Assembly: GCF_000422545.1 (NCBI RefSeq)
Contig: NZ_AULZ01000001.1
Location: 1-64,000 of the forward strand
Reading direction: 5' to 3'
Length of the DNA stretch: 64,000 nucleotides
DNA from: Desulfocurvibacter africanus subsp. africanus DSM 2603
Lineage (GTDB): Bacteria; Desulfobacterota; Desulfovibrionia; Desulfovibrionales; Desulfovibrionaceae
Numbering within the stretch: position 1 is the stretch's first letter; each line of letters starts with the position of its first letter. The translations under genes and the position numbers were made by a program. Of this stretch, positions 1 through 64,000 are shown one piece after another. The notes under the pieces are model-generated. The model saw only the letters and a program-made list of their open reading frames with translations, was not told the DNA's origin and did no database searches.

Positions 1-132
1 TTTAGAGCATTTTGCTTTTGAAAATGCTCTGCAAGCCATGCGTCGGCATGGCTTGCCGCCGCGTAGGCGTAGGCGCAATTCACTTGCGCCGTCAACGCCG
101 GAGCGTGCGTCTTAAAAGCAATCAGCTCTAAA
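1..132 (+). repeat. Interspersed hairpin repeat, copy A
   Basis: First of eight copies of one element in the window. The ends are near-perfect inverted repeats (TTTAGAGCA-ttttgctttt against the reverse complement of the right end). Inside are hairpins: AGAGCATTTT/AAAATGCTCT at 4-13 and 21-30, GCAAGCCATG/CATGGCTTGC at 31-40 and 47-56, GGCGCAA/TTGCGCC at 72-78 and 84-90, then a weaker ACGC/GCGT stem. No protein-coding role is evident. It lies upstream of tkt. The stretch 133-389 between the element and tkt holds no convincing gene. The window starts at the element boundary, so the left flank is unknown. Confidence 0.9.
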
Positions 133-389
133 GGCCGCTGTCAACACCGGTGGCCCAGGCTTCGGGCCTGTACAGGAAGCGGCCCGCGGCGTCAAACACC
201 GGAGCCCGGCTCCGCACCTTGCCTGATCTGACGGAACTGTCTGTTTCGCCACATGAAGCCACGGAGGAACATGCCGGAAGCAATGGCCTTTTTAAGTGGA
301 TCGGACGCCAGATAAAATGTTACCGTCAGCATGCCATCGCGACGCTGGCCTGCGTCACGCTGCACACACTCAGCTAACGAGGCCGATGC

Positions 390-2255
390 ATGAACGATAA
401 CTCAGGCATTTCCCATCTGGCCGCGCTGTCGTTGCGCGTCCGCCACGCCATCCTGGCCTGCTCCACACGCGCCGGGTCGGGGCACCCCACATCCTCTCTG
501 TCGGCCGTGGAGCTCATGACCGCCCTCATGTTCGGAGGCTTCTTCAATTATGACCCGCTCCGGCCGGACTACGCGGGCAACGACCGGCTAATCTTCTCCA
601 AGGGCCACGCCTCGCCTCTGTTCTATTCCCTGTGGCACATGGCTGGGCAGATCGACGAGGCCGAGCTCATGACCTTCCGCGAATTCGGCAGCCGCCTGGA
701 GGGCCACCCCACGCCAGCCCTGCCCTTCACCGAGGCGGCCACGGGTTCCTTGGGCCAGGGACTGTCCATTGGCCTGGGCATGGCCTTGAACGCCAGGCAC
801 CTGGACAAGCTCCCCTGCCGCAGCTTCGTGCTGCTGGGCGACAGCGAGATGGCCGAGGGCAGCGTGTGGGAAGCCATGGAGATCGCCGCACACTACAAGC
901 TCGACAACCTGGTGGGCATCCTGGACGTGAACCGTCTGGGCCAACGTGGCGAGACCTTGCACGGCCACGACATCGCTGCTTGGGCGCGCAAGGCCGAGGC
1001 CTTCGGCTGGCGGGCGATCCCGGTCGAAGACGGCCACGACCTGCGGCAGGTGCTGGCGGCCTACGAACAGGCTCTGAATCTTGGCGTATCCGGAGCTGCG
1101 AGCGGCAAGCCGGTCATGATCGTGGCCCGCACCATCAAAGGCAAGGGCGTGGCGGCCATCGAGGACAAGCCCGACTGGCACGGCAAGCCTCTGCCGACCG
1201 AAGCGTACAAGATGGCCCTCGAACTGCTCGGCGAGGCGGACCCGCACGTTCGCGGCGAGCTGGCTCCGCCGCCACAAATCCAGATCGCCCGGAGCGAGCC
1301 CACGCCGGTGCCCGATATTGCCTATGCTCCGGACAAGCCCGTGGCCACGCGCAAAGCCTACGGCCAGGCCCTGGCCCGGCTTGCGCCGGCCTTTCCGGAT
1401 ATGGTCGCCCTGGATGGCGAGGTGAGCAACTCCACCTATGCAGAACTGTTCGCCAAGGCGCACCCGGGACGCTTCTTCGAGATGTACGTGGCCGAGCAGA
1501 ACATGGTCGGCGCGGCCGTTGGGCTGGCCGGGCGCGGCAAGATCCCCTTCGTGTCCAGCTTCGCGGCCTTCCTGACCCGCGCAGCGGACCAGATTCGCAT
1601 GGCTCGCTACTCCGAGGCCAACCTGAAGCTCTGCGGCTCGCACGCCGGCATATCCATCGGCCAGGACGGCGCATCACAGATGGGCCTGGAGGACCTGGCC
1701 CTATTCCGCGCTGTGCTGGATTGCGTCGTTCTCTACCCTGCCGACGCCGTGAGCTGCGAACGGCTAGTCGAGGCCATGGCTCGCCATGAGGGCATGGCCT
1801 ATCTGCGCACCACGCGCATGGCCACGCCCATTCTGTACGGGCCGGGCGAAGACTTTCCCCTCGGCGGCTGCAAAATCCTGCGCCGGAGCGACAAGGACGT
1901 CTGCACCATCGTGGCCGCGGGCATCACCCTTCACGAGGCTCTGGCCGCGGCCGACATGCTGGCCGCCGAATCCATCCCCGTGCGGGTGATCGACCTCTAC
2001 AGCATCAAACCCGTGGACGCCGTGACGCTACAGGTCGCGGCCCGTGAAACCGGAGCGCTGGTCACAGTCGAGGATCACTATCCCGAAGGCGGCCTGGGCG
2101 AAGCCGTGCTGGCCGCTCTTGCCGATACGCCCGTGCCGGTGCGCATGCTGGCCGTGCGCAAGCTGCCACGTAGCGGTAGGCCGGCGGAACTGTTGGACTA
2201 TGCGCATATATCCCGAAAACATATAGCCTCGAACGTAAAAGATATGTTAAGTTGA
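390..2255 (+). CDS. tkt: Transketolase (short, human-type)
   Basis: Thiamine-diphosphate enzyme that moves two-carbon ketol units between sugar phosphates in the non-oxidative pentose phosphate pathway; cytoplasmic. The 621-residue protein carries all three domains: the N-terminal ThDP-binding domain with GSGHPTSS near residue 30, SKGHASPL near 70 and the GDS...N motif (D151 to N181), a central pyrimidine-binding domain (GQDGASQMGLEDLALF), and the C-terminal domain. Length and the GQDGASQM segment resemble the animal-type transketolase (about 620 residues) more than the 660-residue E. coli TktA. The ATG at 390 follows an ACGAGG ribosome site. Transaldolase and ribose-5-phosphate isomerase follow on the same strand, giving a compact pentose phosphate set. 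The gap to tal is 142 bp, so tal may also have its own promoter. Confidence 0.95.
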   Translation: MNDNSGISHLAALSLRVRHAILACSTRAGSGHPTSSLSAVELMTALMFGGFFNYDPLRPDYAGNDRLIFSKGHASPLFYSLWHMAGQIDEAELMTFREFGSRLEGHPTPALPFTEAATGSLGQGLSIGLGMALNARHLDKLPCRSFVLLGDSEMAEGSVWEAMEIAAHYKLDNLVGILDVNRLGQRGETLHGHDIAAWARKAEAFGWRAIPVEDGHDLRQVLAAYEQALNLGVSGAASGKPVMIVARTIKGKGVAAIEDKPDWHGKPLPTEAYKMALELLGEADPHVRGELAPPPQIQIARSEPTPVPDIAYAPDKPVATRKAYGQALARLAPAFPDMVALDGEVSNSTYAELFAKAHPGRFFEMYVAEQNMVGAAVGLAGRGKIPFVSSFAAFLTRAADQIRMARYSEANLKLCGSHAGISIGQDGASQMGLEDLALFRAVLDCVVLYPADAVSCERLVEAMARHEGMAYLRTTRMATPILYGPGEDFPLGGCKILRRSDKDVCTIVAAGITLHEALAAADMLAAESIPVRVIDLYSIKPVDAVTLQVAARETGALVTVEDHYPEGGLGEAVLAALADTPVPVRMLAVRKLPRSGRPAELLDYAHISRKHIASNVKDMLS

Positions 2256-2397
2256 GTCGATTGGCCTATCCTGTCCCCGCCCTCCCCACTTCGATACAAA
2301 ACTCGATGCAAAACGGGCCGCATGGATCAGGAAAGGCCACAGGAAGGATGGATGACCAAAGCCAGGGGCGCCCGGCAGGCCCCACACGGAGGAAAGC

Positions 2398-3501
2398 ATG
2401 AGCACACTGACAGAACTCGCCCATCTCGGGCAATCCGTGTGGCTGGATTTCATCCGCCGCTCCTTTCTCGTAAGCGGTGAACTGCAACGACTCATGGAGC
2501 TGGGAGTTACCGGCGTGACCTCAAATCCAACCATTTTCCAGAAGGCTATTGCGGAAAGCGACGATTACGTGGCGGCTCTGGAAAAGCTGGCCGGACGCTG
2601 CCAAACGGTCATGGACGTCTACGAGGCCCTGGCCGTGGAGGACATCCGCACGGCCGCGGACGTCCTGCTGCCCGTATTCCAGACCACCGGCGGCGCCGAC
2701 GGCTTCGTGAGCCTGGAGGTCAACCCGCACCTGGCCCACGACACCAAGGGCACCGTGAGCGAGGCCTTGCGCCTGTTCGAGCAGGTGGACCGGCCGAACG
2801 TCATGATCAAGGTTCCGGCCACGGACGAAGGCATACCGGCCCTGGCACGGCTCATCGCCGACGGCGTGAACGTGAACGCCACGTTGATATTCTCCTTGGC
2901 CCACTACGAGGCCATCGTCGACGCCTATATCTCCGGGTTGGAGAAGCTGGCCGGATCGGGCGGCGACGTGAGCCGCGTGGCCTCGGTAGCCTCGTTTTTC
3001 CTGTCGCGCGTGGACGCGGCCGTGGACCAAAGGCTCAAGGCGAACGGCAATACCGAGCTGCTGGGCTTGGCCGCCGTGACCAACGCCCGGCTGGCCTACA
3101 TCCGCTTCGGCGAAATCTTCAGCGGCGAGCGCTGGGAACGGCTGGCCGCTCAAGGCGCGCGCGTGCAGCGGCCCCTGTGGGCTTCGACCTCCACCAAGGA
3201 CCCGGACTACCCGGATACCAAATACGTGGATGAACTCATCGGCCCGCAGACAGTGAACACCATGCCTCCCGCCACTTTGCAGGCCTTCCTCAACCACGGC
3301 AAACCAGAACAAACACTGCTCACGGGCCAAACCGAGAAGACCAAGCTGGCCGGCACCCTGGACCGCCTGGCCGCGCAGGGAATCAATCTGGACCAGATCA
3401 CCGACGACCTGCAGTCCAAGGGCGTAGCCTCCTTCGCCAAGTCCTTCGACATGCTGCTGGCGTCCATCAAGAAGCGTTGCGCGGAGGTCGCGGCGGCATG
3501 A
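2398..3501 (+). CDS. tal: Transaldolase
   Basis: Transfers a dihydroxyacetone unit from sedoheptulose-7-phosphate to glyceraldehyde-3-phosphate through a Schiff base. The 367-residue length and the N-terminal GVTGVTSNPTIFQKAI segment fit the longer transaldolase group found in actinobacteria and cyanobacteria rather than the 315-residue TalB group. The Schiff-base lysine is expected in MIKVPATDEG, at K138. The Shine-Dalgarno GGAGGAAAGC directly precedes the ATG. The stop codon overlaps the rpiA start (ATGA), so the two are likely translationally coupled. No truncation is seen. Confidence 0.95.
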   Translation: MSTLTELAHLGQSVWLDFIRRSFLVSGELQRLMELGVTGVTSNPTIFQKAIAESDDYVAALEKLAGRCQTVMDVYEALAVEDIRTAADVLLPVFQTTGGADGFVSLEVNPHLAHDTKGTVSEALRLFEQVDRPNVMIKVPATDEGIPALARLIADGVNVNATLIFSLAHYEAIVDAYISGLEKLAGSGGDVSRVASVASFFLSRVDAAVDQRLKANGNTELLGLAAVTNARLAYIRFGEIFSGERWERLAAQGARVQRPLWASTSTKDPDYPDTKYVDELIGPQTVNTMPPATLQAFLNHGKPEQTLLTGQTEKTKLAGTLDRLAAQGINLDQITDDLQSKGVASFAKSFDMLLASIKKRCAEVAAA

Positions 3502-4238
3502 GGGTTGTCGGGCCCGAAGACAAATACAAGCGGCTTGCCGCCGAAATGGCCGTGGAACGCGTGAGCGACGGGATGGTCGTGGGCCTGGGCCACGGGTCCA
3601 CTGCTGCCTATGCCGTGCTGCGCATGGCCGTGCTGCTGCGTGACGGGAGCCTCAAGGACGTGCTCGGCGTGCCCTGCTCGCGTCGCGTCGAGGAAGAGGC
3701 CCGGCGGCTGGCCATCCCCCTGGCTACCCTTGACGCCCGGCCCAGCTTGGACCTGGTCATCGACGGAGCCGACGAGATCGATCCCGGACTCGACTGCATC
3801 AAGGGCAAAGGCGGCGCATTGCTGCGCGAGAAGATCGTGGCCCAGGCCTCCATGCGCAGGATCATCGTGGCCGACGCTTCCAAATGCTCCGCTAGGCTGG
3901 GCGAGAAGGCTTCCTTGCCGGTGGAGGTGCTGCCCTTCGCGCTCGTCCCCGAGCGCCGTTTCCTGGAAAGTCTGGGCGGAAAAATCAAGCTGCGGCCAGG
4001 TCCGGACGGCAGGCCCTTTGTCACGGCCCAGGGCAACTTCATCCTGGACTGGAGCCAGCCTCCGCTGGACAACCCGCGCGAGTTGGCCCGCAAGCTGGAG
4101 TCCAGGGCCGGCATCATGGCCCACGGACTCTTCCTGGATATCGTCGACGAAGTGATCGTGGCCGGGCCGCAAGGCCTGCGCTTACTCAGGCGGGCGGAGC
4201 GGTCAAGCCCGTCTCAAGGCAACCATGCGCTGGCGTAA
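3498..4238 (+). CDS. rpiA: Ribose-5-phosphate isomerase A
   Basis: Interconverts ribose-5-phosphate and ribulose-5-phosphate. Family signatures are DGADEIDP followed by IKGKGGALLREKIV, a form of the RpiA active-site region, and GLGHGSTAAY in place of the usual GLGTGSTA phosphate loop, so one loop residue is unusual. The start is taken as the ATG at 3498, which overlaps the tal stop and has GGAGG about 10 bases upstream; an in-frame GTG at 3477 inside tal is less likely. This gives 246 residues. The 3' end overlaps the next gene by 14 bp, so tal, rpiA and msrP appear to be co-transcribed. Confidence 0.93.
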   Translation: MRVVGPEDKYKRLAAEMAVERVSDGMVVGLGHGSTAAYAVLRMAVLLRDGSLKDVLGVPCSRRVEEEARRLAIPLATLDARPSLDLVIDGADEIDPGLDCIKGKGGALLREKIVAQASMRRIIVADASKCSARLGEKASLPVEVLPFALVPERRFLESLGGKIKLRPGPDGRPFVTAQGNFILDWSQPPLDNPRELARKLESRAGIMAHGLFLDIVDEVIVAGPQGLRLLRRAERSSPSQGNHALA

Positions 4239-5256
4239 AAGCAGCATCTCCCTGCCGTCCGCCGACCCCACGCCGGAGGAGATCTTCCGTTGCCGGCGCA
4301 CGCTGCTCAAGGCCATGGGCCTGGGCGGCATGGCCGGTACCCTCGGCCCGCTGCTGGCCGCCTGCGACCTGTGGGGCCGCGAAACGCGCCAGGTGGAGGA
4401 TACCCTCGTCGAGCTGCGCACGCTCAAGGCCGTGCCGAACCAAACCTTCGGTCCGGATCAGTTGGGACAGCCCTTGACCGAACGGCGCGCCACAGCCGTG
4501 GTTAACAACTTCTACGAGTTCACCACGGGCAAGGATGTCTGGCGCTACGTCGAGGATTTCGTGGCCAGGCCCTGGCGCTTCGAGGTCAGCGGGCTCGTGG
4601 AGCGGCCCGTGACATTCGACGTAGCGGACATCCTCGCCGGCAAGGCCCTGGGCGAGTTGGAAGAGCGGCTGTACCGATTCCGCTGCGTGGAGGCCTGGGC
4701 CATGAACGTGCCCTGGATCGGCGTGCCCTTCCGTCGCGTGATCGAAGCGGCGCGGCCCAAGCCGGAAGCCAAATACGTTCGCCTAATCTCCTTCCTGCAG
4801 CCCGAGAAGGCTCCCGGCCAACAATCCGGAGCGCCCTACCTGCGGCTCTGGCCCTATTTCGAGGGTCTGACCCTGCCCGAAGCCCTGAACGAGACGGCCT
4901 TCCTGGCCGTGGGCATGTACGGCCACGAACTGCCCAAGCAGAGCGGCGCACCCGTGCGCCTCGTGCTGCCCTGGAAGTACGGCTACAAGGGCCCCAAATC
5001 CATCACACGCATCGAACTAACGGCCGAGCGGCCGCCGACTTTCTGGAACGCGCTCGCGCCGGACGAGTACGATTTCTGGTCCAACGTCGACCCCAACACG
5101 CCCCACCCGCGCTGGTCACAGGCCACGGAACGCATGCTCGGCACGGGCGAACGCCGCCCGACCCTGCCCTTCAACGGCTATGGCAAGTTCGTGGCTGGAT
5201 TGTATGCCGGGTTGGGCAAAAACGATCCGCGTTACGGCTTCGGCCTGAACGCATAG
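4225..5256 (+). CDS. msrP: MsrP/YedY-like periplasmic molybdoenzyme
   Basis: Sulfite-oxidase-fold protein matching the catalytic subunit of the periplasmic methionine sulfoxide reductase MsrP. The N-terminus has a twin-arginine signal (C-RR-TLLKAMGLGG, R24-R25), so export in folded form by Tat is expected. NNFYEF, YRFRCVEAW (molybdenum-ligand cysteine C154), VPWIGVPF and the AKYVRL segment follow the family order. At 343 residues it is close to normal length. It starts inside the end of rpiA. The haem membrane partner MsrQ is not next to it; a repeat element follows 7 bp after the stop. The electron donor is therefore unknown here, and the link to a pentose phosphate operon is unusual. Substrate is inferred from the family only. 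Confidence 0.88.
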   Translation: MRWRKSSISLPSADPTPEEIFRCRRTLLKAMGLGGMAGTLGPLLAACDLWGRETRQVEDTLVELRTLKAVPNQTFGPDQLGQPLTERRATAVVNNFYEFTTGKDVWRYVEDFVARPWRFEVSGLVERPVTFDVADILAGKALGELEERLYRFRCVEAWAMNVPWIGVPFRRVIEAARPKPEAKYVRLISFLQPEKAPGQQSGAPYLRLWPYFEGLTLPEALNETAFLAVGMYGHELPKQSGAPVRLVLPWKYGYKGPKSITRIELTAERPPTFWNALAPDEYDFWSNVDPNTPHPRWSQATERMLGTGERRPTLPFNGYGKFVAGLYAGLGKNDPRYGFGLNA

Positions 5257-5263
5257 TCCAAGC

Positions 5264-5393
5264 TTAGAGCATTTTGCTTTTGAAAATGCTCTGCAAGCCA
5301 TGCGTCGACATGGCTTGCCGCCGCGTAGGCGTAGGCGCAATTCACTTGCGCCGTCAACGCCGAAGCGGGCGTCTTAAAAAGCAATCTGCTCTA
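5264..5393 (+). repeat. Interspersed hairpin repeat, copy B
   Basis: Full-length copy in the same orientation as copy A, lying between the convergent msrP and ligD genes. All internal hairpins are present; one loop base differs (cgtcga). Flanking bases CCAAGCT and GATAAGA give no target-site duplication. Confidence 0.9.
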
Positions 5394-5408
5394 GATAAGA
5401 CTCCCTGC

Positions 5409-8195
5409 CTACTCCACTGGCCGCTTGCGGCCCAGCGCGCGCCACATGGACGCGCTAAGCCCCTGGCGCAAGCCGAAGAAGCCCTCCCAGGGATCAGCCC
5501 GTAAACTTGCCACGCGGCGGCGCACGGCCTGGATATCAAACGAATTCGGCGCGATGCCGGCGGCCAGTTCCTCCCAAGTCAACGGCACGGCCACCGGCGC
5601 ACCCGGCCTGGCCCGCGTGGAGTACGGCGCGATGCTGCTCGCGCCTCGAGCGTTGCGCAGCCAGTCGATATAGATCCTGCCGCTCCGGCGGGCCTTGCCT
5701 GCCACGGAGACGAACTCGCCCGGCTTGCGCACGGCTAATTCCTCGGCCACGGCGCGCGCGAATTCACGCAGCTCTTGCCAACCGGGCTTGCGCTGCAGCG
5801 GCAGCACGATGTGAAAGCCCTTGCCGCCCGTGGCCTTGGCAAAGCCCGTGAGCCCAAGCCCCTCCAGGAACTCGCGCAGATCCAGGACAGCTGCGGTCAC
5901 GCGCGCCGGCTCCACGTCCTCGCCGGGGTCCAGGTCGAAAACCAGCCGATCAGGCCGTTCCAAATCCTCGTTGCGCGCGCCCCAGCAGTGAATCTCCAGC
6001 ACGCCGAGCTGCACCAGCGCAAGCAGCCCGTCCAAATCCGACACGCTCAGCCAGGTGCGCTCGTGGCCTTTTTCCAGCACGCGCACGCCTTGCACACCGT
6101 GCGGCACTCCGCCCGCCGGGTGGCGCTGAAAGAAACAGCCCTCGCCCAGACCGCCGGGACATCGCACGAGGCTCAAGGGCCGGCCGACAACGTGCGGGAG
6201 CATGAACCCGGCGACCTCGCGGTAGTAGTCCGCCAGCCCTGCCTTGGTCAGGCCCGTGTACGGGACGAGCACCTTGCGCGGATGCGTCAGCTTGATCGCC
6301 CCCTTGGCCCTGCCGGTCTTGGCCGGAACATGCTGTTTGCGCATGGACTCGCGAGCCTTGGGCTCCATCGGGTTCTCGCGCACCACCTCGATTGGCGGCT
6401 TGTCCTCGCGCAGGCCCTTGAATGACGGATGGCGCATGATGCCGTCGCGGGTCCAGCCGGCGAAGTCCACCTCGGCCACCAGTTCCGGCCGCACCCAATG
6501 CACATCCGCCAGCGAACCTACACGATGCATGTCGGCAAAGGCCGCATCATCAGTCGCCAAACCGGCCAGACGACCTGACAGATCGCCAAGCACCTGTGTG
6601 TCATAGCCGGTGCCTACCTTGCCGGCATAGATCAGGCGGCCTTGCCTGTCATGCACGCCCACGAGCAGAGCACCGAAGCCCGTGCGCTGGCCCTTGGGAT
6701 CGGTCCAGCCTGCTACGACCACTTCCTGGCGCTGGCCGCATTTGCTTTTGAGCCAGGTGGGCGCGCGCCTGGGCTCGTAGTGCGCGTCGGCGCGCTTGCT
6801 CACGATGCCCTCCAGACCCATCTGGCAGGCATTCTCCAGCACAAGTTTCCCTTTGCCGACGATATGGTCCGAGAATCGCAAGGGTGAAGGTATCTGACCT
6901 ATCGCGCCCAGCACGGACCGCAGGGCCTCCTTGCGTTCGATGAGCGCGCAGCCTGACAGGTCCTGGCCCTCGGCATAGGGCATATCGAAGAGGTACATGG
7001 CCAGCGTGCCCCCGCTCAGCCCCTTGAGCACGTTCTGCAAGGCCTGGAAATCCGGACGGCCGCGCTCGTCGAGCACCACGGCCTCGCCGTCCAGCACGGC
7101 CCGCCGCAGGGTCAGGCCCCCGGCGGCCCTAGCCAGTTCGGGAAAACGGTGGGTCCAGTCCTGGCCGCCACGAGTCATGAGCCGCGCCTTGCCGTTATCG
7201 ATGATCAGCAGCAGCCGGTATCCGTCGAACTTGATTTCGTGCAGCCACTGCTCCCCGGCGGGAGGAGAGTCCACGAGCGTGGCCAGTTGCGGCCGGATCT
7301 GCTCGGGCATGGGGCCGGGTCGCGCGCCGGGCATGGCCGCGAAATCGGGCAGGCCGGGGGAGCGCGGGGACTCCGCTGTCTTGTTTTTTATCGTGAGGGT
7401 TTCGGGCCGTGCTTGGCCCTGCGCTGGTGGAGGCAATGGCTGTGTGTCGGCGTATTCGACGGCCGCCGGCGGCGCAGGTCCGACATTTCCGGCGATCCTG
7501 GCCCGCACGTCGCCGTCGAGAGTGCCGATGGTCACGCCTTCGGCTTCAGCTCCGGTCCGTTCCCGGTCACGAACATCTCGACGAGAATCGGTACCAGACG
7601 CATGTTCGCCCGCGCCGCTCCACACGCGATCGGCCGACGAGGCTATCTGCGCAAGGGTCCTGCCCGTGACCGCACTCTCGGGCCGGTCGGTTTCTATATC
7701 GAGCCGTGGGTTAGCCTGCTCGTCGCGGACCTTGATGAGCAGCCAATCATTCTCCTTGGCCCGCTTGCCGCTCATGTGCGCCAGAATCCAGCCGCCCGAA
7801 AGCTTTTCGCCCCGCAGCCGGAAGTGCAGCTTGCCCTGGCGCAGACCTTCGTGCGGGTCGCCCTCGGGCTCCCAAACGCCACGGTCCCAGAGCATGACCG
7901 TGCCGCCGCCGTACTCGCCCTGCGGAATGACGCCCTCGAAGCTCCCATACTCCACGGGATGGTCTTCCACACGCACCGCCAGCCGTTTTTGGCCAGGATC
8001 GAGGCTCGGTCCGCGCGGCACGGCCCAGGACAGGAGCACGCCATCCAGTTCCAGGCGCAGGTCGTAGTGCAGCCTGCGCGCCTTGTGCTTGTGGATCACG
8101 AACCCGCGGCCCGACTCGGGCTCCGGTCCTCGCCCCGAAGGCTCGGGCGTGCGCGAAAAATCCCGCTTGCGCCAGTATTCGCTGAGCCTGGCCAT
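5409..8195 (-). CDS. ligD: Multidomain DNA ligase LigD (NHEJ)
   Basis: ATP-dependent ligase of bacterial non-homologous end joining; it processes, fills and seals double-strand breaks with Ku. Domain order over 928 residues is phosphoesterase, ligase, polymerase. The 3'-phosphoesterase spans about 30-160 (RLHYDLRLE near 42-50, HPVEYGSFEG near 79-88). A low-complexity linker of about 140 residues follows. The ligase domain starts near 300, with adenylated K322 in EIKFDGYR. The LigD-type polymerase/primase runs from about 635, with metal ligands D755 and D757 in FDLDPG. The PE-Lig-Pol order is like the Pseudomonas enzyme, not the mycobacterial one. It is the last gene of the topIB-ku-ligD minus-strand operon, 202 bp after ku. 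Confidence 0.97.
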   Translation of the reverse strand: MARLSEYWRKRDFSRTPEPSGRGPEPESGRGFVIHKHKARRLHYDLRLELDGVLLSWAVPRGPSLDPGQKRLAVRVEDHPVEYGSFEGVIPQGEYGGGTVMLWDRGVWEPEGDPHEGLRQGKLHFRLRGEKLSGGWILAHMSGKRAKENDWLLIKVRDEQANPRLDIETDRPESAVTGRTLAQIASSADRVWSGAGEHASGTDSRRDVRDRERTGAEAEGVTIGTLDGDVRARIAGNVGPAPPAAVEYADTQPLPPPAQGQARPETLTIKNKTAESPRSPGLPDFAAMPGARPGPMPEQIRPQLATLVDSPPAGEQWLHEIKFDGYRLLLIIDNGKARLMTRGGQDWTHRFPELARAAGGLTLRRAVLDGEAVVLDERGRPDFQALQNVLKGLSGGTLAMYLFDMPYAEGQDLSGCALIERKEALRSVLGAIGQIPSPLRFSDHIVGKGKLVLENACQMGLEGIVSKRADAHYEPRRAPTWLKSKCGQRQEVVVAGWTDPKGQRTGFGALLVGVHDRQGRLIYAGKVGTGYDTQVLGDLSGRLAGLATDDAAFADMHRVGSLADVHWVRPELVAEVDFAGWTRDGIMRHPSFKGLREDKPPIEVVRENPMEPKARESMRKQHVPAKTGRAKGAIKLTHPRKVLVPYTGLTKAGLADYYREVAGFMLPHVVGRPLSLVRCPGGLGEGCFFQRHPAGGVPHGVQGVRVLEKGHERTWLSVSDLDGLLALVQLGVLEIHCWGARNEDLERPDRLVFDLDPGEDVEPARVTAAVLDLREFLEGLGLTGFAKATGGKGFHIVLPLQRKPGWQELREFARAVAEELAVRKPGEFVSVAGKARRSGRIYIDWLRNARGASSIAPYSTRARPGAPVAVPLTWEELAAGIAPNSFDIQAVRRRVASLRADPWEGFFGLRQGLSASMWRALGRKRPVE

Positions 8196-8344
8196 GCTAC
8201 TCCTTCAGTTTCCATTGCTGCCATGTCGCAAGCTGACCTATCCACCAGCGAATGCTTGCTGCTCTTCACATCGGAGGACCTTCCAGCTCGCGCAGGCCGT
8301 TTACCATGGGTAGCCAGCCTGCCCCCTTCCGTGGAAGCCAGGAC

Positions 8345-8397
8345 CAGCCCCTGTGGGGGCCTTGGCGGAGCTCTTACCAGCTCTTCTGCAAATCATC
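8345..8397 (-). repeat. Possible decayed copy of the 3'-flank repeat after ku
   Basis: Immediately after the ku stop the minus strand reads TTTGCAGAAGAGCTGGTAAG and then a GC-rich stretch. This resembles the heads of the elements after livF, argJ and the DUF1566 gene, but the hairpin is degraded. Assignment rests on the head and the position only. Confidence 0.35.
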
Positions 8398-9246
8398 CTA
8401 CCCCGCAGCCCGCCTGCGCCGTCCCCTGGCGTGCTCGGCTTCCTCAGCCTCCTGCTTGGCGCGGGTCTGCTCAACGCTTCGCCGCAGCAGGTCCATCATA
8501 TCCACGACTTTGCCCGCGGCCGCCGGCTCCTCTACTTCGGGCATGGGCGCCACGGCGCCGGTCTCGGCCTTCTCCTCGATCCAGGCCATGAGTTTGTCGC
8601 GGTATTCGTCGTGATACTGTTCGGGCCTCCAGGCTTCGGCCATGGCCTCCACCAGCGTCTGGGCCATATGCAGCTCACGGTCCGAAATCTTGTACTGGGC
8701 CGCCGCGCCCGGCAGGCGCAGCTCGGCCTGGTTGCGCAATTCCTGCTTGAAGCGCAGCAGGTTGAGCAAGAGGGCCTGACCGTAGGGAAGGAGCGCCGCC
8801 AAATGTTCCCGCTCATGGATGACCACCTTGGCGATGCCTGCCTTGCCCGTGCGCACCAGGGTTTCACGCAGGAGCACGTAGACCTTCTCGCTGCCTTCAC
8901 CCGGCTCCAGGAAATAGGGCCGCTCGAAATATACCGGCGCGATGTCCCCGGCACTGACGAAGGCCACGATCTCCACGCTGCGCGTGGTCTCCACCCTGAC
9001 CTTCTCGAAGTCCTCCTTGGTCAGCAGCACGTAGTTGCCGCCTTCGTACTCGTAGGCTTTGACGATCTGATTCCAGGATACCTCGCGGCCCGTGTCCTCG
9101 TTGACCCGCCGGTAGCGCACCCGTGCCTGGTCGCGGCTGTCCAGGAGCGTGAAACGCAAATCCGAGCTGCGCTCGGCCGGATACAAGGCAACCGGGATAT
9201 TCAGCAGGCCGAAGGTCAGGGCTCCTTTCCAGACTGCATGGGGCAT
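8398..9246 (-). CDS. ku: Ku DNA end-binding protein
   Basis: Bacterial Ku homodimer that binds double-strand DNA ends and recruits LigD. The 282-residue protein begins MPHAVWKGALTFGLLNIPV, the standard Ku start, followed by the beta-barrel core (RYRRVNEDTGREV, YEYEGGNYVLLTKEDFE) and a C-terminal basic tail (RGRRRRAAG) that probably contacts DNA or LigD. Its start overlaps the end of the topoisomerase IB gene by 31 bp, so the two are co-transcribed and probably translationally coupled. ligD follows on the same strand, giving the usual Ku-LigD pair. Confidence 0.97.
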   Translation of the reverse strand: MPHAVWKGALTFGLLNIPVALYPAERSSDLRFTLLDSRDQARVRYRRVNEDTGREVSWNQIVKAYEYEGGNYVLLTKEDFEKVRVETTRSVEIVAFVSAGDIAPVYFERPYFLEPGEGSEKVYVLLRETLVRTGKAGIAKVVIHEREHLAALLPYGQALLLNLLRFKQELRNQAELRLPGAAAQYKISDRELHMAQTLVEAMAEAWRPEQYHDEYRDKLMAWIEEKAETGAVAPMPEVEEPAAAGKVVDMMDLLRRSVEQTRAKQEAEEAEHARGRRRRAAG

Positions 9247-10328
9247 GGCTCGCCTCCTTGCGCATCGGCATCGTTACGCCGGTCCTCCCTGCTCGCGAGC
9301 AGGCGCGCCACGGCCACTTCCGCGGGCAAGAGCCCGGCATTGCCGTGAGCATACATCGCATCGGCGTTCACGCAAAGCCGCCCATGCAGAAAAGCGCTCA
9401 CCACTGCTGGATGCACATAGGATGCTCGGGCGACTGCCGGCGTGTTGCCCAGTCTGGCGGCGACCTTGCGCATGGCCGCCGCGACATTGTGCTTGCCGTC
9501 GGTCTGGCTCGCTGGCGGCTCCATGGCCGACAACTCGCGCGCGGCCAATACCGTTGCGCCCCACGTGCGGAAAACTTTGGCTGTGACGCTGGGCCCGCCG
9601 ACCTCGCGCAGGTACTCGTTCACGTCCCGGGAGCCCACCGCATGCACGCCCTGCCCGTCCTCGTAGGCGAAGAGATGCTGACCCGGCAATTCCTGGCAGC
9701 GCCGCACCAGGGCGGCGAGCTTGCGGCTCGCCACGCGCACCTGCCGTTCCCGGCCGCCCTTGGCCGGAAAGCGCAGACACAGCGGAAAGCAGCTCTCGTC
9801 TAGGTGACCGTCGCGCAGGGTCGTCAATCCATACGTCTTGTTTCTCTGCGCGTACTCCGGGTTGCCCACGCGGACCATGGTCTCCTCCATGAGCTTGATC
9901 ACCAGAGCCAGAACCTTGCGTCGCGGCAGGCCAGGCCGAGAAAGATCGCGGTCCACGGCGCGCCGAAGGTCCGGCAAGACGCGGGCAAAGGCTGCCAGTT
10001 CGCGGAACTTGGTGCGGCTGCGCTCCTCGGTCCAGGCGGAATGATACAGGTACTGCTTGCGGCCACGCGCATCACGGCCCGTGGCCTGGATATGCCCCTT
10101 GCGATCCGCGCAAATCCACACGTCGGTCCAGGCAGGTGGGATAGCCAGCAAACGGATGGCCGCTTTTATTTCTTGGTCGGTCACCAGCCTGCCCTCGCTG
10201 TCGAAAAAGGCGAAGCCCTTGCCTTTGCGCACGCGGCGCAAGCCTGGCTCCTGATCCGAAGAGAACCGCAGGACTTCCTTTGCCTCTGGATGGTTGCGCT
10301 CGAGTTCGTAACTGGATTGGGCCATCAT
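9216..10328 (-). CDS. DNA topoisomerase IB
   Basis: Poxvirus-like type IB topoisomerase that relaxes supercoils through a 3'-phosphotyrosine intermediate. Visible features are the N-terminal GLRRVRKGKGFAFFDSEGR segment, GRKQYLYH, the catalytic domain with KTYGLTTLRDGHL and RTWGATVLAA, and the active tyrosine in ARASYVHPAV (Y304). The reading frame stays open upstream into repeat copy C, but that extension encodes repeat sequence and is not conserved. The ATG at 10328 with GAAGG upstream is chosen, giving 370 residues, near the bacterial TopIB norm. It heads an operon with ku and ligD, which suggests a role tied to break repair (inference). Confidence 0.9.
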   Translation of the reverse strand: MMAQSSYELERNHPEAKEVLRFSSDQEPGLRRVRKGKGFAFFDSEGRLVTDQEIKAAIRLLAIPPAWTDVWICADRKGHIQATGRDARGRKQYLYHSAWTEERSRTKFRELAAFARVLPDLRRAVDRDLSRPGLPRRKVLALVIKLMEETMVRVGNPEYAQRNKTYGLTTLRDGHLDESCFPLCLRFPAKGGRERQVRVASRKLAALVRRCQELPGQHLFAYEDGQGVHAVGSRDVNEYLREVGGPSVTAKVFRTWGATVLAARELSAMEPPASQTDGKHNVAAAMRKVAARLGNTPAVARASYVHPAVVSAFLHGRLCVNADAMYAHGNAGLLPAEVAVARLLASREDRRNDADAQGGEPCPMQSGKEP

Positions 10329-10428
10329 GCCTTCGGTCTGCCATCGCCGACGTTTCTCGGCAACGATTTGTGCACGCCGCTGTCTGGCTGCAAGAGCCAA
10401 TTCTTGGCACGGGCATTCTCCAGGCACT

Positions 10429-10558
10429 TTTAGAGCATTTTGCTTTTGAAAATGCTCTAAAAGCCATGCGTCGGCATGGCTTGCCGCCGCGTAGGCGTAG
10501 GCGCAATTCACTTGCGCCGTCAACGCCGGAGCGGGCGTCTTAAAAGCAATCTACTCTA
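10429..10558 (+). repeat. Interspersed hairpin repeat, copy C
   Basis: Full-length copy between the divergent topIB and trxC-like genes, so it may sit in or near both promoters. Flanks show a short inverted match (GGCAC/GTGCC), not a direct repeat. An open frame through this copy joins the topoisomerase frame and could mislead start prediction. The rest of the 359-bp gap 10329-10687 shows no gene. Confidence 0.9.
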
Positions 10559-10687
10559 GGTGCCATGTTGTCACTAGTTGGCATTCGCTTGTCATTTCTA
10601 ACGCTTATTCGTAAGAATGGTCTCTAGTCGCCGGGTCGATCCGACAGGACAGGCCCAAGGCAAACCAGAAGCCTAAGGAGCGTGGTC

Positions 10688-11119
10688 ATGAGCGAGGGAC
10701 TCATCGTGCCCTGCCCCAAGTGCGGCGCCAAGAACAGGATCAACCCAGCGCGCCTGGACGAGGCTGTCTGCGGCAAATGCAAGACGCCCATCATGGACGG
10801 CAAGCCCCTGGCCGTGGATGCGGCGGGGTTCGAAACCCACGTGCTGCAAAGCGCGGTTCCGGTAGTGGTGGATTTCTGGGCGCCCTGGTGCAGCCCGTGC
10901 CGCATGATGGCCCCGGCCTTCGAGCAAGCCGCGGCCGACTTGCGCAGCGTGCGCTTCGTCAAGCTGGACACCCAGGCCGAGCCGGCGCTGGCCTCGCGCA
11001 ACGGGATTCAATCCATCCCGACCATGGCTCTGTTCCGGGGCGGCCGCGAGACAGCCCGCGTAAGCGGAGCCATGAACGCAGTGCAGATCGTGAGTTGGGT
11101 GCGACAGAATCTGAGCTAG
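10688..11119 (+). CDS. trxC: Thioredoxin 2-like protein with N-terminal zinc finger
   Basis: Cytoplasmic thiol-disulfide oxidoreductase of the TrxC type. The first 40 residues hold two CXXC pairs (CPKCGAKNRIN and CGKCKTPI) that bind zinc in Trx2. The thioredoxin fold follows, with the active site WAPWCSPCRMMAP; WCSPC replaces the canonical WCGPC, which may shift the redox potential. SIPTMALFRGG carries the cis-proline. Start: the ATG at 10688 has AAGGAG nine bases upstream; an in-frame GTG at 10682 is too close to it. The length is 143 residues. A flavodoxin gene follows 102 bp downstream on the same strand. Confidence 0.92.
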   Translation: MSEGLIVPCPKCGAKNRINPARLDEAVCGKCKTPIMDGKPLAVDAAGFETHVLQSAVPVVVDFWAPWCSPCRMMAPAFEQAAADLRSVRFVKLDTQAEPALASRNGIQSIPTMALFRGGRETARVSGAMNAVQIVSWVRQNLS

Positions 11120-11221
11120 GCTTCCTGCCCTGCCGGAGCGGGAGACGGACCTGGCGCGTGACGCGTCAGGCGATCATGCTAAATATCTTTTTTCTACATA
11201 CTGTTCATAATGGAGGCAGTC

Positions 11222-11671
11222 ATGGCAAAGGCTCTCATCGTGTTCGGCAGCGAGACAGGCAACACCAAAGCGGGTGCGGACCTGATCGCCCAGGTTCTGG
11301 AAGGCAAAGGCGTGACCGTGGAGATCCAGGACGTGCGCGAAGTGAACGCCGACGTGTTGTCGAGGCCTTATGACCTGGCCATACTGGGCGTATCGACCTG
11401 GGGCGCCATAGACGAAGAGGTCCAGCAGGACTTCGAGTCCTTCTACGACGGCATGGCCGACATCGACCTGCACGGCAGGCGCATGGCTGTCTTCGGCAGC
11501 GGCGACCAGGGTTACGACAAGTTCGCCAAGGCCGTCGATTTCGTGGAGCAGCGCGCCAGGAAACAAGGCGCCGAGGTTGTCACGACGAGCCTCAAGTACC
11601 ACCTGCACCCCAAGGATTCAGCCGAGCGCGTCAAGGCATGGGCCGAGAAGCTGGCCACGAAGCTCCAGTAG
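11222..11671 (+). CDS. Flavodoxin
   Basis: Small FMN electron carrier (149 residues) that can replace ferredoxin under iron limitation. The phosphate loop GSETGNTKAG begins at about residue 9. The isoalloxazine loops hold a tryptophan in STWGAIDEE and a tyrosine in GSGDQGYDKF, as in Desulfovibrio flavodoxins. The ATG at 11222 is preceded by GGAGG at ideal spacing; the in-frame ATG at 11210 overlaps that ribosome site and is rejected. Redox partners are not visible nearby, although the AOR/polyferredoxin pair lies 1 kb downstream. Confidence 0.95.
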   Translation: MAKALIVFGSETGNTKAGADLIAQVLEGKGVTVEIQDVREVNADVLSRPYDLAILGVSTWGAIDEEVQQDFESFYDGMADIDLHGRRMAVFGSGDQGYDKFAKAVDFVEQRARKQGAEVVTTSLKYHLHPKDSAERVKAWAEKLATKLQ

Positions 11672-11790
11672 CTCCAAGATATTTGGGCGGGATCTGCCTT
11701 GCCAAGCCTTTTTCCCTAGCATTCGGCTCGCCATGCCCTGCTGCTTGTGGCAGCATGATTCCTTGCGGCCACAAACCGCGAGGAGGACGC

Positions 11791-12450
11791 ATGCCCGAAG
11801 TGGAACGATACGCACGAGGGGAGCGAGGCGAGTCCAGGAGGACCATACCGGCTGAGTCCGGCGCGGCCGCGGCGTATGCGGTGTTGGTGCGTGAAGCCGC
11901 GCGCTGCACGCGTTGCGATTTGTACAAAGCCGCCACGCGCACCGTGTTCGGCGAGGGTCCGGTCGAGGCCAGGCTCATGCTCGTGGGTGAAATTCCCGGC
12001 GACATGGAAGACCGCAGGGGCAGGCCCTTTGTCGGGCCTGCGGGGAGACTCTTGGACAGGGCGCTGGAAGAGGCCGGAGTGGACCGCTCCACGGTTTACC
12101 TGACCAACGCCGTAAAGCACTTCAAGTTCGAGCTTACGGGCCGGCGGCGACAGCACCGAGCGCCCAGCGTTTCCGAGATCAACGCCTGCCACTACTGGCT
12201 GGATCGGGAGCTGGCTTTGGTCAAGCCGCGCACGGTCGTGGCCCTTGGCGGCACAGCCGCGCGGGCCGTGTTCGGCAAGCCCGTGCGCGTGCTGCAGGTC
12301 AGGGGCAAGTTCGTAGATCTGGAACCCGGCCGGCAAGCCATGGTCACCATCCACCCTTCGGCCATCCTGCGCATGCCCGAGGAAAGCATGCGCCACCAGG
12401 CCTTCGAGACCTTTGTGTCCGAACTGCGCCTGCTACGGAATCATGGCTGA
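11791..12450 (+). CDS. UdgX-like uracil-DNA glycosylase
   Basis: Uracil-DNA glycosylase superfamily member resembling UdgX, the type that forms a covalent bond with the abasic site after removing uracil. Motif A reads GEIPGDMED (66-74) and is followed by RPFVGPAGRLLDRAL. TNAVKHFKFE leads into a basic loop RRRQHRAPS with H122, equivalent to the covalent histidine of the UdgX R-loop. The distal motif is HPSAILR (H188). Cysteines C39, C42 and C133 fit iron-sulfur ligands; a fourth cysteine is not seen. The start at 11791 has GAGGAGG eight bases upstream and gives 219 residues. Assignment to UdgX rather than ordinary family 4/5 UDG rests on the GDMED motif and the histidine loop. Confidence 0.82.
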   Translation: MPEVERYARGERGESRRTIPAESGAAAAYAVLVREAARCTRCDLYKAATRTVFGEGPVEARLMLVGEIPGDMEDRRGRPFVGPAGRLLDRALEEAGVDRSTVYLTNAVKHFKFELTGRRRQHRAPSVSEINACHYWLDRELALVKPRTVVALGGTAARAVFGKPVRVLQVRGKFVDLEPGRQAMVTIHPSAILRMPEESMRHQAFETFVSELRLLRNHG

Positions 12451-12595
12451 CCTGCTTTGCGTGGATGTGGCCCTGTCTCTAGGATCGTATTCACGCACAA
12501 TTAAGGGTCCGAAATACTCACAGGGCGATGGCCAGCGCGTAAGGCCGGGCGCGGCCCAAACCTCCACCAGCACATCTCCCGACCTGCTCCGCGCC

Positions 12596-12634
12596 AAGCC
12601 ACGCCGCCCCGGCATGGCGGGCTTTTCTTTTCTC
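12596..12634 (+). terminator. Rho-independent terminator after the UdgX-like gene
   Basis: AAGCCaCGCC pairs with GGCGGGCTT (one bulged A) and is followed by TTCTTTTCT. It lies 146 bp after the glycosylase stop and separates it from the AOR operon. No gene is seen in 12451-12746. Confidence 0.6.
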
Positions 12635-12746
12635 CACAATTGGCTATCCTGAACGTTGAACCTTTCCGGCCACTCTATAGATGAAACGGGCAAGCCGCCC
12701 GCCAGCCGGACAGACGTTTACCGACAATCACTCCTCAAGGAGACGC

Positions 12747-13202
12747 ATGATGAAAGTTCTCCGAGCCAGCCGCATGGACCGCTGCATCGGTTGCCATTCC
12801 TGTTCCCTGGCTTGCGCGCGCATGGTGCACAAGCAGCTCTCGTGGAACAAGGCCGGCATCCGCATCAAATCCTCGGGCGGCATCACCACCGGCTTCGAGG
12901 CCACGCTCTGTCTTGCCTGCGATCCGGCTCCCTGTGTCCTGGCCTGCCCCACGGGCGCCTTTTCCCAGCGCCGTGGAGGCGGCGTGGTGGTCAAGCGCGA
13001 ACTGTGCATCCAGTGCGGCAAGTGCGCCGAGGCCTGTCCCGTGGATGCCGTGTACCTGGACGCCGGCGGCAACCCCTTCGTGTGCATCCACTGCGGCCGG
13101 TGCGTGCCCTTCTGTCCGCATACCTGCCTGGAGATGCAGGATGCGCCGCACGCGCACACGTCCCAAAAGATGGTCGGGGAGGTAACCGAAGATGCCGGCT
13201 AA
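12747..13202 (+). CDS. Polyferredoxin electron-transfer partner of AOR
   Basis: Iron-sulfur protein of 151 residues with four cysteine clusters, each fitting a [4Fe-4S] centre: CIGCHSCSLAC, CLACDPAPCVLAC, CIQCGKCAEAC and CIHCGRCVPFC. No signal peptide is seen, so it is cytoplasmic. The start is the ATG at 12747 (or 12750, ATGATG) with AAGGAG upstream; the open frame before it is not needed. It overlaps the AOR gene by 11 bp, so the two are co-translated and probably form a complex in which this subunit takes electrons from the tungsten enzyme. The order resembles the E. coli YdhY-YdhV arrangement. Confidence 0.9.
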   Translation: MMKVLRASRMDRCIGCHSCSLACARMVHKQLSWNKAGIRIKSSGGITTGFEATLCLACDPAPCVLACPTGAFSQRRGGGVVVKRELCIQCGKCAEACPVDAVYLDAGGNPFVCIHCGRCVPFCPHTCLEMQDAPHAHTSQKMVGEVTEDAG

Positions 13203-14937
13203 CAAGACCTATCGCGTAGTCATCATGCACCTGGACAAGGGCTACGCCGAGCCCGTGTCCTTCGGTGACACCAAGGAACTTCTCGGCGGCAGCCATCTGG
13301 CCGCCGCGCTCTATGACAAGTACGGCCTGCCGAACGAGCACTGGGACCACCCGGACCAGCCGCTCATCTTCGCCATCGGCCCGCTGGTGGGCTACTTTCC
13401 GCTCATGAGCAAGGTGGTCTGCGCCTTCAAGTCGCCCTACAACGATCAGTACAGCGAGTCGCACGCCGGAGGCCGCCTGGCCCTGGCCATGCGCTTCGCC
13501 AATGCCGACGCCATCTTGTTCCGCGGCCGGGCCAAAACCCTGTCCGCGGCGGTCATCGGCGCGCGGCGACTGGGCCTGGTGGACGTGCACTACCTCAAGG
13601 GCATGGACGTCTTCTCGACCGGCCGCAGCCTGCGCAAGACCATCGAGGGCTTCTCGGGCCACCGCTCGCTCATGCGCATCGGCCCGGCCGGCGAGAACCT
13701 CTCGGCCTACGCGTGCATCAACGTGGACACCTACCGCCACTTCGGCCGCATGGGCAGCGGCACGGTCATGGGCGTGAAGAACCTCAAGGCGGTCATGGTC
13801 CAGGGCGACGAGTCCATCCCCCTGCCCGAGGGCAAGCCATACCAGACCCTGTTCCGCGACATCTACAAGCAGATGACCGCTACGCACATGATGAGCAAGT
13901 ACTTTGATCTGGGCACGCCCCAGAACCTTATACCGCTCAACGAACTCAAGTCGCTGCCGTGGCGCAACTTGCAGGCCACGCACGATTCCGGCGTGGAGGG
14001 CATCTCCGGAGAACGCTTTGCCAAGGATCTGCTGTTGCGCAACACGGCCTGCTCGGGCTGTCCCGTGGGCTGCATCCACATCGGCATGCTGCGCGAGATG
14101 TTCTCGGACGAGCACCGCTTCAAGTACCACCAGGTAGCCTATGACTACGAGCCCATCTTCTCCGTGGGCTCCATGATCGGCGTGACCGACGCAAGCGGCG
14201 TGCTGTCCATCATGGACGAGGTGGAAAAGGTCGGCGTGGACGTCATGAGCGCGGGCGTGGCCCTGGCCTGGGCCACAGAGGCCTTCCAGAAAGGTATCAT
14301 CACCGAGGAGCAGACGCTCACGCCCTTGGAGTTCGGCTATGTGGAAGGCTACAAGAAAGCCGTCGCCCACCTGGGCTACGCGCCCAACGAGTTCTACATG
14401 CGCCTGGCCAACGGCGCGCTAAAGGCTGCCGCGCACTACGGCGGCGAGGATTTCGCCTGCGTGCTGGGCCAGGAAATGGCCGGCTACGCCACGGGCGAGG
14501 TCTTCTTCGCCCAGCAGGCCATGAGTTTCCGCCACTCGCACCTGGACGCCGGCGGCTACTCCTACGACCAGACTCACAACGAGCAGGACGCGGACAAGGC
14601 CATCGACTACCTGATCAAGGACGAGCAGGGCCGTTGCGTGCTGACGAGCATGGTGGCCTGCCTGTTCTCGCGCGGGGTGTACAAGAACGACGTGCTATCC
14701 AAGTGCCTGGACTCCATCGGTTACCCGGAGCTAGCCGGCAAGCTCGACACCATCGGCGCGGACATCCAGAAACTACGCTGGCAGATCCGTTTCAAGACCG
14801 GCTATGATCCGGTGCAGACGAAGATTCCCAAACGTTTCCTGGAGATTGAGACCTGGAAGGGCAAGATCGATCCGCAGTACCTGGACACGCTGAAGCACAG
14901 GTACGGGCAGGCGCTGATGGAGATTGGACGAAGCTAG
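13192..14937 (+). CDS. Aldehyde:ferredoxin oxidoreductase (tungsten enzyme family)
   Basis: Oxidises aldehydes to acids, or runs in reverse, with low-potential electrons; cofactor is a tungsto-bispterin plus one [4Fe-4S] cluster. The 581-residue protein carries the N-terminal GGSHLAAAL pterin region, the cluster motif CSGCPVGC (C287, C290, C294) and the distal cluster cysteine C490 in VACLFSRG. Substrate cannot be told from sequence. A strong GGAGGTAACC site precedes the ATG. Odd feature: the stop codon TAG is the first three bases of repeat copy D, so the present C-terminus was set by the element. A strong terminator follows that element. The polyferredoxin gene upstream is its probable electron acceptor. 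Confidence 0.93.
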   Translation: MPANKTYRVVIMHLDKGYAEPVSFGDTKELLGGSHLAAALYDKYGLPNEHWDHPDQPLIFAIGPLVGYFPLMSKVVCAFKSPYNDQYSESHAGGRLALAMRFANADAILFRGRAKTLSAAVIGARRLGLVDVHYLKGMDVFSTGRSLRKTIEGFSGHRSLMRIGPAGENLSAYACINVDTYRHFGRMGSGTVMGVKNLKAVMVQGDESIPLPEGKPYQTLFRDIYKQMTATHMMSKYFDLGTPQNLIPLNELKSLPWRNLQATHDSGVEGISGERFAKDLLLRNTACSGCPVGCIHIGMLREMFSDEHRFKYHQVAYDYEPIFSVGSMIGVTDASGVLSIMDEVEKVGVDVMSAGVALAWATEAFQKGIITEEQTLTPLEFGYVEGYKKAVAHLGYAPNEFYMRLANGALKAAAHYGGEDFACVLGQEMAGYATGEVFFAQQAMSFRHSHLDAGGYSYDQTHNEQDADKAIDYLIKDEQGRCVLTSMVACLFSRGVYKNDVLSKCLDSIGYPELAGKLDTIGADIQKLRWQIRFKTGYDPVQTKIPKRFLEIETWKGKIDPQYLDTLKHRYGQALMEIGRS

Positions 14938-15063
14938 AGCATTTTGCTCTTGAAAATGCTCTGCAAGCCAAGCGTCGGCATGGCTTGCCGCTAGCTTCGG
15001 CGTAGGCGCAATTCACTTGCGCCGTCAACGCCGGAGCGGGCGTCTTAATAGCGATCTGCTCTA
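14935..15063 (+). repeat. Interspersed hairpin repeat, copy D, with 7-bp flanking direct repeat
   Basis: Full-length copy. The bases ACGAAGC occur immediately left (14928-14934) and immediately right (15064-15070), as expected of a target-site duplication. The element then runs exactly from TAGAGCA to TGCTCTA. Its first three bases are the AOR stop codon. It separates the AOR coding end from the terminator at 15082. The middle is altered (gctagcttcggcgtagg) relative to other copies. Confidence 0.92.
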
Positions 15064-15081
15064 ACGAAGCATTAGAAATGG

Positions 15082-15126
15082 AAGCAGGCCGCGACCCCGT
15101 CGAGGGTGGCGGCCTGCTTTATTTTT
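15082..15126 (+). terminator. Rho-independent terminator of the polyferredoxin-AOR operon
   Basis: Perfect 11-bp stem AAGCAGGCCGC / GCGGCCTGCTT with a 16-nt loop, then TATTTTTC. It lies downstream of repeat copy D. Confidence 0.85.
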
Positions 15127-15214
15127 CGCCCGGTCAAAAACGGGGATTCTCGCATGGACTTCGCGCTCAACGCATCGAGCGCTCTCGTCGGACGGGAAGT
15201 TGCGTGGTAGTCGT

Positions 15215-15637
15215 TCAGGACGTCTTTGCAGCCTGCTTGTTGCCCTTGCTGCCCCTGCGCTCCCATAGCTTCATGTCCTTCATTGTCTTGCGGCGTTCGC
15301 GTACCAGCCTTTTACAGGCCAGAGCAGTACCCTTGGGCAAACCCCACTTGGCAAGATAGCTTTCTTTATCCAGACCGTGCTCGGCAAGGTGTTTGTTGGT
15401 AATGACCTTGAACGACTTGCCGCATTCAAGACAAATAACCGTGCCTTCACGAATGGATTTTTTTGTGTCGCACGCCGGCTCTTGCTGCTGAGTAGTGCCA
15501 TTGCCCGCAACCTCGGCAACACCGCCAAGGCTGGAAGCAAGCTTCTTGACCATGGAAACGATTTCTTCCTCGGTCATCTGCCTAACGCTAGCCTGCGCCT
15601 TTACAATCTCCAACACTTGCTTGATCATGTCATCCAT
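15215..15637 (-). CDS. MucR/Ros-family zinc-finger transcriptional regulator
   Basis: DNA-binding regulator of the MucR/Ros family, 140 residues. The zinc finger is CLECGKSFKVITNKHLAEHGL (C-x2-C and the H-x4-H pair). LDKESYLAKWGLPKGTALACK is the typical MucR tail, and a lysine/arginine-rich C-terminus follows. The N-terminus (IKQVLEIVKAQASVRQMTEEEI) looks like the helical oligomerisation region. The ATG at 15637 follows AAGGGGGG. A sigma70-like promoter lies just upstream. Its targets are unknown; the next gene on its own strand is ordinary metabolism. Base composition here is lower in GC than in neighbours, which may mean transfer (inference). Confidence 0.9.
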   Translation of the reverse strand: MDDMIKQVLEIVKAQASVRQMTEEEIVSMVKKLASSLGGVAEVAGNGTTQQQEPACDTKKSIREGTVICLECGKSFKVITNKHLAEHGLDKESYLAKWGLPKGTALACKRLVRERRKTMKDMKLWERRGSKGNKQAAKTS

Positions 15638-15663
15638 GTAATCCCCCCTTGGTAATCTGTTCT

Positions 15664-15691
15664 TTCATATCAATCTTAATAAGCATGTCAA
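15664..15691 (-). promoter_or_regulatory. Sigma70-like promoter of mucR
   Basis: On the minus strand TTGACA (15691-15686), a 16-nt spacer and TATGAA (15669-15664), 27 bases before the mucR start. No experimental support. The remaining AT-richer gap up to 15995 shows no gene and no clear terminator. Confidence 0.5.
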
Positions 15692-15995
15692 CATGAATCT
15701 GCTTGTTAACTAAGTACATGACAAAAGAGAGATGATCAACTTGCCGGCATCGATTTATCTGTAGCCCTCACAATGACCTTGTTAAACATACATGGGAATG
15801 CCGGATGATATGCCTCTTTGGGGGACTCGGCTAATGGAATCCAGAGATATGTCGATCAAGAAAACCTTGCCTAGCATAGAAAAGAGGGACAGGCTGCGAT
15901 GTGGCTTAAGTAGTCGGGAATGACTGGCGGGAATTCATCGCATCGAATCCGTCCCTGTCGCCCGCTAACTAACTGAACCCAGCCATGAGGGCACA

Positions 15996-16229
15996 CTACT
16001 CCAGTATATCGAGCACCACCCGCTGCTTGCCCTTGCCCGCGACCGCGGCAAGTATATCACGCAACGCCAGGACTGTTCTTCCGCTTTTGCCGATTACCTT
16101 GCCTACATCTTCCTTGGCTACTTTGACTTCCAGGATAATTACATTCTCACCGACCACTTCAGTGACTTGCACCATTTCAGGGTAATCCACGAGAGCTTTA
16201 ACCAGATACGTTATCAGTTCCTTCGGCAT
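15996..16229 (-). CDS. KH-domain RNA-binding protein, KhpA-like
   Basis: Small single KH-domain protein of 77 residues: MPKELITYLVKALVDYPEMV, then a beta-strand segment and the RNA-binding GKSG loop in DVGKVIGKSGRTVLALRDIL. KhpA normally sits between rpsP and rimM; here it stands alone beside mucR, so this is probably a second, specialised copy. The start at 16229 has GGAGAG a few bases upstream; the frame continues to 16313 without homology. As a family, KhpA forms heterodimers with KhpB and binds many RNAs; no khpB is in the window. Confidence 0.85.
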   Translation of the reverse strand: MPKELITYLVKALVDYPEMVQVTEVVGENVIILEVKVAKEDVGKVIGKSGRTVLALRDILAAVAGKGKQRVVLDILE

Positions 16230-16365
16230 GGGACTCTCCACTTTTATCGATTGTGCTTCCGCCGTCTTTGACCTAGAGTGCAGAATATCGCATGAGTTGC
16301 AAATACTCACCAACTAATCATCTAATATGACACTGCCAATGCTGGTCATGCCTCTGGGAGATATA

Positions 16366-16647
16366 ATGCATACTATCTTTTCCGCCCATCTTAAGAGCAA
16401 GTTAGTCTCCTGCACCGTCTACTGGAATCAGTCTCAAGATTGGATACTGATAAATGAAAAAGGGGACGAAGTTGCCTCCCTTTACCATAAGACTCTTGTC
16501 GAGAGGATGACTGAGTCGATGAAACCAGCGGATACAATTCAAAACGCCAAGATTGCGGAGCAGCGGATCAACCGAATTATGTCCAAGCAAGGGAAAAGAG
16601 CCGCCGAAGCGCCTCTGAAGGTTGTTGCATACTTTGCAACCGAGTAG
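16366..16647 (+). CDS. Small protein of unknown function
   Basis: Unrecognised 93-residue protein (MHTIFSAHLKSKL...). The start at 16366 has GGGAG five bases upstream, better than the in-frame ATG at 16327. The sequence is mixed alpha/beta-looking, with a helical, charged C-terminal half (NAKIAEQRINRIMSKQGKRA) and no signal peptide, membrane segment or metal motif. It is divergent from the KhpA-like gene and has lower GC than flanking genes. The coding assignment rests on the ribosome site and length, so confidence is moderate. Confidence 0.5.
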   Translation: MHTIFSAHLKSKLVSCTVYWNQSQDWILINEKGDEVASLYHKTLVERMTESMKPADTIQNAKIAEQRINRIMSKQGKRAAEAPLKVVAYFATE

Positions 16648-16898
16648 CCTCCCGTCACTCACTGCCGACACCGAGCCGATTGCACGTTTCTTCTAGCCGG
16701 TGAAGCGTCGCAATTATAGAACATCGATAGAGTACTCCCACCGATTACGCAGCAAACCCCGATACTAGCAATGCCCGGGGCTGCTGCGGCCTAATGCGCG
16801 GGGCGACAATGCCCTTGCGGAGCGGCGGCTTTCCTCATCATGCTTCGATTTGCCGTTAAATGCCGCCAGTATTCCAACGAAGCGCCCATATGCGACGG

Positions 16899-17165
16899 CT
16901 ACGCTCTGCCCCTCTGTTTGGGCGGGGCTGACACGAGCAGATCCTCGGGTTCGGGCTCTGCCCGCTCGGCGTCGGCCGCGTCCAGGGCATTCATAGCCGA
17001 GAGCATGAAGCTTTCGATGTGCGAATAGGCCAGACTGCCGGACTCGGCGGCCTTGAGAGTCAGCATGAAGGCCAGGGCGTAATTGTCGTCCTTGTCCTGC
17101 AGGCGCGATAGGGCCATCTCTTCGACGTGCTCGGTCGGTTGGGCTCGGCGGGCTTGCGTGGGCAT
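16899..17165 (-). CDS. Small protein of unknown function
   Basis: Unrecognised 88-residue acidic, helix-rich protein. The ATG at 17165 has a strong GAGGAGGAA site eight bases upstream, the main support for a real gene. The middle (DNYALAFMLTLKAAESGSLAYSHIESFMLSAMNALDAAD) looks amphipathic and the tail is Pro/Glu/Arg-rich. No signal peptide or known motif. It lies downstream of the acetyltransferase gene on the same strand, 121 bp away. Confidence 0.55.
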   Translation of the reverse strand: MPTQARRAQPTEHVEEMALSRLQDKDDNYALAFMLTLKAAESGSLAYSHIESFMLSAMNALDAADAERAEPEPEDLLVSAPPKQRGRA

Positions 17166-17251
17166 GCCGGTTCCTCCTCGTCGCTGGTTGTCGATTCCAC
17201 CATGCCTGTATCAGGCAGCGCGAAGGAGGGGCAATCAGGCGGGGGACTACA

Positions 17252-17279
17252 GGGCGTGCGCAGACACCTACGCACGCCC
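17252..17279 (-). terminator. Hairpin after the acetyltransferase gene
   Basis: Stem GGGCGTGCG/CGCACGCCC of nine base pairs, eight bases past the stop codon of the Pat-like gene. There is no U-tract, so it may act as a 3'-end structure rather than a classic terminator. Confidence 0.35.
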
Positions 17280-17286
17280 ATCCGCA

Positions 17287-19968
17287 TCATGGATTCAACG
17301 TCAGCTTCATCTCGACTATATCATCCTCGTAATCAGTCCGCACAATGAACCCCAGCCGTTGCGACAGGCCTATCATGGCCTTGTTCTCGGGCAGGGTCTG
17401 GGCTTCCAGGACTTTCGTTCCCCGGCTCTTCACGTAGCGGATCATCTTTTCCAGCAGCAGCCGCCCTAGCCCCTTGCCCTTCATGTCCCCGCGCACGATG
17501 ATGGCGTATTCGGCCGAGGAGTTATCGGGCTTGGTGGACGTGCGCACCACGCCGAGCGTCTCGGAATCGCCGCTCTGGAGTTGGCGCGTGGCGATGAAGG
17601 CCATCTCGCGGTCGTAGTCGATCTGCGTGAAGCTGGCCATGTCCGCGAATTCGAACTCGCGCGGCGCGCCGAAGAAGCGCAGGCGCAGGTCATCGGCGGT
17701 CAGGCTCTTCACGAAGTCGAAGTGCGCGGGCGCGTCCTCGGGACGGATGGGTCGCAGGAGCACCTTGGAGCCGTCCTTGAGCGCGGCCGCTTCCTCCAGC
17801 TCCTTGGGATAGGGCCGGATGGCCAAGCGCTCCGGGCCGGTCTGGGTCGTGCGCGCGACCTTGATCTGCGCGCCCAGGGCCAGCACGCCCTTGTCATCGG
17901 CGAACAGAGGGTTGATCTCCAGGTCCGTGATCTGGGGCACGTCGATCATGAGCTGCGTTACCTGAATGAGCGTCAGGCAGATGTCATCGACGTCCGCGGC
18001 GGGCAGCGGACCAGCGCCCGAGAGCAGCCGGGCGATGCGCGTGCGGCTTATCAACTCGCGGGCCAGACTCATGTTCAGGGGCGGCAGGGCCACGGCCGTG
18101 TCGCGGATGACCTTGAAGGCCATGCCGCCATGGCCGAAACGCACCACAGGGCCGAAGATGGGATCGATGAACGCGCCCACGAAAAGCTCGTGAGCGCCGG
18201 GCCGGCGACCCATCTGCTGCACCACGAAGCCGTCGATATAGGCCTCCGGCATGTGGCGGTGCACGCGGGACACCAGGCTGGGCGCGACTTCCCAAAGCTG
18301 CTCGGGCGTTTCGATGTCCAGCATCACGCCACCCACGATGAATGGTTGAGGCACCTGCGGCGAGCGGACCTTGAGCGCCACGGGAAAGCCCAGTTCCTCG
18401 GCGATCTGCACGGCCTCGCGCGCCGACGCGCAGGTGCGCGTCTCCACCACGGGCACGCCGTAAGCCGCCAGCACGCCGCGCGCCTCGGCCTCCGAGAGCT
18501 TGTAGCGTTTCTCGGCCAGGGCCTGGGCAACAATCGTGCGAGCCTTGTCCGTGTCCGGGAAGAAGTCGGCGGGCAAGGAATCGGGCGACTCCATGAGCAA
18601 CTGCTGGTTGCGGCGGTAGGTGACCATGTGCAGGTATGCGGACACGGCCTTGTCCGGGGTGTCGAAAGTCGGCACTCCGGCCTGGCGGAATATTTGACGC
18701 GAGGCGCGGTCGCTCTCGGTGCCAAGCCAACTGGTGAGCACCACGCGCTTGGTCTGGCTCACGGTATGCGCCACGGCCTCGGCGATCTTCTCCGAGGGAA
18801 CCTCGGCGAAGGGTACGTGCAGCACCAGCACCGCGGCCACGGACGGATCGTGCAGCAAGGCCTTGATGGCCTGCTCGTAAGCCTGCGCGTCGGCGTCGAA
18901 GTGCAGCACCACGGGATTCTGGCCGGGGCGGTGCGAGCTTCTGATGCCGGCCAGGGCCTTGCGCGTGTCCTCTGCAAGCTCGGCCAACTCGCCGCCGCCT
19001 GAAACGCAGGCATCCGCGGCCAGCAGCCCCACGCTGCGGCCGTTGGCCAGGATGGCCAAACCGTCGGAAAACAGGGTCTGAGTCCTGACCAGGGTGCGCG
19101 CGCCGTCGAACAGGCCGTCCACGCTGTTCACGCGCACGATGCCCGCGCGGCGGAAGGCCACGTCGTAGACCGAGTCGGCGTCCTCCTGGCGTAGCGCGCA
19201 GGCCTGCTCCGGCCGGTACTCGGGCACATTGCCGCCGGGCTTGATTACCAGGATAGGCTTGTTGCGCGCGCTGGCCCGCGCCGCGGACATGAAGCTGCGC
19301 GCGTCGCAGATGGACTCGACGTACAATAGAATGGAGCGCGTCATGGTGTCCGATCCCAGATAGTCGAGCACCGCCGCGAAGTTCACGTCCAGTTGGTCTC
19401 CCAGGGAGATGAAGTGCGAAAATCCGATGCCGCTGCCTTGCGCCCAATCCAGGACAGTGGTGAACAGGGAGTCGGATTGCGTGACGAAGGCGATGCGGCC
19501 CTGGGCCGCGTCCGTGTGCGCCAGGCTCGCATTGAGGCCCGCGCTCGGCGAGATGAGGCCCATGCAGTTGGGTCCCAGCAGGCGCATGCCGTAATGTTTG
19601 GCGGCCTCGTAGGTTTCGTATTCGAGTCGGCCGCGTTCCTCGGCCTCCAGGGTGGCGAAGCCCGGGCCGATGATAATGGCCGCGCGCGTGCCGCGCTTGC
19701 CGAGCTTGCGGATGTAATCGGGCGTATGACTTGGCGGAGTGCAGATCACGGCCAGGTCGGGCGTGATGGGCAGAGTGTCCACGTCCTTGTAGGTCAGCAC
19801 GCCCGAGACGGCCTCGTCCGTGGCCGTAACCGGCATGACCGGCCCCAGGAAGCGGCCCGAGAGCAGATTGCGCATGACGATGGAGCCTGGCGAGCGGGGC
19901 TTGTTGGACGCGCCGATAACGGCCACGGACGTTGGCCGGAACAGGGCGTCGAGATTGGTGACGCTCAT
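17287..19968 (-). CDS. Pat/PatZ-like protein lysine acetyltransferase (acyl-CoA synthetase-GNAT fusion)
   Basis: Large regulator fusing an NDP-forming acyl-CoA synthetase-like region with a C-terminal GNAT domain. The N-terminus is a CoA-binding Rossmann fold ([15 protein letters not shown]), then succinyl-CoA-synthetase-like segments ([13 protein letters not shown]), an ATP-grasp region around 490-700 and the GNAT domain from about 725 ([19 protein letters not shown]). The segment aligned by eye with the catalytic phosphohistidine of active synthetases reads ACALRQ, without His, which fits a sensory rather than catalytic role. The start is the ATG at 19968, giving 893 residues, close to E. 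coli PatZ (886). It is divergent from acs, the classical substrate whose active-site lysine Pat acetylates. Confidence 0.88.
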
Positions 19969-20239
19969 GGGCGGTATGCTCTCCCTGTGCTGTGTCTGCC
20001 GGCCCGGAGACGAATCCAGGCCTGAAGGTGAAAGGCCGGATGCGGACGAACGTCTGCCGTTCACATCCCGGATTCCTGCCGTTTACCAAAAAACGTGTGC
20101 AAACGGAACGGATTCTCCTATAGCTGATAGACGCGAGAGGCATTCCGGGGGGTTACGCGCCAAAGGCCGCTCCGTAGCCGAATCAGGCCGCCCTCTTTCA
20201 TTTTCCTGCGACTCATACAAGCCCAAGCGAGGTCCAGCC

Positions 20240-22231
20240 ATGAACAAACAGAGCAGCATCGAGAGCCTGCAGCAAGAAGGGCAATCCTTCCAGCCCCCGC
20301 AGGAAGGCCGCGGGCAAGCCTACATTAAATCCATGGAAGAATACGAGCGCGCATACGCCCGCGCGGCCGAAGACCCGGAAGGCTTCTGGGCCGACAGGGC
20401 CAAGGAGCTGATTACCTGGGACGCGCCCTGGGACAAGGTCCTGCAGTACGATTACAACAAGCCCGAGATCAACTGGTTCAAGGGCGGCAAGCTCAACGTG
20501 GCGGCCAACTGCCTCGACCGTCACCTGACCGACGGCCGGCGCAACAAGGCGGCCATCATCTGGCAGGGCGAGCCCGAGGACGAGGTCAAGGTCTATACCT
20601 ACCAGATGCTGCACACCGAGGTCTGCCGCTTCGCCAACGTGCTCAAGTCCATGGGCGTGAAAAAGGGCGACCGCGTGGCCGTCTACATGCCCATGATCCC
20701 CGAGCTGGCCGTGGCCCTGCTGGCCTGCGCGCGCATCGGCGCCACGCACTCGGTGGTTTTCGCCGGCTTCTCGGCCCACAGCCTGCAGAACCGCATCCAG
20801 GACTGCCAGGCCAAGGTGCTGGTCACGGCCGACGCCGTGATTCGCGCTGGGCGCACCATCCCCCTCAAGCCCAATGCCGACGAGGCGCTCAAAGGCTGCC
20901 CAAGCGTGGAGCAAGTCGCGGTCGTGCGCCGCGCAGGCAACGACGTGACCATGGTCGAGGGCCGCGACCACTGGTGGCATGAACTCATGGCCGGCGAGTC
21001 CATTTCGGACAAGTGCGCTTATGAAGTCATGGATTCCGAGGACCCGCTGTTCATCCTGTACACATCCGGCTCCACGGGCAAGCCCAAGGGCGTGGTGCAC
21101 ACCCAAGGCGGCTATCTGACCTACGCCGCGCACAGCACCCAATGGGTCTTCGACGTCAAGGATGACGACGTGTACTGGTGCACGGCGGACATCGGCTGGA
21201 TCACGGGCCACAGCTACATTTTGTACGGACCGCTGGCCCTGGGCGCCACGAGCTTCATGTTCGAGGGCGTGCCGAGCTACCCTGGCCCAGACCGTTTCTG
21301 GAAGCTCGTGCAGAAATTCAAGGTGAATATCTTCTACACCGCGCCCACGGTCATCCGCGCGCTCATGCGCGAGGGCGAGGAGTGGCCGGCCAAGTACGAC
21401 CTGTCCTCCCTGCGCGTGCTGGGCAGCGTCGGCGAGCCCATCAACCCCGAAGCCTGGCTGTGGTACCACAAGCACATCGGCGGCGGCCGGCTGCCCGTGC
21501 TGGACACCTGGTGGCAGACAGAGACCGGCGGCATCATGATCTCGGCCCTGCCCTACGCCACGCCCCTCAAGCCAGGCTCGGCCACCAGGGGCCTGCCCGG
21601 CGTGCATGCGGCCATCGTGGACTCGGAAGGCAAGGACGTGGGTCCCAACCAGGGCGGCCACCTGGTCATCAAAAAGCCCTGGCCCGGCATGCTGCGCGGC
21701 GTGTTCGGCGACCCAGAGCGCTTCAAGAAGAACTACTTCGAGCGCTTCAAGGGCATGTACGAGTCCGGCGACGGCGCACGCACCGATGATGACGGCTACT
21801 TCTGGATCATGGGCCGCCTGGACGACGTGCTCAACGTCTCGGGCCACCGCCTGGGCACGGCCGAGATAGAGTCCGCCCTCGTGTCGCACCCGGCCGTGGC
21901 CGAGGCGGCGGTGGTGGGCATGCCGCATGCGGTCAAGGGCGAAACCATCTACGCATACGTGTCCCTGCGTACGGGCATCGACCCCAGCGACGAGCTGCGC
22001 AAGGAGCTCAAGGGCCACGTGCGCAAGGAAATCGGCCCCATCGCCGCGCCCGAGTTCATCCAGTTCGCCGACGGTCTGCCCAAGACCAGGAGCGGCAAAA
22101 TCATGCGCCGCGTGCTGCGCAAGATCGCGGCCGGCTCCACCAGCATGGAGGACTTCGGCGATACCTCCACCCTGGCCGATCCGACGGTCATCTCCGACCT
22201 CATCGAAGGCAAGCTGGCGCTGGTCAAATAG
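20240..22231 (+). CDS. acs: Acetyl-CoA synthetase (AMP-forming)
   Basis: Activates acetate to acetyl-CoA through acetyl-AMP. The 663-residue protein contains the P-loop-like [45 protein letters not shown] and the C-terminal [15 protein letters not shown], whose K620 is the acetylation target in the family. The start at 20240 has GCGAGG eight bases upstream; the open frame continues 420 bp upstream over the divergent gene and is not coding. The divergent PatZ-like acetyltransferase suggests direct control of this enzyme by lysine acetylation. No deacetylase gene is in the window. A strong terminator follows. Confidence 0.97.
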
Positions 22232-22262
22232 GCTCCGGACATCAAGCATATCTAATTGCGTC

Positions 22263-22308
22263 AAGCGGCTTCCCCCTGTTTGCAGGGGGAAGCCGCTTTT
22301 TCTTTCCG
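22263..22308 (+). terminator. Rho-independent terminator of acs
   Basis: A 16-bp perfect stem beginning AAGCGGCTTCCCCCTG, TTTG loop, then TTTTCTTTCC, 31 bp after the acs stop. Confidence 0.93.
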
Positions 22309-22463
22309 CCCTCCCCTGGTTTTCCGCCAAACCGGCTCGGAAGCCGATAGCCATATGCGTGCGGCGTATCAGCCCACTCAATCGACTTTTCCATTATATC
22401 TAATGGCACCACGCCCGGAGCTGTCTTATGCTGAGTTTCATTTTTAATCGCAGGGGGGAAGCC

Positions 22464-22874
22464 ATGTCGCACTTGATACGATCAATCACCAAAACCATGC
22501 TGGCAGCAGGCGCTTGCGCCATGCTCGGCGGAGGCATTCTTCAATATACCGGATTGCTGCCGCAAGAGTTGCAATTCGTGAGTCCGGTCCATGCGGAAAT
22601 AGGCGACAGCCTGCTCCCAGTACAAGAACCGATCAAGCGCAGACCGCCGGACCAGGACGCGATTCAGTATTGGTATGATCAGGAGACGGCAAAAGAGCAG
22701 GCCCGCAACGAACGTAACCTGCGGAAGATCGACCTGCGTTTCCAGGAGCAGTGGCCCGGTACAGGCGATGAACGCCAGCGATCGTACGACAGGGCGCGCC
22801 AGCGGGAGATGGATCGATACGAGCGGGAACAACGCGAACTGGAGAGAGAATATAAGCAGAAATTCGCGCGTTAG
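22464..22874 (+). CDS. Exported charged coiled-coil protein of unknown function
   Basis: Unrecognised 136-residue protein. The N-terminus is basic then hydrophobic (MSHLIRSITKTMLAAGACAMLGGG), fitting a signal peptide with likely cleavage after PVHA, so the product is probably periplasmic. The mature part is very rich in Arg, Glu and Gln and ends in a predicted coiled coil (REMDRYEREQRELEREYKQKF). The start at 22464 follows a strong GGGGGGAAG site. Neighbours give no clear role. Confidence 0.7.
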   Translation: MSHLIRSITKTMLAAGACAMLGGGILQYTGLLPQELQFVSPVHAEIGDSLLPVQEPIKRRPPDQDAIQYWYDQETAKEQARNERNLRKIDLRFQEQWPGTGDERQRSYDRARQREMDRYEREQRELEREYKQKFAR

Positions 22875-23186
22875 CAGGTCGAGCCGGACTCAGCGGATTT
22901 CACGTGCCTCATGGGTCGGCGCTCAGCTCCGGCCCTATGCTGCTGCACCCTGACCGGAGTGACCGGACACAGGACTCTGCTCCAGCCCTGCAGATCGTCT
23001 CTTGCATAGGGCGTTGCGAACCTAGTTTAACGCACTTGCAGCCTTACAGTATATCCCTGGGCCAGTGTATCCATGTGAACCAGCTTGCGTAGGATATCTG
23101 CGCGGCTGGGCTCAACGATTTTCGTGTTTATTGATATTGATTTGTCGGTCATCATGCATGTATGGTTCGCCTCACAAGGATATCTT
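22875..23186. other. Non-coding gap before the TPR gene
   Basis: 312 bp without a convincing gene. Minus-strand frames here run into the TPR gene and have no ribosome site. No terminator, repeat or riboswitch fold was recognised; the promoter of the TPR gene should be here. Confidence 0.5.
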
Positions 23187-24155
23187 ATGTCGACCCCGAA
23201 ATTGTCAGGCATTGCCATTACTCCGCCCAAGGAGCCCATGATCGGCGTGTTTTCATCCGAAAGGATAACGCGTGTCGGCTTCGGCGCGACATCGTCCAAG
23301 GTCAAGGAAACCATCTACTATCTTGTGCGTGAGCTTGAAGACGGCGACTACGAAACCCAGCCCATGAACTCCAACTGGCTGCCCATAGGCATCAAGGCCG
23401 TCATCGGCAAGGAACAGCTCCTGAAGCAGTATATGCCGGAGCCGGAGCTGTACGCCAAGAACGTGCTTCCCCAACTCTCGGCACTGCGCAAGGCCCTGGC
23501 CTGGGGCGACAAGTACCGCCAGCAGAACAACTACTTCTCGGCCGAAATGGAGTACACCAAGGCTCTTAACCTGGACGAGGATAACATCAGGGCTACCTTC
23601 GGCATCGGCATCTGCTTCATTGAACGCAATGACATGGAGAAGGCCGTGAAGGTCTTCCAGAAGCTCATGGCCATGGAAGCGACCTACGCCGCCGAACACA
23701 AGCATATGTTCAACGAATTCGGCATCGCCCTGCGCAAGGGCAAGATGTACGACCAGGCCATCGAATACTACGAGCGCGCCGTGGTCCTCGCCCCGGATGA
23801 CGAGAACCTGCACTTCAATATCGCACGCGCCGCCTTCCATAAGGATGATGTGCGCAAGGTCTACCGGCACGTTTCCGCATGCCTGAAGATCAACCCTGCC
23901 CATGAAAATGCCTTGCAGGTCAAAGCCTATCTTGACCGCAAGGTCGGCCGGAATGTCTCCGCGGTGTTGCAGGAGGCTCCGGAAGAAATTTCAGGCGTCG
24001 GCATTCCAGAGCAGGCCGTTCCGGATCAAGGCAAGCGGTCCGACTCCAGCGCCAACCCGCTTTTTTCGCCCGGCGCAAAAAAAGGCGACTCCGGCGCGAA
24101 CCCTTACCAGCCTGCGGTTACGCTTACCACGCGCCAACCACAGAAAAAGAAATAG
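23187..24155 (+). CDS. Tetratricopeptide-repeat protein
   Basis: 322-residue cytoplasmic protein with at least three TPR units in the middle (about residues 105-245), seen as ALAWGDKYRQQNNYFSAEME, FNEFGIALRKGKMYDQAIE and the following helices. The N-terminal 80 residues include a segment (VKETIYYLVRELEDGDYE) of unknown function. The C-terminal 60 residues are low-complexity, with a repeated DSSANP/DSGANP pattern. The start at 23187 has AAGGAT upstream; the frame extends to 23085 without a ribosome site. TPR proteins are scaffolds; the partner is unknown. The phosphatase-superfamily gene follows after 195 bp. Confidence 0.85.
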   Translation: MSTPKLSGIAITPPKEPMIGVFSSERITRVGFGATSSKVKETIYYLVRELEDGDYETQPMNSNWLPIGIKAVIGKEQLLKQYMPEPELYAKNVLPQLSALRKALAWGDKYRQQNNYFSAEMEYTKALNLDEDNIRATFGIGICFIERNDMEKAVKVFQKLMAMEATYAAEHKHMFNEFGIALRKGKMYDQAIEYYERAVVLAPDDENLHFNIARAAFHKDDVRKVYRHVSACLKINPAHENALQVKAYLDRKVGRNVSAVLQEAPEEISGVGIPEQAVPDQGKRSDSSANPLFSPGAKKGDSGANPYQPAVTLTTRQPQKKK

Positions 24156-24350
24156 CATCCGGCCCAGTCACGGTAAGGCTATTAATCTTTGCCTGCGTGC
24201 GACAGCGCCTTTACCAACCTGATCTTTGCATGCACCTAAACGGTCTGAGCCAGCTTCCGACTGACGAGCAGTTGCCAGCCCTTAATGTCTGTACATGGAC
24301 CGTGGCCAGTAGGCCCACAGTTCATCTCGATATCCCGAACTGGTTCCAAT

Positions 24351-25655
24351 ATGACGCCACGCACACGCCTCGTAGTTCTAGGCCTCGACGGACTCGCCCT
24401 GCCTTTAGCGCGACGTCTCTGTGAACTGACCGATCTCCCGGCGCTGGCCTCCTTGGTCCATGACTCCCGCGCCATGCAAGTGGCCTCCGAACTGCCCGAA
24501 CTCTCGCCCGTCAACTGGACATCCTTCTTCACTGCCTGCGGACCCGGAGAGCACGGCGTGTACGGCTTCACGCGCCTGGACCCGGCGAGTTACGCGCTCT
24601 CAATCACCGATTCGAGCCACGTGTGCGCGCCAACCATTTTCGACCGTTTGAGCAGCCAAGGGCTTGTTTCCAAGGTGCTCAATCTGCCCAACACCTACCC
24701 GGCCAAGCCCTTGCGCGGCATGCTCGTGGCCGGCTTCGTGGCGCCGGAGTTGTCCCGCGCCGTGCATCCGCCAGTGCTCGCGGCCATTCTCGCCCGCCAG
24801 GGCTATATACTCGAAGCAGAAACTGCCCGCGGCCGCGCCGAGCCCGATCTGCTTCTGGATGGTTTGACGCGCAGCCTCGTCTCGCGCCAAGCGGCCCTGG
24901 ATCTGCTCTGGGGCGGTCTGGACTTCGACCTCTTCGTCTACGTGCTGACCGAGACGGACCGGCTTTTCCATTTCTTTCTCGATGCGGTGCTCGACCCATC
25001 CCACTGGCTGCACGACAGATGCATGAAGCTTTTGCGCCTGTGGGATACCGCCGTGGCCGATGCGCTTGAACGCTATGACGCCTTGCCCGAGCCCAAGCGG
25101 CTCGTTGTCCTGGCCGACCACGGCTTCGCGCCGCTCATCACCGAGGTGGACGTCAACGCCTGGCTCATGTGCGCCGGATTCCTGCGTCTGCTGCCAGGCA
25201 GCGATCATTCCGAGAGCGGCCAGTGGGACGCAACGCGCATCGCACCCGAGTCACGCGCCTTTGCCCTGGACCCTGGGCGCATCTACCTGCATGATCGCGA
25301 GCGCTTCGGCCGGGGCCTGCTTAATCGGCGCGAGGCCTTGGCCCTGCGCGAGGATATCCGCCAGGGCCTGCTTGAACTGCGCTTCGAGGGCCAGCCGGTG
25401 CTGGAGGCCGTACACCGGGGCGAGGAACTGTACCAAGGCCCCCAGGCACACCATGCGCCGGATCTGGTCTGCGTTGGCCATCCCGGATTCGACCTCAAGG
25501 CCAAGTTCGACCGCCGGGAGATTTTCGGACTATTCGGTCGCACGGGCACGCATACCACGCGCGACGCAATCTTCTGGGACAGTCAGGGATCGCATCCCGC
25601 TCTGTTGCGCGATACGGGCAAGCTGGTCCTGAATCATTTCGCTCTGAAAACGTGA
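24351..25655 (+). CDS. Alkaline-phosphatase-superfamily hydrolase (type I phosphodiesterase-like)
   Basis: 434-residue member of the metal-dependent phosphodiesterase/phosphatase superfamily. Metal and nucleophile motifs in order are GLDGLALPL (first Asp), SPVNWTSFFTACGPGEHGVYGF (nucleophile Thr or Ser), a distal TETDRLFHFF with Asp and His, ADHGF with Asp and His, and a late HTTRDAIFW. No signal peptide, so it acts in the cytoplasm. The substrate cannot be told; such proteins in bacteria are often annotated as predicted nucleotide pyrophosphatases or phosphomutase-like. The start is uncertain: the ATG at 24351 has no clear ribosome site, and 24285 is an alternative. Confidence 0.82.
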   Translation: MTPRTRLVVLGLDGLALPLARRLCELTDLPALASLVHDSRAMQVASELPELSPVNWTSFFTACGPGEHGVYGFTRLDPASYALSITDSSHVCAPTIFDRLSSQGLVSKVLNLPNTYPAKPLRGMLVAGFVAPELSRAVHPPVLAAILARQGYILEAETARGRAEPDLLLDGLTRSLVSRQAALDLLWGGLDFDLFVYVLTETDRLFHFFLDAVLDPSHWLHDRCMKLLRLWDTAVADALERYDALPEPKRLVVLADHGFAPLITEVDVNAWLMCAGFLRLLPGSDHSESGQWDATRIAPESRAFALDPGRIYLHDRERFGRGLLNRREALALREDIRQGLLELRFEGQPVLEAVHRGEELYQGPQAHHAPDLVCVGHPGFDLKAKFDRREIFGLFGRTGTHTTRDAIFWDSQGSHPALLRDTGKLVLNHFALKT

Positions 25656-25673
25656 CGCGATTACTGTTCGGTG

Positions 25674-25702
25674 ATGACAAATAGACCCTTTTACTCTATA
25701 GA
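25674..25702 (+). promoter_or_regulatory. Candidate sigma70 promoter for the 25732 gene
   Basis: ATGACA (25674-25679), 17-nt spacer and TATAGA (25697-25702), 29 bases before the start codon. The AGGAG ribosome site lies downstream of it at proper distance. No experimental support. Confidence 0.45.
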
Positions 25703-25731
25703 ATGACGCTGATAACCATAGGAGCGTCGCC

Positions 25732-26013
25732 ATGCAGAAGACCGTCAGCGCCTACCTCGACCACTTTCATTTCGACTTCGACAATGCGGGCGCCATTGTA
25801 ACCCTCTCACCCACGGCTCCCGACGGCCTCAAGCATCTCTTTACCCGATTGTGCGCAACGCAGCCCACTGAAACCGCCATCTGCCTGTATGAAGGTCTGG
25901 CTGCCATTGCATGCGCGGATGAGTGCACGCCTTTGACCTTCGATCCCGAAATTTGTCCCGCCAATTTCATGCAGGAGCTCACGGTCGAACTTGAGCGCAT
26001 GGCTTGGGACTAG
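25732..26013 (+). CDS. Small protein of unknown function
   Basis: Unrecognised 93-residue acidic protein, start ATG 25732 with AGGAG seven bases upstream. It has no signal peptide or membrane segment. It contains three cysteines spread without a metal motif. It ends 16 bp before the GTG start of the DUF1566-domain gene, so the two are probably one transcript. Its own promoter candidate is at 25674. Confidence 0.72.
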   Translation: MQKTVSAYLDHFHFDFDNAGAIVTLSPTAPDGLKHLFTRLCATQPTETAICLYEGLAAIACADECTPLTFDPEICPANFMQELTVELERMAWD

Positions 26014-26029
26014 CTCGATAAGGACACGC

Positions 26030-27028
26030 GTGGGCAGGCACTATCTTTGGACCGGCTTGGCGAAATGCTGGGATGCTACGGGACGACCCGTGGACTGCGC
26101 CGGCTCAGGCCAAGACGCTGAGTTTCGGCCGGGTTGCCCCTGGCCCGAGCCGCGTTTCAAGACCCAAGGCGAGCTGGTTCTCGACCTGGCAACCGGCCTG
26201 ACCTGGACACGCAACGCCAATCCATTGAACTTCCCGGCGACCTGGAGCGAGGCCCTGGAATTCGTGCGGCTCATGAACGCCGAGTCAGCCCATGGGCACG
26301 CAGACTGGCGCATGCCCAATCGCCGCGAGTTGCGCAGCCTGGTCAGCCACGCGGCGCGCAAGCCGGCCCTGCCCGCGGATCATCCCTTCCAGAGCGTGTT
26401 CTTGGGCTGGTACTGGACCTGCACTACTTCGGCCATGGCGCCCGCCTATGCCTGGTATGTGCACATGGAAGGCGGGCGCATGTTCTACGGCCGCAAGGAC
26501 CAGTACTGCCTGCTGTGGCCCGTGCGCGGCGATAGCCCAGTGCTGCCGGCTACGGGCCAGATGGCCTGCTACGATGACCTGGGTCTTGAAGTGGCTTGCA
26601 CAGGCAGCTTGCAGGATGGCGAACTGCGCGCGGGCGTGGCATGGCCCTCGCCGCGCTATACGCTACTCGATGGTGCCGTGCGCGACGTGTTGACCGGCCT
26701 CGTATGGACCCGTTCAGCCGATATTGCCGGAAAATACCTCACGTGGCAGGCAGCCTTGGACCTTGCGGTGGATATCTCGGCCCGCGACGGCCTGCCGTGG
26801 CGGCTGCCCAGCATAAACGAGCTGGAAAGTCTCGTGGATGCATCGAGCCACTCCCCTGCCCTTCCCGACGGCCACCCGTTCCAGCATGTGCCCGAGGCCT
26901 GCTGGTCCTCCACCACCAGTTTCTTCGAGCCGGACTGGGCCTATTGTCTCTATCTGCATAAAGGCGCGGTGGGCGTGGGCTACAAGCCCAATCCCGAGTT
27001 CGCGGTCTGGCTCGTTCGGGACGAATAG
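26030..27028 (+). CDS. Protein with two DUF1566 (Lcl C-terminal) domains
   Basis: 332-residue protein built as a tandem duplication. Each half has the DUF1566 pattern: a D..TGL.W.R core (DLATGLTWTRN and DVLTGLVWTRS), a WR.P...EL..L stretch (WRMPNRRELRSLV and WRLPSINELESLV), a W...T/S segment (WYWTCTTS, CWSSTTSF) and a C-terminal V/LWPVR-type strand. The domain is a C-type-lectin-like or cell-surface fold of unknown exact role. No clear signal peptide. The start is the GTG at 26030 with AAGGA five bases upstream; an in-frame TTG at 25991 overlaps the previous gene. Cysteines occur in both halves and may pair. Confidence 0.85.
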   Translation: MGRHYLWTGLAKCWDATGRPVDCAGSGQDAEFRPGCPWPEPRFKTQGELVLDLATGLTWTRNANPLNFPATWSEALEFVRLMNAESAHGHADWRMPNRRELRSLVSHAARKPALPADHPFQSVFLGWYWTCTTSAMAPAYAWYVHMEGGRMFYGRKDQYCLLWPVRGDSPVLPATGQMACYDDLGLEVACTGSLQDGELRAGVAWPSPRYTLLDGAVRDVLTGLVWTRSADIAGKYLTWQAALDLAVDISARDGLPWRLPSINELESLVDASSHSPALPDGHPFQHVPEACWSSTTSFFEPDWAYCLYLHKGAVGVGYKPNPEFAVWLVRDE

Positions 27029-27040
27029 GCCATTTCACAC

Positions 27041-27121
27041 AAGATCTGGGAAGGGGTTTGCCTGCCAGAGCGGCTCGCTCCTTCCCAGGCTCCTCCCACC
27101 AGGGGAATGATTCCCTTGCCC
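27041..27121 (+). repeat. 3'-flank repeat after the DUF1566 gene
   Basis: Begins 13 bases after the stop codon and reads GATCTGGGAAGGGG, then a middle block and GAATGATTCCC. Its reverse complement aligns along its length with 28201-28283. It is in sense orientation relative to the gene it follows. Confidence 0.75.
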
Positions 27122-27141
27122 CCATTTTCATCGGCATACTG

Positions 27142-27272
27142 TTTAAAGCAGATTGCTTTTAAGACGCCCGCTCCGGCGTTGACGGCGCAATTGAATTGCG
27201 CCTACGCCTACGCGGCGGCAAGCCATGCCGACGCATGGCTTGCAGAGCATTTTCAAAAGCAAAATGCTCTAA
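27142..27272 (-). repeat. Interspersed hairpin repeat, copy E
   Basis: Full-length inverted copy. One end reads TTTAAAGCA instead of TTTAGAGCA. The GGCGCAA stem is lengthened to GGCGCAATT/AATTGCGCC. It lies 20 bp after the 3'-flank repeat. The rest of the gap to 27447 shows no gene. Confidence 0.9.
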
Positions 27273-27447
27273 GCCCGTGGCATCCGCCTTCTATCTTTCT
27301 GTAAGGTGACCATCGGGCGTCACTCCCTCATGCCCGGCTTGCCGTCGACCTGTTTTCCATGGACGCATAGCGCGAAACAGGTGATATGTGATAGTAGCCA
27401 CGGCAATGCCGCTGGTGCGTTGTCATCCGAATGAACGGGGTAGCCTC

Positions 27448-28005
27448 ATGATTGAACGTATCCGCAACAACCGACGCCTGCAGCTCCTGCTGGGGTTGCT
27501 GGTGGGCATATGTTTCGGTTTTCTGCTGCAGCGTGCTGGCATTACCCGCTATGAGCGGCTGCTGGGGCAGCTTCTGCTGCAGGATTGGACCGTGGCCAAA
27601 GTCCTGCTGACGGCAGTTCTCACCGGCATGCTCGGCACGCATCTTCTCGCTCGCTTCGGCATCGTGCGCATCAAGGAAAAGCAAGGCGCATGGGGAGCCA
27701 CGGCCATGGGAGGACTTATCTTCGGCGTGGGTTTCGGCCTGCTTGGCTACTGCCCGGGGACCATGGCCGGCGCAGTGGGACAAGGCAGCCTGGATGCCCT
27801 CGTAGGCGGCGTGCCCGGCATGCTCCTGGGCAGCTGGGCTTATACCGTGTCTTACGACCGCCTCAACCGGACCGTGCTGCAACGAGGACCGTTCCGACAC
27901 AACAAGCTGCAACAGCTGCTTGGGTGGGACGATTGGCGCACGATCTTTTTCGTCAGCACGCTCATCCTGGCCTTTCTGCTCACGCTTGAAGCTGTCGGAT
28001 GGTAA
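27448..28005 (+). CDS. YeeE/YedE-family membrane protein (sulfur-compound transport family)
   Basis: 185-residue integral membrane protein with four predicted hydrophobic segments (about 13-30, 47-65, 85-105, 160-180). The conserved signature GFGLLGYCPGTMAGAVGQGS carries the cysteine characteristic of the YeeE/YedE family, whose YeeE/TsuA member transports thiosulfate. It is half the length of full TsuA, so it is a single-repeat version that may pair with a second half elsewhere. No TusA-like or rhodanese gene is adjacent. The start at 27448 has ACGGGG upstream; the frame runs on to 27388 without a better site. In a sulfate reducer a sulfur role is plausible but is inference. Confidence 0.8.
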   Translation: MIERIRNNRRLQLLLGLLVGICFGFLLQRAGITRYERLLGQLLLQDWTVAKVLLTAVLTGMLGTHLLARFGIVRIKEKQGAWGATAMGGLIFGVGFGLLGYCPGTMAGAVGQGSLDALVGGVPGMLLGSWAYTVSYDRLNRTVLQRGPFRHNKLQQLLGWDDWRTIFFVSTLILAFLLTLEAVGW

Positions 28006-28103
28006 CGCCGCGACTGCACGACACAGTAAGCGAGTTATTCGCCCTTTCGCTCCAGCTTCGCCGTATCAAGGGTGACTTACAATTCACGAGACTGAATGGC
28101 CAA

Positions 28104-28144
28104 ACAACAGACCCCGCCAGGTTGCTACTGGCGGGGTCTGTTGT
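28104..28144. terminator. Strong hairpin, likely bidirectional terminator
   Basis: Perfect 17-bp stem starting ACAACAGACCCCGCCAG with a 7-nt loop. T-rich arms occur on each side of the core. It lies between the convergent YeeE-like and livF genes. Confidence 0.8.
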
Positions 28145-28200
28145 GGAAATCTGCCAAAGAACAGCGCTAGCTCAAGCAATTGCCAATAAGAATGAGGGAG

Positions 28201-28283
28201 GCAGGGGAATTATTTCCTTGCTGGGAGGGTCTGGGGAGGAGCGAGCCGCTCTGGCAGGCAAAGCCCTTCCCAGCTCTTTCGCA
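28201..28283 (-). repeat. 3'-flank repeat after livF
   Basis: Starts five bases after the livF stop. In the livF direction it reads GAGCTGGGAAGGGCTTTGCC, then a block shared with 27041-27121. It carries the core hairpin-forming GGGAAGGGC/GCCCTTCCC arms with an insert between. Confidence 0.75.
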
Positions 28284-28288
28284 AGCGC

Positions 28289-29007
<719 letters not shown>

Positions 29008-29008
<1 letters not shown>

Positions 29009-30231
29009 TATTCCGCCTCCTCGGACCTGCGGCCCATGCGTTTGGCCGGCCACAATCCCGCGGGACGCACGAGCATCATGAGCGTCATGGCGCCGCCAAA
29101 GGCCAGCATGCGGTACAGCTCGAAGCCTCGGAAGACCTCGGGCAGAGCTACGAGGGCCAGAGCGCCCAGGATGACGCCTGGGATGGAGCCTAAGCCGCCA
29201 AGGACCACCATGGCCAGCACCATGGCCGACTCGAGGAAGGTGAAGCTCTCGGGGCTCACGAAGCGCATGCGCGCGGCGAAGAAGGCCCCGGCCAGACCGC
29301 CGAACACCGCGCCCATGGCGTAGGCCAGCAGCTTGAGCAGAAACGTGTTCACGCCCATGAGCTCGGCGGCCGTCTCGTCCTCGCGGATGGCCTCCCAGGC
29401 CCGGCCGATTCGCGAAAAATTGAGCCTATGCACGGCCACGATGGTGAACACGGCCAGGAACAGCACCACATAATAAAGATACTGCAGCTTGCGCAGGGAA
29501 ATGAATTCGAAGCCCAGGCCGTCCTCGAAATCCGGCACGATCATGCTCGGGGCCTCGATGCCCAGGATGCCGTTGGGTCCGTTGGTCAATTCCATCCAGT
29601 TGTTCAGGATGATGCGGATGATTTCGCCGAAGCCCAGTGTAACGATGGCCAGGTAATCGCCGCGCATGCGCAAAGTGGGATAGCCGATGATGCAACCTGC
29701 CAGACTGGCCAGCATGGCAGCGATGGGCAGGCAAAGCCAGAAAGGCACTCCGTAGTGCACGGACAACAGCGCATAAGTATAAGCGCCTACTCCGTAGAAA
29801 GCGATGTAGCCCAGGTCCAGCAGTCCGGCCAGTCCCACGACCACATTAAGTCCCAGGCCAAGGCAGACGTACACGAGCACGCTGACGGCCACATCCTGAG
29901 CATAGCGGCCGGTGAACTGCGGGTAGGCCAGGGCAACAGCCAGGGCCAGCAGGATCCAAACCGGCTTGGGAATGAGGCTGGCCGCGCTTTGCCCGGATTC
30001 CCTCACCTTCGCCAGAGGGCGCGTAATGTAATTGAACGCGCCGGCTTTATTAAGCTGCCGCAGGCCCACGAATATGGTCGCGGCCACAGCTACGCGAATC
30101 CAGACCTGGAAACTCTTGTCAAAGGTCAAGGTGCCGTCGGCATGGATGCCCAGGAGCGGCCAGAGGAGCAGGAAGAACCAGGCCAGCCCCACGGCCAGGA
30201 ACAGCCAGGGCCGGCTAAACGCGGGTATCAT
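29008..30231 (-). CDS. livM: Branched-chain amino acid ABC transporter permease LivM
   Basis: Inner-membrane permease, 407 residues. It has an N-terminal extension of several hydrophobic segments before the conserved core GLGLNVVVGLAGLLDLGYIAFYGVGAY, a LivM hallmark, and the EAA-like IGRAWEAIREDETAAELMGVN loop that contacts the ATPases. The start at 30231 has GGGGGAGAA upstream and lies inside the end of livH (17-bp overlap); the frame further upstream is the livH gene in another frame. Works with LivH as a heterodimer. Confidence 0.94.
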
Positions 30232-31132
30232 CGACGTTCTCCCCCATGATGCCGGTGGGCATGAAGTAGAGCACGGCAATGAGGATGATGAAGGCGAAGA
30301 CGTCCTTGTACTCGCCGCCGTGCGGAATATATGCCGCGGCCATGATCTCGACCATGCCGATGATGAACCCGCCGAGCATGGCGCCCGTGATATTGCCGAC
30401 GCCGCCCAGCACCGCGGCCGCGAAGGCCTTGATGCCCGGAACGAAGCCCATGTCGTAGCGCACGCTGCCGTAATACAGGCCAACCAAGATGCCGGCTGCC
30501 GCGGCCAGAGCCGCGCCGATGGCGAAGGTCAGAGCAATGATGCGGTTGGAGTCGATGCCTACCAGGGCGGACATGACCTTGTCCTGGGCCGTCGCGCGCA
30601 TGGCCTTGCCGATGTTGGTGCGAAAGACCAGCGCATTGAGCGCCACCAGGAGGATTGCCGTAAGCCCCAGGATGAGCACCTGCATGAGCGAGATGCGCAC
30701 ATTGCCGAAATCCCACCCTCCCGCCGTGAAGCCTATCGGATAGGCCTTGTCATACACGCCCTGGGTGAGCATGAGACCGTTCTGCAGAAAAATCGACATG
30801 CCCAAGGCCGACAGGAGCACGGCAAGCCGCGATGACTGGCGCAACGGCTTGTAGGCGATTTTCTCCACGGCCATGGCCAGCATGGCGCAGTAGCCCATGG
30901 TCAGAAGCAGCGCTATGCCCAGCCCCAGCCAGGGATGAGTGTCCATAATGCCGTGGGCGGCCAGGAACGAGAGCAGGATGACGCCCACGTACCCACCGGC
31001 GGCGAAAAATTCGCCATGGGCGAAGTTGATGAGCTGGATGATGCCGTAGACCATGGTGTAGCCTAGAGCCACCAGCGCGTAGACCCCGCCCAGGGTGATG
31101 CCGTTGACGAACTGCTGGATGAAGAAATCCAT
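30215..31132 (-). CDS. livH: Branched-chain amino acid ABC transporter permease LivH
   Basis: Inner-membrane permease, 305 residues with about eight hydrophobic segments. It starts MDFFIQQFVNGITLGGVYALVALGYTMVYG, the standard LivH opening. The coupling loop RTNIGKAMRATAQDKVMSALVGID is intact. It pairs with LivM. It is separated from livK by 88 bp that contain a stable hairpin, consistent with differential expression of the binding protein. The ribosome site is weak. Confidence 0.95.
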   Translation of the reverse strand: MDFFIQQFVNGITLGGVYALVALGYTMVYGIIQLINFAHGEFFAAGGYVGVILLSFLAAHGIMDTHPWLGLGIALLLTMGYCAMLAMAVEKIAYKPLRQSSRLAVLLSALGMSIFLQNGLMLTQGVYDKAYPIGFTAGGWDFGNVRISLMQVLILGLTAILLVALNALVFRTNIGKAMRATAQDKVMSALVGIDSNRIIALTFAIGAALAAAAGILVGLYYGSVRYDMGFVPGIKAFAAAVLGGVGNITGAMLGGFIIGMVEIMAAAYIPHGGEYKDVFAFIILIAVLYFMPTGIMGENVDDTRV

Positions 31133-31150
31133 TGGAGTCCAGGGTGTTGA

Positions 31151-31174
31151 GGGGGAACGCCGGAGCGTTCCCCC
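31151..31174 (-). promoter_or_regulatory. Intercistronic hairpin between livK and livH
   Basis: Perfect 10-bp stem GGGGGAACGC/GCGTTCCCCC with a four-base loop and no U-tract. In similar importers such structures stabilise the binding-protein mRNA or lower read-through into the permeases; here this is inference. Confidence 0.6.
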
Positions 31175-31220
31175 AGTCTATCCGCGTCAAGTCAACCCGC
31201 GCCCAAGCGCGAGTCGCAAC

Positions 31221-32348
31221 CTACATGGTCTTGCCGGTCGACGGATTCCAGAAGGGCACGAACTTGCCGCCCTGGACCTTGAAGATGACATAATCGGAGC
31301 CGGAATCGCCGTTTTCCTTGAACTTGAGCTGCTTGGATGCACCCTTGAGGTTCAGCTTCATGATCTCGGCCTTGACCTTCTCGGCATCCGTGGAGCCGGC
31401 CTGCTTGATGGCCGTCAGCAGCACATAGGCTGAGTCATAAGAGTAGGCTGAGTAAGCGCCCGGCTCGCCGCTGATCTTCTTGTAGGCATTGTAGAACTTC
31501 TTGTACTCGGGAGTGGCCTTGTCCGTGTAGCCGAAGGTCAGGTACGCGCCCTCGGCGGCATCCTTGGCGATCTCCATGAGCTGCGGATGATATACCGCGT
31601 CCTGGCCTATGAAGGCGGCCTTGATGCCCATGCGCTTGGCCTGGATCATCATGAGCGCGCCGGAGGAGGAGTTCTGCAGGCTGATGTAGAAAGCGTCGGG
31701 GTTGGCCTGCTTGACCTTGGTCAGCACGGCGGAGAAATCCTTGTCGCCCTGGTTCACGTGGTCGTGAGCCACGACCTTGATGCCGTTCTTGTCCGCGTTG
31801 TTGGCAACCTCAGTGGCAAGGCCCTGTGAGTAGGTGGTCTTGTCGTCAACGATGAACACGGTCTTGGCCTTGAGGAATTCCTTCATGAACTTGACGCCGG
31901 CCGGGCCCTGATCGTCATCACGGCCGCATATGCGGAACATGTAGGGCAGGCCGCGCTCGGTGACCTTGGGGCTCGTGGAGGCCGGGGTGATCATGATGAT
32001 GTCCTCCTCGGCCAAGGCCTCGGAAGCGGGAATGGTGGCGCTGGAGCAGTAGGCGCCGACAGCGCCGACAACGCCCTCGTTGATGAGCTTGTTGGCGGCT
32101 GCCACGGCCTGGCGCGGATCGCAAGCAGTGTCTTCGGCGAAAAGCTCGATCTTGTCATAACCAGGGATGCCGCCCTCGGCCTGCATGACCGCGATGGCCG
32201 CGCGGGTGCCGTTGGCGATATCGTTGCCATCAGCCGCGTAGGGGCCGGTCAGCGGGCTCAGACTGCCGATCTTGAGCGTCTTTGCCGTGGCCGTGCCGGC
32301 GCACAGAAGCAAGGCGACGGTCGTGATTGTTGCAAGGATCCTTCGCAT
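31221..32348 (-). CDS. livK: Branched-chain amino acid ABC transporter substrate-binding protein LivK
   Basis: Periplasmic solute-binding protein of 375 residues with a signal peptide (MRRILATITTVALLLCAGTATA, cleavage near residue 22). The mature start KTLKIGSLSPLTGPYAADG and DTACDPRQAVAAANKLINE are typical of LivK/LivJ type-I periplasmic binding proteins. Ligand choice (Leu/Ile/Val or another amino or organic acid) cannot be decided. It is placed between livG and livH. Confidence 0.95.
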   Translation of the reverse strand: MRRILATITTVALLLCAGTATAKTLKIGSLSPLTGPYAADGNDIANGTRAAIAVMQAEGGIPGYDKIELFAEDTACDPRQAVAAANKLINEGVVGAVGAYCSSATIPASEALAEEDIIMITPASTSPKVTERGLPYMFRICGRDDDQGPAGVKFMKEFLKAKTVFIVDDKTTYSQGLATEVANNADKNGIKVVAHDHVNQGDKDFSAVLTKVKQANPDAFYISLQNSSSGALMMIQAKRMGIKAAFIGQDAVYHPQLMEIAKDAAEGAYLTFGYTDKATPEYKKFYNAYKKISGEPGAYSAYSYDSAYVLLTAIKQAGSTDAEKVKAEIMKLNLKGASKQLKFKENGDSGSDYVIFKVQGGKFVPFWNPSTGKTM

Positions 32349-32369
32349 GCTAGCACCTCCCGATGATTG

Positions 32370-33125
32370 TTATTGCCCGAGATAGGCTTCGATCACTTTG
32401 GGGTCGCAACGCACGTCGCCGGGCGTGCCCTGGCAAATCAGCTCGCCATGGTCCAGGACAACCAGCCGGTGGCACAAGCCCATGACGACCTTCATGTCAT
32501 GCTCGACCATGAGCACGTTGATCCCGGACTCGGCAATGCGGTTGATGAGCGCCATGAGCTGCGTGCTTTCCACCGGATTCAACCCGGCGGCGGGCTCGTC
32601 GAGCAGGATTGTCTTGGGCTCCGAGCCCAGGGCCCTGGCGATCTCCAGGCGGCGCTGCAAGCCGTAAGGCAGGTTGCGGGCCACTGTATCGGCCTTGTCG
32701 GCCATGCCCACGAACTCCAGGGCGGCCATGGCTTTCTCCTGGATGCGCCGCTCCTCGCGGCGCTGAGACGGAAGGCGCAGAACGGCGCTTACAACGCCAG
32801 CCTTGGTACGGCTGTGCTGCGCGACCATTACGTTCTCCAGGGCCGTCATGGCCGTGAACAGGCGAATATTCTGGAAGGTCCTGGCTATGCCGCGCTTCAG
32901 CCGCTGATATGGACGCAGACCGCTGAGCGAATCGCCGTCATAAGCCACCGTGCCTCCGGAGGTACGGTAGACGCCGGTAATGACGTTGAAGATGGTTGTC
33001 TTGCCTGCCCCGTTGGGGCCGATGAGACCGAGAATTTCGCCGGGCTTCAACTCAAAGGATACATTCGAGAGAGCCTGAAGCCCTCCAAAATGTACATTGA
33101 CGTCTTCAAGACAGAGGTGTGCCAT
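32370..33125 (-). CDS. livG: Branched-chain amino acid ABC transporter ATPase LivG
   Basis: Second ATPase of the importer, 251 residues. Walker [10 protein letters not shown], LivG-type [19 protein letters not shown], signature-region [15 protein letters not shown] (in place of LSGGQ, common in LivG) and Walker [12 protein letters not shown]. The start chosen is the ATG at 33125; the frame stays open to 33194, where added residues (MIKRQNCLIFVIFFDYK) are not conserved. The ribosome site is weak at 33125, so the start is the least certain point. It is the first gene of the operon; the promoter is expected in 33126-33316. Confidence 0.93.
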
Positions 33126-33316
33126 AGGACCAACTTTATAATCGAAAAATATGACAAAAATCAAGCAATTCTGTCGCTTGATCATTTTTGGCAAATTTTC
33201 TCGGTGAATCTAAATCGCGTTCACAAGTATGTTGCGACAAAACGCAACGACACGCGCCGAGCCTGTTCGTCGCCTTCACATCGCCACTTTCAGCAATAGC
33301 GCATTTGCCAAAATGG

Positions 33317-33448
33317 TTTAGAGCATTTTGCTTTTGAAAATGCTCTGCAAGCCATGCGTCGGCATGGCTTGCCGCCCCGCAGGCGTAGGCGGAATGTAAT
33401 TCCGCCGTCAACGCCGAAGGGAGCGTCTGAAATGCAAAATGCTTTAAA
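33317..33448 (+). repeat. Interspersed hairpin repeat, copy F, with compensatory stem changes
   Basis: Most divergent full copy. The third hairpin reads GGCGGAAT-GTA-ATTCCGCC (33388-33406) where others read GGCGCAA-TTCAC-TTGCGCC; the stem base pair changed on both sides, so pairing is kept. The right end is TGCAAAATGCTTTAAA and pairs better with the left end than in other copies. It lies between the livG promoter region and the qmoD terminator. The rest of the gap 33126-33578 has no gene. Confidence 0.9.
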
Positions 33449-33514
33449 GAGGCCTTGAGGCATGTTCTCGGATGCGGAAAATTGGACATGATTCGGCCAT
33501 AAGGCATTTCGGCC

Positions 33515-33551
33515 TGAAAAAAGCCCCGGTCCGTCAGACGGGCCGGGGCTT
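33515..33551 (-). terminator. Rho-independent terminator of qmoD
   Basis: On the minus strand, a GC-rich stem around AAGCCCCGG/CCGGGGCTT with inner CCGT/ACGG arms, followed by TTTTTT. It ends the apr/qmo unit. Confidence 0.92.
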
Positions 33552-33578
33552 GCACAAACAACGATCAAAGGATTCGGT

Positions 33579-34274
33579 CTACCACTTGCTGTCGCTGAAG
33601 GGGTCGGAGCCGAAACCGAAGGTATCGGCGGGAGCGCCGCCGGTCTCGGGAGCGCCAGCGCCCGGAGCTTCGCCCGCGGCAGCAGCGCCACCGGCGGTGG
33701 GAGCCGACTTGAGGATGGAGATGATGCTCGACTTGACCTTGTCGATCTCGCCGGCCAGGTCGGTCACGACCTTGTTCAGCTCGGTAACCTTGGCTTCGGA
33801 GGCCACGAAGACCTTCTCGCCCTCGTTCTTGGAGCTGGCTTCAAGCTTATCGGCCTTGGCCTTGTACTCGGCCAAGGACTTCTCGCTCAGGCCCAGCTTG
33901 GCGCTGGTCTCGGCCAGGGCCTTTTCCAGCTCGGCGATCTTGGCGCCCTGCTCGGCGACAGTCTTGCGATACTCCACCAGCTTGGCGAACACGGCATCCA
34001 CTTCGGCCTGCGCCTTGGTGGGCAACTCCTGGACGGAGACCTGATCACCCAAACCGGCAACCTCGCCGGCGCTCATCTTCACGAGCTCGGGATGCTGCTC
34101 GTAGATGTAGGCCTTGGAGATTGCGGCGGCAAAAGGCTCGAACTCAGCGTCGATGTCCTTCTTGGTCATGAACCCAAGCATCTCAGCCACGTTGCGCTTC
34201 TGGGCATCCTTGTTTTCGCCCTTGATGCACGCGGTGAAGACGGACATGGGGAAGGTCTTTCTCGCTTCAGCCAT
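33579..34274 (-). CDS. qmoD: QmoD, protein associated with the Qmo complex
   Basis: 231-residue soluble protein following qmoC by 17 bp, the qmoD position in Desulfovibrio. There the gene is part of qmoABCD and is specific to sulfate reducers; its biochemical role is not settled. The sequence shows an N-terminal globular part (KTFPMSVFTACIKGENKD...), a long helical, coiled-coil-like middle (about 90-190, Ala/Lys/Glu rich) and a low-complexity tail rich in Ala, Gly and Pro ending FGFGSDPFSDSKW. The ribosome site is AAGGAGG. Identification rests on position and character more than on motif. Confidence 0.82.
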   Translation of the reverse strand: MAEARKTFPMSVFTACIKGENKDAQKRNVAEMLGFMTKKDIDAEFEPFAAAISKAYIYEQHPELVKMSAGEVAGLGDQVSVQELPTKAQAEVDAVFAKLVEYRKTVAEQGAKIAELEKALAETSAKLGLSEKSLAEYKAKADKLEASSKNEGEKVFVASEAKVTELNKVVTDLAGEIDKVKSSIISILKSAPTAGGAAAAGEAPGAGAPETGGAPADTFGFGSDPFSDSKW

Positions 34275-34291
34275 GGTAGAATCCTCCTTAC

Positions 34292-35545
34292 TTAAACGAC
34301 AAATATTTTTTCTTCTCTCGATTGCATCGCAATACGGCCGGTCTTACGCGCATAGACAAGGGCCGCGGTCCTGTACACGAGGTGCCCGAGCTTGGACCAG
34401 GGCAGATAGACAAAGAGCATGAACACGCTGACCAGATGCAGATAGTACATGGGATAAGCCAGCGTAGGGACATTGGCCAAGCGCAACAGTTGGCTGAAAA
34501 TACCGGTCAAACCCACGGCCCAGATGACGCCGAGCAGGTACCAGTCGTAGAAGCTGGAGCCGTGCTTGGAAGGATCCTGATTCAGGCGACGCTTGGTCAG
34601 CACGGTCAGGCCGAACAGGAGCATGATGGCGCCCACGTTGGCCATAATCTTCACCGGGCTCCACAAGGGCATGGGCGTATGGCCGATGGGCGCGATAAAC
34701 GGGATTATCTTGCCTCCCCAGTGAGTGACCGCCACGATGGAAGTGACGATCGCCAGTATCACAAAGGACCAGAACAGCGTGAAGTGGCCGGTGAAGCGGT
34801 GCTTGTCGGACTCGGTATCTCCGCACTGCTTCCACTTGGCGTGCGTGGCCACCTGCCCGAAAAGCACGTCCTTGATGGCGTCGATCCAACTCACCTGTCC
34901 ATGCTCGCCCACGACGAAGGTCTTGGGCGTGGTGTCCTGGAAGCCCTTGATGAGCTTCATGACGCCCTTATAGAAGATAAAGGCCACGAAGAGCGCCACC
35001 AAACCGAAGACAGGGTCGATGGTGAAGTCGCCGGGGAAGAGGCCGCCGTACTTCACGGCTCCCGCGACTCCTTCGGGGGCCAGCACGAAATGCCCTCCCT
35101 CCTCCACGAAAAGCGGGAAGAAGGAACCCAACTGCCCGGCGCGGATGATCCAGATGAGCAGGTAGATGGCCGCCGGGATGGCTATGAGGATGGGCAGGTA
35201 CTTGGACGAGCTCATCCACTTGCCGACGACGGTCGGCTCCACGAGGTTACGGTAGGCCATGTTGCGCATGGCCGCCATGAGATCGCCCGGCTTGGCCCCA
35301 CGCGGGCACAGGTCGGAGCAGGTCCCGCAGTTGTGGCAGAGCCAGATGTCGATGTCGTTGACCAGCCGGTCCTTGAGACCCCACTGCGCCCAGACCATCT
35401 CCTTGCGGGGATAGGGGTTCTCGGCGGGAGCCAGAGGGCAGGCTACGCTGCAGGTGGCGCACTGATAACACTTCTTCAGCGCGTCTCCGCCCACTGACTG
35501 GAGTTCTTGGACGAACTGGAGGTCGGCCTTGATCACGTTCGCCAT
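34292..35545 (-). CDS. qmoC: QmoC, membrane subunit of the quinone-interacting complex
   Basis: 417-residue fusion of a HdrC-like iron-sulfur domain and a HdrE/NarI-like haem b membrane domain. N-terminal cysteine clusters are CYQCATCSVAC near 26 and CHNCGTCSDLC near 70. The C-terminal part has several membrane helices from about 115 with histidines suited to haem b. It links the menaquinone pool to QmoAB and then to AprAB. It starts 13 bp after qmoB with an AGGAGGGA site. Confidence 0.95.
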   Translation of the reverse strand: MANVIKADLQFVQELQSVGGDALKKCYQCATCSVACPLAPAENPYPRKEMVWAQWGLKDRLVNDIDIWLCHNCGTCSDLCPRGAKPGDLMAAMRNMAYRNLVEPTVVGKWMSSSKYLPILIAIPAAIYLLIWIIRAGQLGSFFPLFVEEGGHFVLAPEGVAGAVKYGGLFPGDFTIDPVFGLVALFVAFIFYKGVMKLIKGFQDTTPKTFVVGEHGQVSWIDAIKDVLFGQVATHAKWKQCGDTESDKHRFTGHFTLFWSFVILAIVTSIVAVTHWGGKIIPFIAPIGHTPMPLWSPVKIMANVGAIMLLFGLTVLTKRRLNQDPSKHGSSFYDWYLLGVIWAVGLTGIFSQLLRLANVPTLAYPMYYLHLVSVFMLFVYLPWSKLGHLVYRTAALVYARKTGRIAMQSREEKIFVV

Positions 35546-35558
35546 GATGCGTTCCCTC

Positions 35559-37865
35559 CTAGTAGCCCTTGAACGGGTTCGGCCCGATCTTCAGGATATA
35601 ATTGATGAAGTTATCGATGAGCGTCGGCACGCGGTCGTACTCGTCGATAGCGAGTTGCTCCTGGACCACGCGCTCGGGCTCCACGCCCAGACGCTTGAGC
35701 GAGTCGGCGATGTTGACCATGCGCCGATTGCACAACTCCGAACCCTTGACGAAGTGGCACTGGTAGTCGTCGCCGAACTTGCAGCCCAGCAACATGACAC
35801 CGTCAGTACCCTTGGACATGGCGTCGGCGATCCAGATGGAGTTGACCGAGCCCAGGCAGCGCACCGGGATGAAGCGCACGTAGGGGCTCCAGCGAAGTCC
35901 GCGCATGGCGGCCATGTCGATGGCCGGATAGGCGTCGTTCTCGCAGACCAGGATCAGCACGCGAGGACCACCCTTCTTCATGTCGGGCGGAATCTCCATC
36001 TGCTTGATCATGGAGCCGATCATGTCGACATTGTAGTTGTCGAAGCTGATGACACGCTCGGGGCAGGCGCCCATGCACGTGCCGCAGCGGCGGCAGCGCG
36101 ACGGGTTGGGCTGCGGCGTTCCCTTTTCGTCGTCGTCCAGCACGCCGAAGGGACACTCCTCGGTGCAGCGTTTGCACTGGGTGCAGCGCACGAAGTTGAA
36201 CTTCGGATACGACGAGTCGCCCGAACGCGGGTGCACGGCCATGCCGCGGTTCGCCGACACAAGGCACTGGATGGCTTTGAGAGTCGCGCCGTTGGCATCG
36301 TCCTCGGAGCGGGCCATCAGCATGGGCTGACGAACCGTGCCGGCGGCGTAGATGCCCGTACGGCGGGTCTCGTACGGGAAGCAGATGTAGTTGGAATCCG
36401 CGAAGCCGTCGAAGAGCACCAGGTCGGGCAGGGCCGGACCCTGGCGGTACTGGAGGTTCAGCACGGGATCCATGGCCGTGGTGGGCACCATGCCCGTGGG
36501 CAGGACCACCAGATCGGCGGGAACCTCGATGTCGCTGCCAAGCAGGGTATCGCGGGCCTTGACCGTCAGCTGGCCGCCGGCCATGCCGATCTCGTAGACC
36601 GTGCCCTTGGCCAGCATGACGCCGGACTCGTCCTGGGCGGCCTTGTAGTAACGCTCATTGATGCCGGGGACCATCATGTGATCGTAGAAGACGTAAGCCA
36701 CGGCATCCTTGCTGAACTCGCGCACGTAGCGGGCCTGCTTCAGCGCGGTCAGGGTGCTGACCTCGTTGCTGAAGGGCATGTGCCTGATGCTTTCCAGCTT
36801 CTCGAAGACGAAACCCTCGGCTTTTTCTTCCTTGGGCTGATCCTTCGAATCGGTCGCTTCACCAACAGGCTCCGGATTCTTGATCTTCTCGCGCCACTCG
36901 GCGGCCTTGGCAAGAGCCTCGTCGAGCATGGCTTCCAGGCTGAGCACGAAAACCACGTTGCGCGCGGGCTGGCCATCGCTGGGCCGCACGATCTTGCCAG
37001 CCTTGGCCATCTCCTCCAACTGCATGGTGGTGATGATGTCCTTGGACTTGCCGTAGCCGAGCGGAGCCAGGAGGTTGGGATCGAGGGGCTTGAAGCCGGT
37101 GGCCAACACCACGGAGCCAACCGGGAAGGCTTCGCCGTTGGCCAGCTTGGCTTCGTACTTGCCGGGCGCGCCCTTGAGCTCGACCAGGGACGTACCCGTA
37201 TGGATGGTGATCTTGGGATGAGCCTTGACCGCGGCGATCTTCAGGTCGATGCCAGTGTCGTGAGCGTCCGTGTATGGGTAGGCCAGCGGGACGGTCTTGT
37301 ACAGCTTGGCTGCGTAACCGCCCAGCACCTGCTCTTTTTCCACCAGGACCACGTTGTAGTCCAGAGCGGCGGCATTGAGCGCGGACGTCAGTCCGGTCCA
37401 GCCACCGCCCAGCACGAGGATGGTGCGCACCGACTCGATGACCTGCGGATCGGACATGCCCATCTTGGTCAGCTTGGTCACGCCCATCTTCACGTAATCC
37501 TGGGCCATGAGCCTGAGATCCTCGGGAATCGCTCCGGCTTGCGGAAGCGTTCCATCGGGGTTCTTGTAGCACATGACGCACTGCTCGCGCAGGTTGACGC
37601 GGTCAACCAGCACACCGGGCCCAAAGTCGAAGATGTCCCAGTCCACGCGCGGCGAAGTGCCGCAAACGCACACGGTGTCGATTGCGCCCGAATCGAGATC
37701 CGCCTGGATGAGTTCGCGTCCCGCCTGGCTGTTCAGGCGCGGATGGATCTTCACTACCGGAGTGAGATCCCCGAACTGATTCTTTACGTACGTCGACAGA
37801 CCCTCAAGGTCGAGGTACTGCCCGACGCTTGATTGATCAAAGTAGACTCCAATTTTCTGCGGCAT
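35559..37865 (-). CDS. qmoB: QmoB, flavin/iron-sulfur subunit of the quinone-interacting complex
   Basis: 768-residue HdrA-like flavoprotein. After an N-terminal part there is an FAD-binding segment (VLGGGWTGLTSALNAAALDYNVVLVEKE, GG-W-G pattern, near 150). Then two [4Fe-4S] motifs (CTQCKRCTEEC and CRRCGTCMGAC near 565-595) and a C-terminal MvhD-like domain with conserved cysteines (VRCLGSVNSIWIADA, LLGCKFGDDYQCH). It transfers electrons between QmoC and AprAB, possibly by bifurcation or confurcation as proposed for the family. Six bases separate it from qmoA. Confidence 0.95.
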   Translation of the reverse strand: MPQKIGVYFDQSSVGQYLDLEGLSTYVKNQFGDLTPVVKIHPRLNSQAGRELIQADLDSGAIDTVCVCGTSPRVDWDIFDFGPGVLVDRVNLREQCVMCYKNPDGTLPQAGAIPEDLRLMAQDYVKMGVTKLTKMGMSDPQVIESVRTILVLGGGWTGLTSALNAAALDYNVVLVEKEQVLGGYAAKLYKTVPLAYPYTDAHDTGIDLKIAAVKAHPKITIHTGTSLVELKGAPGKYEAKLANGEAFPVGSVVLATGFKPLDPNLLAPLGYGKSKDIITTMQLEEMAKAGKIVRPSDGQPARNVVFVLSLEAMLDEALAKAAEWREKIKNPEPVGEATDSKDQPKEEKAEGFVFEKLESIRHMPFSNEVSTLTALKQARYVREFSKDAVAYVFYDHMMVPGINERYYKAAQDESGVMLAKGTVYEIGMAGGQLTVKARDTLLGSDIEVPADLVVLPTGMVPTTAMDPVLNLQYRQGPALPDLVLFDGFADSNYICFPYETRRTGIYAAGTVRQPMLMARSEDDANGATLKAIQCLVSANRGMAVHPRSGDSSYPKFNFVRCTQCKRCTEECPFGVLDDDEKGTPQPNPSRCRRCGTCMGACPERVISFDNYNVDMIGSMIKQMEIPPDMKKGGPRVLILVCENDAYPAIDMAAMRGLRWSPYVRFIPVRCLGSVNSIWIADAMSKGTDGVMLLGCKFGDDYQCHFVKGSELCNRRMVNIADSLKRLGVEPERVVQEQLAIDEYDRVPTLIDNFINYILKIGPNPFKGY

Positions 37866-37871
37866 TGGACG

Positions 37872-39113
37872 CTACCTCCCTACCACGGTTTGGATGGCCT
37901 TGAGCGCGGCGCCGGTAGCCGACTGGGCCGACTTCATGACGTCGAGGGGCACCTTGGCGCAGCCTGCGGCGAATATGCCCTGCTCGGCGCCGCCGATGAT
38001 GAAGCCCTCTTCGTCCTTAGGCAAATCGAAGGGCAGGCCTTCAACGGCAAGGCTCGGCTGCATGCCCGTAGCCAGGACAACGAGGTCGTAAGCGTCCTGG
38101 GCCTTGATGCCGGTGATGGCGTTTTCGACAGTGACCAGCACCTTGCCGCCGGCAGTATCCTCGACCGCGGCGACCTTGCCCTTGACCGTCGTGACGTTGG
38201 GGCTCGACAGAACACGCTTCAGGAACGTCTCGTAGCGGCCCGGAGTGCGCAAGTCGATGTAGTAAATGGTAATGCGCGCATCGGGATACTGGTCGAGCAG
38301 GTAGCAGGCCTGCTTGAGGCTGGCCATGCAGCAGATGTAGGAGCAGTAGTTCAGATGATTTTCGTCACGCGATCCGGCGCACTGGACAAACGCCACGGAC
38401 TTGGGCGCATTGCCGTCCGAGGGGCGCACGATCTTGCCGCCGGTCGGGCCGTTGGGCGAGGCAAGGCGCTCCATCTGCATGTTGCTGATGGCGTCCTTGA
38501 TCTTGCCCCCGCCAAGGTTGGTCAGGTTCTTGAGGTCATAAGGCTTCCAGCCGGTCGCCACGATGATGGAGCCCACGTCGAGCTCGATCTCCTTGGCCGT
38601 CTCTTCCAAGTTGATGTACTCGTTGCCGGCAAGCTTCTTGAGATCCTCGGGCGTGGCTGCATCCTTGTCCAGCACATAGCGGTGCGGGAAAGCGAAGGGC
38701 ACATCCATGTAAAGGGGCTTGCGGGTCGCCAGGCCGAACTCGAAGGGGTTCTCCACCGTTGCGGACAGCTCTCCGGCGGCTTCGGTCAGGCTGCTGCCGT
38801 TAGGCTGCACATAGCGGGGCTTGATACGCACCTTGACTTTGTAGTCGCCCTTGGCGCCGTTGACGGACACGACCTCGGCCAGCGTGAAGACCTTGACCTT
38901 GTCCTTGGCCTTCTTCAGGCGTTGGAACTGGATCTCGAGGCCGCACGAAGGAGGACACAGCTTGGGGAAATACTTATAGAGCTGCATCACCCGCCCGCCG
39001 AGAAATGGGCTTTTCTCGATAAGGAAAACCTCATGACCCATTTCGGCGGCCTCTAAGGCGGAGGTGATTCCAGCGAACCCTCCTCCAATGACCAGTATAC
39101 TTTTACTTGACAT
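37872..39113 (-). CDS. qmoA: QmoA, flavoprotein subunit of the quinone-interacting complex
   Basis: 413-residue HdrA-like protein lacking the extra iron-sulfur domains of QmoB. The N-terminal Rossmann motif is VIGGGFAGITSALEAAEMGHEVFLIEK. A second nucleotide region (VIVATGWKPYDLKN) and cysteines in YCSYICCMASLKQACYL follow. It is the first gene of qmoABCD, preceded by GAGGAGGA, and follows aprA after a strong terminator, so qmo expression needs read-through or its own promoter in 39114-39220. Confidence 0.95.
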   Translation of the reverse strand: MSSKSILVIGGGFAGITSALEAAEMGHEVFLIEKSPFLGGRVMQLYKYFPKLCPPSCGLEIQFQRLKKAKDKVKVFTLAEVVSVNGAKGDYKVKVRIKPRYVQPNGSSLTEAAGELSATVENPFEFGLATRKPLYMDVPFAFPHRYVLDKDAATPEDLKKLAGNEYINLEETAKEIELDVGSIIVATGWKPYDLKNLTNLGGGKIKDAISNMQMERLASPNGPTGGKIVRPSDGNAPKSVAFVQCAGSRDENHLNYCSYICCMASLKQACYLLDQYPDARITIYYIDLRTPGRYETFLKRVLSSPNVTTVKGKVAAVEDTAGGKVLVTVENAITGIKAQDAYDLVVLATGMQPSLAVEGLPFDLPKDEEGFIIGGAEQGIFAAGCAKVPLDVMKSAQSATGAALKAIQTVVGR

Positions 39114-39220
39114 GTGAAGTCCTCCTCGAATCTAGCGGGACTCGCCAACAAAATGGCCCAAGCCTAAGCCGGACTCCCCCCAAGTTCCCGGATCAGGCCC
39201 AGGCCACTTTGCCGGAGCGG

Positions 39221-39254
39221 AAAAAAGGGCTGCGGGCCTTTCGGCCCGCAGCCC
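39221..39254 (-). terminator. Terminator between aprA and qmoA
   Basis: Perfect 12-bp stem GGGCTGCGGGCC/GGCCCGCAGCCC, 4-nt loop, then TTTTTT on the minus strand, nine bases after the aprA stop. It could make aprBA transcripts more abundant than qmo. Confidence 0.92.
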
Positions 39255-39263
39255 ATGGTCAAA

Positions 39264-41255
39264 CTAATCCGGGATGATCTGGTAGTAAGGCTTCTTGAAG
39301 ATCGTGGTCTTTCCGGTGGTCGGATCGAACTTCGAGTTCACGAAGCACTTCCACTTGGCGTCGTCCAGGCCCATGTAGTCGCCGCGGTAGAAGAAGCCGG
39401 GGTAGCGGGACTCTTCACGGAAGTGGATGTGCTGCATGTGCAGGCGCACGGTCCACAGGCGGTGGAACTGCTCCCAGCAGCGCATAAGCTCGTGCAGATC
39501 GCGGGCGGCCAGCTTCTGGCTGTCCTCTTCCATCATCTGCAGCAGCTTGAAGCCGGTCTCGAGCAGGGACTTGGAGGTCACGTACAGGGTGCCAACGCCT
39601 CCGCCGTACTCGTCCGAGCACTTCATGAGACGCATCATGAAGTTCTTGGGCGTGATGTAGTTCGGGTTGACCACGGGGTCAGTAGAGGCAGCCTTGCCCT
39701 TCTCGAAGTTGTAGAAGGGAGCGTAGATCTCCTTGGCGAGATCGGCAGCCTTCTCCTTCAACGTGGGCTTGAAGTCCTTGTGGTCGAGGCACCAGCGGAC
39801 CATCTGCTTGCCGGCGATGCGACCCTCGGCATGGGAGCCGGAGGAGAACTTGTGGCCGGAAGCGCCAACGCCGTCAGCGCAGGTCCACAGACCGTTGACC
39901 GTGGTCATGCGGTTGTACACCTTGCCGTTGTCGGCCTTGACCTTGTACGACTCGGGAACCCAGTCCTCGTCCGGACCGGAGACCCAGATGCCGCAGCAGC
40001 CGGAGTGGGAGCCGAGCAGGTAAGGCTCGGTGGGCATGATCTCGGAGCCCTTTTCCTCGGGCTTGATGTTCATGCAGGCCCACAGGTTGGCCTGGCCAAC
40101 GCACATGTCGAGGAAGTCTTCCCAAGCCTCGGACTCGAGGTGCTTCTGCTGCTCGGGGGTCAGCTTGGCGAAGGTGCTCTGCAGAGCGGAGGCGGTGTCC
40201 ATGTAGATGGGGCCACGGCCTTCGCGCATTTCGCGAAGCATCATGTGGTTGCGCAGGCAGGTCGGGATGATGTGACCCTTGGCGTAACCGCGCTCCTCGT
40301 AGGGCTTCAGCATGGCGGCGTTGGTCGCGCAGTAGTCTTCGCCCTTGTAGTTGGTGGCCTTGGCCTTGAAGAGCAGGAACCAGGCGCCAACCGGTCCGTA
40401 ACCGTCCTTGAAGCGGGCGGGCACGAAGCGGTTTTCCATCATGGTCATCTCAGCGCCGGCCTGAGCGCACATGGTGTAGGTGGAACCGGAGTTCCACACC
40501 GGGTACCAGGCGCGGCCGAGGCCTTCACCGGTGGAGCGGGGACGGTAAACGTTCACCGCGCCGCCGCAGGCAACCAGCATGGCGTTAGCCTTGATGACGT
40601 ACACCTTGTTCTCGCGCAGGGAGAAGCCGACAGCACCAGCGATGCGGTTCGGGGTGTTGGCATCCAGGAGCAGCTTCACGATGAAGATGCGCTCCAGGTA
40701 GCGATCCTGGCCCAGGGCGTTCTTGGCAGCCTCGGCCACGATGCACTTGTAGGACTCACCGTTGATCATGATCTGCCAGCGGCCGGAACGCACGGGCTTG
40801 TCACCCTTGCGCAGGGACTTGCCGGCCTTCTTGGCCTGGGCGCCGTCCAGGTTGTGGTCGCCTTCCTTGATCCAGCAGGGCAAGCCCCACTCTTCGAACA
40901 GATGCACGGAATCGTCGACGTGACGGCCAAGGTCGTAGATCAGGTCTTCGCGAACGAGGCCCATCAGGTCGGTGCGGACCATGCGCACGTAATCGTCGGC
41001 CTTGTTGTCGCCAAGGTAGGTGTTGATGGCGGACAGACCCTGGGCCACGGCGCCGGAACGCTCCATGGCGGCCTTGTCGACCAGCAGGACCGACAGATCC
41101 TTGTACTTGCGGTCAACCCAGCTGCAGATCTCGTAGGCTGCGCCGCAGTTGCCCATGCCGCCGCCGACGAGAAGCATATCAACGCTCATCTCGACGAGCT
41201 GGGGCTCGGCGATAGCCACACCTTGGGGCTTAATTTTAACAGGAATCGTAGGCAT
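39264..41255 (-). CDS. aprA: Adenylylsulfate (APS) reductase alpha subunit
   Basis: FAD-containing catalytic subunit, 663 residues; reduces APS to sulfite and AMP in the cytoplasm. The FAD-binding GGGMGNCGAAYEI lies near residue 31, with the SGAVAQGLSAINTYLG loop, the KANAMLVACGGAVNVYRPRS segment and the ARDLHELMRCWEQFHRLW C-terminal region, all diagnostic of dissimilatory AprA. It is 83 bp downstream of aprB and its partner. Codon use is strongly biased, as expected for an abundant protein. Confidence 0.98.
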   Translation of the reverse strand: MPTIPVKIKPQGVAIAEPQLVEMSVDMLLVGGGMGNCGAAYEICSWVDRKYKDLSVLLVDKAAMERSGAVAQGLSAINTYLGDNKADDYVRMVRTDLMGLVREDLIYDLGRHVDDSVHLFEEWGLPCWIKEGDHNLDGAQAKKAGKSLRKGDKPVRSGRWQIMINGESYKCIVAEAAKNALGQDRYLERIFIVKLLLDANTPNRIAGAVGFSLRENKVYVIKANAMLVACGGAVNVYRPRSTGEGLGRAWYPVWNSGSTYTMCAQAGAEMTMMENRFVPARFKDGYGPVGAWFLLFKAKATNYKGEDYCATNAAMLKPYEERGYAKGHIIPTCLRNHMMLREMREGRGPIYMDTASALQSTFAKLTPEQQKHLESEAWEDFLDMCVGQANLWACMNIKPEEKGSEIMPTEPYLLGSHSGCCGIWVSGPDEDWVPESYKVKADNGKVYNRMTTVNGLWTCADGVGASGHKFSSGSHAEGRIAGKQMVRWCLDHKDFKPTLKEKAADLAKEIYAPFYNFEKGKAASTDPVVNPNYITPKNFMMRLMKCSDEYGGGVGTLYVTSKSLLETGFKLLQMMEEDSQKLAARDLHELMRCWEQFHRLWTVRLHMQHIHFREESRYPGFFYRGDYMGLDDAKWKCFVNSKFDPTTGKTTIFKKPYYQIIPD

Positions 41256-41338
41256 CTCGGTACTCCTGAGTGAATGTAGTTAGCGCTTACTTGTGACTCA
41301 GATCAGCATGCACCGCCGCTTGCGCGGCGAGCAAGGTT

Positions 41339-41812
41339 CTACCACTGGATCTGCTTGTCGGCTTCACCAATCTCGATCTTCTTGCCAAGAGCGGTTTCGG
41401 GCTTGGTCAGCTCCTTCTCGGTGAAGAGCAGCTCGTTGTTGATGTCGCCGGGCTCGGGCTTGCCTTCGAAGGGCTTGATGGAGCCTTCAGGAGTGGTGCG
41501 GATGGGGAACTTGAAGCGCTTGACTTCGCCGTTACGGAACTTGACGGTCCACATGATATCCTCGGCCGAGCGCATCGGGATGGACGTACCACCCATGGGA
41601 GCGAAGTCGGCGTAAGGACGGGCGGAGATGGCGCCCTGGGGGCAGATCTTCACACAGGAGTAGCACTCCCAGCATGCTTCGGGCTCCTGGTTGAATGCAC
41701 GCATCTCCTCCGGATCCAGGATCATCAGATCGTTCGGGCAGATGTACATGCACGCGGTCTTTTCGCCGCCCTTGCAGCCATCGCACTTGCTTGGATCGAC
41801 ATAGGTAGGCAT
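41339..41812 (-). CDS. aprB: Adenylylsulfate (APS) reductase beta subunit
   Basis: Iron-sulfur subunit, 157 residues, carrying two [4Fe-4S] clusters: CDGCKGGEKTACMYIC (with the insertion typical of AprB) and CWECYSCVKIC. The C-terminal tail (KIEIGEADKQIQW) wraps around AprA in known structures. It passes electrons from QmoABC to the AprA flavin. It is the first gene of the apr unit with GGGAGG before the ATG; the regulatory region lies in 41813-42261. Confidence 0.98.
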   Translation of the reverse strand: MPTYVDPSKCDGCKGGEKTACMYICPNDLMILDPEEMRAFNQEPEACWECYSCVKICPQGAISARPYADFAPMGGTSIPMRSAEDIMWTVKFRNGEVKRFKFPIRTTPEGSIKPFEGKPEPGDINNELLFTEKELTKPETALGKKIEIGEADKQIQW

Positions 41813-42261
41813 GTTGAACCTCCCAACACTATGAGTAAGGGTTAAACCAATCTAGACTTGCACCGTAAGCTATATGAAGAAAAAGCAGAGCAAATGCGCC
41901 CCTGCCCTTGCTTCCAAACCAGGATTTGTCAACAACAGCTTGTGCGAGAAGTAACAAGCCCCGTACGGCCTGTCAAGTTGAAAGTGAAATCTGTTACAAG
42001 CGTTCAAGTCAGATATTCCGCCTATTTTGGGCAGTCCGAGCAGTTCGGCTAGGGACTCGGCAGTATCGAGGAAACTCCTTATTGTAACCTGACATGTTCT
42101 AAAAAGAACAATTGCCAAGTAACACATCGAACTTAATACTTCTATACCTACACAGAAAAAAACACAAGAATAACCAACCTCTCCCATCCCTTAGCGCAAA
42201 CACATGCCACCACCAGGCGGGAATGGCTGGCGATGATCAACGCTGGCTTGTGCCTGAATAC
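41813..42261 (-). promoter_or_regulatory. apr upstream region
   Basis: 449 bp between the universal stress gene and aprB with no convincing gene; a 105-residue minus frame here has no ribosome site. It should hold the apr promoter. A TTGACA hexamer occurs on the minus strand near 41975-41980 without a good -10, and another near 41925-41930. A palindrome is listed separately at 42094. Confidence 0.6.
42094..42111 (-). promoter_or_regulatory. Palindromic operator candidate upstream of aprB
   Basis: TGTTCT-AAAA-AGAACA is a perfect 16-bp palindrome inside this 18-bp site. In the apr direction it reads TTGTTCTTTTTAGAACAT, 15 of 18 identical to the site upstream of sat. A TACAAT hexamer follows eight bases later and could be a -10. 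It looks like a Rex-type operator (TTGTTAA-n4-TTAACAA). Confidence 0.5.
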
Positions 42262-42714
42262 TCATTCCACCACCCACACTGCGCAATTTCGCGCGTGATG
42301 CACGACGCGCGAGGAGACGCTACCGAACAAAAACTCCTCTTCCTTGGACATGCCCCGGCGGCCGACCACGATGGTGCCATAGCCTCCATCGCGTTGCGCT
42401 CCCAAAATACCTTGGGCCACGCTGAAACCCGTGAACGGCACAAGCCGAGTTTCGATGCAACCCGCGTCAACACCGCGCTGTTCCAGACTGCCTCGCGCCC
42501 GGGCAAGAAACTCTTTGTACTCCGCGTCCTGTTTTCTGGCGCTGGCCTGCCAGGTGGCGTCGTCCGGGAACAGGTCACGATCCGGCGTCTTTGATAGACA
42601 GAACAATAGAATTTCCGCTTCACGGGCATGGCACAGAATGTCGCCCACGTAGGCCACCGCTCGTTCCGAATTCGCGGATGCGTCAACGGCGATGAGTATG
42701 CGCTTGGGATTCAT
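42262..42714 (-). CDS. Universal stress protein (UspA family, ATP-binding type)
   Basis: 150-residue cytoplasmic stress protein. It opens KRILIAVDASANSERAV and ends with the ATP-binding signature G-x2-G-x9-GS (GRRGMSKEEEFLFGSVSS) followed by CAVWVVE. The start at 42714 has AAGGAGG upstream and overlaps the end of the kinase-like gene by four bases, so the two are co-expressed. Its placement between sat and aprBA suggests a role linked to energy state during sulfate reduction (inference). Confidence 0.93.
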   Translation of the reverse strand: MNPKRILIAVDASANSERAVAYVGDILCHAREAEILLFCLSKTPDRDLFPDDATWQASARKQDAEYKEFLARARGSLEQRGVDAGCIETRLVPFTGFSVAQGILGAQRDGGYGTIVVGRRGMSKEEEFLFGSVSSRVVHHARNCAVWVVE

Positions 42715-43703
42715 GCCTCGCCTCCTTGGGCTTGCTCCGGTATTGCACCAAGTTCGGCCAGACAAGGCCGCAGGTCCGTTAGCAGCTCGTCCACGGTTTC
42801 ATAGAAAACATTGGCGCCTTGCGCGAAGTGCAGGACAACTCTGTTCAGGCGCTCGGGAATGTAAGGGAAAAGCTTTTTTAGATTGAACAGACGGTTGCCG
42901 AAGATGATTCCAAAGTCATCTTGGTCAAGAGGCACTCGAATGTGCTCCGCGAGACCCTGCTCGGCGATGCTCAGCGGTGTGTGTTCGCCTTTGCCTACCA
43001 GAAAGGCCAGAATGTTGCCCAATCCGAAGAGATCCCAGCCGAAAGGATTCTCGCGCAAGTCGAAGGCATAGTCGAAATCGATCCAGCGGTAGCGGCCCGT
43101 GCCTCGCTCCACATAAAGATGGTCGCGACGGATATCGCCGTGCTTCTCGCCATGCTCGTGCAGAAAGAGTATTGCCTCGCAGGCGTCGATGTACCCTGCG
43201 AGTATTGCGGGGAAACGCTCGCGGAAGTATGTTTCGTGGTCGACCTCCATGGCCTCGACCTGAAGGTCCAAGCGGCGGCCTTGCACGTACTCCAGCACAC
43301 GCACGTTGTTGCCCTGCGAGTCCTCCAGGGAGAAGCCGTGCATGAAGCGCGGGTCCTCGCGCACAAGATCGAGGATGCGCGCCTCCTTGATCGGGCTGCG
43401 ATAGCAGGGGAACTGGAACCGTCCCACCGTGGCGTTGAACGTCTCGTAGAACACGAGCTTGACGATGCGCTTCTCGCCCGTCTCCAGCACATGGCAACGC
43501 TTGACCCAGTATTTCGGGTCCTCCATGCCGAAGCGGCGCTCGGATTCGTCCCTGATCACCAGATAGTGTAAGCCACCCAGGGCCATGACATCACCATGGC
43601 CTATGTCCATGAACTCGCTCGTGTCATGAAAGACACGGCCATAACGGCTTATACCGCTTTCCGGCCACATGCGCTCTATGAGCTGACGGACATCCTCGGC
43701 CAT
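42711..43703 (-). CDS. Protein-kinase-like protein
   Basis: 330-residue protein with a kinase-like fold. Candidate residues are ATP lysine K82 (RIVKLVFYE), helix-C glutamate E107 (SPIKEARIL), catalytic loop HGDIRRDH (188-195, D190) and metal-binding DFD (209-211). The loop resembles aminoglycoside/lipopolysaccharide-type small-molecule kinases more than Hanks Ser/Thr kinases. No membrane segment. It overlaps the universal stress gene by 4 bp and follows sat after a terminator. Substrate unknown; a signalling pair with the stress protein is possible. Confidence 0.75.
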   Translation of the reverse strand: MAEDVRQLIERMWPESGISRYGRVFHDTSEFMDIGHGDVMALGGLHYLVIRDESERRFGMEDPKYWVKRCHVLETGEKRIVKLVFYETFNATVGRFQFPCYRSPIKEARILDLVREDPRFMHGFSLEDSQGNNVRVLEYVQGRRLDLQVEAMEVDHETYFRERFPAILAGYIDACEAILFLHEHGEKHGDIRRDHLYVERGTGRYRWIDFDYAFDLRENPFGWDLFGLGNILAFLVGKGEHTPLSIAEQGLAEHIRVPLDQDDFGIIFGNRLFNLKKLFPYIPERLNRVVLHFAQGANVFYETVDELLTDLRPCLAELGAIPEQAQGGEA

Positions 43704-43781
43704 TTAGTGCATCCCATATCCCTTCCGGCCCTGCCTTCGGGATTTTTGGCACATAGTATCCAGCTTTAGGCGTACGTCAAC

Positions 43782-43810
43782 AAAAACGGGGCGTCCGTAA
43801 GGACGCCCCG
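43782..43810 (-). terminator. Rho-independent terminator of sat
   Basis: 10-bp stem CGGGGCGTCC/GGACGCCCCG with a four-base loop, then TTTTTG on the minus strand, 40 bases after the sat stop. It separates sat from the kinase-stress protein pair. Confidence 0.92.
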
Positions 43811-43849
43811 TCGATAATTCACGTCTCAGAGCCGCGAGGCTCGTGAGCG

Positions 43850-45130
43850 TTACTTCATGGCAGAGCCGCTGGCGGCCTTCTGCATCTTGACTTCGACCTT
43901 CTCGGTCAGTCCGCCGTAGTACTCGCGGAGGATGACCAGAACCTCGTCGCGACCGAAATGGTCGACGACTTCGGCGCCCTCGGACAGAGCCTTGCGCAGC
44001 TTGGTGCCGGACAGGATGACGCGGTCTTCCTTCGTGTGCGGGCAAGTGCGCATGGAAGCCATGCCGTCGCACTTCTTGCAGTAGAAGGTCCAGTCGATCT
44101 TCATGGGCACGGTGACCAGCGCCTTGCCGGCGGGCTTATTCTCGTCCTTGGCGTAGGGAATCCGATCAAAGATCTCCTGGGCCTCGAACAGGGTGTAGAA
44201 ATCGCCCACGCCAGCATGGTCACGGCCGATCAGCATGTGGCTGATGCCGTAGTTCTGGCGGAAGGTCGCGTGCAGCAGAGCTTCGCGGGGACCGGCATAG
44301 CGCATATCCAGGGGGTAGCCGGCATTGATGACGTAGTTCTTCACGAAGTACTTCTCAATGAGGGTCTGGATGCACTTGATGCGCACGTCAGCCGGGATGT
44401 CGCCGGCCTTCAGGTTGCCGATGAGGGAGTGGATGACCACACCGTCGCACACTTCGGCGGCGATCTTGGCCAGGTACTCGTGGGAGCGGTGCATCGGGTT
44501 GCGCAGCTGCAGAGCGGCAACCGTGGCCCAGCCGCGCTTCTCCATCTCGGCGCGGATCTCGGCGGGGGTCAGGTACACGCCGGGGAACTTCTCGCGGTAG
44601 TCGCCCTCGGAGAGGACCTTCACCGGGCCGGCCAGGTTGTACTTGCCCTGCTTCATGACCATCTGCACGCCGGGGTGGTCGGACTCGGCCACTTCCCAGA
44701 ACTTCTTGGAGTCGTCGCCGTTGCCCTTGAAGACCTGCTCGCACTCCCACTTCTTCTCATCAGCGGTGAGCGCGTACTTCTCGGTGATCTTCATGGTGGC
44801 GTAGACGGTGCCCTTGGCGCCGACCAGCGCGACTTCGTCGCCGACCTTGCAGGCCTCGTCGTTGGTGTCGCACACCACGGGAACCGGCCAGAAGGTGCCG
44901 TCGGCGAGCATAAACTTCTCGCAAACGCCCTTCCAGTCAGCCTTGCCCATGAAGCCGTTCAGCGGAGAGAAGCCGCCGATGCCGAGCATGATCAGGTCGC
45001 CCTTCACGCGATCGGAGATGACGATCTTGGGCAGGCCAGCGGCCTTCTTGATCTCGGACTCCAGAGCCGAGCCCTTCAGCAGGCACTCGACAAGACCCTT
45101 ACCGCCATGAGGAGGAACGAGCTTGGCCAT
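43850..45130 (-). CDS. sat: Sulfate adenylyltransferase (ATP sulfurylase)
   Basis: Activates sulfate to APS with release of pyrophosphate, the first step of dissimilatory sulfate reduction. The 426-residue protein has the nucleotide-binding [11 protein letters not shown] and [10 protein letters not shown] motifs, the C-terminal [13 protein letters not shown], and a CKKC...C zinc-type knot ([16 protein letters not shown]), as in other prokaryotic dissimilatory Sat. It is monocistronic by structure, with a 650-bp upstream region and its own terminator. Confidence 0.98.
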
Positions 45131-45784
45131 AGTACTCCAACTCCTTTAACTGTGTGTTCATGAACAAAAAAAACACGGAAAGCCTCGCCGGAATGCACAT
45201 GGCGCTCCGACATGGGTAAATTCCCCAACGCTCCTGGATTCTCCGGCCTGTGATTCACATGACCGAAAAAAGAACTTACTGGAAGGACATGCCCAGGCGC
45301 AGCCCCCTGCTCCCGGTTTTTAGCCGGGAAGCCAGCCGTCGGATTCAAGTATGACCTTTTAACCGTCCGACTGACGGGCATACCTTGTTAAAAAAAGAAC
45401 AAAATGTCAAAAGAAAAAATAACCCTTCTGACTTATCAAAACAGTTGGATATTTCACTGAAGGCCTATTTGTACCTTTTGTCACGCGGATATTACTCGTT
45501 TCATCATTCACCTACAACCACTTAGCTAACTGATTCGTACGGACATTTCTCCAAAACACTCACGATATCATGGGATCGGCCACCCCACCCCTCACCGGCT
45601 TAAACATGAAGCGTACGTTGACTAACATGCCTCACGACGTGAGAAAACGTCATTTGGGGTGTCTGACTCATCCAAGATTGCATCATGATTGGACCTGGGA
45701 GGGAGCCACCCATGGCGCTTGCCATGGAGCCCGAATGCGGTTAGGAATTCTGGTTTCAAATCCATACATCCGGCGGATCATCTG
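45131..45784 (-). promoter_or_regulatory. sat upstream region
   Basis: 654 bp without a convincing gene between the divergent sat and EPSP-like genes. It contains the palindrome at 45385-45402, a TTGACA hexamer (45410-45405, minus), and a leader hairpin near 45328-45346 (CCCGG/CCGGG arms) followed farther on by a T-run at 45267-45272. Short frames here lack ribosome sites. Confidence 0.55.
45385..45402 (-). promoter_or_regulatory. Rex-type operator candidate upstream of sat
   Basis: TTGTTAAAAAAAGAACAA on the plus strand; outer arms TTGTT/AACAA are perfect. It fits the Rex consensus TTGTTAA-n4-TTAACAA at all but two defined positions. Rex represses sat in Desulfovibrio vulgaris (published). 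A TTGACA hexamer lies directly beside it in the sat direction. Confidence 0.55.
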
Positions 45785-47404
45785 ATGCCCTTACCCGAGC
45801 CCCAAAAGTCGATTACCACCCAAATTAACGACCTCGATCGCAGGCTAGCCGCACTGCTAGCGGAGCGTACCAGGCTCCTGACAAGGGCGGCCACGGCCCG
45901 CCAGGAGAAGCGCAAACCCCTGTCCGACCCCGAGCAGGAGCGGCGCATCTGGTTCGAGTGGGACAAAGCCGCCAAAAGGCTGGGCCTGGAGCCCCGCATG
46001 CTGCGTAAGACCGTGGCCCTGCTCAACGGCATGGCCTATGCCAAGGTTGGCGCCAGACAGGGCCCGAGCATGGACTTTCTGCTCACACCCAAGCGCAATG
46101 CCGTGGACATCGATGCCGCTGCCCCTCTGTCGGTTGACCACCTGCTGCTGATCACCACCGTGGCCGCGGCATCGGGCCAAGCCATGCAGCTCTCTCCCGT
46201 GGCGCTCAACGATCGCACCGTGGAATTGGTCAAGGCCCTCAACCAGGCAGGCGCGGCTTTGTCCTGGGAGCAGGAATCGCTGTCCTCCCGCGCCGGCGCC
46301 ACGCTGGCCTTCGAAGATAAAGCTATCTTCGCCGGTGACCACGAGTACACAATCTATCTGTTGCTCGCGCTGGGCCTGGGTCATGCCGGGCGCTGCCGCT
46401 TCTCGGGCGGAGCGGACCTCAAGCTCCTGGACCTCGGCCGTTTGTCCGACATCCTATCGGCCTTGGGCGCGCGCCTTGCACCGCTGACCCCGCACACGCC
46501 TGGCCTGCCAGCGCGCCTGGAGTCGGGCGGCCGCATGGCTTCCAGCCTGCGCCTGCCCGAGGATTGCCCGCCGGCCTTCGCCGCGGCCTTGGCCACGGCG
46601 GCCTGGACGTATCCCGAGGGTTTGAGCCTGCAGTACGATGCGGACTCGCCAGTGGCCGACGCCTTGGCCGACGCAGCCCTGGTGCTCACGATGTGCGGCA
46701 TCCCATTCAAGTCTTCTCCCGGCTCATTCAGCGTGCCGCACGCGGAGCCCACGGTTCCGGTCGCGCCCAGTCTGCCCATGGACCGCCTCATCTCGGCTTC
46801 GGTGCTGGCCATGCCCCGCTTCATCAACGGTCGTGCGCGCCTCGTTGGTCCATGGCCAGCCGCACTGCCCATGTTTCAGCAAGCCCAGCGCCTGCTCGGC
46901 TCCGTGGGCCTGGATCTCGCTATCGACAGCACAGCGGCGTCCGTCACTGTCCTGCCATGGCCCGAGCGGCTCTGCCTCACCGCGCCCGACATGACCCTGG
47001 CCCCTCTGGCTCTGGTTCTGGCCGCGGCCGCACCGGGCGGAGCCAACCTGGACTGCGGTTCGGACGATATCTTCCTGTCCCAGGCTATTGAGTTCCTGGA
47101 AGCCTGCGGCAAGCCCCATTCGGTGGAAGGCTCCCTCATTCGCATGGATCACGGCTTCGACAGGGAGCACAGCATACGCATCTGGAGCGCGCCCTCGGTC
47201 GAGTTCGCCCTGGCTGCCGCGCTGCTGGCCTTTGTCCGCCCCGGCATCCGCCTGGCCAACCCCGGCGTGCTCACGGCCCACTGGCCAAGCTTCTGGAACT
47301 TGTACAACCGCCTTGGCACGCCGGTGCGCAGCCTGCTGCCCCAGCATAAGGAACCCGAGCATGAACCAGAACAGAAACCCAGGCGGCGCATCCGCATTGA
47401 GTAG
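45785..47404 (+). CDS. EPSP-synthase-like protein with N-terminal chorismate-mutase-like domain
   Basis: 539-residue protein. Residues about 8-90 (INDLDRRLAALLAERTRLL...) look like the first helices of an AroQ-type chorismate mutase. The rest resembles the two-domain EPSP synthase fold: LSVDHLLLITTVAAASGQ corresponds to the opening strand-helix, and NDRTVELVKALNQAGA to the motif before the first internal repeat. Canonical substrate motifs are weak: the usual GNAGTA-type stretch is FAGDHEYTIYLL, and the expected KSSQ is not found. It may be a divergent AroA, as known in Desulfovibrio shikimate pathways, or an inactive relative. The start at 45785 (GGCGGA upstream) is preferred to 45689. Confidence 0.6.
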   Translation: MPLPEPQKSITTQINDLDRRLAALLAERTRLLTRAATARQEKRKPLSDPEQERRIWFEWDKAAKRLGLEPRMLRKTVALLNGMAYAKVGARQGPSMDFLLTPKRNAVDIDAAAPLSVDHLLLITTVAAASGQAMQLSPVALNDRTVELVKALNQAGAALSWEQESLSSRAGATLAFEDKAIFAGDHEYTIYLLLALGLGHAGRCRFSGGADLKLLDLGRLSDILSALGARLAPLTPHTPGLPARLESGGRMASSLRLPEDCPPAFAAALATAAWTYPEGLSLQYDADSPVADALADAALVLTMCGIPFKSSPGSFSVPHAEPTVPVAPSLPMDRLISASVLAMPRFINGRARLVGPWPAALPMFQQAQRLLGSVGLDLAIDSTAASVTVLPWPERLCLTAPDMTLAPLALVLAAAAPGGANLDCGSDDIFLSQAIEFLEACGKPHSVEGSLIRMDHGFDREHSIRIWSAPSVEFALAAALLAFVRPGIRLANPGVLTAHWPSFWNLYNRLGTPVRSLLPQHKEPEHEPEQKPRRRIRIE

Positions 47405-47633
47405 TGATCTGCCCCAAGACATCTCGGCCCTCAAGGCTCAGATCGAAACCCTGACGGCCGAAAAGAAGGCCGCCGAGGCCAAAGTCATCCACCTGCGCGC
47501 CTGCGAAGACCCCGCAAAGGGGGTCTTCCACAACCAGGAAATCTTCCAGGCCCAGCAGGACAAACTGCGTCTGGATACCGAGATCGTTATCCGCCGCAAC
47601 AAGATAAGGCGCATCGAACTGGGCATGGAATAA
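47361..47633 (+). CDS. Small coiled-coil protein of unknown function
   Basis: 90-residue protein starting inside the end of the previous gene (44-bp overlap, AAGGA site). A clear coiled coil runs from about residue 18 (DISALKAQIETLTAEKKAAEAKV) and a basic end (RRNKIRRIELGME). No homology recognised. It is probably translated together with the EPSP-like protein. Confidence 0.68.
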   Translation: MNQNRNPGGASALSSDLPQDISALKAQIETLTAEKKAAEAKVIHLRACEDPAKGVFHNQEIFQAQQDKLRLDTEIVIRRNKIRRIELGME

Positions 47634-47713
47634 GTGCGACGGCCGGGCATGCCGCGCCATACCACTCCATAAGGCAGTACATTCTCTTTACGCCAGGCAG
47701 AAAGGAGCAGAGC

Positions 47714-49639
47714 ATGGCGCAGAATCTTACGCGCAAGATTTTGGAAAAGCATCTGGTCAAGGGCGAGTTGACGCCCGGCAGCGAGATTGGCATTCGCATC
47801 GACCAGACCCTGACTCAGGACGCCACGGGCACCATGGCCTACCTGCAGTTCGAGGCCATGGGCGTATCGCGCGTGCGCACCGAGCTTTCGGTGAGCTACG
47901 TGGACCATAACACGCTGCAGATGGGCTTCCGTAACCCGGACGATCACCGCTATCTGCGCACCGTGGCCGCCAAGTACGGCATCATCTTCTCGCCTCCGGG
48001 CACGGGCATCTGTCACCAGTTGCACCTGGAGAACTTCGCCAAGCCCGGCAAAACCCTTATCGGCTCGGACAGCCACACGCCCACGGCCGGCGGCGTGGGC
48101 TCCCTGGCCATGGGCGCCGGCGGTCTGTCCGTGGCTCTGGCCATGGGCGGCGAAGCCTACTTCCTGCCCTGCCCCAAGGTCGTGCGGGTCTGGCTCGACG
48201 GCGAGCTGCAAGGCTGGGCCTCGGCCAAGGACATCATTCTGCACCTTTTGGGCGAGCTGACGGTCAAGGGCGGCGTGGGCAAGGTTTTCGAATACGCCGG
48301 TCCGGGCGTGCCCACGCTCACGGTGCCCGAGCGCGCCACCATCACGAACATGGGCGCAGAGCTGGGCGCGACCACCTCCATATTCCCCAGCGACGAGCAG
48401 ACCCGCATGTTCCTCAGGTCCATGGGCCGCGAAAATGACTTCGTGGAGCTGCTCGCCGACGAGGGCGCGGCCTACGAAGAAGAAATCCGCATCGACCTGA
48501 ACGCCCTGGAGCCGCTCGCCGCCGCGCCGCACATGCCGGATCGTCGTGTGCGCATCAAGGATTTGGCGGGCATGAAGGTCGAGCAGTCCTGCATCGGCTC
48601 ATGCACCAACTCCAGCTACGCGGACCTCAAGACCGTGGCCCTGCTGCTCAAGGGCAAGCGCATCAAGCCCGAGACCGATCTGCTCATCGCGCCCGGCTCC
48701 AAGCAGGTGCTCAAGATGCTCTCCTCGGAAGGGCTCATCGACCCGCTGCTGGATTCCGGCGCGCGCCTGCTGGAGGCTGCCTGCGGCCCGTGCATCGGCA
48801 TGGGCGGCTCGCCCGTGTCCGGCGGTGTGAGCGTGCGCACCTTCAACCGCAACTTCGAGGGCCGCAGCGCCACCAAGGACGCTCAGGTCTATCTGGTCAG
48901 CCCGGCCACGGCGGCCATGATCGCCCTGTGCGGCGAGTTCTCCGACCCTGCCGGCTGGGGCACGCCTCCAGCCAAGCCCGAGCTGCCGGAGCAGGCCCCT
49001 GACATCCGTCACCTGTTCATCTATCCGCCCGAGGACGGCTCCAAGGTCGAGATCCTGCGCGGCCCGAACATCGCGCCCCTGCCGCCCTTCGAGTCCATGC
49101 CCGCGCGCATCGAGGCGCCCGTGGCCATTAAGGTCGGCGACGACATCACCACGGACCACATCCTGCCTGCCGGCGCGGAGATCACTGCCCTGCGCTCCAA
49201 CATCCCGGCCATCAGCAAGCACATCTTCGGCCGCGTGGATGAAGGCTTCGTGGGCCGCATCCAAACCGCCGGCAAGGGTGTCATCATTGGCGGCGAAAAC
49301 TACGGTCAAGGCTCCAGCCGCGAGCACGCTGCCCTGGGGCCTCGCTACCTGGGAGTCAAGGCCGTCATCGTCAAGTCGTTGGCCCGCATCCACCGCGCCA
49401 ATCTGGTCAACTTCGGCATACTGCCGCTGCTGCTGACCAACAAGGACGATTACGCCAAGTTCACCCTGGGCGTTTCCGTGACCATTCCGGCCGACGAGAT
49501 CACGCCCGGCGGCACGGTTGAACTGACCTTGGATACAGGCGAGCGGATTGCAGTGGGCAATGATTTGACTGCACAGGAACTGGCCATTATTAAAGCTGGC
49601 GGACTTCTCAATACCGTCGGCCGACCGGCCGGCTCCTAA
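47714..49639 (+). CDS. Aconitate hydratase
   Basis: Citrate/isocitrate interconversion in the partial TCA cycle. The 641-residue length and layout match the shorter bacterial aconitase group, not AcnB. Cluster ligands: SCIGSCTNSS (first Cys) and CGPCIGMGG (two Cys). The substrate-binding DSHTPTAGGVGSLAMGAGG segment and the swivel domain with GGENYGQGSSREHAALG are intact. The ribosome site is AAAGGAGCAG. ppiD follows 10 bp later. Confidence 0.95.
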   Translation: MAQNLTRKILEKHLVKGELTPGSEIGIRIDQTLTQDATGTMAYLQFEAMGVSRVRTELSVSYVDHNTLQMGFRNPDDHRYLRTVAAKYGIIFSPPGTGICHQLHLENFAKPGKTLIGSDSHTPTAGGVGSLAMGAGGLSVALAMGGEAYFLPCPKVVRVWLDGELQGWASAKDIILHLLGELTVKGGVGKVFEYAGPGVPTLTVPERATITNMGAELGATTSIFPSDEQTRMFLRSMGRENDFVELLADEGAAYEEEIRIDLNALEPLAAAPHMPDRRVRIKDLAGMKVEQSCIGSCTNSSYADLKTVALLLKGKRIKPETDLLIAPGSKQVLKMLSSEGLIDPLLDSGARLLEAACGPCIGMGGSPVSGGVSVRTFNRNFEGRSATKDAQVYLVSPATAAMIALCGEFSDPAGWGTPPAKPELPEQAPDIRHLFIYPPEDGSKVEILRGPNIAPLPPFESMPARIEAPVAIKVGDDITTDHILPAGAEITALRSNIPAISKHIFGRVDEGFVGRIQTAGKGVIIGGENYGQGSSREHAALGPRYLGVKAVIVKSLARIHRANLVNFGILPLLLTNKDDYAKFTLGVSVTIPADEITPGGTVELTLDTGERIAVGNDLTAQELAIIKAGGLLNTVGRPAGS

Positions 49640-49649
49640 CGGAGAACAT

Positions 49650-51545
49650 ATGCTCGATCCCATTCGTCAAAACGCCCGCAGCTGGGGCGTCAAGATCGTC
49701 TTCGGCATAATCATCATCGTCTTCGTCTTCTGGGGCGTGGGCAGCTTCCGGAACCAGAACGGCTCGGTGGTGGGCTACGTCAACGACACGCCCGTCAACG
49801 TGACCGAGTACCGCCAAGCCCTGGAGCGAGCCACGGAGCAACTGCGCAGCCGCTTCCCGGACTTGGACGCCGAGATGCTCAAGCAGCTTGGCCTGCGCCG
49901 CCAGGTGTTCAGCCAAATCGTGGACGCCGAACTCGTGCGCCAGAAGGCCAAGGACACCGGCATGGTCGTCTCGGACGAAGAGGTGCGTGAGATTATCAAA
50001 TCCACGCCCGCTTTCCAGAGCGACCGCGGCGGCTTCGACTATGAGCTCTACCGCCGCCTGCTGCGCGCCAACGGTCTGACCGAAGTAAGCTACGAAGCCG
50101 GCATGCGCACCGAGCTTCTTCTGGACAAGATGCGCCAGGTGGCCACCTTGCCGGCCAAGGCCAGCGAGCAGGAGGCCCGCGACCACTTCGCATTTGCCCG
50201 CGATACCGCCGTGGTCCGCTATGCCCTCTTCCCCCTGGAGGACTTCACCGCCCAGGCAAGCCCCAGCGAGGAAGAGATCGCCGGCTACTACGAGCAGAAC
50301 AAGGCCCGCTTCACCCTGCCGGCCCAAGCGCGCATTTCCTACCTGCTCTTCTCCGCCGAGCAGATGGCCAGGCCCGAGCAGGTCCCGGCCGAGGAAGTCA
50401 GGCAGTACTACGAAGCCCACGCCGACAAGTTCCAACGCCAGGAAGAGGTCCGCGCCAGCCATATCCTTGTGAAGGTCGCCAAGGATGCGCCGCAGGAGGA
50501 AGTGGACACGGCCAAGGCCAAGATCGAGGATATCCGCAAGAAGATCACCGGCAGTCTGAGCTTCGCCGATGCGGCCAAGAAGTTCTCCGAGGGCCCCAGC
50601 GGCCCCGCGGGCGGAGACCTGGGCTGGTTCGGACGTGGCCGCATGGTCCCGACCTTCGAGCAAGCCGCCTTCGCCCTCAAGCCCGGCCAGGTCAGCGCGC
50701 CGGTGCGCACGGAATTCGGTTGGCACATTATCAAGCTTGAGGAGCGCCGCGAGCCTGGCCAGATCCCTCTGGCCGAGGTCGAGTCCGACATCCGCGCCGA
50801 GTTGGCACGCGACACGGCGGCATCCTTGGTGGGCGACGCCCTTGATGAGGCCACGGAGCTGGCCGCAGCGGGCCAGTCCCTGGCCGAGATCGCCAAGAGC
50901 CTGCACATGGTGCCCCGCGACAGCGGAATGTTCTCCGAGTCCGCCGGCCCTGCCGGCATCGGCCTGAACGATGAGGCAAAGCGGGTCATCTTCTCCCTGG
51001 CCGACGGCGAGCTGACCGACACCCCGGTCTCCTCGGGCAACGGCTATATCCTGGCCGAAAAGGCCGGCAGCAAGCCCGAGTCCGTCAAGCCGCTGGACGA
51101 GGTTCGCGTGCAGATCGAAACGCTGCTCAAGCGCGACAAGGCCCTGGAGCTCTCCAAGGCCAAGGCTCAGGCCCTGGCCAAACAGCTTGCCGACCCGGCC
51201 GCGCGTGAGCAGGCCGCGGCGAGCCTGCCCGAACTCAAGACCAGCGAGCCCTTTGACCGTAAGGGCACGGTGCCCGTTCTGGGCGCCAACCAGGATCTGG
51301 CCAAGGACGCCTTCGTCGCCAAGTCCGGCGAGTGGCTGCCCGGAGCATACTCCTCGCCCAAGGGCTGGTACGTGGCCAAGCTCGATGCGCTCATTCCGGC
51401 TCCCGAATCCGAATGGCAGAGCCAGAAGGACATGTGGGTCGCGGCACTGACCCAGAGCCGCGAGCAGGAACTGTATCAAGCCTTCATTGAGAGCCTGCGC
51501 TCCGAGGCCAAGATCGAGATCGTCAATCCGCAGTACCTGGAATAA
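49650..51545 (+). CDS. Peptidyl-prolyl isomerase PpiD-like, membrane-anchored
   Basis: 631-residue periplasmic chaperone anchored by one N-terminal helix (about 14-32, VKIVFGIIIIVFVFWGVGSF). SurA-like N-terminal region (VNVTEYRQALERATEQL), one parvulin PPIase domain around residues 265-365 (VRASHILVKVAK, then GDLGWFGRGRMVPTFEQAAFALKPGQ and FGWHIIKLE), and a C-terminal second parvulin-like region lacking clear active residues. It helps fold outer-membrane proteins near the Sec translocon. It is 10 bp downstream of aconitase and ends at a strong terminator. Confidence 0.92.
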   Translation: MLDPIRQNARSWGVKIVFGIIIIVFVFWGVGSFRNQNGSVVGYVNDTPVNVTEYRQALERATEQLRSRFPDLDAEMLKQLGLRRQVFSQIVDAELVRQKAKDTGMVVSDEEVREIIKSTPAFQSDRGGFDYELYRRLLRANGLTEVSYEAGMRTELLLDKMRQVATLPAKASEQEARDHFAFARDTAVVRYALFPLEDFTAQASPSEEEIAGYYEQNKARFTLPAQARISYLLFSAEQMARPEQVPAEEVRQYYEAHADKFQRQEEVRASHILVKVAKDAPQEEVDTAKAKIEDIRKKITGSLSFADAAKKFSEGPSGPAGGDLGWFGRGRMVPTFEQAAFALKPGQVSAPVRTEFGWHIIKLEERREPGQIPLAEVESDIRAELARDTAASLVGDALDEATELAAAGQSLAEIAKSLHMVPRDSGMFSESAGPAGIGLNDEAKRVIFSLADGELTDTPVSSGNGYILAEKAGSKPESVKPLDEVRVQIETLLKRDKALELSKAKAQALAKQLADPAAREQAAASLPELKTSEPFDRKGTVPVLGANQDLAKDAFVAKSGEWLPGAYSSPKGWYVAKLDALIPAPESEWQSQKDMWVAALTQSREQELYQAFIESLRSEAKIEIVNPQYLE

Positions 51546-51566
51546 CCAGCCATCCGAATAAATTAG

Positions 51567-51600
51567 AAAGGGCCGCTCCATGGAGCGGCCCTTTTTAATT
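51567..51600 (+). terminator. Rho-independent terminator of ppiD
   Basis: Perfect palindrome AAAGGGCCGCTCCA/TGGAGCGGCCCTTT (51567-51594), then TTAATTT. 21 bases after the stop. Confidence 0.92.
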
Positions 51601-51611
51601 TGCAAAGCATC

Positions 51612-51741
51612 TTAGGGCAGATTGCTTTTAAGACGTCCGCTCCGGCGTTGACGGCGCAAGTGAATTGCGCCTACGCCTACGCGGCGGCAAGCCATGTCGA
51701 CGCATGGCTTGCAGAGCATTTTCAAAAGCAAAATGCTCTAA
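51612..51741 (-). repeat. Interspersed hairpin repeat, copy G
   Basis: Full-length inverted copy between convergent ppiD and the lipoprotein gene. One end reads TTAGGGCA. Its other end, TAGAGCA on the minus strand, supplies the stop codon of the lipoprotein gene, as in copy D. No flanking direct repeat is seen. Confidence 0.92.
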
Positions 51742-52112
51742 TAGCAATTGTTACCTTGCTGGCGCCAGCGCACGATATGACCGTCCTTGTCCGTTTCAAG
51801 CCAGACCGTGCAGGACATATTCAGGCGAGAGTCCTTGTAGAGGCTCCCCTCGACTCCGCGGGTGGTGCCGTAGCTGCGTGCCTCGTGATTGGACTGGCTC
51901 TCAATGGGCTTGTATCCGCTACCGGTGCTGGAAAACGAGTACACGGCATAGCCGTTGGGCAAATCGCGCCTTCCGCTCGGCTGGCCATTGGCCCGGATGT
52001 AGCTGCCGATGGGCGCGCCGACCCAGGAATCCAGGCTGCCATGGTGCATCTGCCGGGAGCTGCAGCCGCATAGCAGGCCTGTGATGAGGGACAGGACAAG
52101 GAATCGCATCAT
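51738..52112 (-). CDS. Small lipoprotein of unknown function
   Basis: 124-residue secreted protein with a lipoprotein signal (MMRFLVLSLITGLLCGCSS; lipobox Cys at residue 17 in LLCGC, assuming the first Met). The mature part contains WVGAPIGSYIRANGQPSGR, similar to small periplasmic lipoproteins that carry an SmpA/OmlA-like fold, but the match is not certain. Cysteines near the end (MSCTVWLE, NNCY) may pair. Its last codon is followed by TAG from the end of repeat copy G, so the C-terminus was set by the element. Confidence 0.7.
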   Translation of the reverse strand: MMRFLVLSLITGLLCGCSSRQMHHGSLDSWVGAPIGSYIRANGQPSGRRDLPNGYAVYSFSSTGSGYKPIESQSNHEARSYGTTRGVEGSLYKDSRLNMSCTVWLETDKDGHIVRWRQQGNNCY

Positions 52113-52137
52113 GGGAACACCTGCTTGTAAGGCTGCT

Positions 52138-52638
52138 TCAGTCTCTTCCTGACACCGTCACATGCTCGCAGGCCGGCTCACGGCCGGGCTCCAATGTCAG
52201 CAACGCCAGGCTCGGCCGCTCCTCGCGGACAAGATCGAGACTGCCGGGATTGAGCAGCCAGGTGGAGCCAATCTTTTCCCAGTGCTGCCGGTGCGTGTGG
52301 CCATAGCAGACGATGTCCAGTCCGGGGCCGAGGGCTTCAAGAACCGTGAGCCCGACCCGGCTGCGCGCGCCCCAGCCGTGGGCCATGCCGATGCGGAAGC
52401 CGGCCAGTTCCAGCGTGTACATGGCAGGCAGGTTCATGCCGCCGGTCATGGCGTCGCAGTTGCCCAGCACGGCATAAAAGGCCGGATGCGAGGCTTCGAA
52501 AAAGCGCAGCATGGCCGCGCCGGTGATGTCGCCGCAGTGCAGGACCACGTCCGCAGGCTCTATATGACGTTTGAACACGCGACGAAATGGAGGCGTGGGC
52601 TCGGCGAGGTGCGTGTCGGAGATGACCGCCACAAGCAT
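52138..52638 (-). CDS. Metallophosphoesterase (YfcE/MJ0936 type)
   Basis: 166-residue calcineurin-like phosphodiesterase with all dimetal motifs: SDTHL near 7, CGDITG near 35, GNCDAM near 58, and GHTHR near 113. The short length and order match the YfcE/MJ0936 group, which hydrolyses phosphodiesters in vitro; the natural substrate is unknown. It is the second gene of a three-gene run on the minus strand and follows the HD gene by two bases. Confidence 0.9.
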   Translation of the reverse strand: MLVAVISDTHLAEPTPPFRRVFKRHIEPADVVLHCGDITGAAMLRFFEASHPAFYAVLGNCDAMTGGMNLPAMYTLELAGFRIGMAHGWGARSRVGLTVLEALGPGLDIVCYGHTHRQHWEKIGSTWLLNPGSLDLVREERPSLALLTLEPGREPACEHVTVSGRD

Positions 52639-52640
52639 GG

Positions 52641-53270
52641 CTACTTGTCCGATTTGCCGTTCTTACGCGACCACCAGGCCGCGTCCGGGCCCAGAAACCA
52701 CCAGTCTGTATGGTCGGTCTGGCCGATGCACGCGGCAAGCTGCTTGCCCGGCTCGGTGCGCAGCCGACCCAGGGCCGCTTCCATCCACTTTCCCGCATAG
52801 GCATTGCCCAGGTCGAGCTGCTCCTTGAGGTTCAAGAGCAGATCGAGCTGGTCCGCGTCCTGGGCCAGTTGAGCCTCCAGGCTGTCCACATCCTCCAGCT
52901 CCCGCCACAGGCCCAAGACATCTTCCTCCAGCCCGGTGCCGGCCAGGGCGTGCTCCAGGGCCAAGGTGCGCTTGGAGGTATTGTAAGCCCGGCTCACGTA
53001 GTTGAAGTCGCCGGTGCGCGCCTCGTGCAGATCATGAAACAGGCAGAGCATGGCCGTGCGCGCCGGATCGGCCCCGGCCAGACGCGCCAGGGCAAAGCCG
53101 ATGACCGCCGTGCGGAAGGAGTGCTCGGCCACGTTTTCCAGGCCCGTGCCCAGGAACTGATAGCCCGTGCGCGGGGTCTTGCGCAGCATGCCGACCTCGA
53201 AGAAAAAATCGGTCAGCCGCGTCAGCTGGTCGCGCTCGCGCAAATTCTTGTCGAAATCCTTGGGCTCCAC
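52641..53270 (-). CDS. HD-domain 5'-deoxynucleotidase, YfbR-like
   Basis: 209-residue HD-superfamily protein. The metal site is AEHSFRTA (His) with LFHDLHEARTGD (HD pair) and a later DADQLDLLL (Asp). This order and length fit YfbR-type deoxyribonucleoside 5'-monophosphatases. The start is a GTG at 53270 with AGGAGG upstream at proper distance; no ATG fits as well. The downstream gene is the metallophosphoesterase, two bases away. Confidence 0.87.
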   Translation of the reverse strand: MEPKDFDKNLRERDQLTRLTDFFFEVGMLRKTPRTGYQFLGTGLENVAEHSFRTAVIGFALARLAGADPARTAMLCLFHDLHEARTGDFNYVSRAYNTSKRTLALEHALAGTGLEEDVLGLWRELEDVDSLEAQLAQDADQLDLLLNLKEQLDLGNAYAGKWMEAALGRLRTEPGKQLAACIGQTDHTDWWFLGPDAAWWSRKNGKSDK

Positions 53271-53406
53271 TCTGCATCCTCCTGCCGGAGCGGTTTCCGG
53301 GCGCTCGTCACGGTCGAAAAGCCCGCGCCTGCGAACATCGGATCCGGCAGCCAGCCTGAAGCGACTCGCTCACGAACTACGCGGGTCCAGGGGCGTGCCT
53401 AGTCTA

Positions 53407-53466
53407 GGAAGGGCCCTGGTGGGATGGGTCTGGGAAGGGCAAAGCCCTTCCCAGCTCTTGCGCAAA
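53407..53466 (-). repeat. 3'-flank repeat after argJ
   Basis: Follows the argJ stop within five bases. The core is a perfect hairpin CTGGGAAGGGC-AAA-GCCCTTCCCAG (53430-53454). It lacks the middle block of the copies at 27041 and 28201. Sense-oriented relative to argJ. Confidence 0.78.
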
Positions 53467-53471
53467 ATGCG

Positions 53472-54665
53472 CTAGGTTCTGTAATCGGCGTTGATCTTGA
53501 TGTATTCCACCGTCAGGTCCGAGGCGAGCAGGGTGTACTCGCCCGGGCCGTCGCCGAGGCTGACCTCGATGGAGATGTCGCGCTGGTCCATGTGCGCGGC
53601 CAGCAGGCCGTCGATGTCGCCGACCTTGGGAGCGCCACCCTCGAAAATGGTGATGCCGCCGATGGCCATGGCCACATGGTCGGGGTTGAACTCGGCCCCG
53701 CTTCTGCCCACGGCGGCCACGATGCGGCCCCAGTTGGCATCGCGGCCGAACAGGGCGGTCTTGACCAGCGGCGAGTTGCCCACGGCGCGAGCGGCGAGCT
53801 CGGCCTGGCGGTCGTCCTTGGCGCCCACGATGTGGATGCGCACGACCTTGGTACCGCCCTCGGCATCCTGCACGATCATGTAGGCCAGGGCCTCGCAGAC
53901 TTCGCTCAGCGCGGTTTGCAGGGCCTGACGGCCGTCAGGCTCCGTAGTGGGGTCAATGCGCAGGCCGGACGTTCCGTTGGCCAGGGCCAACACGCAGTCA
54001 TTTGTGGAGGTGTCGCCGTCCACGGTGATGCGATTGAAGCTGCGCTCCACGGCCCGGCGCAGCATATCCCGCCACAGGCCGGGCTCCACATCCGCGTCGC
54101 AGGCGATGAAGCCGAGCATGGTTGCCATGTTGGGGCAGATCATGCCCGCGCCCTTGGCCATGCCGAGCACGCGCGCCACCTGGCCATTATGTCTGATCGT
54201 GGCCCAGGCCAGCTTGGGGAATTTGTCCGTGGTCATGATGGCCCGGGTGAACTCCATGGGGCCGACCTTGCCCAGGGAGCCTTCCAGCTCCGGCAGGGCC
54301 GCGCGCCAGCGGTCAAGCTTGATGTGCTGGCCTATGACGCCCGTGGATGCGGGCAAAAGCTCGTCCATGTCCACGCCCAAGGCCCCGGCGGCCATCTCCA
54401 GGGACACGCGGCAGTTGACCAGGCCCTGCTCGCCCGTGCAGGCGTTGGCCTGCCCCGAGTTGGCCACCACGCCGCGCACACGCTCGCGGGAGGCCAGCGT
54501 CTCGATGCACTGCAATACGGGTGCGGCCTGAAAGCGGTTGGTGGTGAACACGCCCGCGGCCACGGCCGGGGTATCACTGAGCATCACGGCGAGATCATAA
54601 CGGCCCTCACGCTTGAAGGCCGCCTTGGAAGCAGCGAAACGAAAGCCCTTGGGTACCGGGATCAT
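53472..54665 (-). CDS. argJ: Glutamate N-acetyltransferase / ornithine acetyltransferase
   Basis: Bifunctional arginine-pathway enzyme that recycles acetyl groups from N-acetylornithine to glutamate. The 397-residue protein self-cleaves before the Thr in NMATMLGF, producing the nucleophile. ANSGQANACTGEQGL, VDGDTSTNDCVLAL and the C-terminal SDLTVEYIKINADYRT match the family. The ATG at 54665 with AAGGA upstream is the start; the frame continues to 55295 but overlaps the divergent-frame TolC gene. Confidence 0.95.
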   Translation of the reverse strand: MIPVPKGFRFAASKAAFKREGRYDLAVMLSDTPAVAAGVFTTNRFQAAPVLQCIETLASRERVRGVVANSGQANACTGEQGLVNCRVSLEMAAGALGVDMDELLPASTGVIGQHIKLDRWRAALPELEGSLGKVGPMEFTRAIMTTDKFPKLAWATIRHNGQVARVLGMAKGAGMICPNMATMLGFIACDADVEPGLWRDMLRRAVERSFNRITVDGDTSTNDCVLALANGTSGLRIDPTTEPDGRQALQTALSEVCEALAYMIVQDAEGGTKVVRIHIVGAKDDRQAELAARAVGNSPLVKTALFGRDANWGRIVAAVGRSGAEFNPDHVAMAIGGITIFEGGAPKVGDIDGLLAAHMDQRDISIEVSLGDGPGEYTLLASDLTVEYIKINADYRT

Positions 54666-54850
54666 GGCAGTATCCTTGCGTGCAACAGACCTGAAAGGTT
54701 CATTGATTACAAAAGTAGTCTTATACTGCAGAGCGCCTACAATTCCAAGCCTCTTTCGTGGTCTCTTTGCAGGTTGGCCGTGGCTTTGTAACCTGCCGGT
54801 TCCCAGCGATCCGCTTTTGTGATTGGCCGAGTTCAGTCCCTGGCCGAGAC

Positions 54851-54890
54851 AAAAAAAGGGCGCGCCGCCTGACGGACACGCCCCTTTTCG
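54851..54890 (-). terminator. Rho-independent terminator of the tolC-like gene
   Basis: Imperfect GC-rich stem (AAGGGGCG... with GCGCGCCCTT) followed by seven T on the minus strand, 27 bases after the TolC stop. The gap 54666-54916 has no gene. Confidence 0.65.
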
Positions 54891-54916
54891 GTCGGTGCGG
54901 GGATGCTCTTGCCCGG

Positions 54917-56428
54917 CTACATGGGCCGCAGGGCCGGGTTGAATTCGCCAACGGAGGCGTAGAGGTTGGCGATGGCCGTCTGGTAGTCGGACAGAGCCTG
55001 GGCGAGCAGCGCCTCGCTCTGCGTGACATTGGACTGGGCGTCGAGCACCTCGGTGTAGGTGCCCACCTGCGCCTGGTAGCGGGCCAGGGCCATGCGGAAG
55101 CCCTCGCGCGACGCAACGATGGAGGTTTTGCCCGCGCGGATGCGGTCCGCGGCCTCCTGAATGGCCAAGAGGTTGGCCTTGACCTCGAAGCTGACATTCA
55201 GGCGCTCGTTGGCCAGGGCCGATTCGAGCTGGCTGACATTTTCCTTGGCCGCCAGGTAGCTGTTGTAGGTCGCGCCCCATTCGAACACGTTCCAACTCAG
55301 GGTCGCCCCGATGGACGTATCACTCGTTTCGTCATCAGAGCTGTCGTACCCGTTGGCACTGGGATCGTCGCCAACCGAGGAGTAGCTCAACTGCGCATTG
55401 ACATTCGGATAGAAGCGGCTGGCCACGATGCCCGCGTCGCGCTGGGCGATCTCCACGCTCTTGCGCGCGATGTTCAGATTAGGCCGCTGGGCATAGGCCA
55501 GCTCCAGGCTGCGATCGAGCTCCATGTCGAAAGGCACGTAGTCCAGATCGCCCTCGTAGCGCACGGGCGCGTCGATGGGCAGATCAAGCAAGGTGTTCAG
55601 CCTGATCACCTGCGTGGAGACGCGGTTCTGGGCGTTCAGCTGAAGCTGCCGGGCGTTGGCCAGTTCGGTTTCGGCCTGGAGCACGTCCAGCCGGGGTTGC
55701 AGGCCAACGTCGTAGAAGGCCTGGGAAACCTTGAGCTGCGACTCCAGGCGGGCCACGGCGTCCTCGCGGCTCTTGAGGTCCATGCGCGCGCGCAGAAGTT
55801 CCAGGTAGTTGGTCTGGATGGACAGCATGAGCTGCAGTTCGGCCTGCCGAAGCTGCGCCTCGGCCTGCTCCTTGGCCAGCTTGGCCCGCTGATAGCCGTT
55901 CAACAGGCGGAAGCCCGTGAACAGGGGCTGGGTCAGTGACGCGGTGAACGAGTACAGATTGTCTGGAGCCTCGGCACCAGTCCTTGTAAATGACAATTGG
56001 GAACGGTTTTCCGATCCGAGGTAGTGCTCCACTCCGTACGTTACGTCCACTTTGAAGCCGAACTCGCCCAGTTGAGCCAAGCGGTTGTACTCTCCGGCGC
56101 GCACGGCGAAGCGGGCCGCGCGGATCTGGGGATTGGCCTGCAGGCCGCGCTTGACCGCGCTCTCCAGAGCGAAGGTCATGTCGCCGGGTTGCCTGTTCAA
56201 TACCGGGTCCTCGACGCCCGTGGGCACGGGCTTGGTGATGTCCTGGCGCATGATGTCCGCATAGGGGTCCTCACGCAGGGACTCGGCATATGGTTCCGGC
56301 AAGGGTTGACGCCCTACCGGCGCACCCGGGCGGGCTACCGGTTCACCCTGCTGCGCCATGGCATCCGGGACCGTGGGAGATGCGATCAGCATGGCCGCGA
56401 AAGTCAAAAGGAAGATCAAGATGCGCAT
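54917..56428 (-). CDS. TolC-family outer membrane channel
   Basis: 503-residue outer-membrane efflux protein with a signal peptide (MRILIFLLTFAAMLIASPTVPDAMAQQ). Two similar halves carry long helical segments (for example RMDLKSREDAVARLESQLKV and RIRAGKTSIVASREGFRMAL) typical of the TolC barrel-tunnel. The start at 56428 has GGAG six bases upstream. It is downstream of marR on the minus strand, while the adaptor and pump lie divergently on the plus strand; together they form one tripartite system. Confidence 0.93.
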   Translation of the reverse strand: MRILIFLLTFAAMLIASPTVPDAMAQQGEPVARPGAPVGRQPLPEPYAESLREDPYADIMRQDITKPVPTGVEDPVLNRQPGDMTFALESAVKRGLQANPQIRAARFAVRAGEYNRLAQLGEFGFKVDVTYGVEHYLGSENRSQLSFTRTGAEAPDNLYSFTASLTQPLFTGFRLLNGYQRAKLAKEQAEAQLRQAELQLMLSIQTNYLELLRARMDLKSREDAVARLESQLKVSQAFYDVGLQPRLDVLQAETELANARQLQLNAQNRVSTQVIRLNTLLDLPIDAPVRYEGDLDYVPFDMELDRSLELAYAQRPNLNIARKSVEIAQRDAGIVASRFYPNVNAQLSYSSVGDDPSANGYDSSDDETSDTSIGATLSWNVFEWGATYNSYLAAKENVSQLESALANERLNVSFEVKANLLAIQEAADRIRAGKTSIVASREGFRMALARYQAQVGTYTEVLDAQSNVTQSEALLAQALSDYQTAIANLYASVGEFNPALRPM

Positions 56429-56510
56429 GTTCGACTCCATGAAGCGGGACAGGCCGTCCAAAGCCCATCCACTGTAATGTTCACTAACGTTGTAGCATGA
56501 ATGATAAGAG

Positions 56511-56957
56511 TTATTCCAGATTCTTGAGCAGTATTTCCAAAGATGCCTTGAAGCGCGCGATCTCCTCCGCGTCCAGGCCGCTGATGAGCTTGTCGCCCAA
56601 GCCTTTGGTCACGGGATAGAGCTTGCCGCGCATTTCGCTGCCGGCCATGGTCAGGTGCACGCGGTAACGTCTCCTGTCCGTATGGTCGCGCCCGCGCACC
56701 ACCAGGCCGCGCCTCTCCAGTGTATCCAGGATGCGTGTGATGGTCGGGCGATCCTTGCAGACCTGATCGGCCAGCTCGCTTTGTGACAGACCCTCGGCAA
56801 GATACAGCTTGTTCATCACGGCCCACTGCTCTGGGGTGACATCCAAACCGGCGGCCAGGAACGCGCGCCGCAGCTCCTGCTTCATGCGCAAAGCGAGTTT
56901 GACCACCTTGAATCCCACGGACTTGTCCATCTCGTCCGGGTTGAGGCCGTTGTGCAT
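56511..56957 (-). CDS. MarR-family transcriptional regulator
   Basis: 148-residue winged-helix repressor. The wing/recognition region is LSQSELADQVCKDRPTITRILDTLERRGLVVRGRDHTDRRRYRVHLT, diagnostic of MarR. Start ATG 56957 with GGAGGG upstream. It is divergent from the adaptor-pump genes and upstream of tolC on the same strand, so it probably represses both directions and is autoregulated. The ligand is unknown. Confidence 0.95.
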   Translation of the reverse strand: MHNGLNPDEMDKSVGFKVVKLALRMKQELRRAFLAAGLDVTPEQWAVMNKLYLAEGLSQSELADQVCKDRPTITRILDTLERRGLVVRGRDHTDRRRYRVHLTMAGSEMRGKLYPVTKGLGDKLISGLDAEEIARFKASLEILLKNLE

Positions 56958-57102
56958 AAACCCTCCGCAAAGGCGATTCTTGCAGCGGCAACTGTATCCC
57001 GCCGCAGACGGCTGTCAACGTGTGCGCAGCCTGATGGACGTCCGCCGCGCACCTGCCCGCTGCAACGTGAACGAATCGCGAGCAGGCTGTATTGACAGCG
57101 CT

Positions 57103-57120
57103 TAGTTGCTATTCTAACTA
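57103..57120. promoter_or_regulatory. MarR operator candidate
   Basis: Inverted repeat TAGTT-GCTATTCT-AACTA between the divergent marR and adaptor genes, five bases after a TTGACA hexamer (57092-57097) on the plus strand. MarR sites often have such arms, so binding here would block the adaptor promoter. Confidence 0.5.
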
Positions 57121-57201
57121 TTATACTACGTCAAGGCCGTAGCCCCTTCGCGGGACCATCTCCCCGCAAGCACACATTACGTCCCAAAGGTCTTGCATGC
57201 C

Positions 57202-58266
57202 ATGTCCAAATCGCTCCTAGTTCTGCTCACCCTGCTGGCTCTGCTTGTTCCGACCGCTTCGCTCGCCCAGCAGGAACGCCCGCCGGCCAAAGTCGCCATC
57301 GCCCAGGCCGCCATGGGTTCCGTTACCCCGCAGACCGCCTACATCGGTACGGTCTACTTCAATGAGGTAGCCCAGGTGGCCACGGAAGTGGCGGGTATCG
57401 TGGATTCCTACGACATGGAGGAAGGCGGCCTGGTTGAGCGTGGACAGGTTCTGGTCAGGCTGAACACGGACCTTTTGCGCATGGACCTGACCGCCAAGCA
57501 GGCCGCCCATCAGCAGGCCTTGTCCGACCTGGCCCTGGCCGAGGCGGATTACAGGCGCATGAGTTCGCTGTTCGCCTCGGGTTCGGTGTCCGAGCAGGAA
57601 TACGACCAGAAGCGCTTTACCTACCAAAGCCAGCAAAAGCGCGCCGCCGAACTCAAGGCCAGCGTTGACCAGATCAAGCTCAAGCTGGGTAAGTCCCAGG
57701 TGCGCGCGCCATTCTCCGGCACGGTGCTCGATCGCCTGGTCGCGCGCGGCGACTGGCTCGACACAGGCGCGGCCGTGGCCTCCCTGGCCCGCGACGACGC
57801 CGTGGATGTGGTGGTCAACGTCAGCCAGGACATAGCGGCTCTTGCCAGACCCGGCGCGGAGGTGGACATCAGCGTGGCCGACATGCAGCGCCGGGGGCAG
57901 GTCCAGGCTCTGATCCCAAAGGGCGACGTGGCCACGCGCACCTTTCCGCTCAAGATCCGCGTGCGCGACGCGCGCGGGCTGGCCGAAGGCATGGAGGCCC
58001 GCGTGATCCTGCCTTCGGGACCCATGGTCGAAGCCCTGCTCGTGCCGCGGGACGCGGTCATCAGCGTCTTTGGCCAACTGGCCGTATGGACCGTGGCCGA
58101 CGGCAAGGCCATGATGGTCCCCGTGCAGGTGGTCGGCTATCAGGGCGACCACGCGGGCGTGCGGCCGCAGGGCAACCCGGGCCTCGCGCCGGGCATGCCG
58201 GTGGTCGTCAAGGGCAACGAACGGCTGCGGGCCGGTCAGCCCGTGTCGCCCGAACCCGCCAGGTAA
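57202..58266 (+). CDS. RND efflux periplasmic adaptor (HlyD/MFP family)
   Basis: 354-residue adaptor with a signal peptide (MSKSLLVLLTLLALLVPTASLAQQ). A lipoyl-like split domain (VATEVAGIVDSYDMEEGGLVERGQ and KSQVRAPFSGTVLDRLVARGDW) surrounds a coiled-coil hairpin (about 95-155). The C-terminal membrane-proximal domain ends with a PGMPVVVKG motif. The ATG at 57202 is preferred over an upstream TTG because of the AAAGG position. The pump gene starts 15 bp later. Confidence 0.92.
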   Translation: MSKSLLVLLTLLALLVPTASLAQQERPPAKVAIAQAAMGSVTPQTAYIGTVYFNEVAQVATEVAGIVDSYDMEEGGLVERGQVLVRLNTDLLRMDLTAKQAAHQQALSDLALAEADYRRMSSLFASGSVSEQEYDQKRFTYQSQQKRAAELKASVDQIKLKLGKSQVRAPFSGTVLDRLVARGDWLDTGAAVASLARDDAVDVVVNVSQDIAALARPGAEVDISVADMQRRGQVQALIPKGDVATRTFPLKIRVRDARGLAEGMEARVILPSGPMVEALLVPRDAVISVFGQLAVWTVADGKAMMVPVQVVGYQGDHAGVRPQGNPGLAPGMPVVVKGNERLRAGQPVSPEPAR

Positions 58267-58281
58267 CGCAAAAGGGCGCAC

Positions 58282-61200
58282 ATGGATATCGTCAGAGCCT
58301 CCATCGATAAGCCGGTCACGGTCATCGTCGGCGTCATCCTGGTGGTCATGTTCGGAGCCATCGCCCTGATGGGCATGCCCTACCAGCTCTCTCCCACGGT
58401 AACCACGCCCGAGATCACCGTAACGACCTACTGGACCGGCGCCACGCCCTACGAGATCGAGCGCGACATCGTCGAGGAGCAGGAGAAGGTCCTCAAGGGC
58501 GTCACCGGTCTGGAGGAGATGGAGAGCGAGTGCTTCAACGGCTTCGCGCGCATCACCCTGCGCTTCGAGCTGAACACGGACGTGGACGACGCCCTGCTGC
58601 GCGTGTCCAACAAGATGAACGAGGTGCGCATAACGCCCGAGGGCGCCGAGAAGCCCGTCATCAGCGCCACGGGCTCCAACACCTCGCCCGTGGTCTGGAC
58701 CATGCTCAAGACCCTGCCCGGCAATCCGCGCCACATCGCCACCTACCAGACCTATTTCGAGAACGAGGTGCGCCAGTACCTGGAGCGCGTGGACGGCGTG
58801 GCCGAGCTGTTCGTGGGCGGCGGCACCGAGGACGAGATGCACGTCGTCGTGGAGCCGGAAAAGCTCGCGTCCTATGGGCTGACAGTCTCGGACGTCATGA
58901 GCGTGCTGCGCGAGGAGAACGTCAACGTTTCCGCCGGTACCCTGGGCCTGGGCCGGCGCGACTACCGCATCCGCACCGTGGCCCAATTCCAGTCGCCGCA
59001 GGAGATCGAGGAGCTGGTCGTAACCTCCACGGGCCAGCAGATCGTTCGCCTGCGCGACGTGGGCCGCGTGCTGCCCGGCTACGCCAAGGAGCAGGCGGTC
59101 ATCATGGTCAACGCCGAGCCGGGCATCGTGGTGGCCATCCGCCCCGAGCCCGGCGCCAACGTGCTGGAGCTCACGGACAAGGCCGAGGCCGTGGTCAAGG
59201 AGCTCAACGCGGGCAAGCTCAAGGAGCAGGGCCTATACATCGATTGGAACTACGACCAGCGCGCCTACATTCGCGGAGCCATCGACCTCGTACGGCAGAA
59301 CATCCTCATAGGCGGCCTGCTGGCCGTCGTCGTGCTGCTCGTGTTCCTGCAGAGCGGCCGGGCCACGCTTATCGTGGCCGCCGCCATCCCCATCAGTGTC
59401 GTGGGCTCGTTCATCTTCCTCTCGGCCCTGGGCCGGACCATGAACGTGGTCAGCATGGCCGGCATCTCCTTCGCCGTGGGCATGCTTGTGGACAACGCCA
59501 TCGTGGTCCTGGAAAATATCGACCGACACCGCTCCCTGGGCAAAAGCTCCTTCGACGCGGCCTACGACGGGGCCAAGGAAGTCTGGGGCGCGGTGCTGGC
59601 CTCCACGTTGACCACCGTGGCCGTGTTCCTGCCCGTGGTCTTCGTGCAGGAAGAGGCGGGCCAGCTCTTCAAGGACATCGCCATCGCCGTGACCTGCGCC
59701 ATCCTGCTCAGCATGCTGGTGTCCGCCACGGTCATCCCCATGATGGCCCGCTACCTGTACGGCTCGGCCAAAAAGGCCAAGAGCCGGCTGCTCGCCCCGC
59801 TCACGGCCGTCGGCGATCGTTTGGCAAACGGCCTCATGGCCCTGGTGCGGCTCACGCTCACGAGCGCCTTCACGCGCATCGCCACCGTGGCCACCCTGAC
59901 CGCGGTGTCCATGCTCATCGTCTGGCTCTTCTTCCCCAAAATGGAGTATCTGCCCACGGGCAACCGCAATCTGCTCATCAATATCCTCATCCCGCCCCCC
60001 GGCTTGTCCATCGAGGAGCGCAAGGACATGGGCAGGCAGGTCTACACCCAGCTCGAGCCGCATATGATGCAGGACCGCGCGGGCTTTCCCGGCGTGCACA
60101 CGGCTTTCTTCGTCAGCGCGCCGCAGATCAACATCATAGGCGCGACCAGCACGGACGAGCAGGGAGCGGCCCGGCTCATCCCGCTCTTCTCGCGCATCAC
60201 CAACTCCATACCGGGCATGATCGGCGTAAGCCTGCAGGCCTCCATCTTCGAGCAGCGCATCGGCACAGGCCGGGCCATATCCCTGGATTTGACCGGCCCG
60301 GACCTGAGCCGGCTCATCGCCGTGGGCGGAGCCATGTTCGGCATGATCCAGCAGGCCATCCCCGGCTGCCAGGTGCGCCCGGTGCCGTCCCTGGAGATGC
60401 TCTATCCCGAGGTGGTCTTCACGCCCCTGCGCGAGCGGGTCAAGGCCGCGGGCCTCACGGCCGACGGCCTTGGCCTGGCCCTGGACGTGTTCATGGACGG
60501 CCGCGACGTGGGCGACTACAAACAGGAAGGCCGCAAAACCATCGACCTGGTGCTCAGGGGCGAGGACAAGGGCGCGGCCACGCCCGAGGATCTGTACAGC
60601 GCGCTTGTGTCCACGCCCGGCGGCAGGGCCGTGCCTGTCTCCTTCCTGGCCGAGTTGCAGCGCACCTACGGCATCACCCAGATCCGCCACCTGGAGCGCC
60701 AACGCGCCATCACCCTGGAGATCACGCCGCCCGCGGACACTCCCCTGCAGCAGGCCATGGAGACCCTGGAGAACCAGATCATTCCGGCCGTTCGCCAGCA
60801 GGGTCTGCTCGCGAACGTGGACGTGGGCATGAGCGGCGCGGCGGACAAGCTCAGCGTGACCCGCCAGGCCCTGCAGTGGAACTTTTTGCTGGCCCTGGTC
60901 ATCACCTATCTGCTCATGGCCGCCCTGTTCGGCAACTTCATCTATCCCCTGATAATTCTCTTCACGGTTCCCCTGGCCGGAGCGGGCGGATTCCTGGGGC
61001 TTAAGCTGGAAAACTGGTTCATAGCCCCGCAACCCATGGACATACTGACCATGCTCGGCTTCGTCATCCTGGTTGGCGTGGTCGTCAACAACGCCATTCT
61101 CATCGTGCACCAGAGCTTGAACAATATCCGCGAGCATGGCATGGAGCATCGCGAGGCGGTGCTGGAGTCCGTGCGCACCAGAATCCGCCCCATCTACATG

Positions 61201-61392
61201 TCCGCGACGACATCCATTTTCGGCATGCTGCCCCTGGCCATCGCGCCGGGCCCCGGCTCCGAGCTCTACCGAGGCCTCGGCTCCGTGGTCCTGGGAGGAT
61301 TGGCCATCTCCACCATCTTCACCATCTTCGTCATCCCGTCGCTGCTCATGTTCTTCATCGGCATGGAAAAGCGCGGCCAGCAGGCCGGTTAA
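58282..61392 (+). CDS. RND multidrug efflux transporter
   Basis: 1036-residue inner-membrane pump of the RND family with twelve predicted helices in two halves and large periplasmic loops. The helix-4 proton-relay motif reads VDNAIVVLENIDRH (D404-N405), so one of the two aspartates of AcrB is an asparagine, a common variant outside the HAE1 group. It is co-transcribed with the adaptor; the TolC partner is in the same locus. Substrate not predictable; MarR control suggests aromatic or phenolic inducers. Confidence 0.94.
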   Translation: MDIVRASIDKPVTVIVGVILVVMFGAIALMGMPYQLSPTVTTPEITVTTYWTGATPYEIERDIVEEQEKVLKGVTGLEEMESECFNGFARITLRFELNTDVDDALLRVSNKMNEVRITPEGAEKPVISATGSNTSPVVWTMLKTLPGNPRHIATYQTYFENEVRQYLERVDGVAELFVGGGTEDEMHVVVEPEKLASYGLTVSDVMSVLREENVNVSAGTLGLGRRDYRIRTVAQFQSPQEIEELVVTSTGQQIVRLRDVGRVLPGYAKEQAVIMVNAEPGIVVAIRPEPGANVLELTDKAEAVVKELNAGKLKEQGLYIDWNYDQRAYIRGAIDLVRQNILIGGLLAVVVLLVFLQSGRATLIVAAAIPISVVGSFIFLSALGRTMNVVSMAGISFAVGMLVDNAIVVLENIDRHRSLGKSSFDAAYDGAKEVWGAVLASTLTTVAVFLPVVFVQEEAGQLFKDIAIAVTCAILLSMLVSATVIPMMARYLYGSAKKAKSRLLAPLTAVGDRLANGLMALVRLTLTSAFTRIATVATLTAVSMLIVWLFFPKMEYLPTGNRNLLINILIPPPGLSIEERKDMGRQVYTQLEPHMMQDRAGFPGVHTAFFVSAPQINIIGATSTDEQGAARLIPLFSRITNSIPGMIGVSLQASIFEQRIGTGRAISLDLTGPDLSRLIAVGGAMFGMIQQAIPGCQVRPVPSLEMLYPEVVFTPLRERVKAAGLTADGLGLALDVFMDGRDVGDYKQEGRKTIDLVLRGEDKGAATPEDLYSALVSTPGGRAVPVSFLAELQRTYGITQIRHLERQRAITLEITPPADTPLQQAMETLENQIIPAVRQQGLLANVDVGMSGAADKLSVTRQALQWNFLLALVITYLLMAALFGNFIYPLIILFTVPLAGAGGFLGLKLENWFIAPQPMDILTMLGFVILVGVVVNNAILIVHQSLNNIREHGMEHREAVLESVRTRIRPIYMSATTSIFGMLPLAIAPGPGSELYRGLGSVVLGGLAISTIFTIFVIPSLLMFFIGMEKRGQQAG

Positions 61393-61505
61393 CGCAAGGC
61401 AAGTCGAGAAAAGGCGTGGCTCCCTCGCATTCCGGTACAGTGGACATCGCCGGCTCGCGGCTTATCTTGACCGCTGGCTCAGCCAAGCCATTGGCGGCAA
61501 GGTCT

Positions 61506-61565
61506 TTTAAAGCAGATTGCTTTCAAGACGCCTGCTCCGGCGTTGACGGCGCAAGTGAATTGCGG
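61506..61565 (-). repeat. Interspersed hairpin repeat, copy H (truncated)
   Basis: Only the right-end half of the element is present (TTTAAAGCAGATTGCTTTCA to AAGTGAATTGCG); the hairpins at the other end are missing. It is 113 bp after the RND stop. The rest of 61393-61633 shows no gene. Confidence 0.82.
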
Positions 61566-61633
61566 GCATCGCCTTAGTTTCATGTCACAACACGCGCACA
61601 CCAAGCCTGCGCCATGCGCGCATGGGGGTTACG

Positions 61634-61843
61634 ATGCGATTCGTCTCGACGCTGCTCGGGCTGGTCATTGGCGACCTGCTCGGCAGACTTCTGTTCATTC
61701 CGCTGGGCTGGCCCTTCGATAGCCAGGCTTTCGTCAACCGTATGGGCGTCCTGGCGGTCACGGCCTTCGTCATCTGTTTTGTCTGGGAGTATGTGCAGGA
61801 CCGTTTCGGCTGGTTCGGCGGTGAGCGCGAGTCCGGCGAATAG
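61634..61843 (+). CDS. Small membrane protein of unknown function
   Basis: 69-residue protein with two hydrophobic segments (about 5-25 and 37-53), ending in a charged tail (GGERESGE). The start at 61634 has a GGGGG site. No homology recognised; it stands alone before the DUF378 gene, which lies on the other strand. Confidence 0.6.
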   Translation: MRFVSTLLGLVIGDLLGRLLFIPLGWPFDSQAFVNRMGVLAVTAFVICFVWEYVQDRFGWFGGERESGE

Positions 61844-61965
61844 AACCGCCCGGCGCGGATGATCGCCCGCGATATGCGTCTCGGCTGCGAACGCTTGTTG
61901 TTCAGTCGACGCGGACCTGCCCGATTATCTGCACCTGGCCGGGCAGATCCGCACGGTTCCGCAGG

Positions 61966-62193
61966 TTACCTTGCTCCGACCGCCACCCGGCTGCACCAGC
62001 GGCGCTGCATGGCCTTGTAGGCTACCGCCTGATAGATGGCGCTCAGCCCCACAAGGACGTACACCAGCCGGGAGAACAAGCTCATCGTCCCGAAGAGGGC
62101 GGCCACCAAGTCGAACTCGAACAGACCGACCAGGCCCCAGTTGAGCCCGCCGATGATGAGCAGGATCGTGGTGATCACATCGAGCGTCCTCAT
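61966..62193 (-). CDS. DUF378-family small membrane protein
   Basis: 75-residue protein with two membrane helices. MRTLDVITTILLIIGGLNWGLVGLFEFDLVAALFG and the second helix with GLSAIYQAV match DUF378 (YuzA-like), whose role is unknown. The start at 62193 has AAGGAGGAGAGG upstream. Monocistronic. Confidence 0.88.
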   Translation of the reverse strand: MRTLDVITTILLIIGGLNWGLVGLFEFDLVAALFGTMSLFSRLVYVLVGLSAIYQAVAYKAMQRRWCSRVAVGAR

Positions 62194-62378
62194 GTCCTCT
62201 CCTCCTTGGTTTAAATTGGCCAATTAGAATAATTAGCCCAATTTTACTACGCAGGGGGTTGTAGGCCGTCAAACTATTTATCTAGGCCGAGAGCCTAGGC
62301 TCGGAAGCAAAAGCCGATTCAAGGCTTGCGATTTACTCTGATCGGCGAAAAGCTCGCGGCTTGAGATAGAAGTACAAG

Positions 62379-62415
62379 AAAACCCCGCCAGGTCGCGCCT
62401 GACGGGGTTTTGTCT
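62379..62415. terminator. Bidirectional terminator next to the 3D-domain gene
   Basis: Stem AAAACCCCGcCAGG/CCTGaCGGGGTTTT with one mismatch. T-tracts occur on both sides (TTTTGTCTTT on plus, TTTTCTTGT on minus). 58 bases after the 3D-domain gene stop. Confidence 0.75.
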
Positions 62416-62469
62416 TTGAACCGAGGAAACTCGGGCCAAGTGGATCTCGTGAGAAACGCTCCGGACAGG

Positions 62470-62982
62470 TCAGGTGTCGAGCAGGTAGACCTCCAGCTTT
62501 TGCAAGCCGAAGTCGCGCGCCTTGGCGGTTTCGAACATGAAGATATCGACCTGGTTGCGCTTGCGCGCGTGCATGAGGTCGTCGATGGTGAACACGCCCA
62601 TGCCCTTGATGTAGACCTTGCGGCCGAAAACCCAGCCCTCATCGAAGAGATCCCGCGACACGGCGACGATGCCCGGCCGCACGGGACGATTCGACGCGGT
62701 GGTGAACGGATCCTCGTTCGTTTCCTCCGGCCTGGGGCTGTAGGCCGTGACCGTAAGCACCTTCCGGCGCTGCATGCCCCTGATGGTCTCATGGTTGGTC
62801 ATGACGAACTTGTTCAGCACGGCTATCTTAGCCCTCTCTTCCAGCAGGGACTGTTCGAGTTGGGCAATGCGTGTACAGGAAGCTTCAACGGCACCGGTGA
62901 GATTCGACACGGTGCGCTGGGTCAGGATCAACACTGCGATCAGCACTAGCAGGGTAAATGAGACAGCGACTCTGGATGTCAT
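62470..62982 (-). CDS. 3D-domain protein, membrane-anchored
   Basis: 170-residue protein. An N-terminal membrane anchor (VAVSFTLLVLIAVLILTQ) precedes a short coiled coil, then a 3D domain (VTAYSPRPEETNEDPFTTAS ... VAVSRDLF...GWVFGRKVYIKGMGVFTIDDLM...NQVDIFM). The three Asp of the 3D motif are at DPFTT, DD and VDIFM. The domain is a double-psi barrel found in MltA-type lytic transglycosylases and in Rpf-like factors, so a peptidoglycan role is likely. RBS GAAGG before the ATG. Confidence 0.82.
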   Translation of the reverse strand: MTSRVAVSFTLLVLIAVLILTQRTVSNLTGAVEASCTRIAQLEQSLLEERAKIAVLNKFVMTNHETIRGMQRRKVLTVTAYSPRPEETNEDPFTTASNRPVRPGIVAVSRDLFDEGWVFGRKVYIKGMGVFTIDDLMHARKRNQVDIFMFETAKARDFGLQKLEVYLLDT

Positions 62983-63337
62983 GCGTGTACCTTCCTCTTA
63001 CCAGTACCGGTTTTGGCTTCAAGCTCCTTTCAGTCTCCGCGGGTTACATCCCAACCGGCTACAAGGATGCGCGGCTTTTGAGCTTATCCATCTTAGCACA
63101 AAAAAAGCGCATGACAATAGAGTTAACTAGCTAAGATAGCTTGTTTAATTCAAAAGAGTGCTGCTTCCCATGCTATCTCAAGGGCTTGGGAGTACATTTG
63201 CAGTAGAATTATTTCAATAATCAATCCACATACCATAGATAGCTCGGTCGTCCATGCCTAAGAAACGGCCAAGGGCGCAGCTCAAATTGAGCCACGCCCT
63301 TAACTAGCTGATCTATGAAAAATAGTTTCAGGGGCGC
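62983..63337. other. Non-coding gap between the 3D-domain and PilZ genes
   Basis: 355 bp, AT-richer than its surroundings, with no convincing gene. Apart from the hairpin at 63271 and the promoter of the 3D-domain gene, nothing was recognised. Confidence 0.5.
63271..63301 (-). terminator. Hairpin after the PilZ gene
   Basis: AAGGGCG/CGCCCTT outer stem and GCTCA/TGAGC inner stem, with a small internal loop. 36 bases after the PilZ stop. The U-tract is weak. Confidence 0.5.
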
Positions 63338-63679
63338 TCACGCACCTGTCTGAGCGATGCGCTCGGCCTGCATGCGCAGCACCAGGGCTTCCACGGCACT
63401 TTGCTGGGAGGCCTGAAGCCTCAGGAAAGCGCAACCAACCACGCCCGCGCCCATGCGGGATACGATGGCATCAACACCTGATAAAATGATGCCGCTGTGT
63501 TCCAGCAGGTCCATCCTGAGTATCTGCGCAAGCCTGAACGGGTTTGCCCCGTACATGAATCCGATACCGAGGATGCTTAAATCCCAGGCCTTGAAATCGT
63601 ATTCGTATCCCGCGACACGCACGCGTAGTTCAGGTACGTAAATTCTGTAGGCCCTGCGGCGTTCCTTGCCCACGACCAT
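63338..63679 (-). CDS. PilZ-domain protein
   Basis: 113-residue single PilZ domain. ERRRAYRIYVPELRVRV contains the arginine-rich c-di-GMP-binding start, and KAWDLSILGIGF is the D-x-S-x-x-G motif. The start at 63679 has GGAGG eight bases upstream. It is a candidate c-di-GMP receptor of unknown target. Monocistronic. Confidence 0.85.
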   Translation of the reverse strand: MVVGKERRRAYRIYVPELRVRVAGYEYDFKAWDLSILGIGFMYGANPFRLAQILRMDLLEHSGIILSGVDAIVSRMGAGVVGCAFLRLQASQQSAVEALVLRMQAERIAQTGA

Positions 63680-64000
63680 TCTCGATACCTCCGTTCAATG
63701 CGATAATAGTGTCACCTTTATCAGTTCAACCATTGAGCTACAAGAGAACATCCGCAGGCCGAATAGAAAATTATGCGTGCCCTGTCTGGAGCAATGCAGG
63801 CCTGGGTGAGCAATGAGGCAATCGAACATGATACGGTACTGCGAAATAAGATTGAATTCCGAGCTCGCGCATAGGCTTATCTGCGGCCGTATCTCACTTC
63901 CAGCGCGGAGACTCGGACCCGCAACCCGAAAATTCTTGGCAGGATCGCATATGAGGCGGCCTTGCGGGAGCCATGGCCCGGTCTTGACATTTCACTGGAT
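63680..64000. other. Right-end non-coding stretch
   Basis: 321 bp to the window edge with no supported gene, repeat or RNA. A gene may start beyond the edge. Confidence 0.45.

Follow-up and report, generated by a model that had tools for sequence, protein, structure and literature searches.

In this work, the window is the whole 64,000-nucleotide stretch of the Desulfocurvibacter africanus subsp. africanus genome that was analysed, and its central feature is copy F, a complete 128-bp element bounded by TA dinucleotides and built of three hairpins and an enclosing helix. Main-type (A) copies of the same element, and a fragment, lie elsewhere in the window. Coordinates refer to the window, and strands are given for each feature:

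33319..33446, + strand: copy F, complete 128-bp element, TA-GAGCATTTTGC ... GCAAAATGCTT-TA, with terminal TA and a YTAR target context
33320..33346, + strand: hairpin 1, AGAGCATTTT / AAAATGCTCT (arms 33320-33329 and 33337-33346), overlapping the left terminal inverted repeat
33347..33372, + strand: hairpin 2, GCAAGCCATGC-GTCG-GCATGGCTTGC, abutting the core; other genera have a hairpin of different sequence here
33373..33425, + strand: conserved core, with P0, a GNA/GRA 3x3 internal loop, P1, bulged A33387 and hairpin 3
33373-33378 paired with 33419-33421 and 33423-33425, + strand: P0 of the core
33382-33386 paired with 33411-33415, + strand: P1 of the core
33388..33406, + strand: hairpin 3, GGCGGAAT-GTA-ATTCCGCC, with swapped pair G33392-C33402
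33377, + strand: 5' side of the second swapped pair, C (main type G)
33420, + strand: 3' side of the second swapped pair, G (main type C)
33426..33446, + strand: 3' arm with the right terminal inverted repeat, whose reverse complement is TAAAGCATTTTGC; 12 of 13 positions shared with the right-hand end of the L121 IS630 element
3..130, + strand: main-type (A) copy
5265..5393, + strand: main-type copy, between convergent genes
10431..10558, + strand: main-type copy
14935..15064, + strand: main-type copy, variant in which CTAGCTTCGGCG replaces CCGCGTAGGCG
27142..27272, - strand: main-type copy, in which hairpin 3 has 8 bp but lacks the swap
51612..51741, - strand: main-type copy
61506..61564, - strand: fragment, 3' half only

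Re-reading of the letters confirmed the sequence and coordinates that an initial annotation had given for the third hairpin of copy F, in which GGCGGAAT (33388-33395) and ATTCCGCC (33399-33406) enclose a GTA loop. The same annotation held that both arms had changed with pairing kept and extended, and this is borne out as a single pair exchanged on both sides (33392-33402, from C-G to G-C), together with a T33395-A33399 pair that lengthens the stem. At hairpin 3 the window's remaining full copies carry GGCGCAA/TTGCGCC, read as GGCGCAATTCACTTGCGCC or, in the copy at 27142-27272, as GGCGCAATTCAATTGCGCC; this last hairpin also has 8 bp, without the swap. Two things had escaped notice: a second pair in F changed on both sides (C33377-G33420 versus G-C in the main type), located in the P0 helix that encloses hairpin 3, and about 30 further copies in the genome with the same changes. 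The replacement of CCGCGTAGGCG by CTAGCTTCGGCG defines a separate main-type variant group (window 14935-15064; L236, 2133; L090, 16347) and alters the left arm of P0.

Approximately 333 copies of this non-coding element were found in the 4.4-Mb Desulfovibrionaceae genome (163 forward and 170 reverse; none in the control), and 172 full copies were aligned from a sample of stretches covering about 1.66 Mb. Elements begin with TA-GAGCATTTTGC and end with GCAAAATGCTT-TA in F or GCAATCTGCTC-TA in main type A, with terminal inverted repeats TAGAGCATTTTGC and TAAAGCATTTTGC or TAGAGCAGATTGC. Clean TA...TA ends were present in 144 of the 172, and their flanks carried T or C at -1 in 125 cases and A or G at +1 in 132, so that the target is YTAR. 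Two copies are nested inside other copies, and when either one is taken out, the surrounding copy is intact again and carries a single TA, corresponding to a 2-bp duplication; one of these is an F copy within an A copy, which means that F itself has moved. The element is thus a MITE of the IS630/Tc1-mariner (TA-target) kind, being short and high in copy number, with terminal inverted repeats and TA duplication. Copies are mostly intergenic and are enriched between convergent genes (63 of 164 copies, where such regions make up 26% of the intergenic length; p=0.0003, genes called by a simple hexamer model). Copy F had no Rfam match near any gathering score, and its exact pattern had no match outside its own genome in the named genome collection, from which near relatives may be missing.

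Four DDE_3 matches occur in the genome, two of which are IS630-family elements with HTH and DDE_3 domains and split open reading frames (L121 and L122). The ends of the IS630 elements (TAAAGCAACTTGC, TAAAGCACTTTGC and TAGAGCAG) agree with those of the repeat at 10-12 of 13 positions (1-3 of 13 differ), and these matching ends point to an IS630-family transposase as the enzyme that most likely mobilizes the repeat in trans; in the genome we saw no autonomous partner that was both intact and identical to the MITE at its ends. At L121 (positions 1-1097, contig C35 of the same genome), an IS630-family element abuts a main-type copy exactly at the expected 3' end of that copy, at an internal TTA, which suggests insertion into a MITE or fusion with one. 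In Desulfovibrio sp. ZJ369 (L153 and L198), an apparent transposase gene starts after TAGAGCAATTTGACTTT, right behind a MITE end.

A search with F recovered 34 near-identical copies in the genome. Pair 33392-33402 is G-C in 32 of the 172 aligned full copies, 30 of which are also C-G at the second pair, and 13 of the 32 F-type copies are identical to the F consensus. The swap is therefore one inherited event that marks a subfamily and is not private to copy F. The consensus sequences of F and A match completely over their first 58 nt, and their 15 differing sites all fall in the last 70 nt (clustering P=5.5e-5); because F differs from A only in this 3' part, both arms would have changed together, and the paired change was probably acquired as one block and not in two steps. 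The F core is 87% identical to the core at L269, in another genus, versus 81% to the A core of its own genome, and it groups with cores of other genera (tree support 0.83, from 53 nt with covarying columns included). Another lineage may have served as donor of the F core. Recombination between copies is evidenced by a chimera (L071 1478-1607; C1:265480), in which an A-type 5' part running through hairpin 3 is joined to an F-type 3' end and P0 pairing is broken. Two F-type copies (L084, 18756; L086, 6471) carry a second, A-type terminus (TTTAAAAGCAATCTGCTCTA) in tandem at their end.

The initial annotation had taken the paired change in copy F as a sign that the folded form is under selection, a claim to be given up if a larger alignment showed no significant covariation. 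Covariation was assessed with a re-implementation of the R-scape idea (G-test, APC and a parsimony-based null), not with R-scape itself. Among 138 distinct copies of the genome no covariation was significant: in a test against substitutions simulated on the tree, pair 33392-33402 received E ~21, like many unrelated columns that differ between F and A, and judged by these copies the claim would fall. An independent compensatory mutation in a single copy, as originally proposed, is thus very improbable. A change in one arm alone would weaken hairpin 3 from about -10 kcal/mol to a predicted -6.0 or -3.4, a loss of 4-7 kcal/mol that speaks for such compensation, but the 172 copies include no single-arm intermediate toward the F state, and since all 30-32 sampled F-type copies share the swap, we rejected copy F as an independent event.

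The picture differs across the family. Using a covariance model, we found the core in at least 60 of 247 family genomes and at least 13 of 44 genera (lower bounds, since filters were stricter and the number of scored candidates was capped), and none was among the matches listed for a sample of about 287 genomes from the rest of the phylum. Against mobilization by an IS630-family transposase, a DDE_3 match (1e-10) was absent from 42 of the 60 core-bearing genomes, though the two are associated: the core occurred in 18/37 IS630 genomes versus 42/210 others (Fisher p=0.0006, with relatedness ignored and core counts as lower bounds). In an alignment of 81 distinct cores, the top 7 of 1,326 column pairs all belong to the structure, and the two strongest are the very pairs that are swapped in F, in hairpin 3 and in P0. 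Under the tree-aware null, E<0.002 was reached by three pairs, namely these two and the neighbour of the hairpin 3 pair; 6 of 18 structure pairs were significant when tested alone, an alignment made from sequence only returned the same three pairs, and shuffle and slide controls agreed. Parsimony places about 5 separate double changes at the hairpin 3 pair, whose states are C-G in 44 cores, G-C in 24, A-T in 10 and T-A in 1, and 5-6 such changes at the P0 pair. Unpaired positions are conserved as well: the 3x3 GNA/GRA internal loop is kept across genera, its A is present in 75/81 and 79/81 cores on the two strands, and the bulged A in 78/81. The predicted core fold has z of -2.4 to -4.4 versus mononucleotide shuffles, and in most lineages a hairpin of differing sequence occupies the hairpin 2 position (median z -2.2). 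These alignments support the view that the core fold, including the pair first noticed in copy F, has been kept through repeated paired changes across the family. Selection on the fold, as the initial annotation concluded, is therefore supported by the comparison between genera, whereas the evidence it drew from copy F does not hold because the swap is common to the subfamily.

The same core also occurs in elements of another kind. In several genera, hairpin 2 and the core are found with other ends, GTTGACAAAG...CTTTGTCATCA, and these elements lie between two identical copies of a locus-specific and often terminator-like hairpin of 16-34 nt, placed 33 nt to the left and 43-56 nt to the right of the core. 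Randomly paired left and right flanks have no more than 12 nt in common (mean 6.2), and those of the TA class 5-8. In the other-ended elements the length of the duplication follows the hairpin, as would be expected if the target duplication comprised the entire hairpin. The hairpin-flanked loci are as follows, by genome:

G008: L281, L282, L283, L286, L288, L289 and L291
G075: L293
G181: L253
G108: L307
G072: L325

Occurrence of one core with different ends indicates a module independent of those ends. We tentatively suggest, as a possibility short of an even chance, that the core is a functional folded module, as RNA or ssDNA, common to IS630-type MITEs and to terminator-inserting, hairpin-duplicating elements, with an end-independent role in mobility or host tolerance. 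At three further loci of G008 (L284, L285 and L290), a common 100-nt left flank is joined within hairpin 2 and is perhaps another mobile element.

The level at which the fold is selected can be approached through mutations private to single copies. In main-type copies, such mutations are mostly pair-breaking and about as frequent at paired as at unpaired sites (0.63 versus 0.72 per site, p=0.30), whereas in the younger F copies stems carry fewer of them (0.10 versus 0.28 per site, p=0.006, from 22 mutations only). The lack of stem depletion in the main type, with some in F, fits maintenance in a spreading lineage better than a use of every copy to the host, and selection on the fold appears supported for the lineage of spreading elements and not for single copies. 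That the elements are instead host-useful RNA parts, such as mRNA stabilizers or sRNA-like hairpins, with the fold of each copy selected, is accordingly improbable. The strong predicted core fold would suit such parts, as would the protected stems of F copies and an excess of G-T over A-C stem mismatches across genera (38 versus 26); but stems of the main type mutate at the rate of loops, and the absence of orientation bias relative to flanking genes in tandem pairs (39 versus 42) argues against a host function of strand-specific RNA. The G-T excess comes mostly from one pair, and in main-type copies, with P0 left out, the two mismatches are roughly even (41 versus 50), so the strand test is not decisive.

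The main rival to selection on the fold, somewhat less improbable than host-useful RNA but still unlikely in our judgement, is template switching in a quasi-palindrome, which copies one arm onto the other and yields paired changes without selection. Short inverted repeats do contain every covarying pair, the copy at 27142 is a more perfect palindrome than its sister copies, and the stems of single main-type copies are unprotected. Arm copying should nevertheless have erased the GNA/GRA loop, the bulged A and the P0 bulge, which persist in 13 genera, several of them near-invariant, and the P0 and P1 arms are interrupted by unpaired features, yet P0 covariation is the strongest. Least probable of all is a REP/REPIN-type element that depends on a RAYT (Y1 transposase) for its movement, which would share the high-copy intergenic palindromes but not the TA target duplication and terminal inverted repeats seen here; it was ruled out because the genome has no match to the Y1_Tnp profile (PF01797) although control genomes do.

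Taking these results together, we consider it probable that copy F is a TA-target MITE, that its swap is a subfamily marker, and that its core fold is kept in the spreading lineage and works single-stranded. Copy F is non-autonomous and inserts at the TA of YTAR with a 2-bp duplication, as the nested insertions show, most likely by means of an IS630-family transposase supplied in trans. Recombination may have produced a mosaic of a main-type 5' half with the core and 3' end of another lineage, which would then have been amplified to 30 or more copies. The swap would keep pairing because the core (P0, GNA/GRA loop, P1 and hairpin 3) is a conserved folded module; we infer that the fold acts as a single strand, either RNA or transiently exposed ssDNA, though the strand evidence is weak. 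Our best guess is that the core aids mobilization of the element or renders it harmless in intergenic transcripts.

Elements of this kind are known from other bacteria. The RUP of Streptococcus pneumoniae, mobilized by IS630-Spn1, is likewise non-coding, about 107-128 bp long and intergenic, with terminal inverted repeats, a TA target, roughly 100 or more copies and ends that resemble a resident IS630 element; it differs in phylum and sequence, and the review that covers it describes no family-wide covarying core shared by different-ended elements (PMC2229807). ERIC (IRU) of enterobacteria, at 127 bp, also combines terminal TA, a stable fold, high copy number and intergenic location, but forms one long stem where the present element has several hairpins and an internal-loop core, a distinction made from its description (PMC2229807). 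Correia (NEMIS) of Neisseria is a MITE with a TA target, many copies and structured transcripts, but its ends and sequence are different and RNase III processing is a feature of NEMIS (PMC2229807). The CIR repeats of Caulobacter and Brucella are similarly intergenic with a phylogenetically conserved multi-arm RNA fold, which is predicted for the present element, yet they have no clear terminal inverted repeats, and what is conserved in them is a loop that carries a GANTC site (PMC2229807). A search of the open literature turned up no account of such repeats in Desulfovibrio, although this does not prove that none exists. The kind of element is thus known, as a TA-target MITE like RUP and ERIC, while an internal covarying core was not found described.

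Copies within one genome can mimic compensatory evolution while merely sharing an ancestor. The hairpin-flanked sister elements suggest a structure-guided choice of target, and transposases with fixed spacing are poor at explaining such flanks. Judgements of short bacterial repeats usually rest on the ends, with the inside regarded as filler; an internal fold that appears to be kept by paired changes in 13 genera, within elements that have different ends, may instead be tested as a working part.
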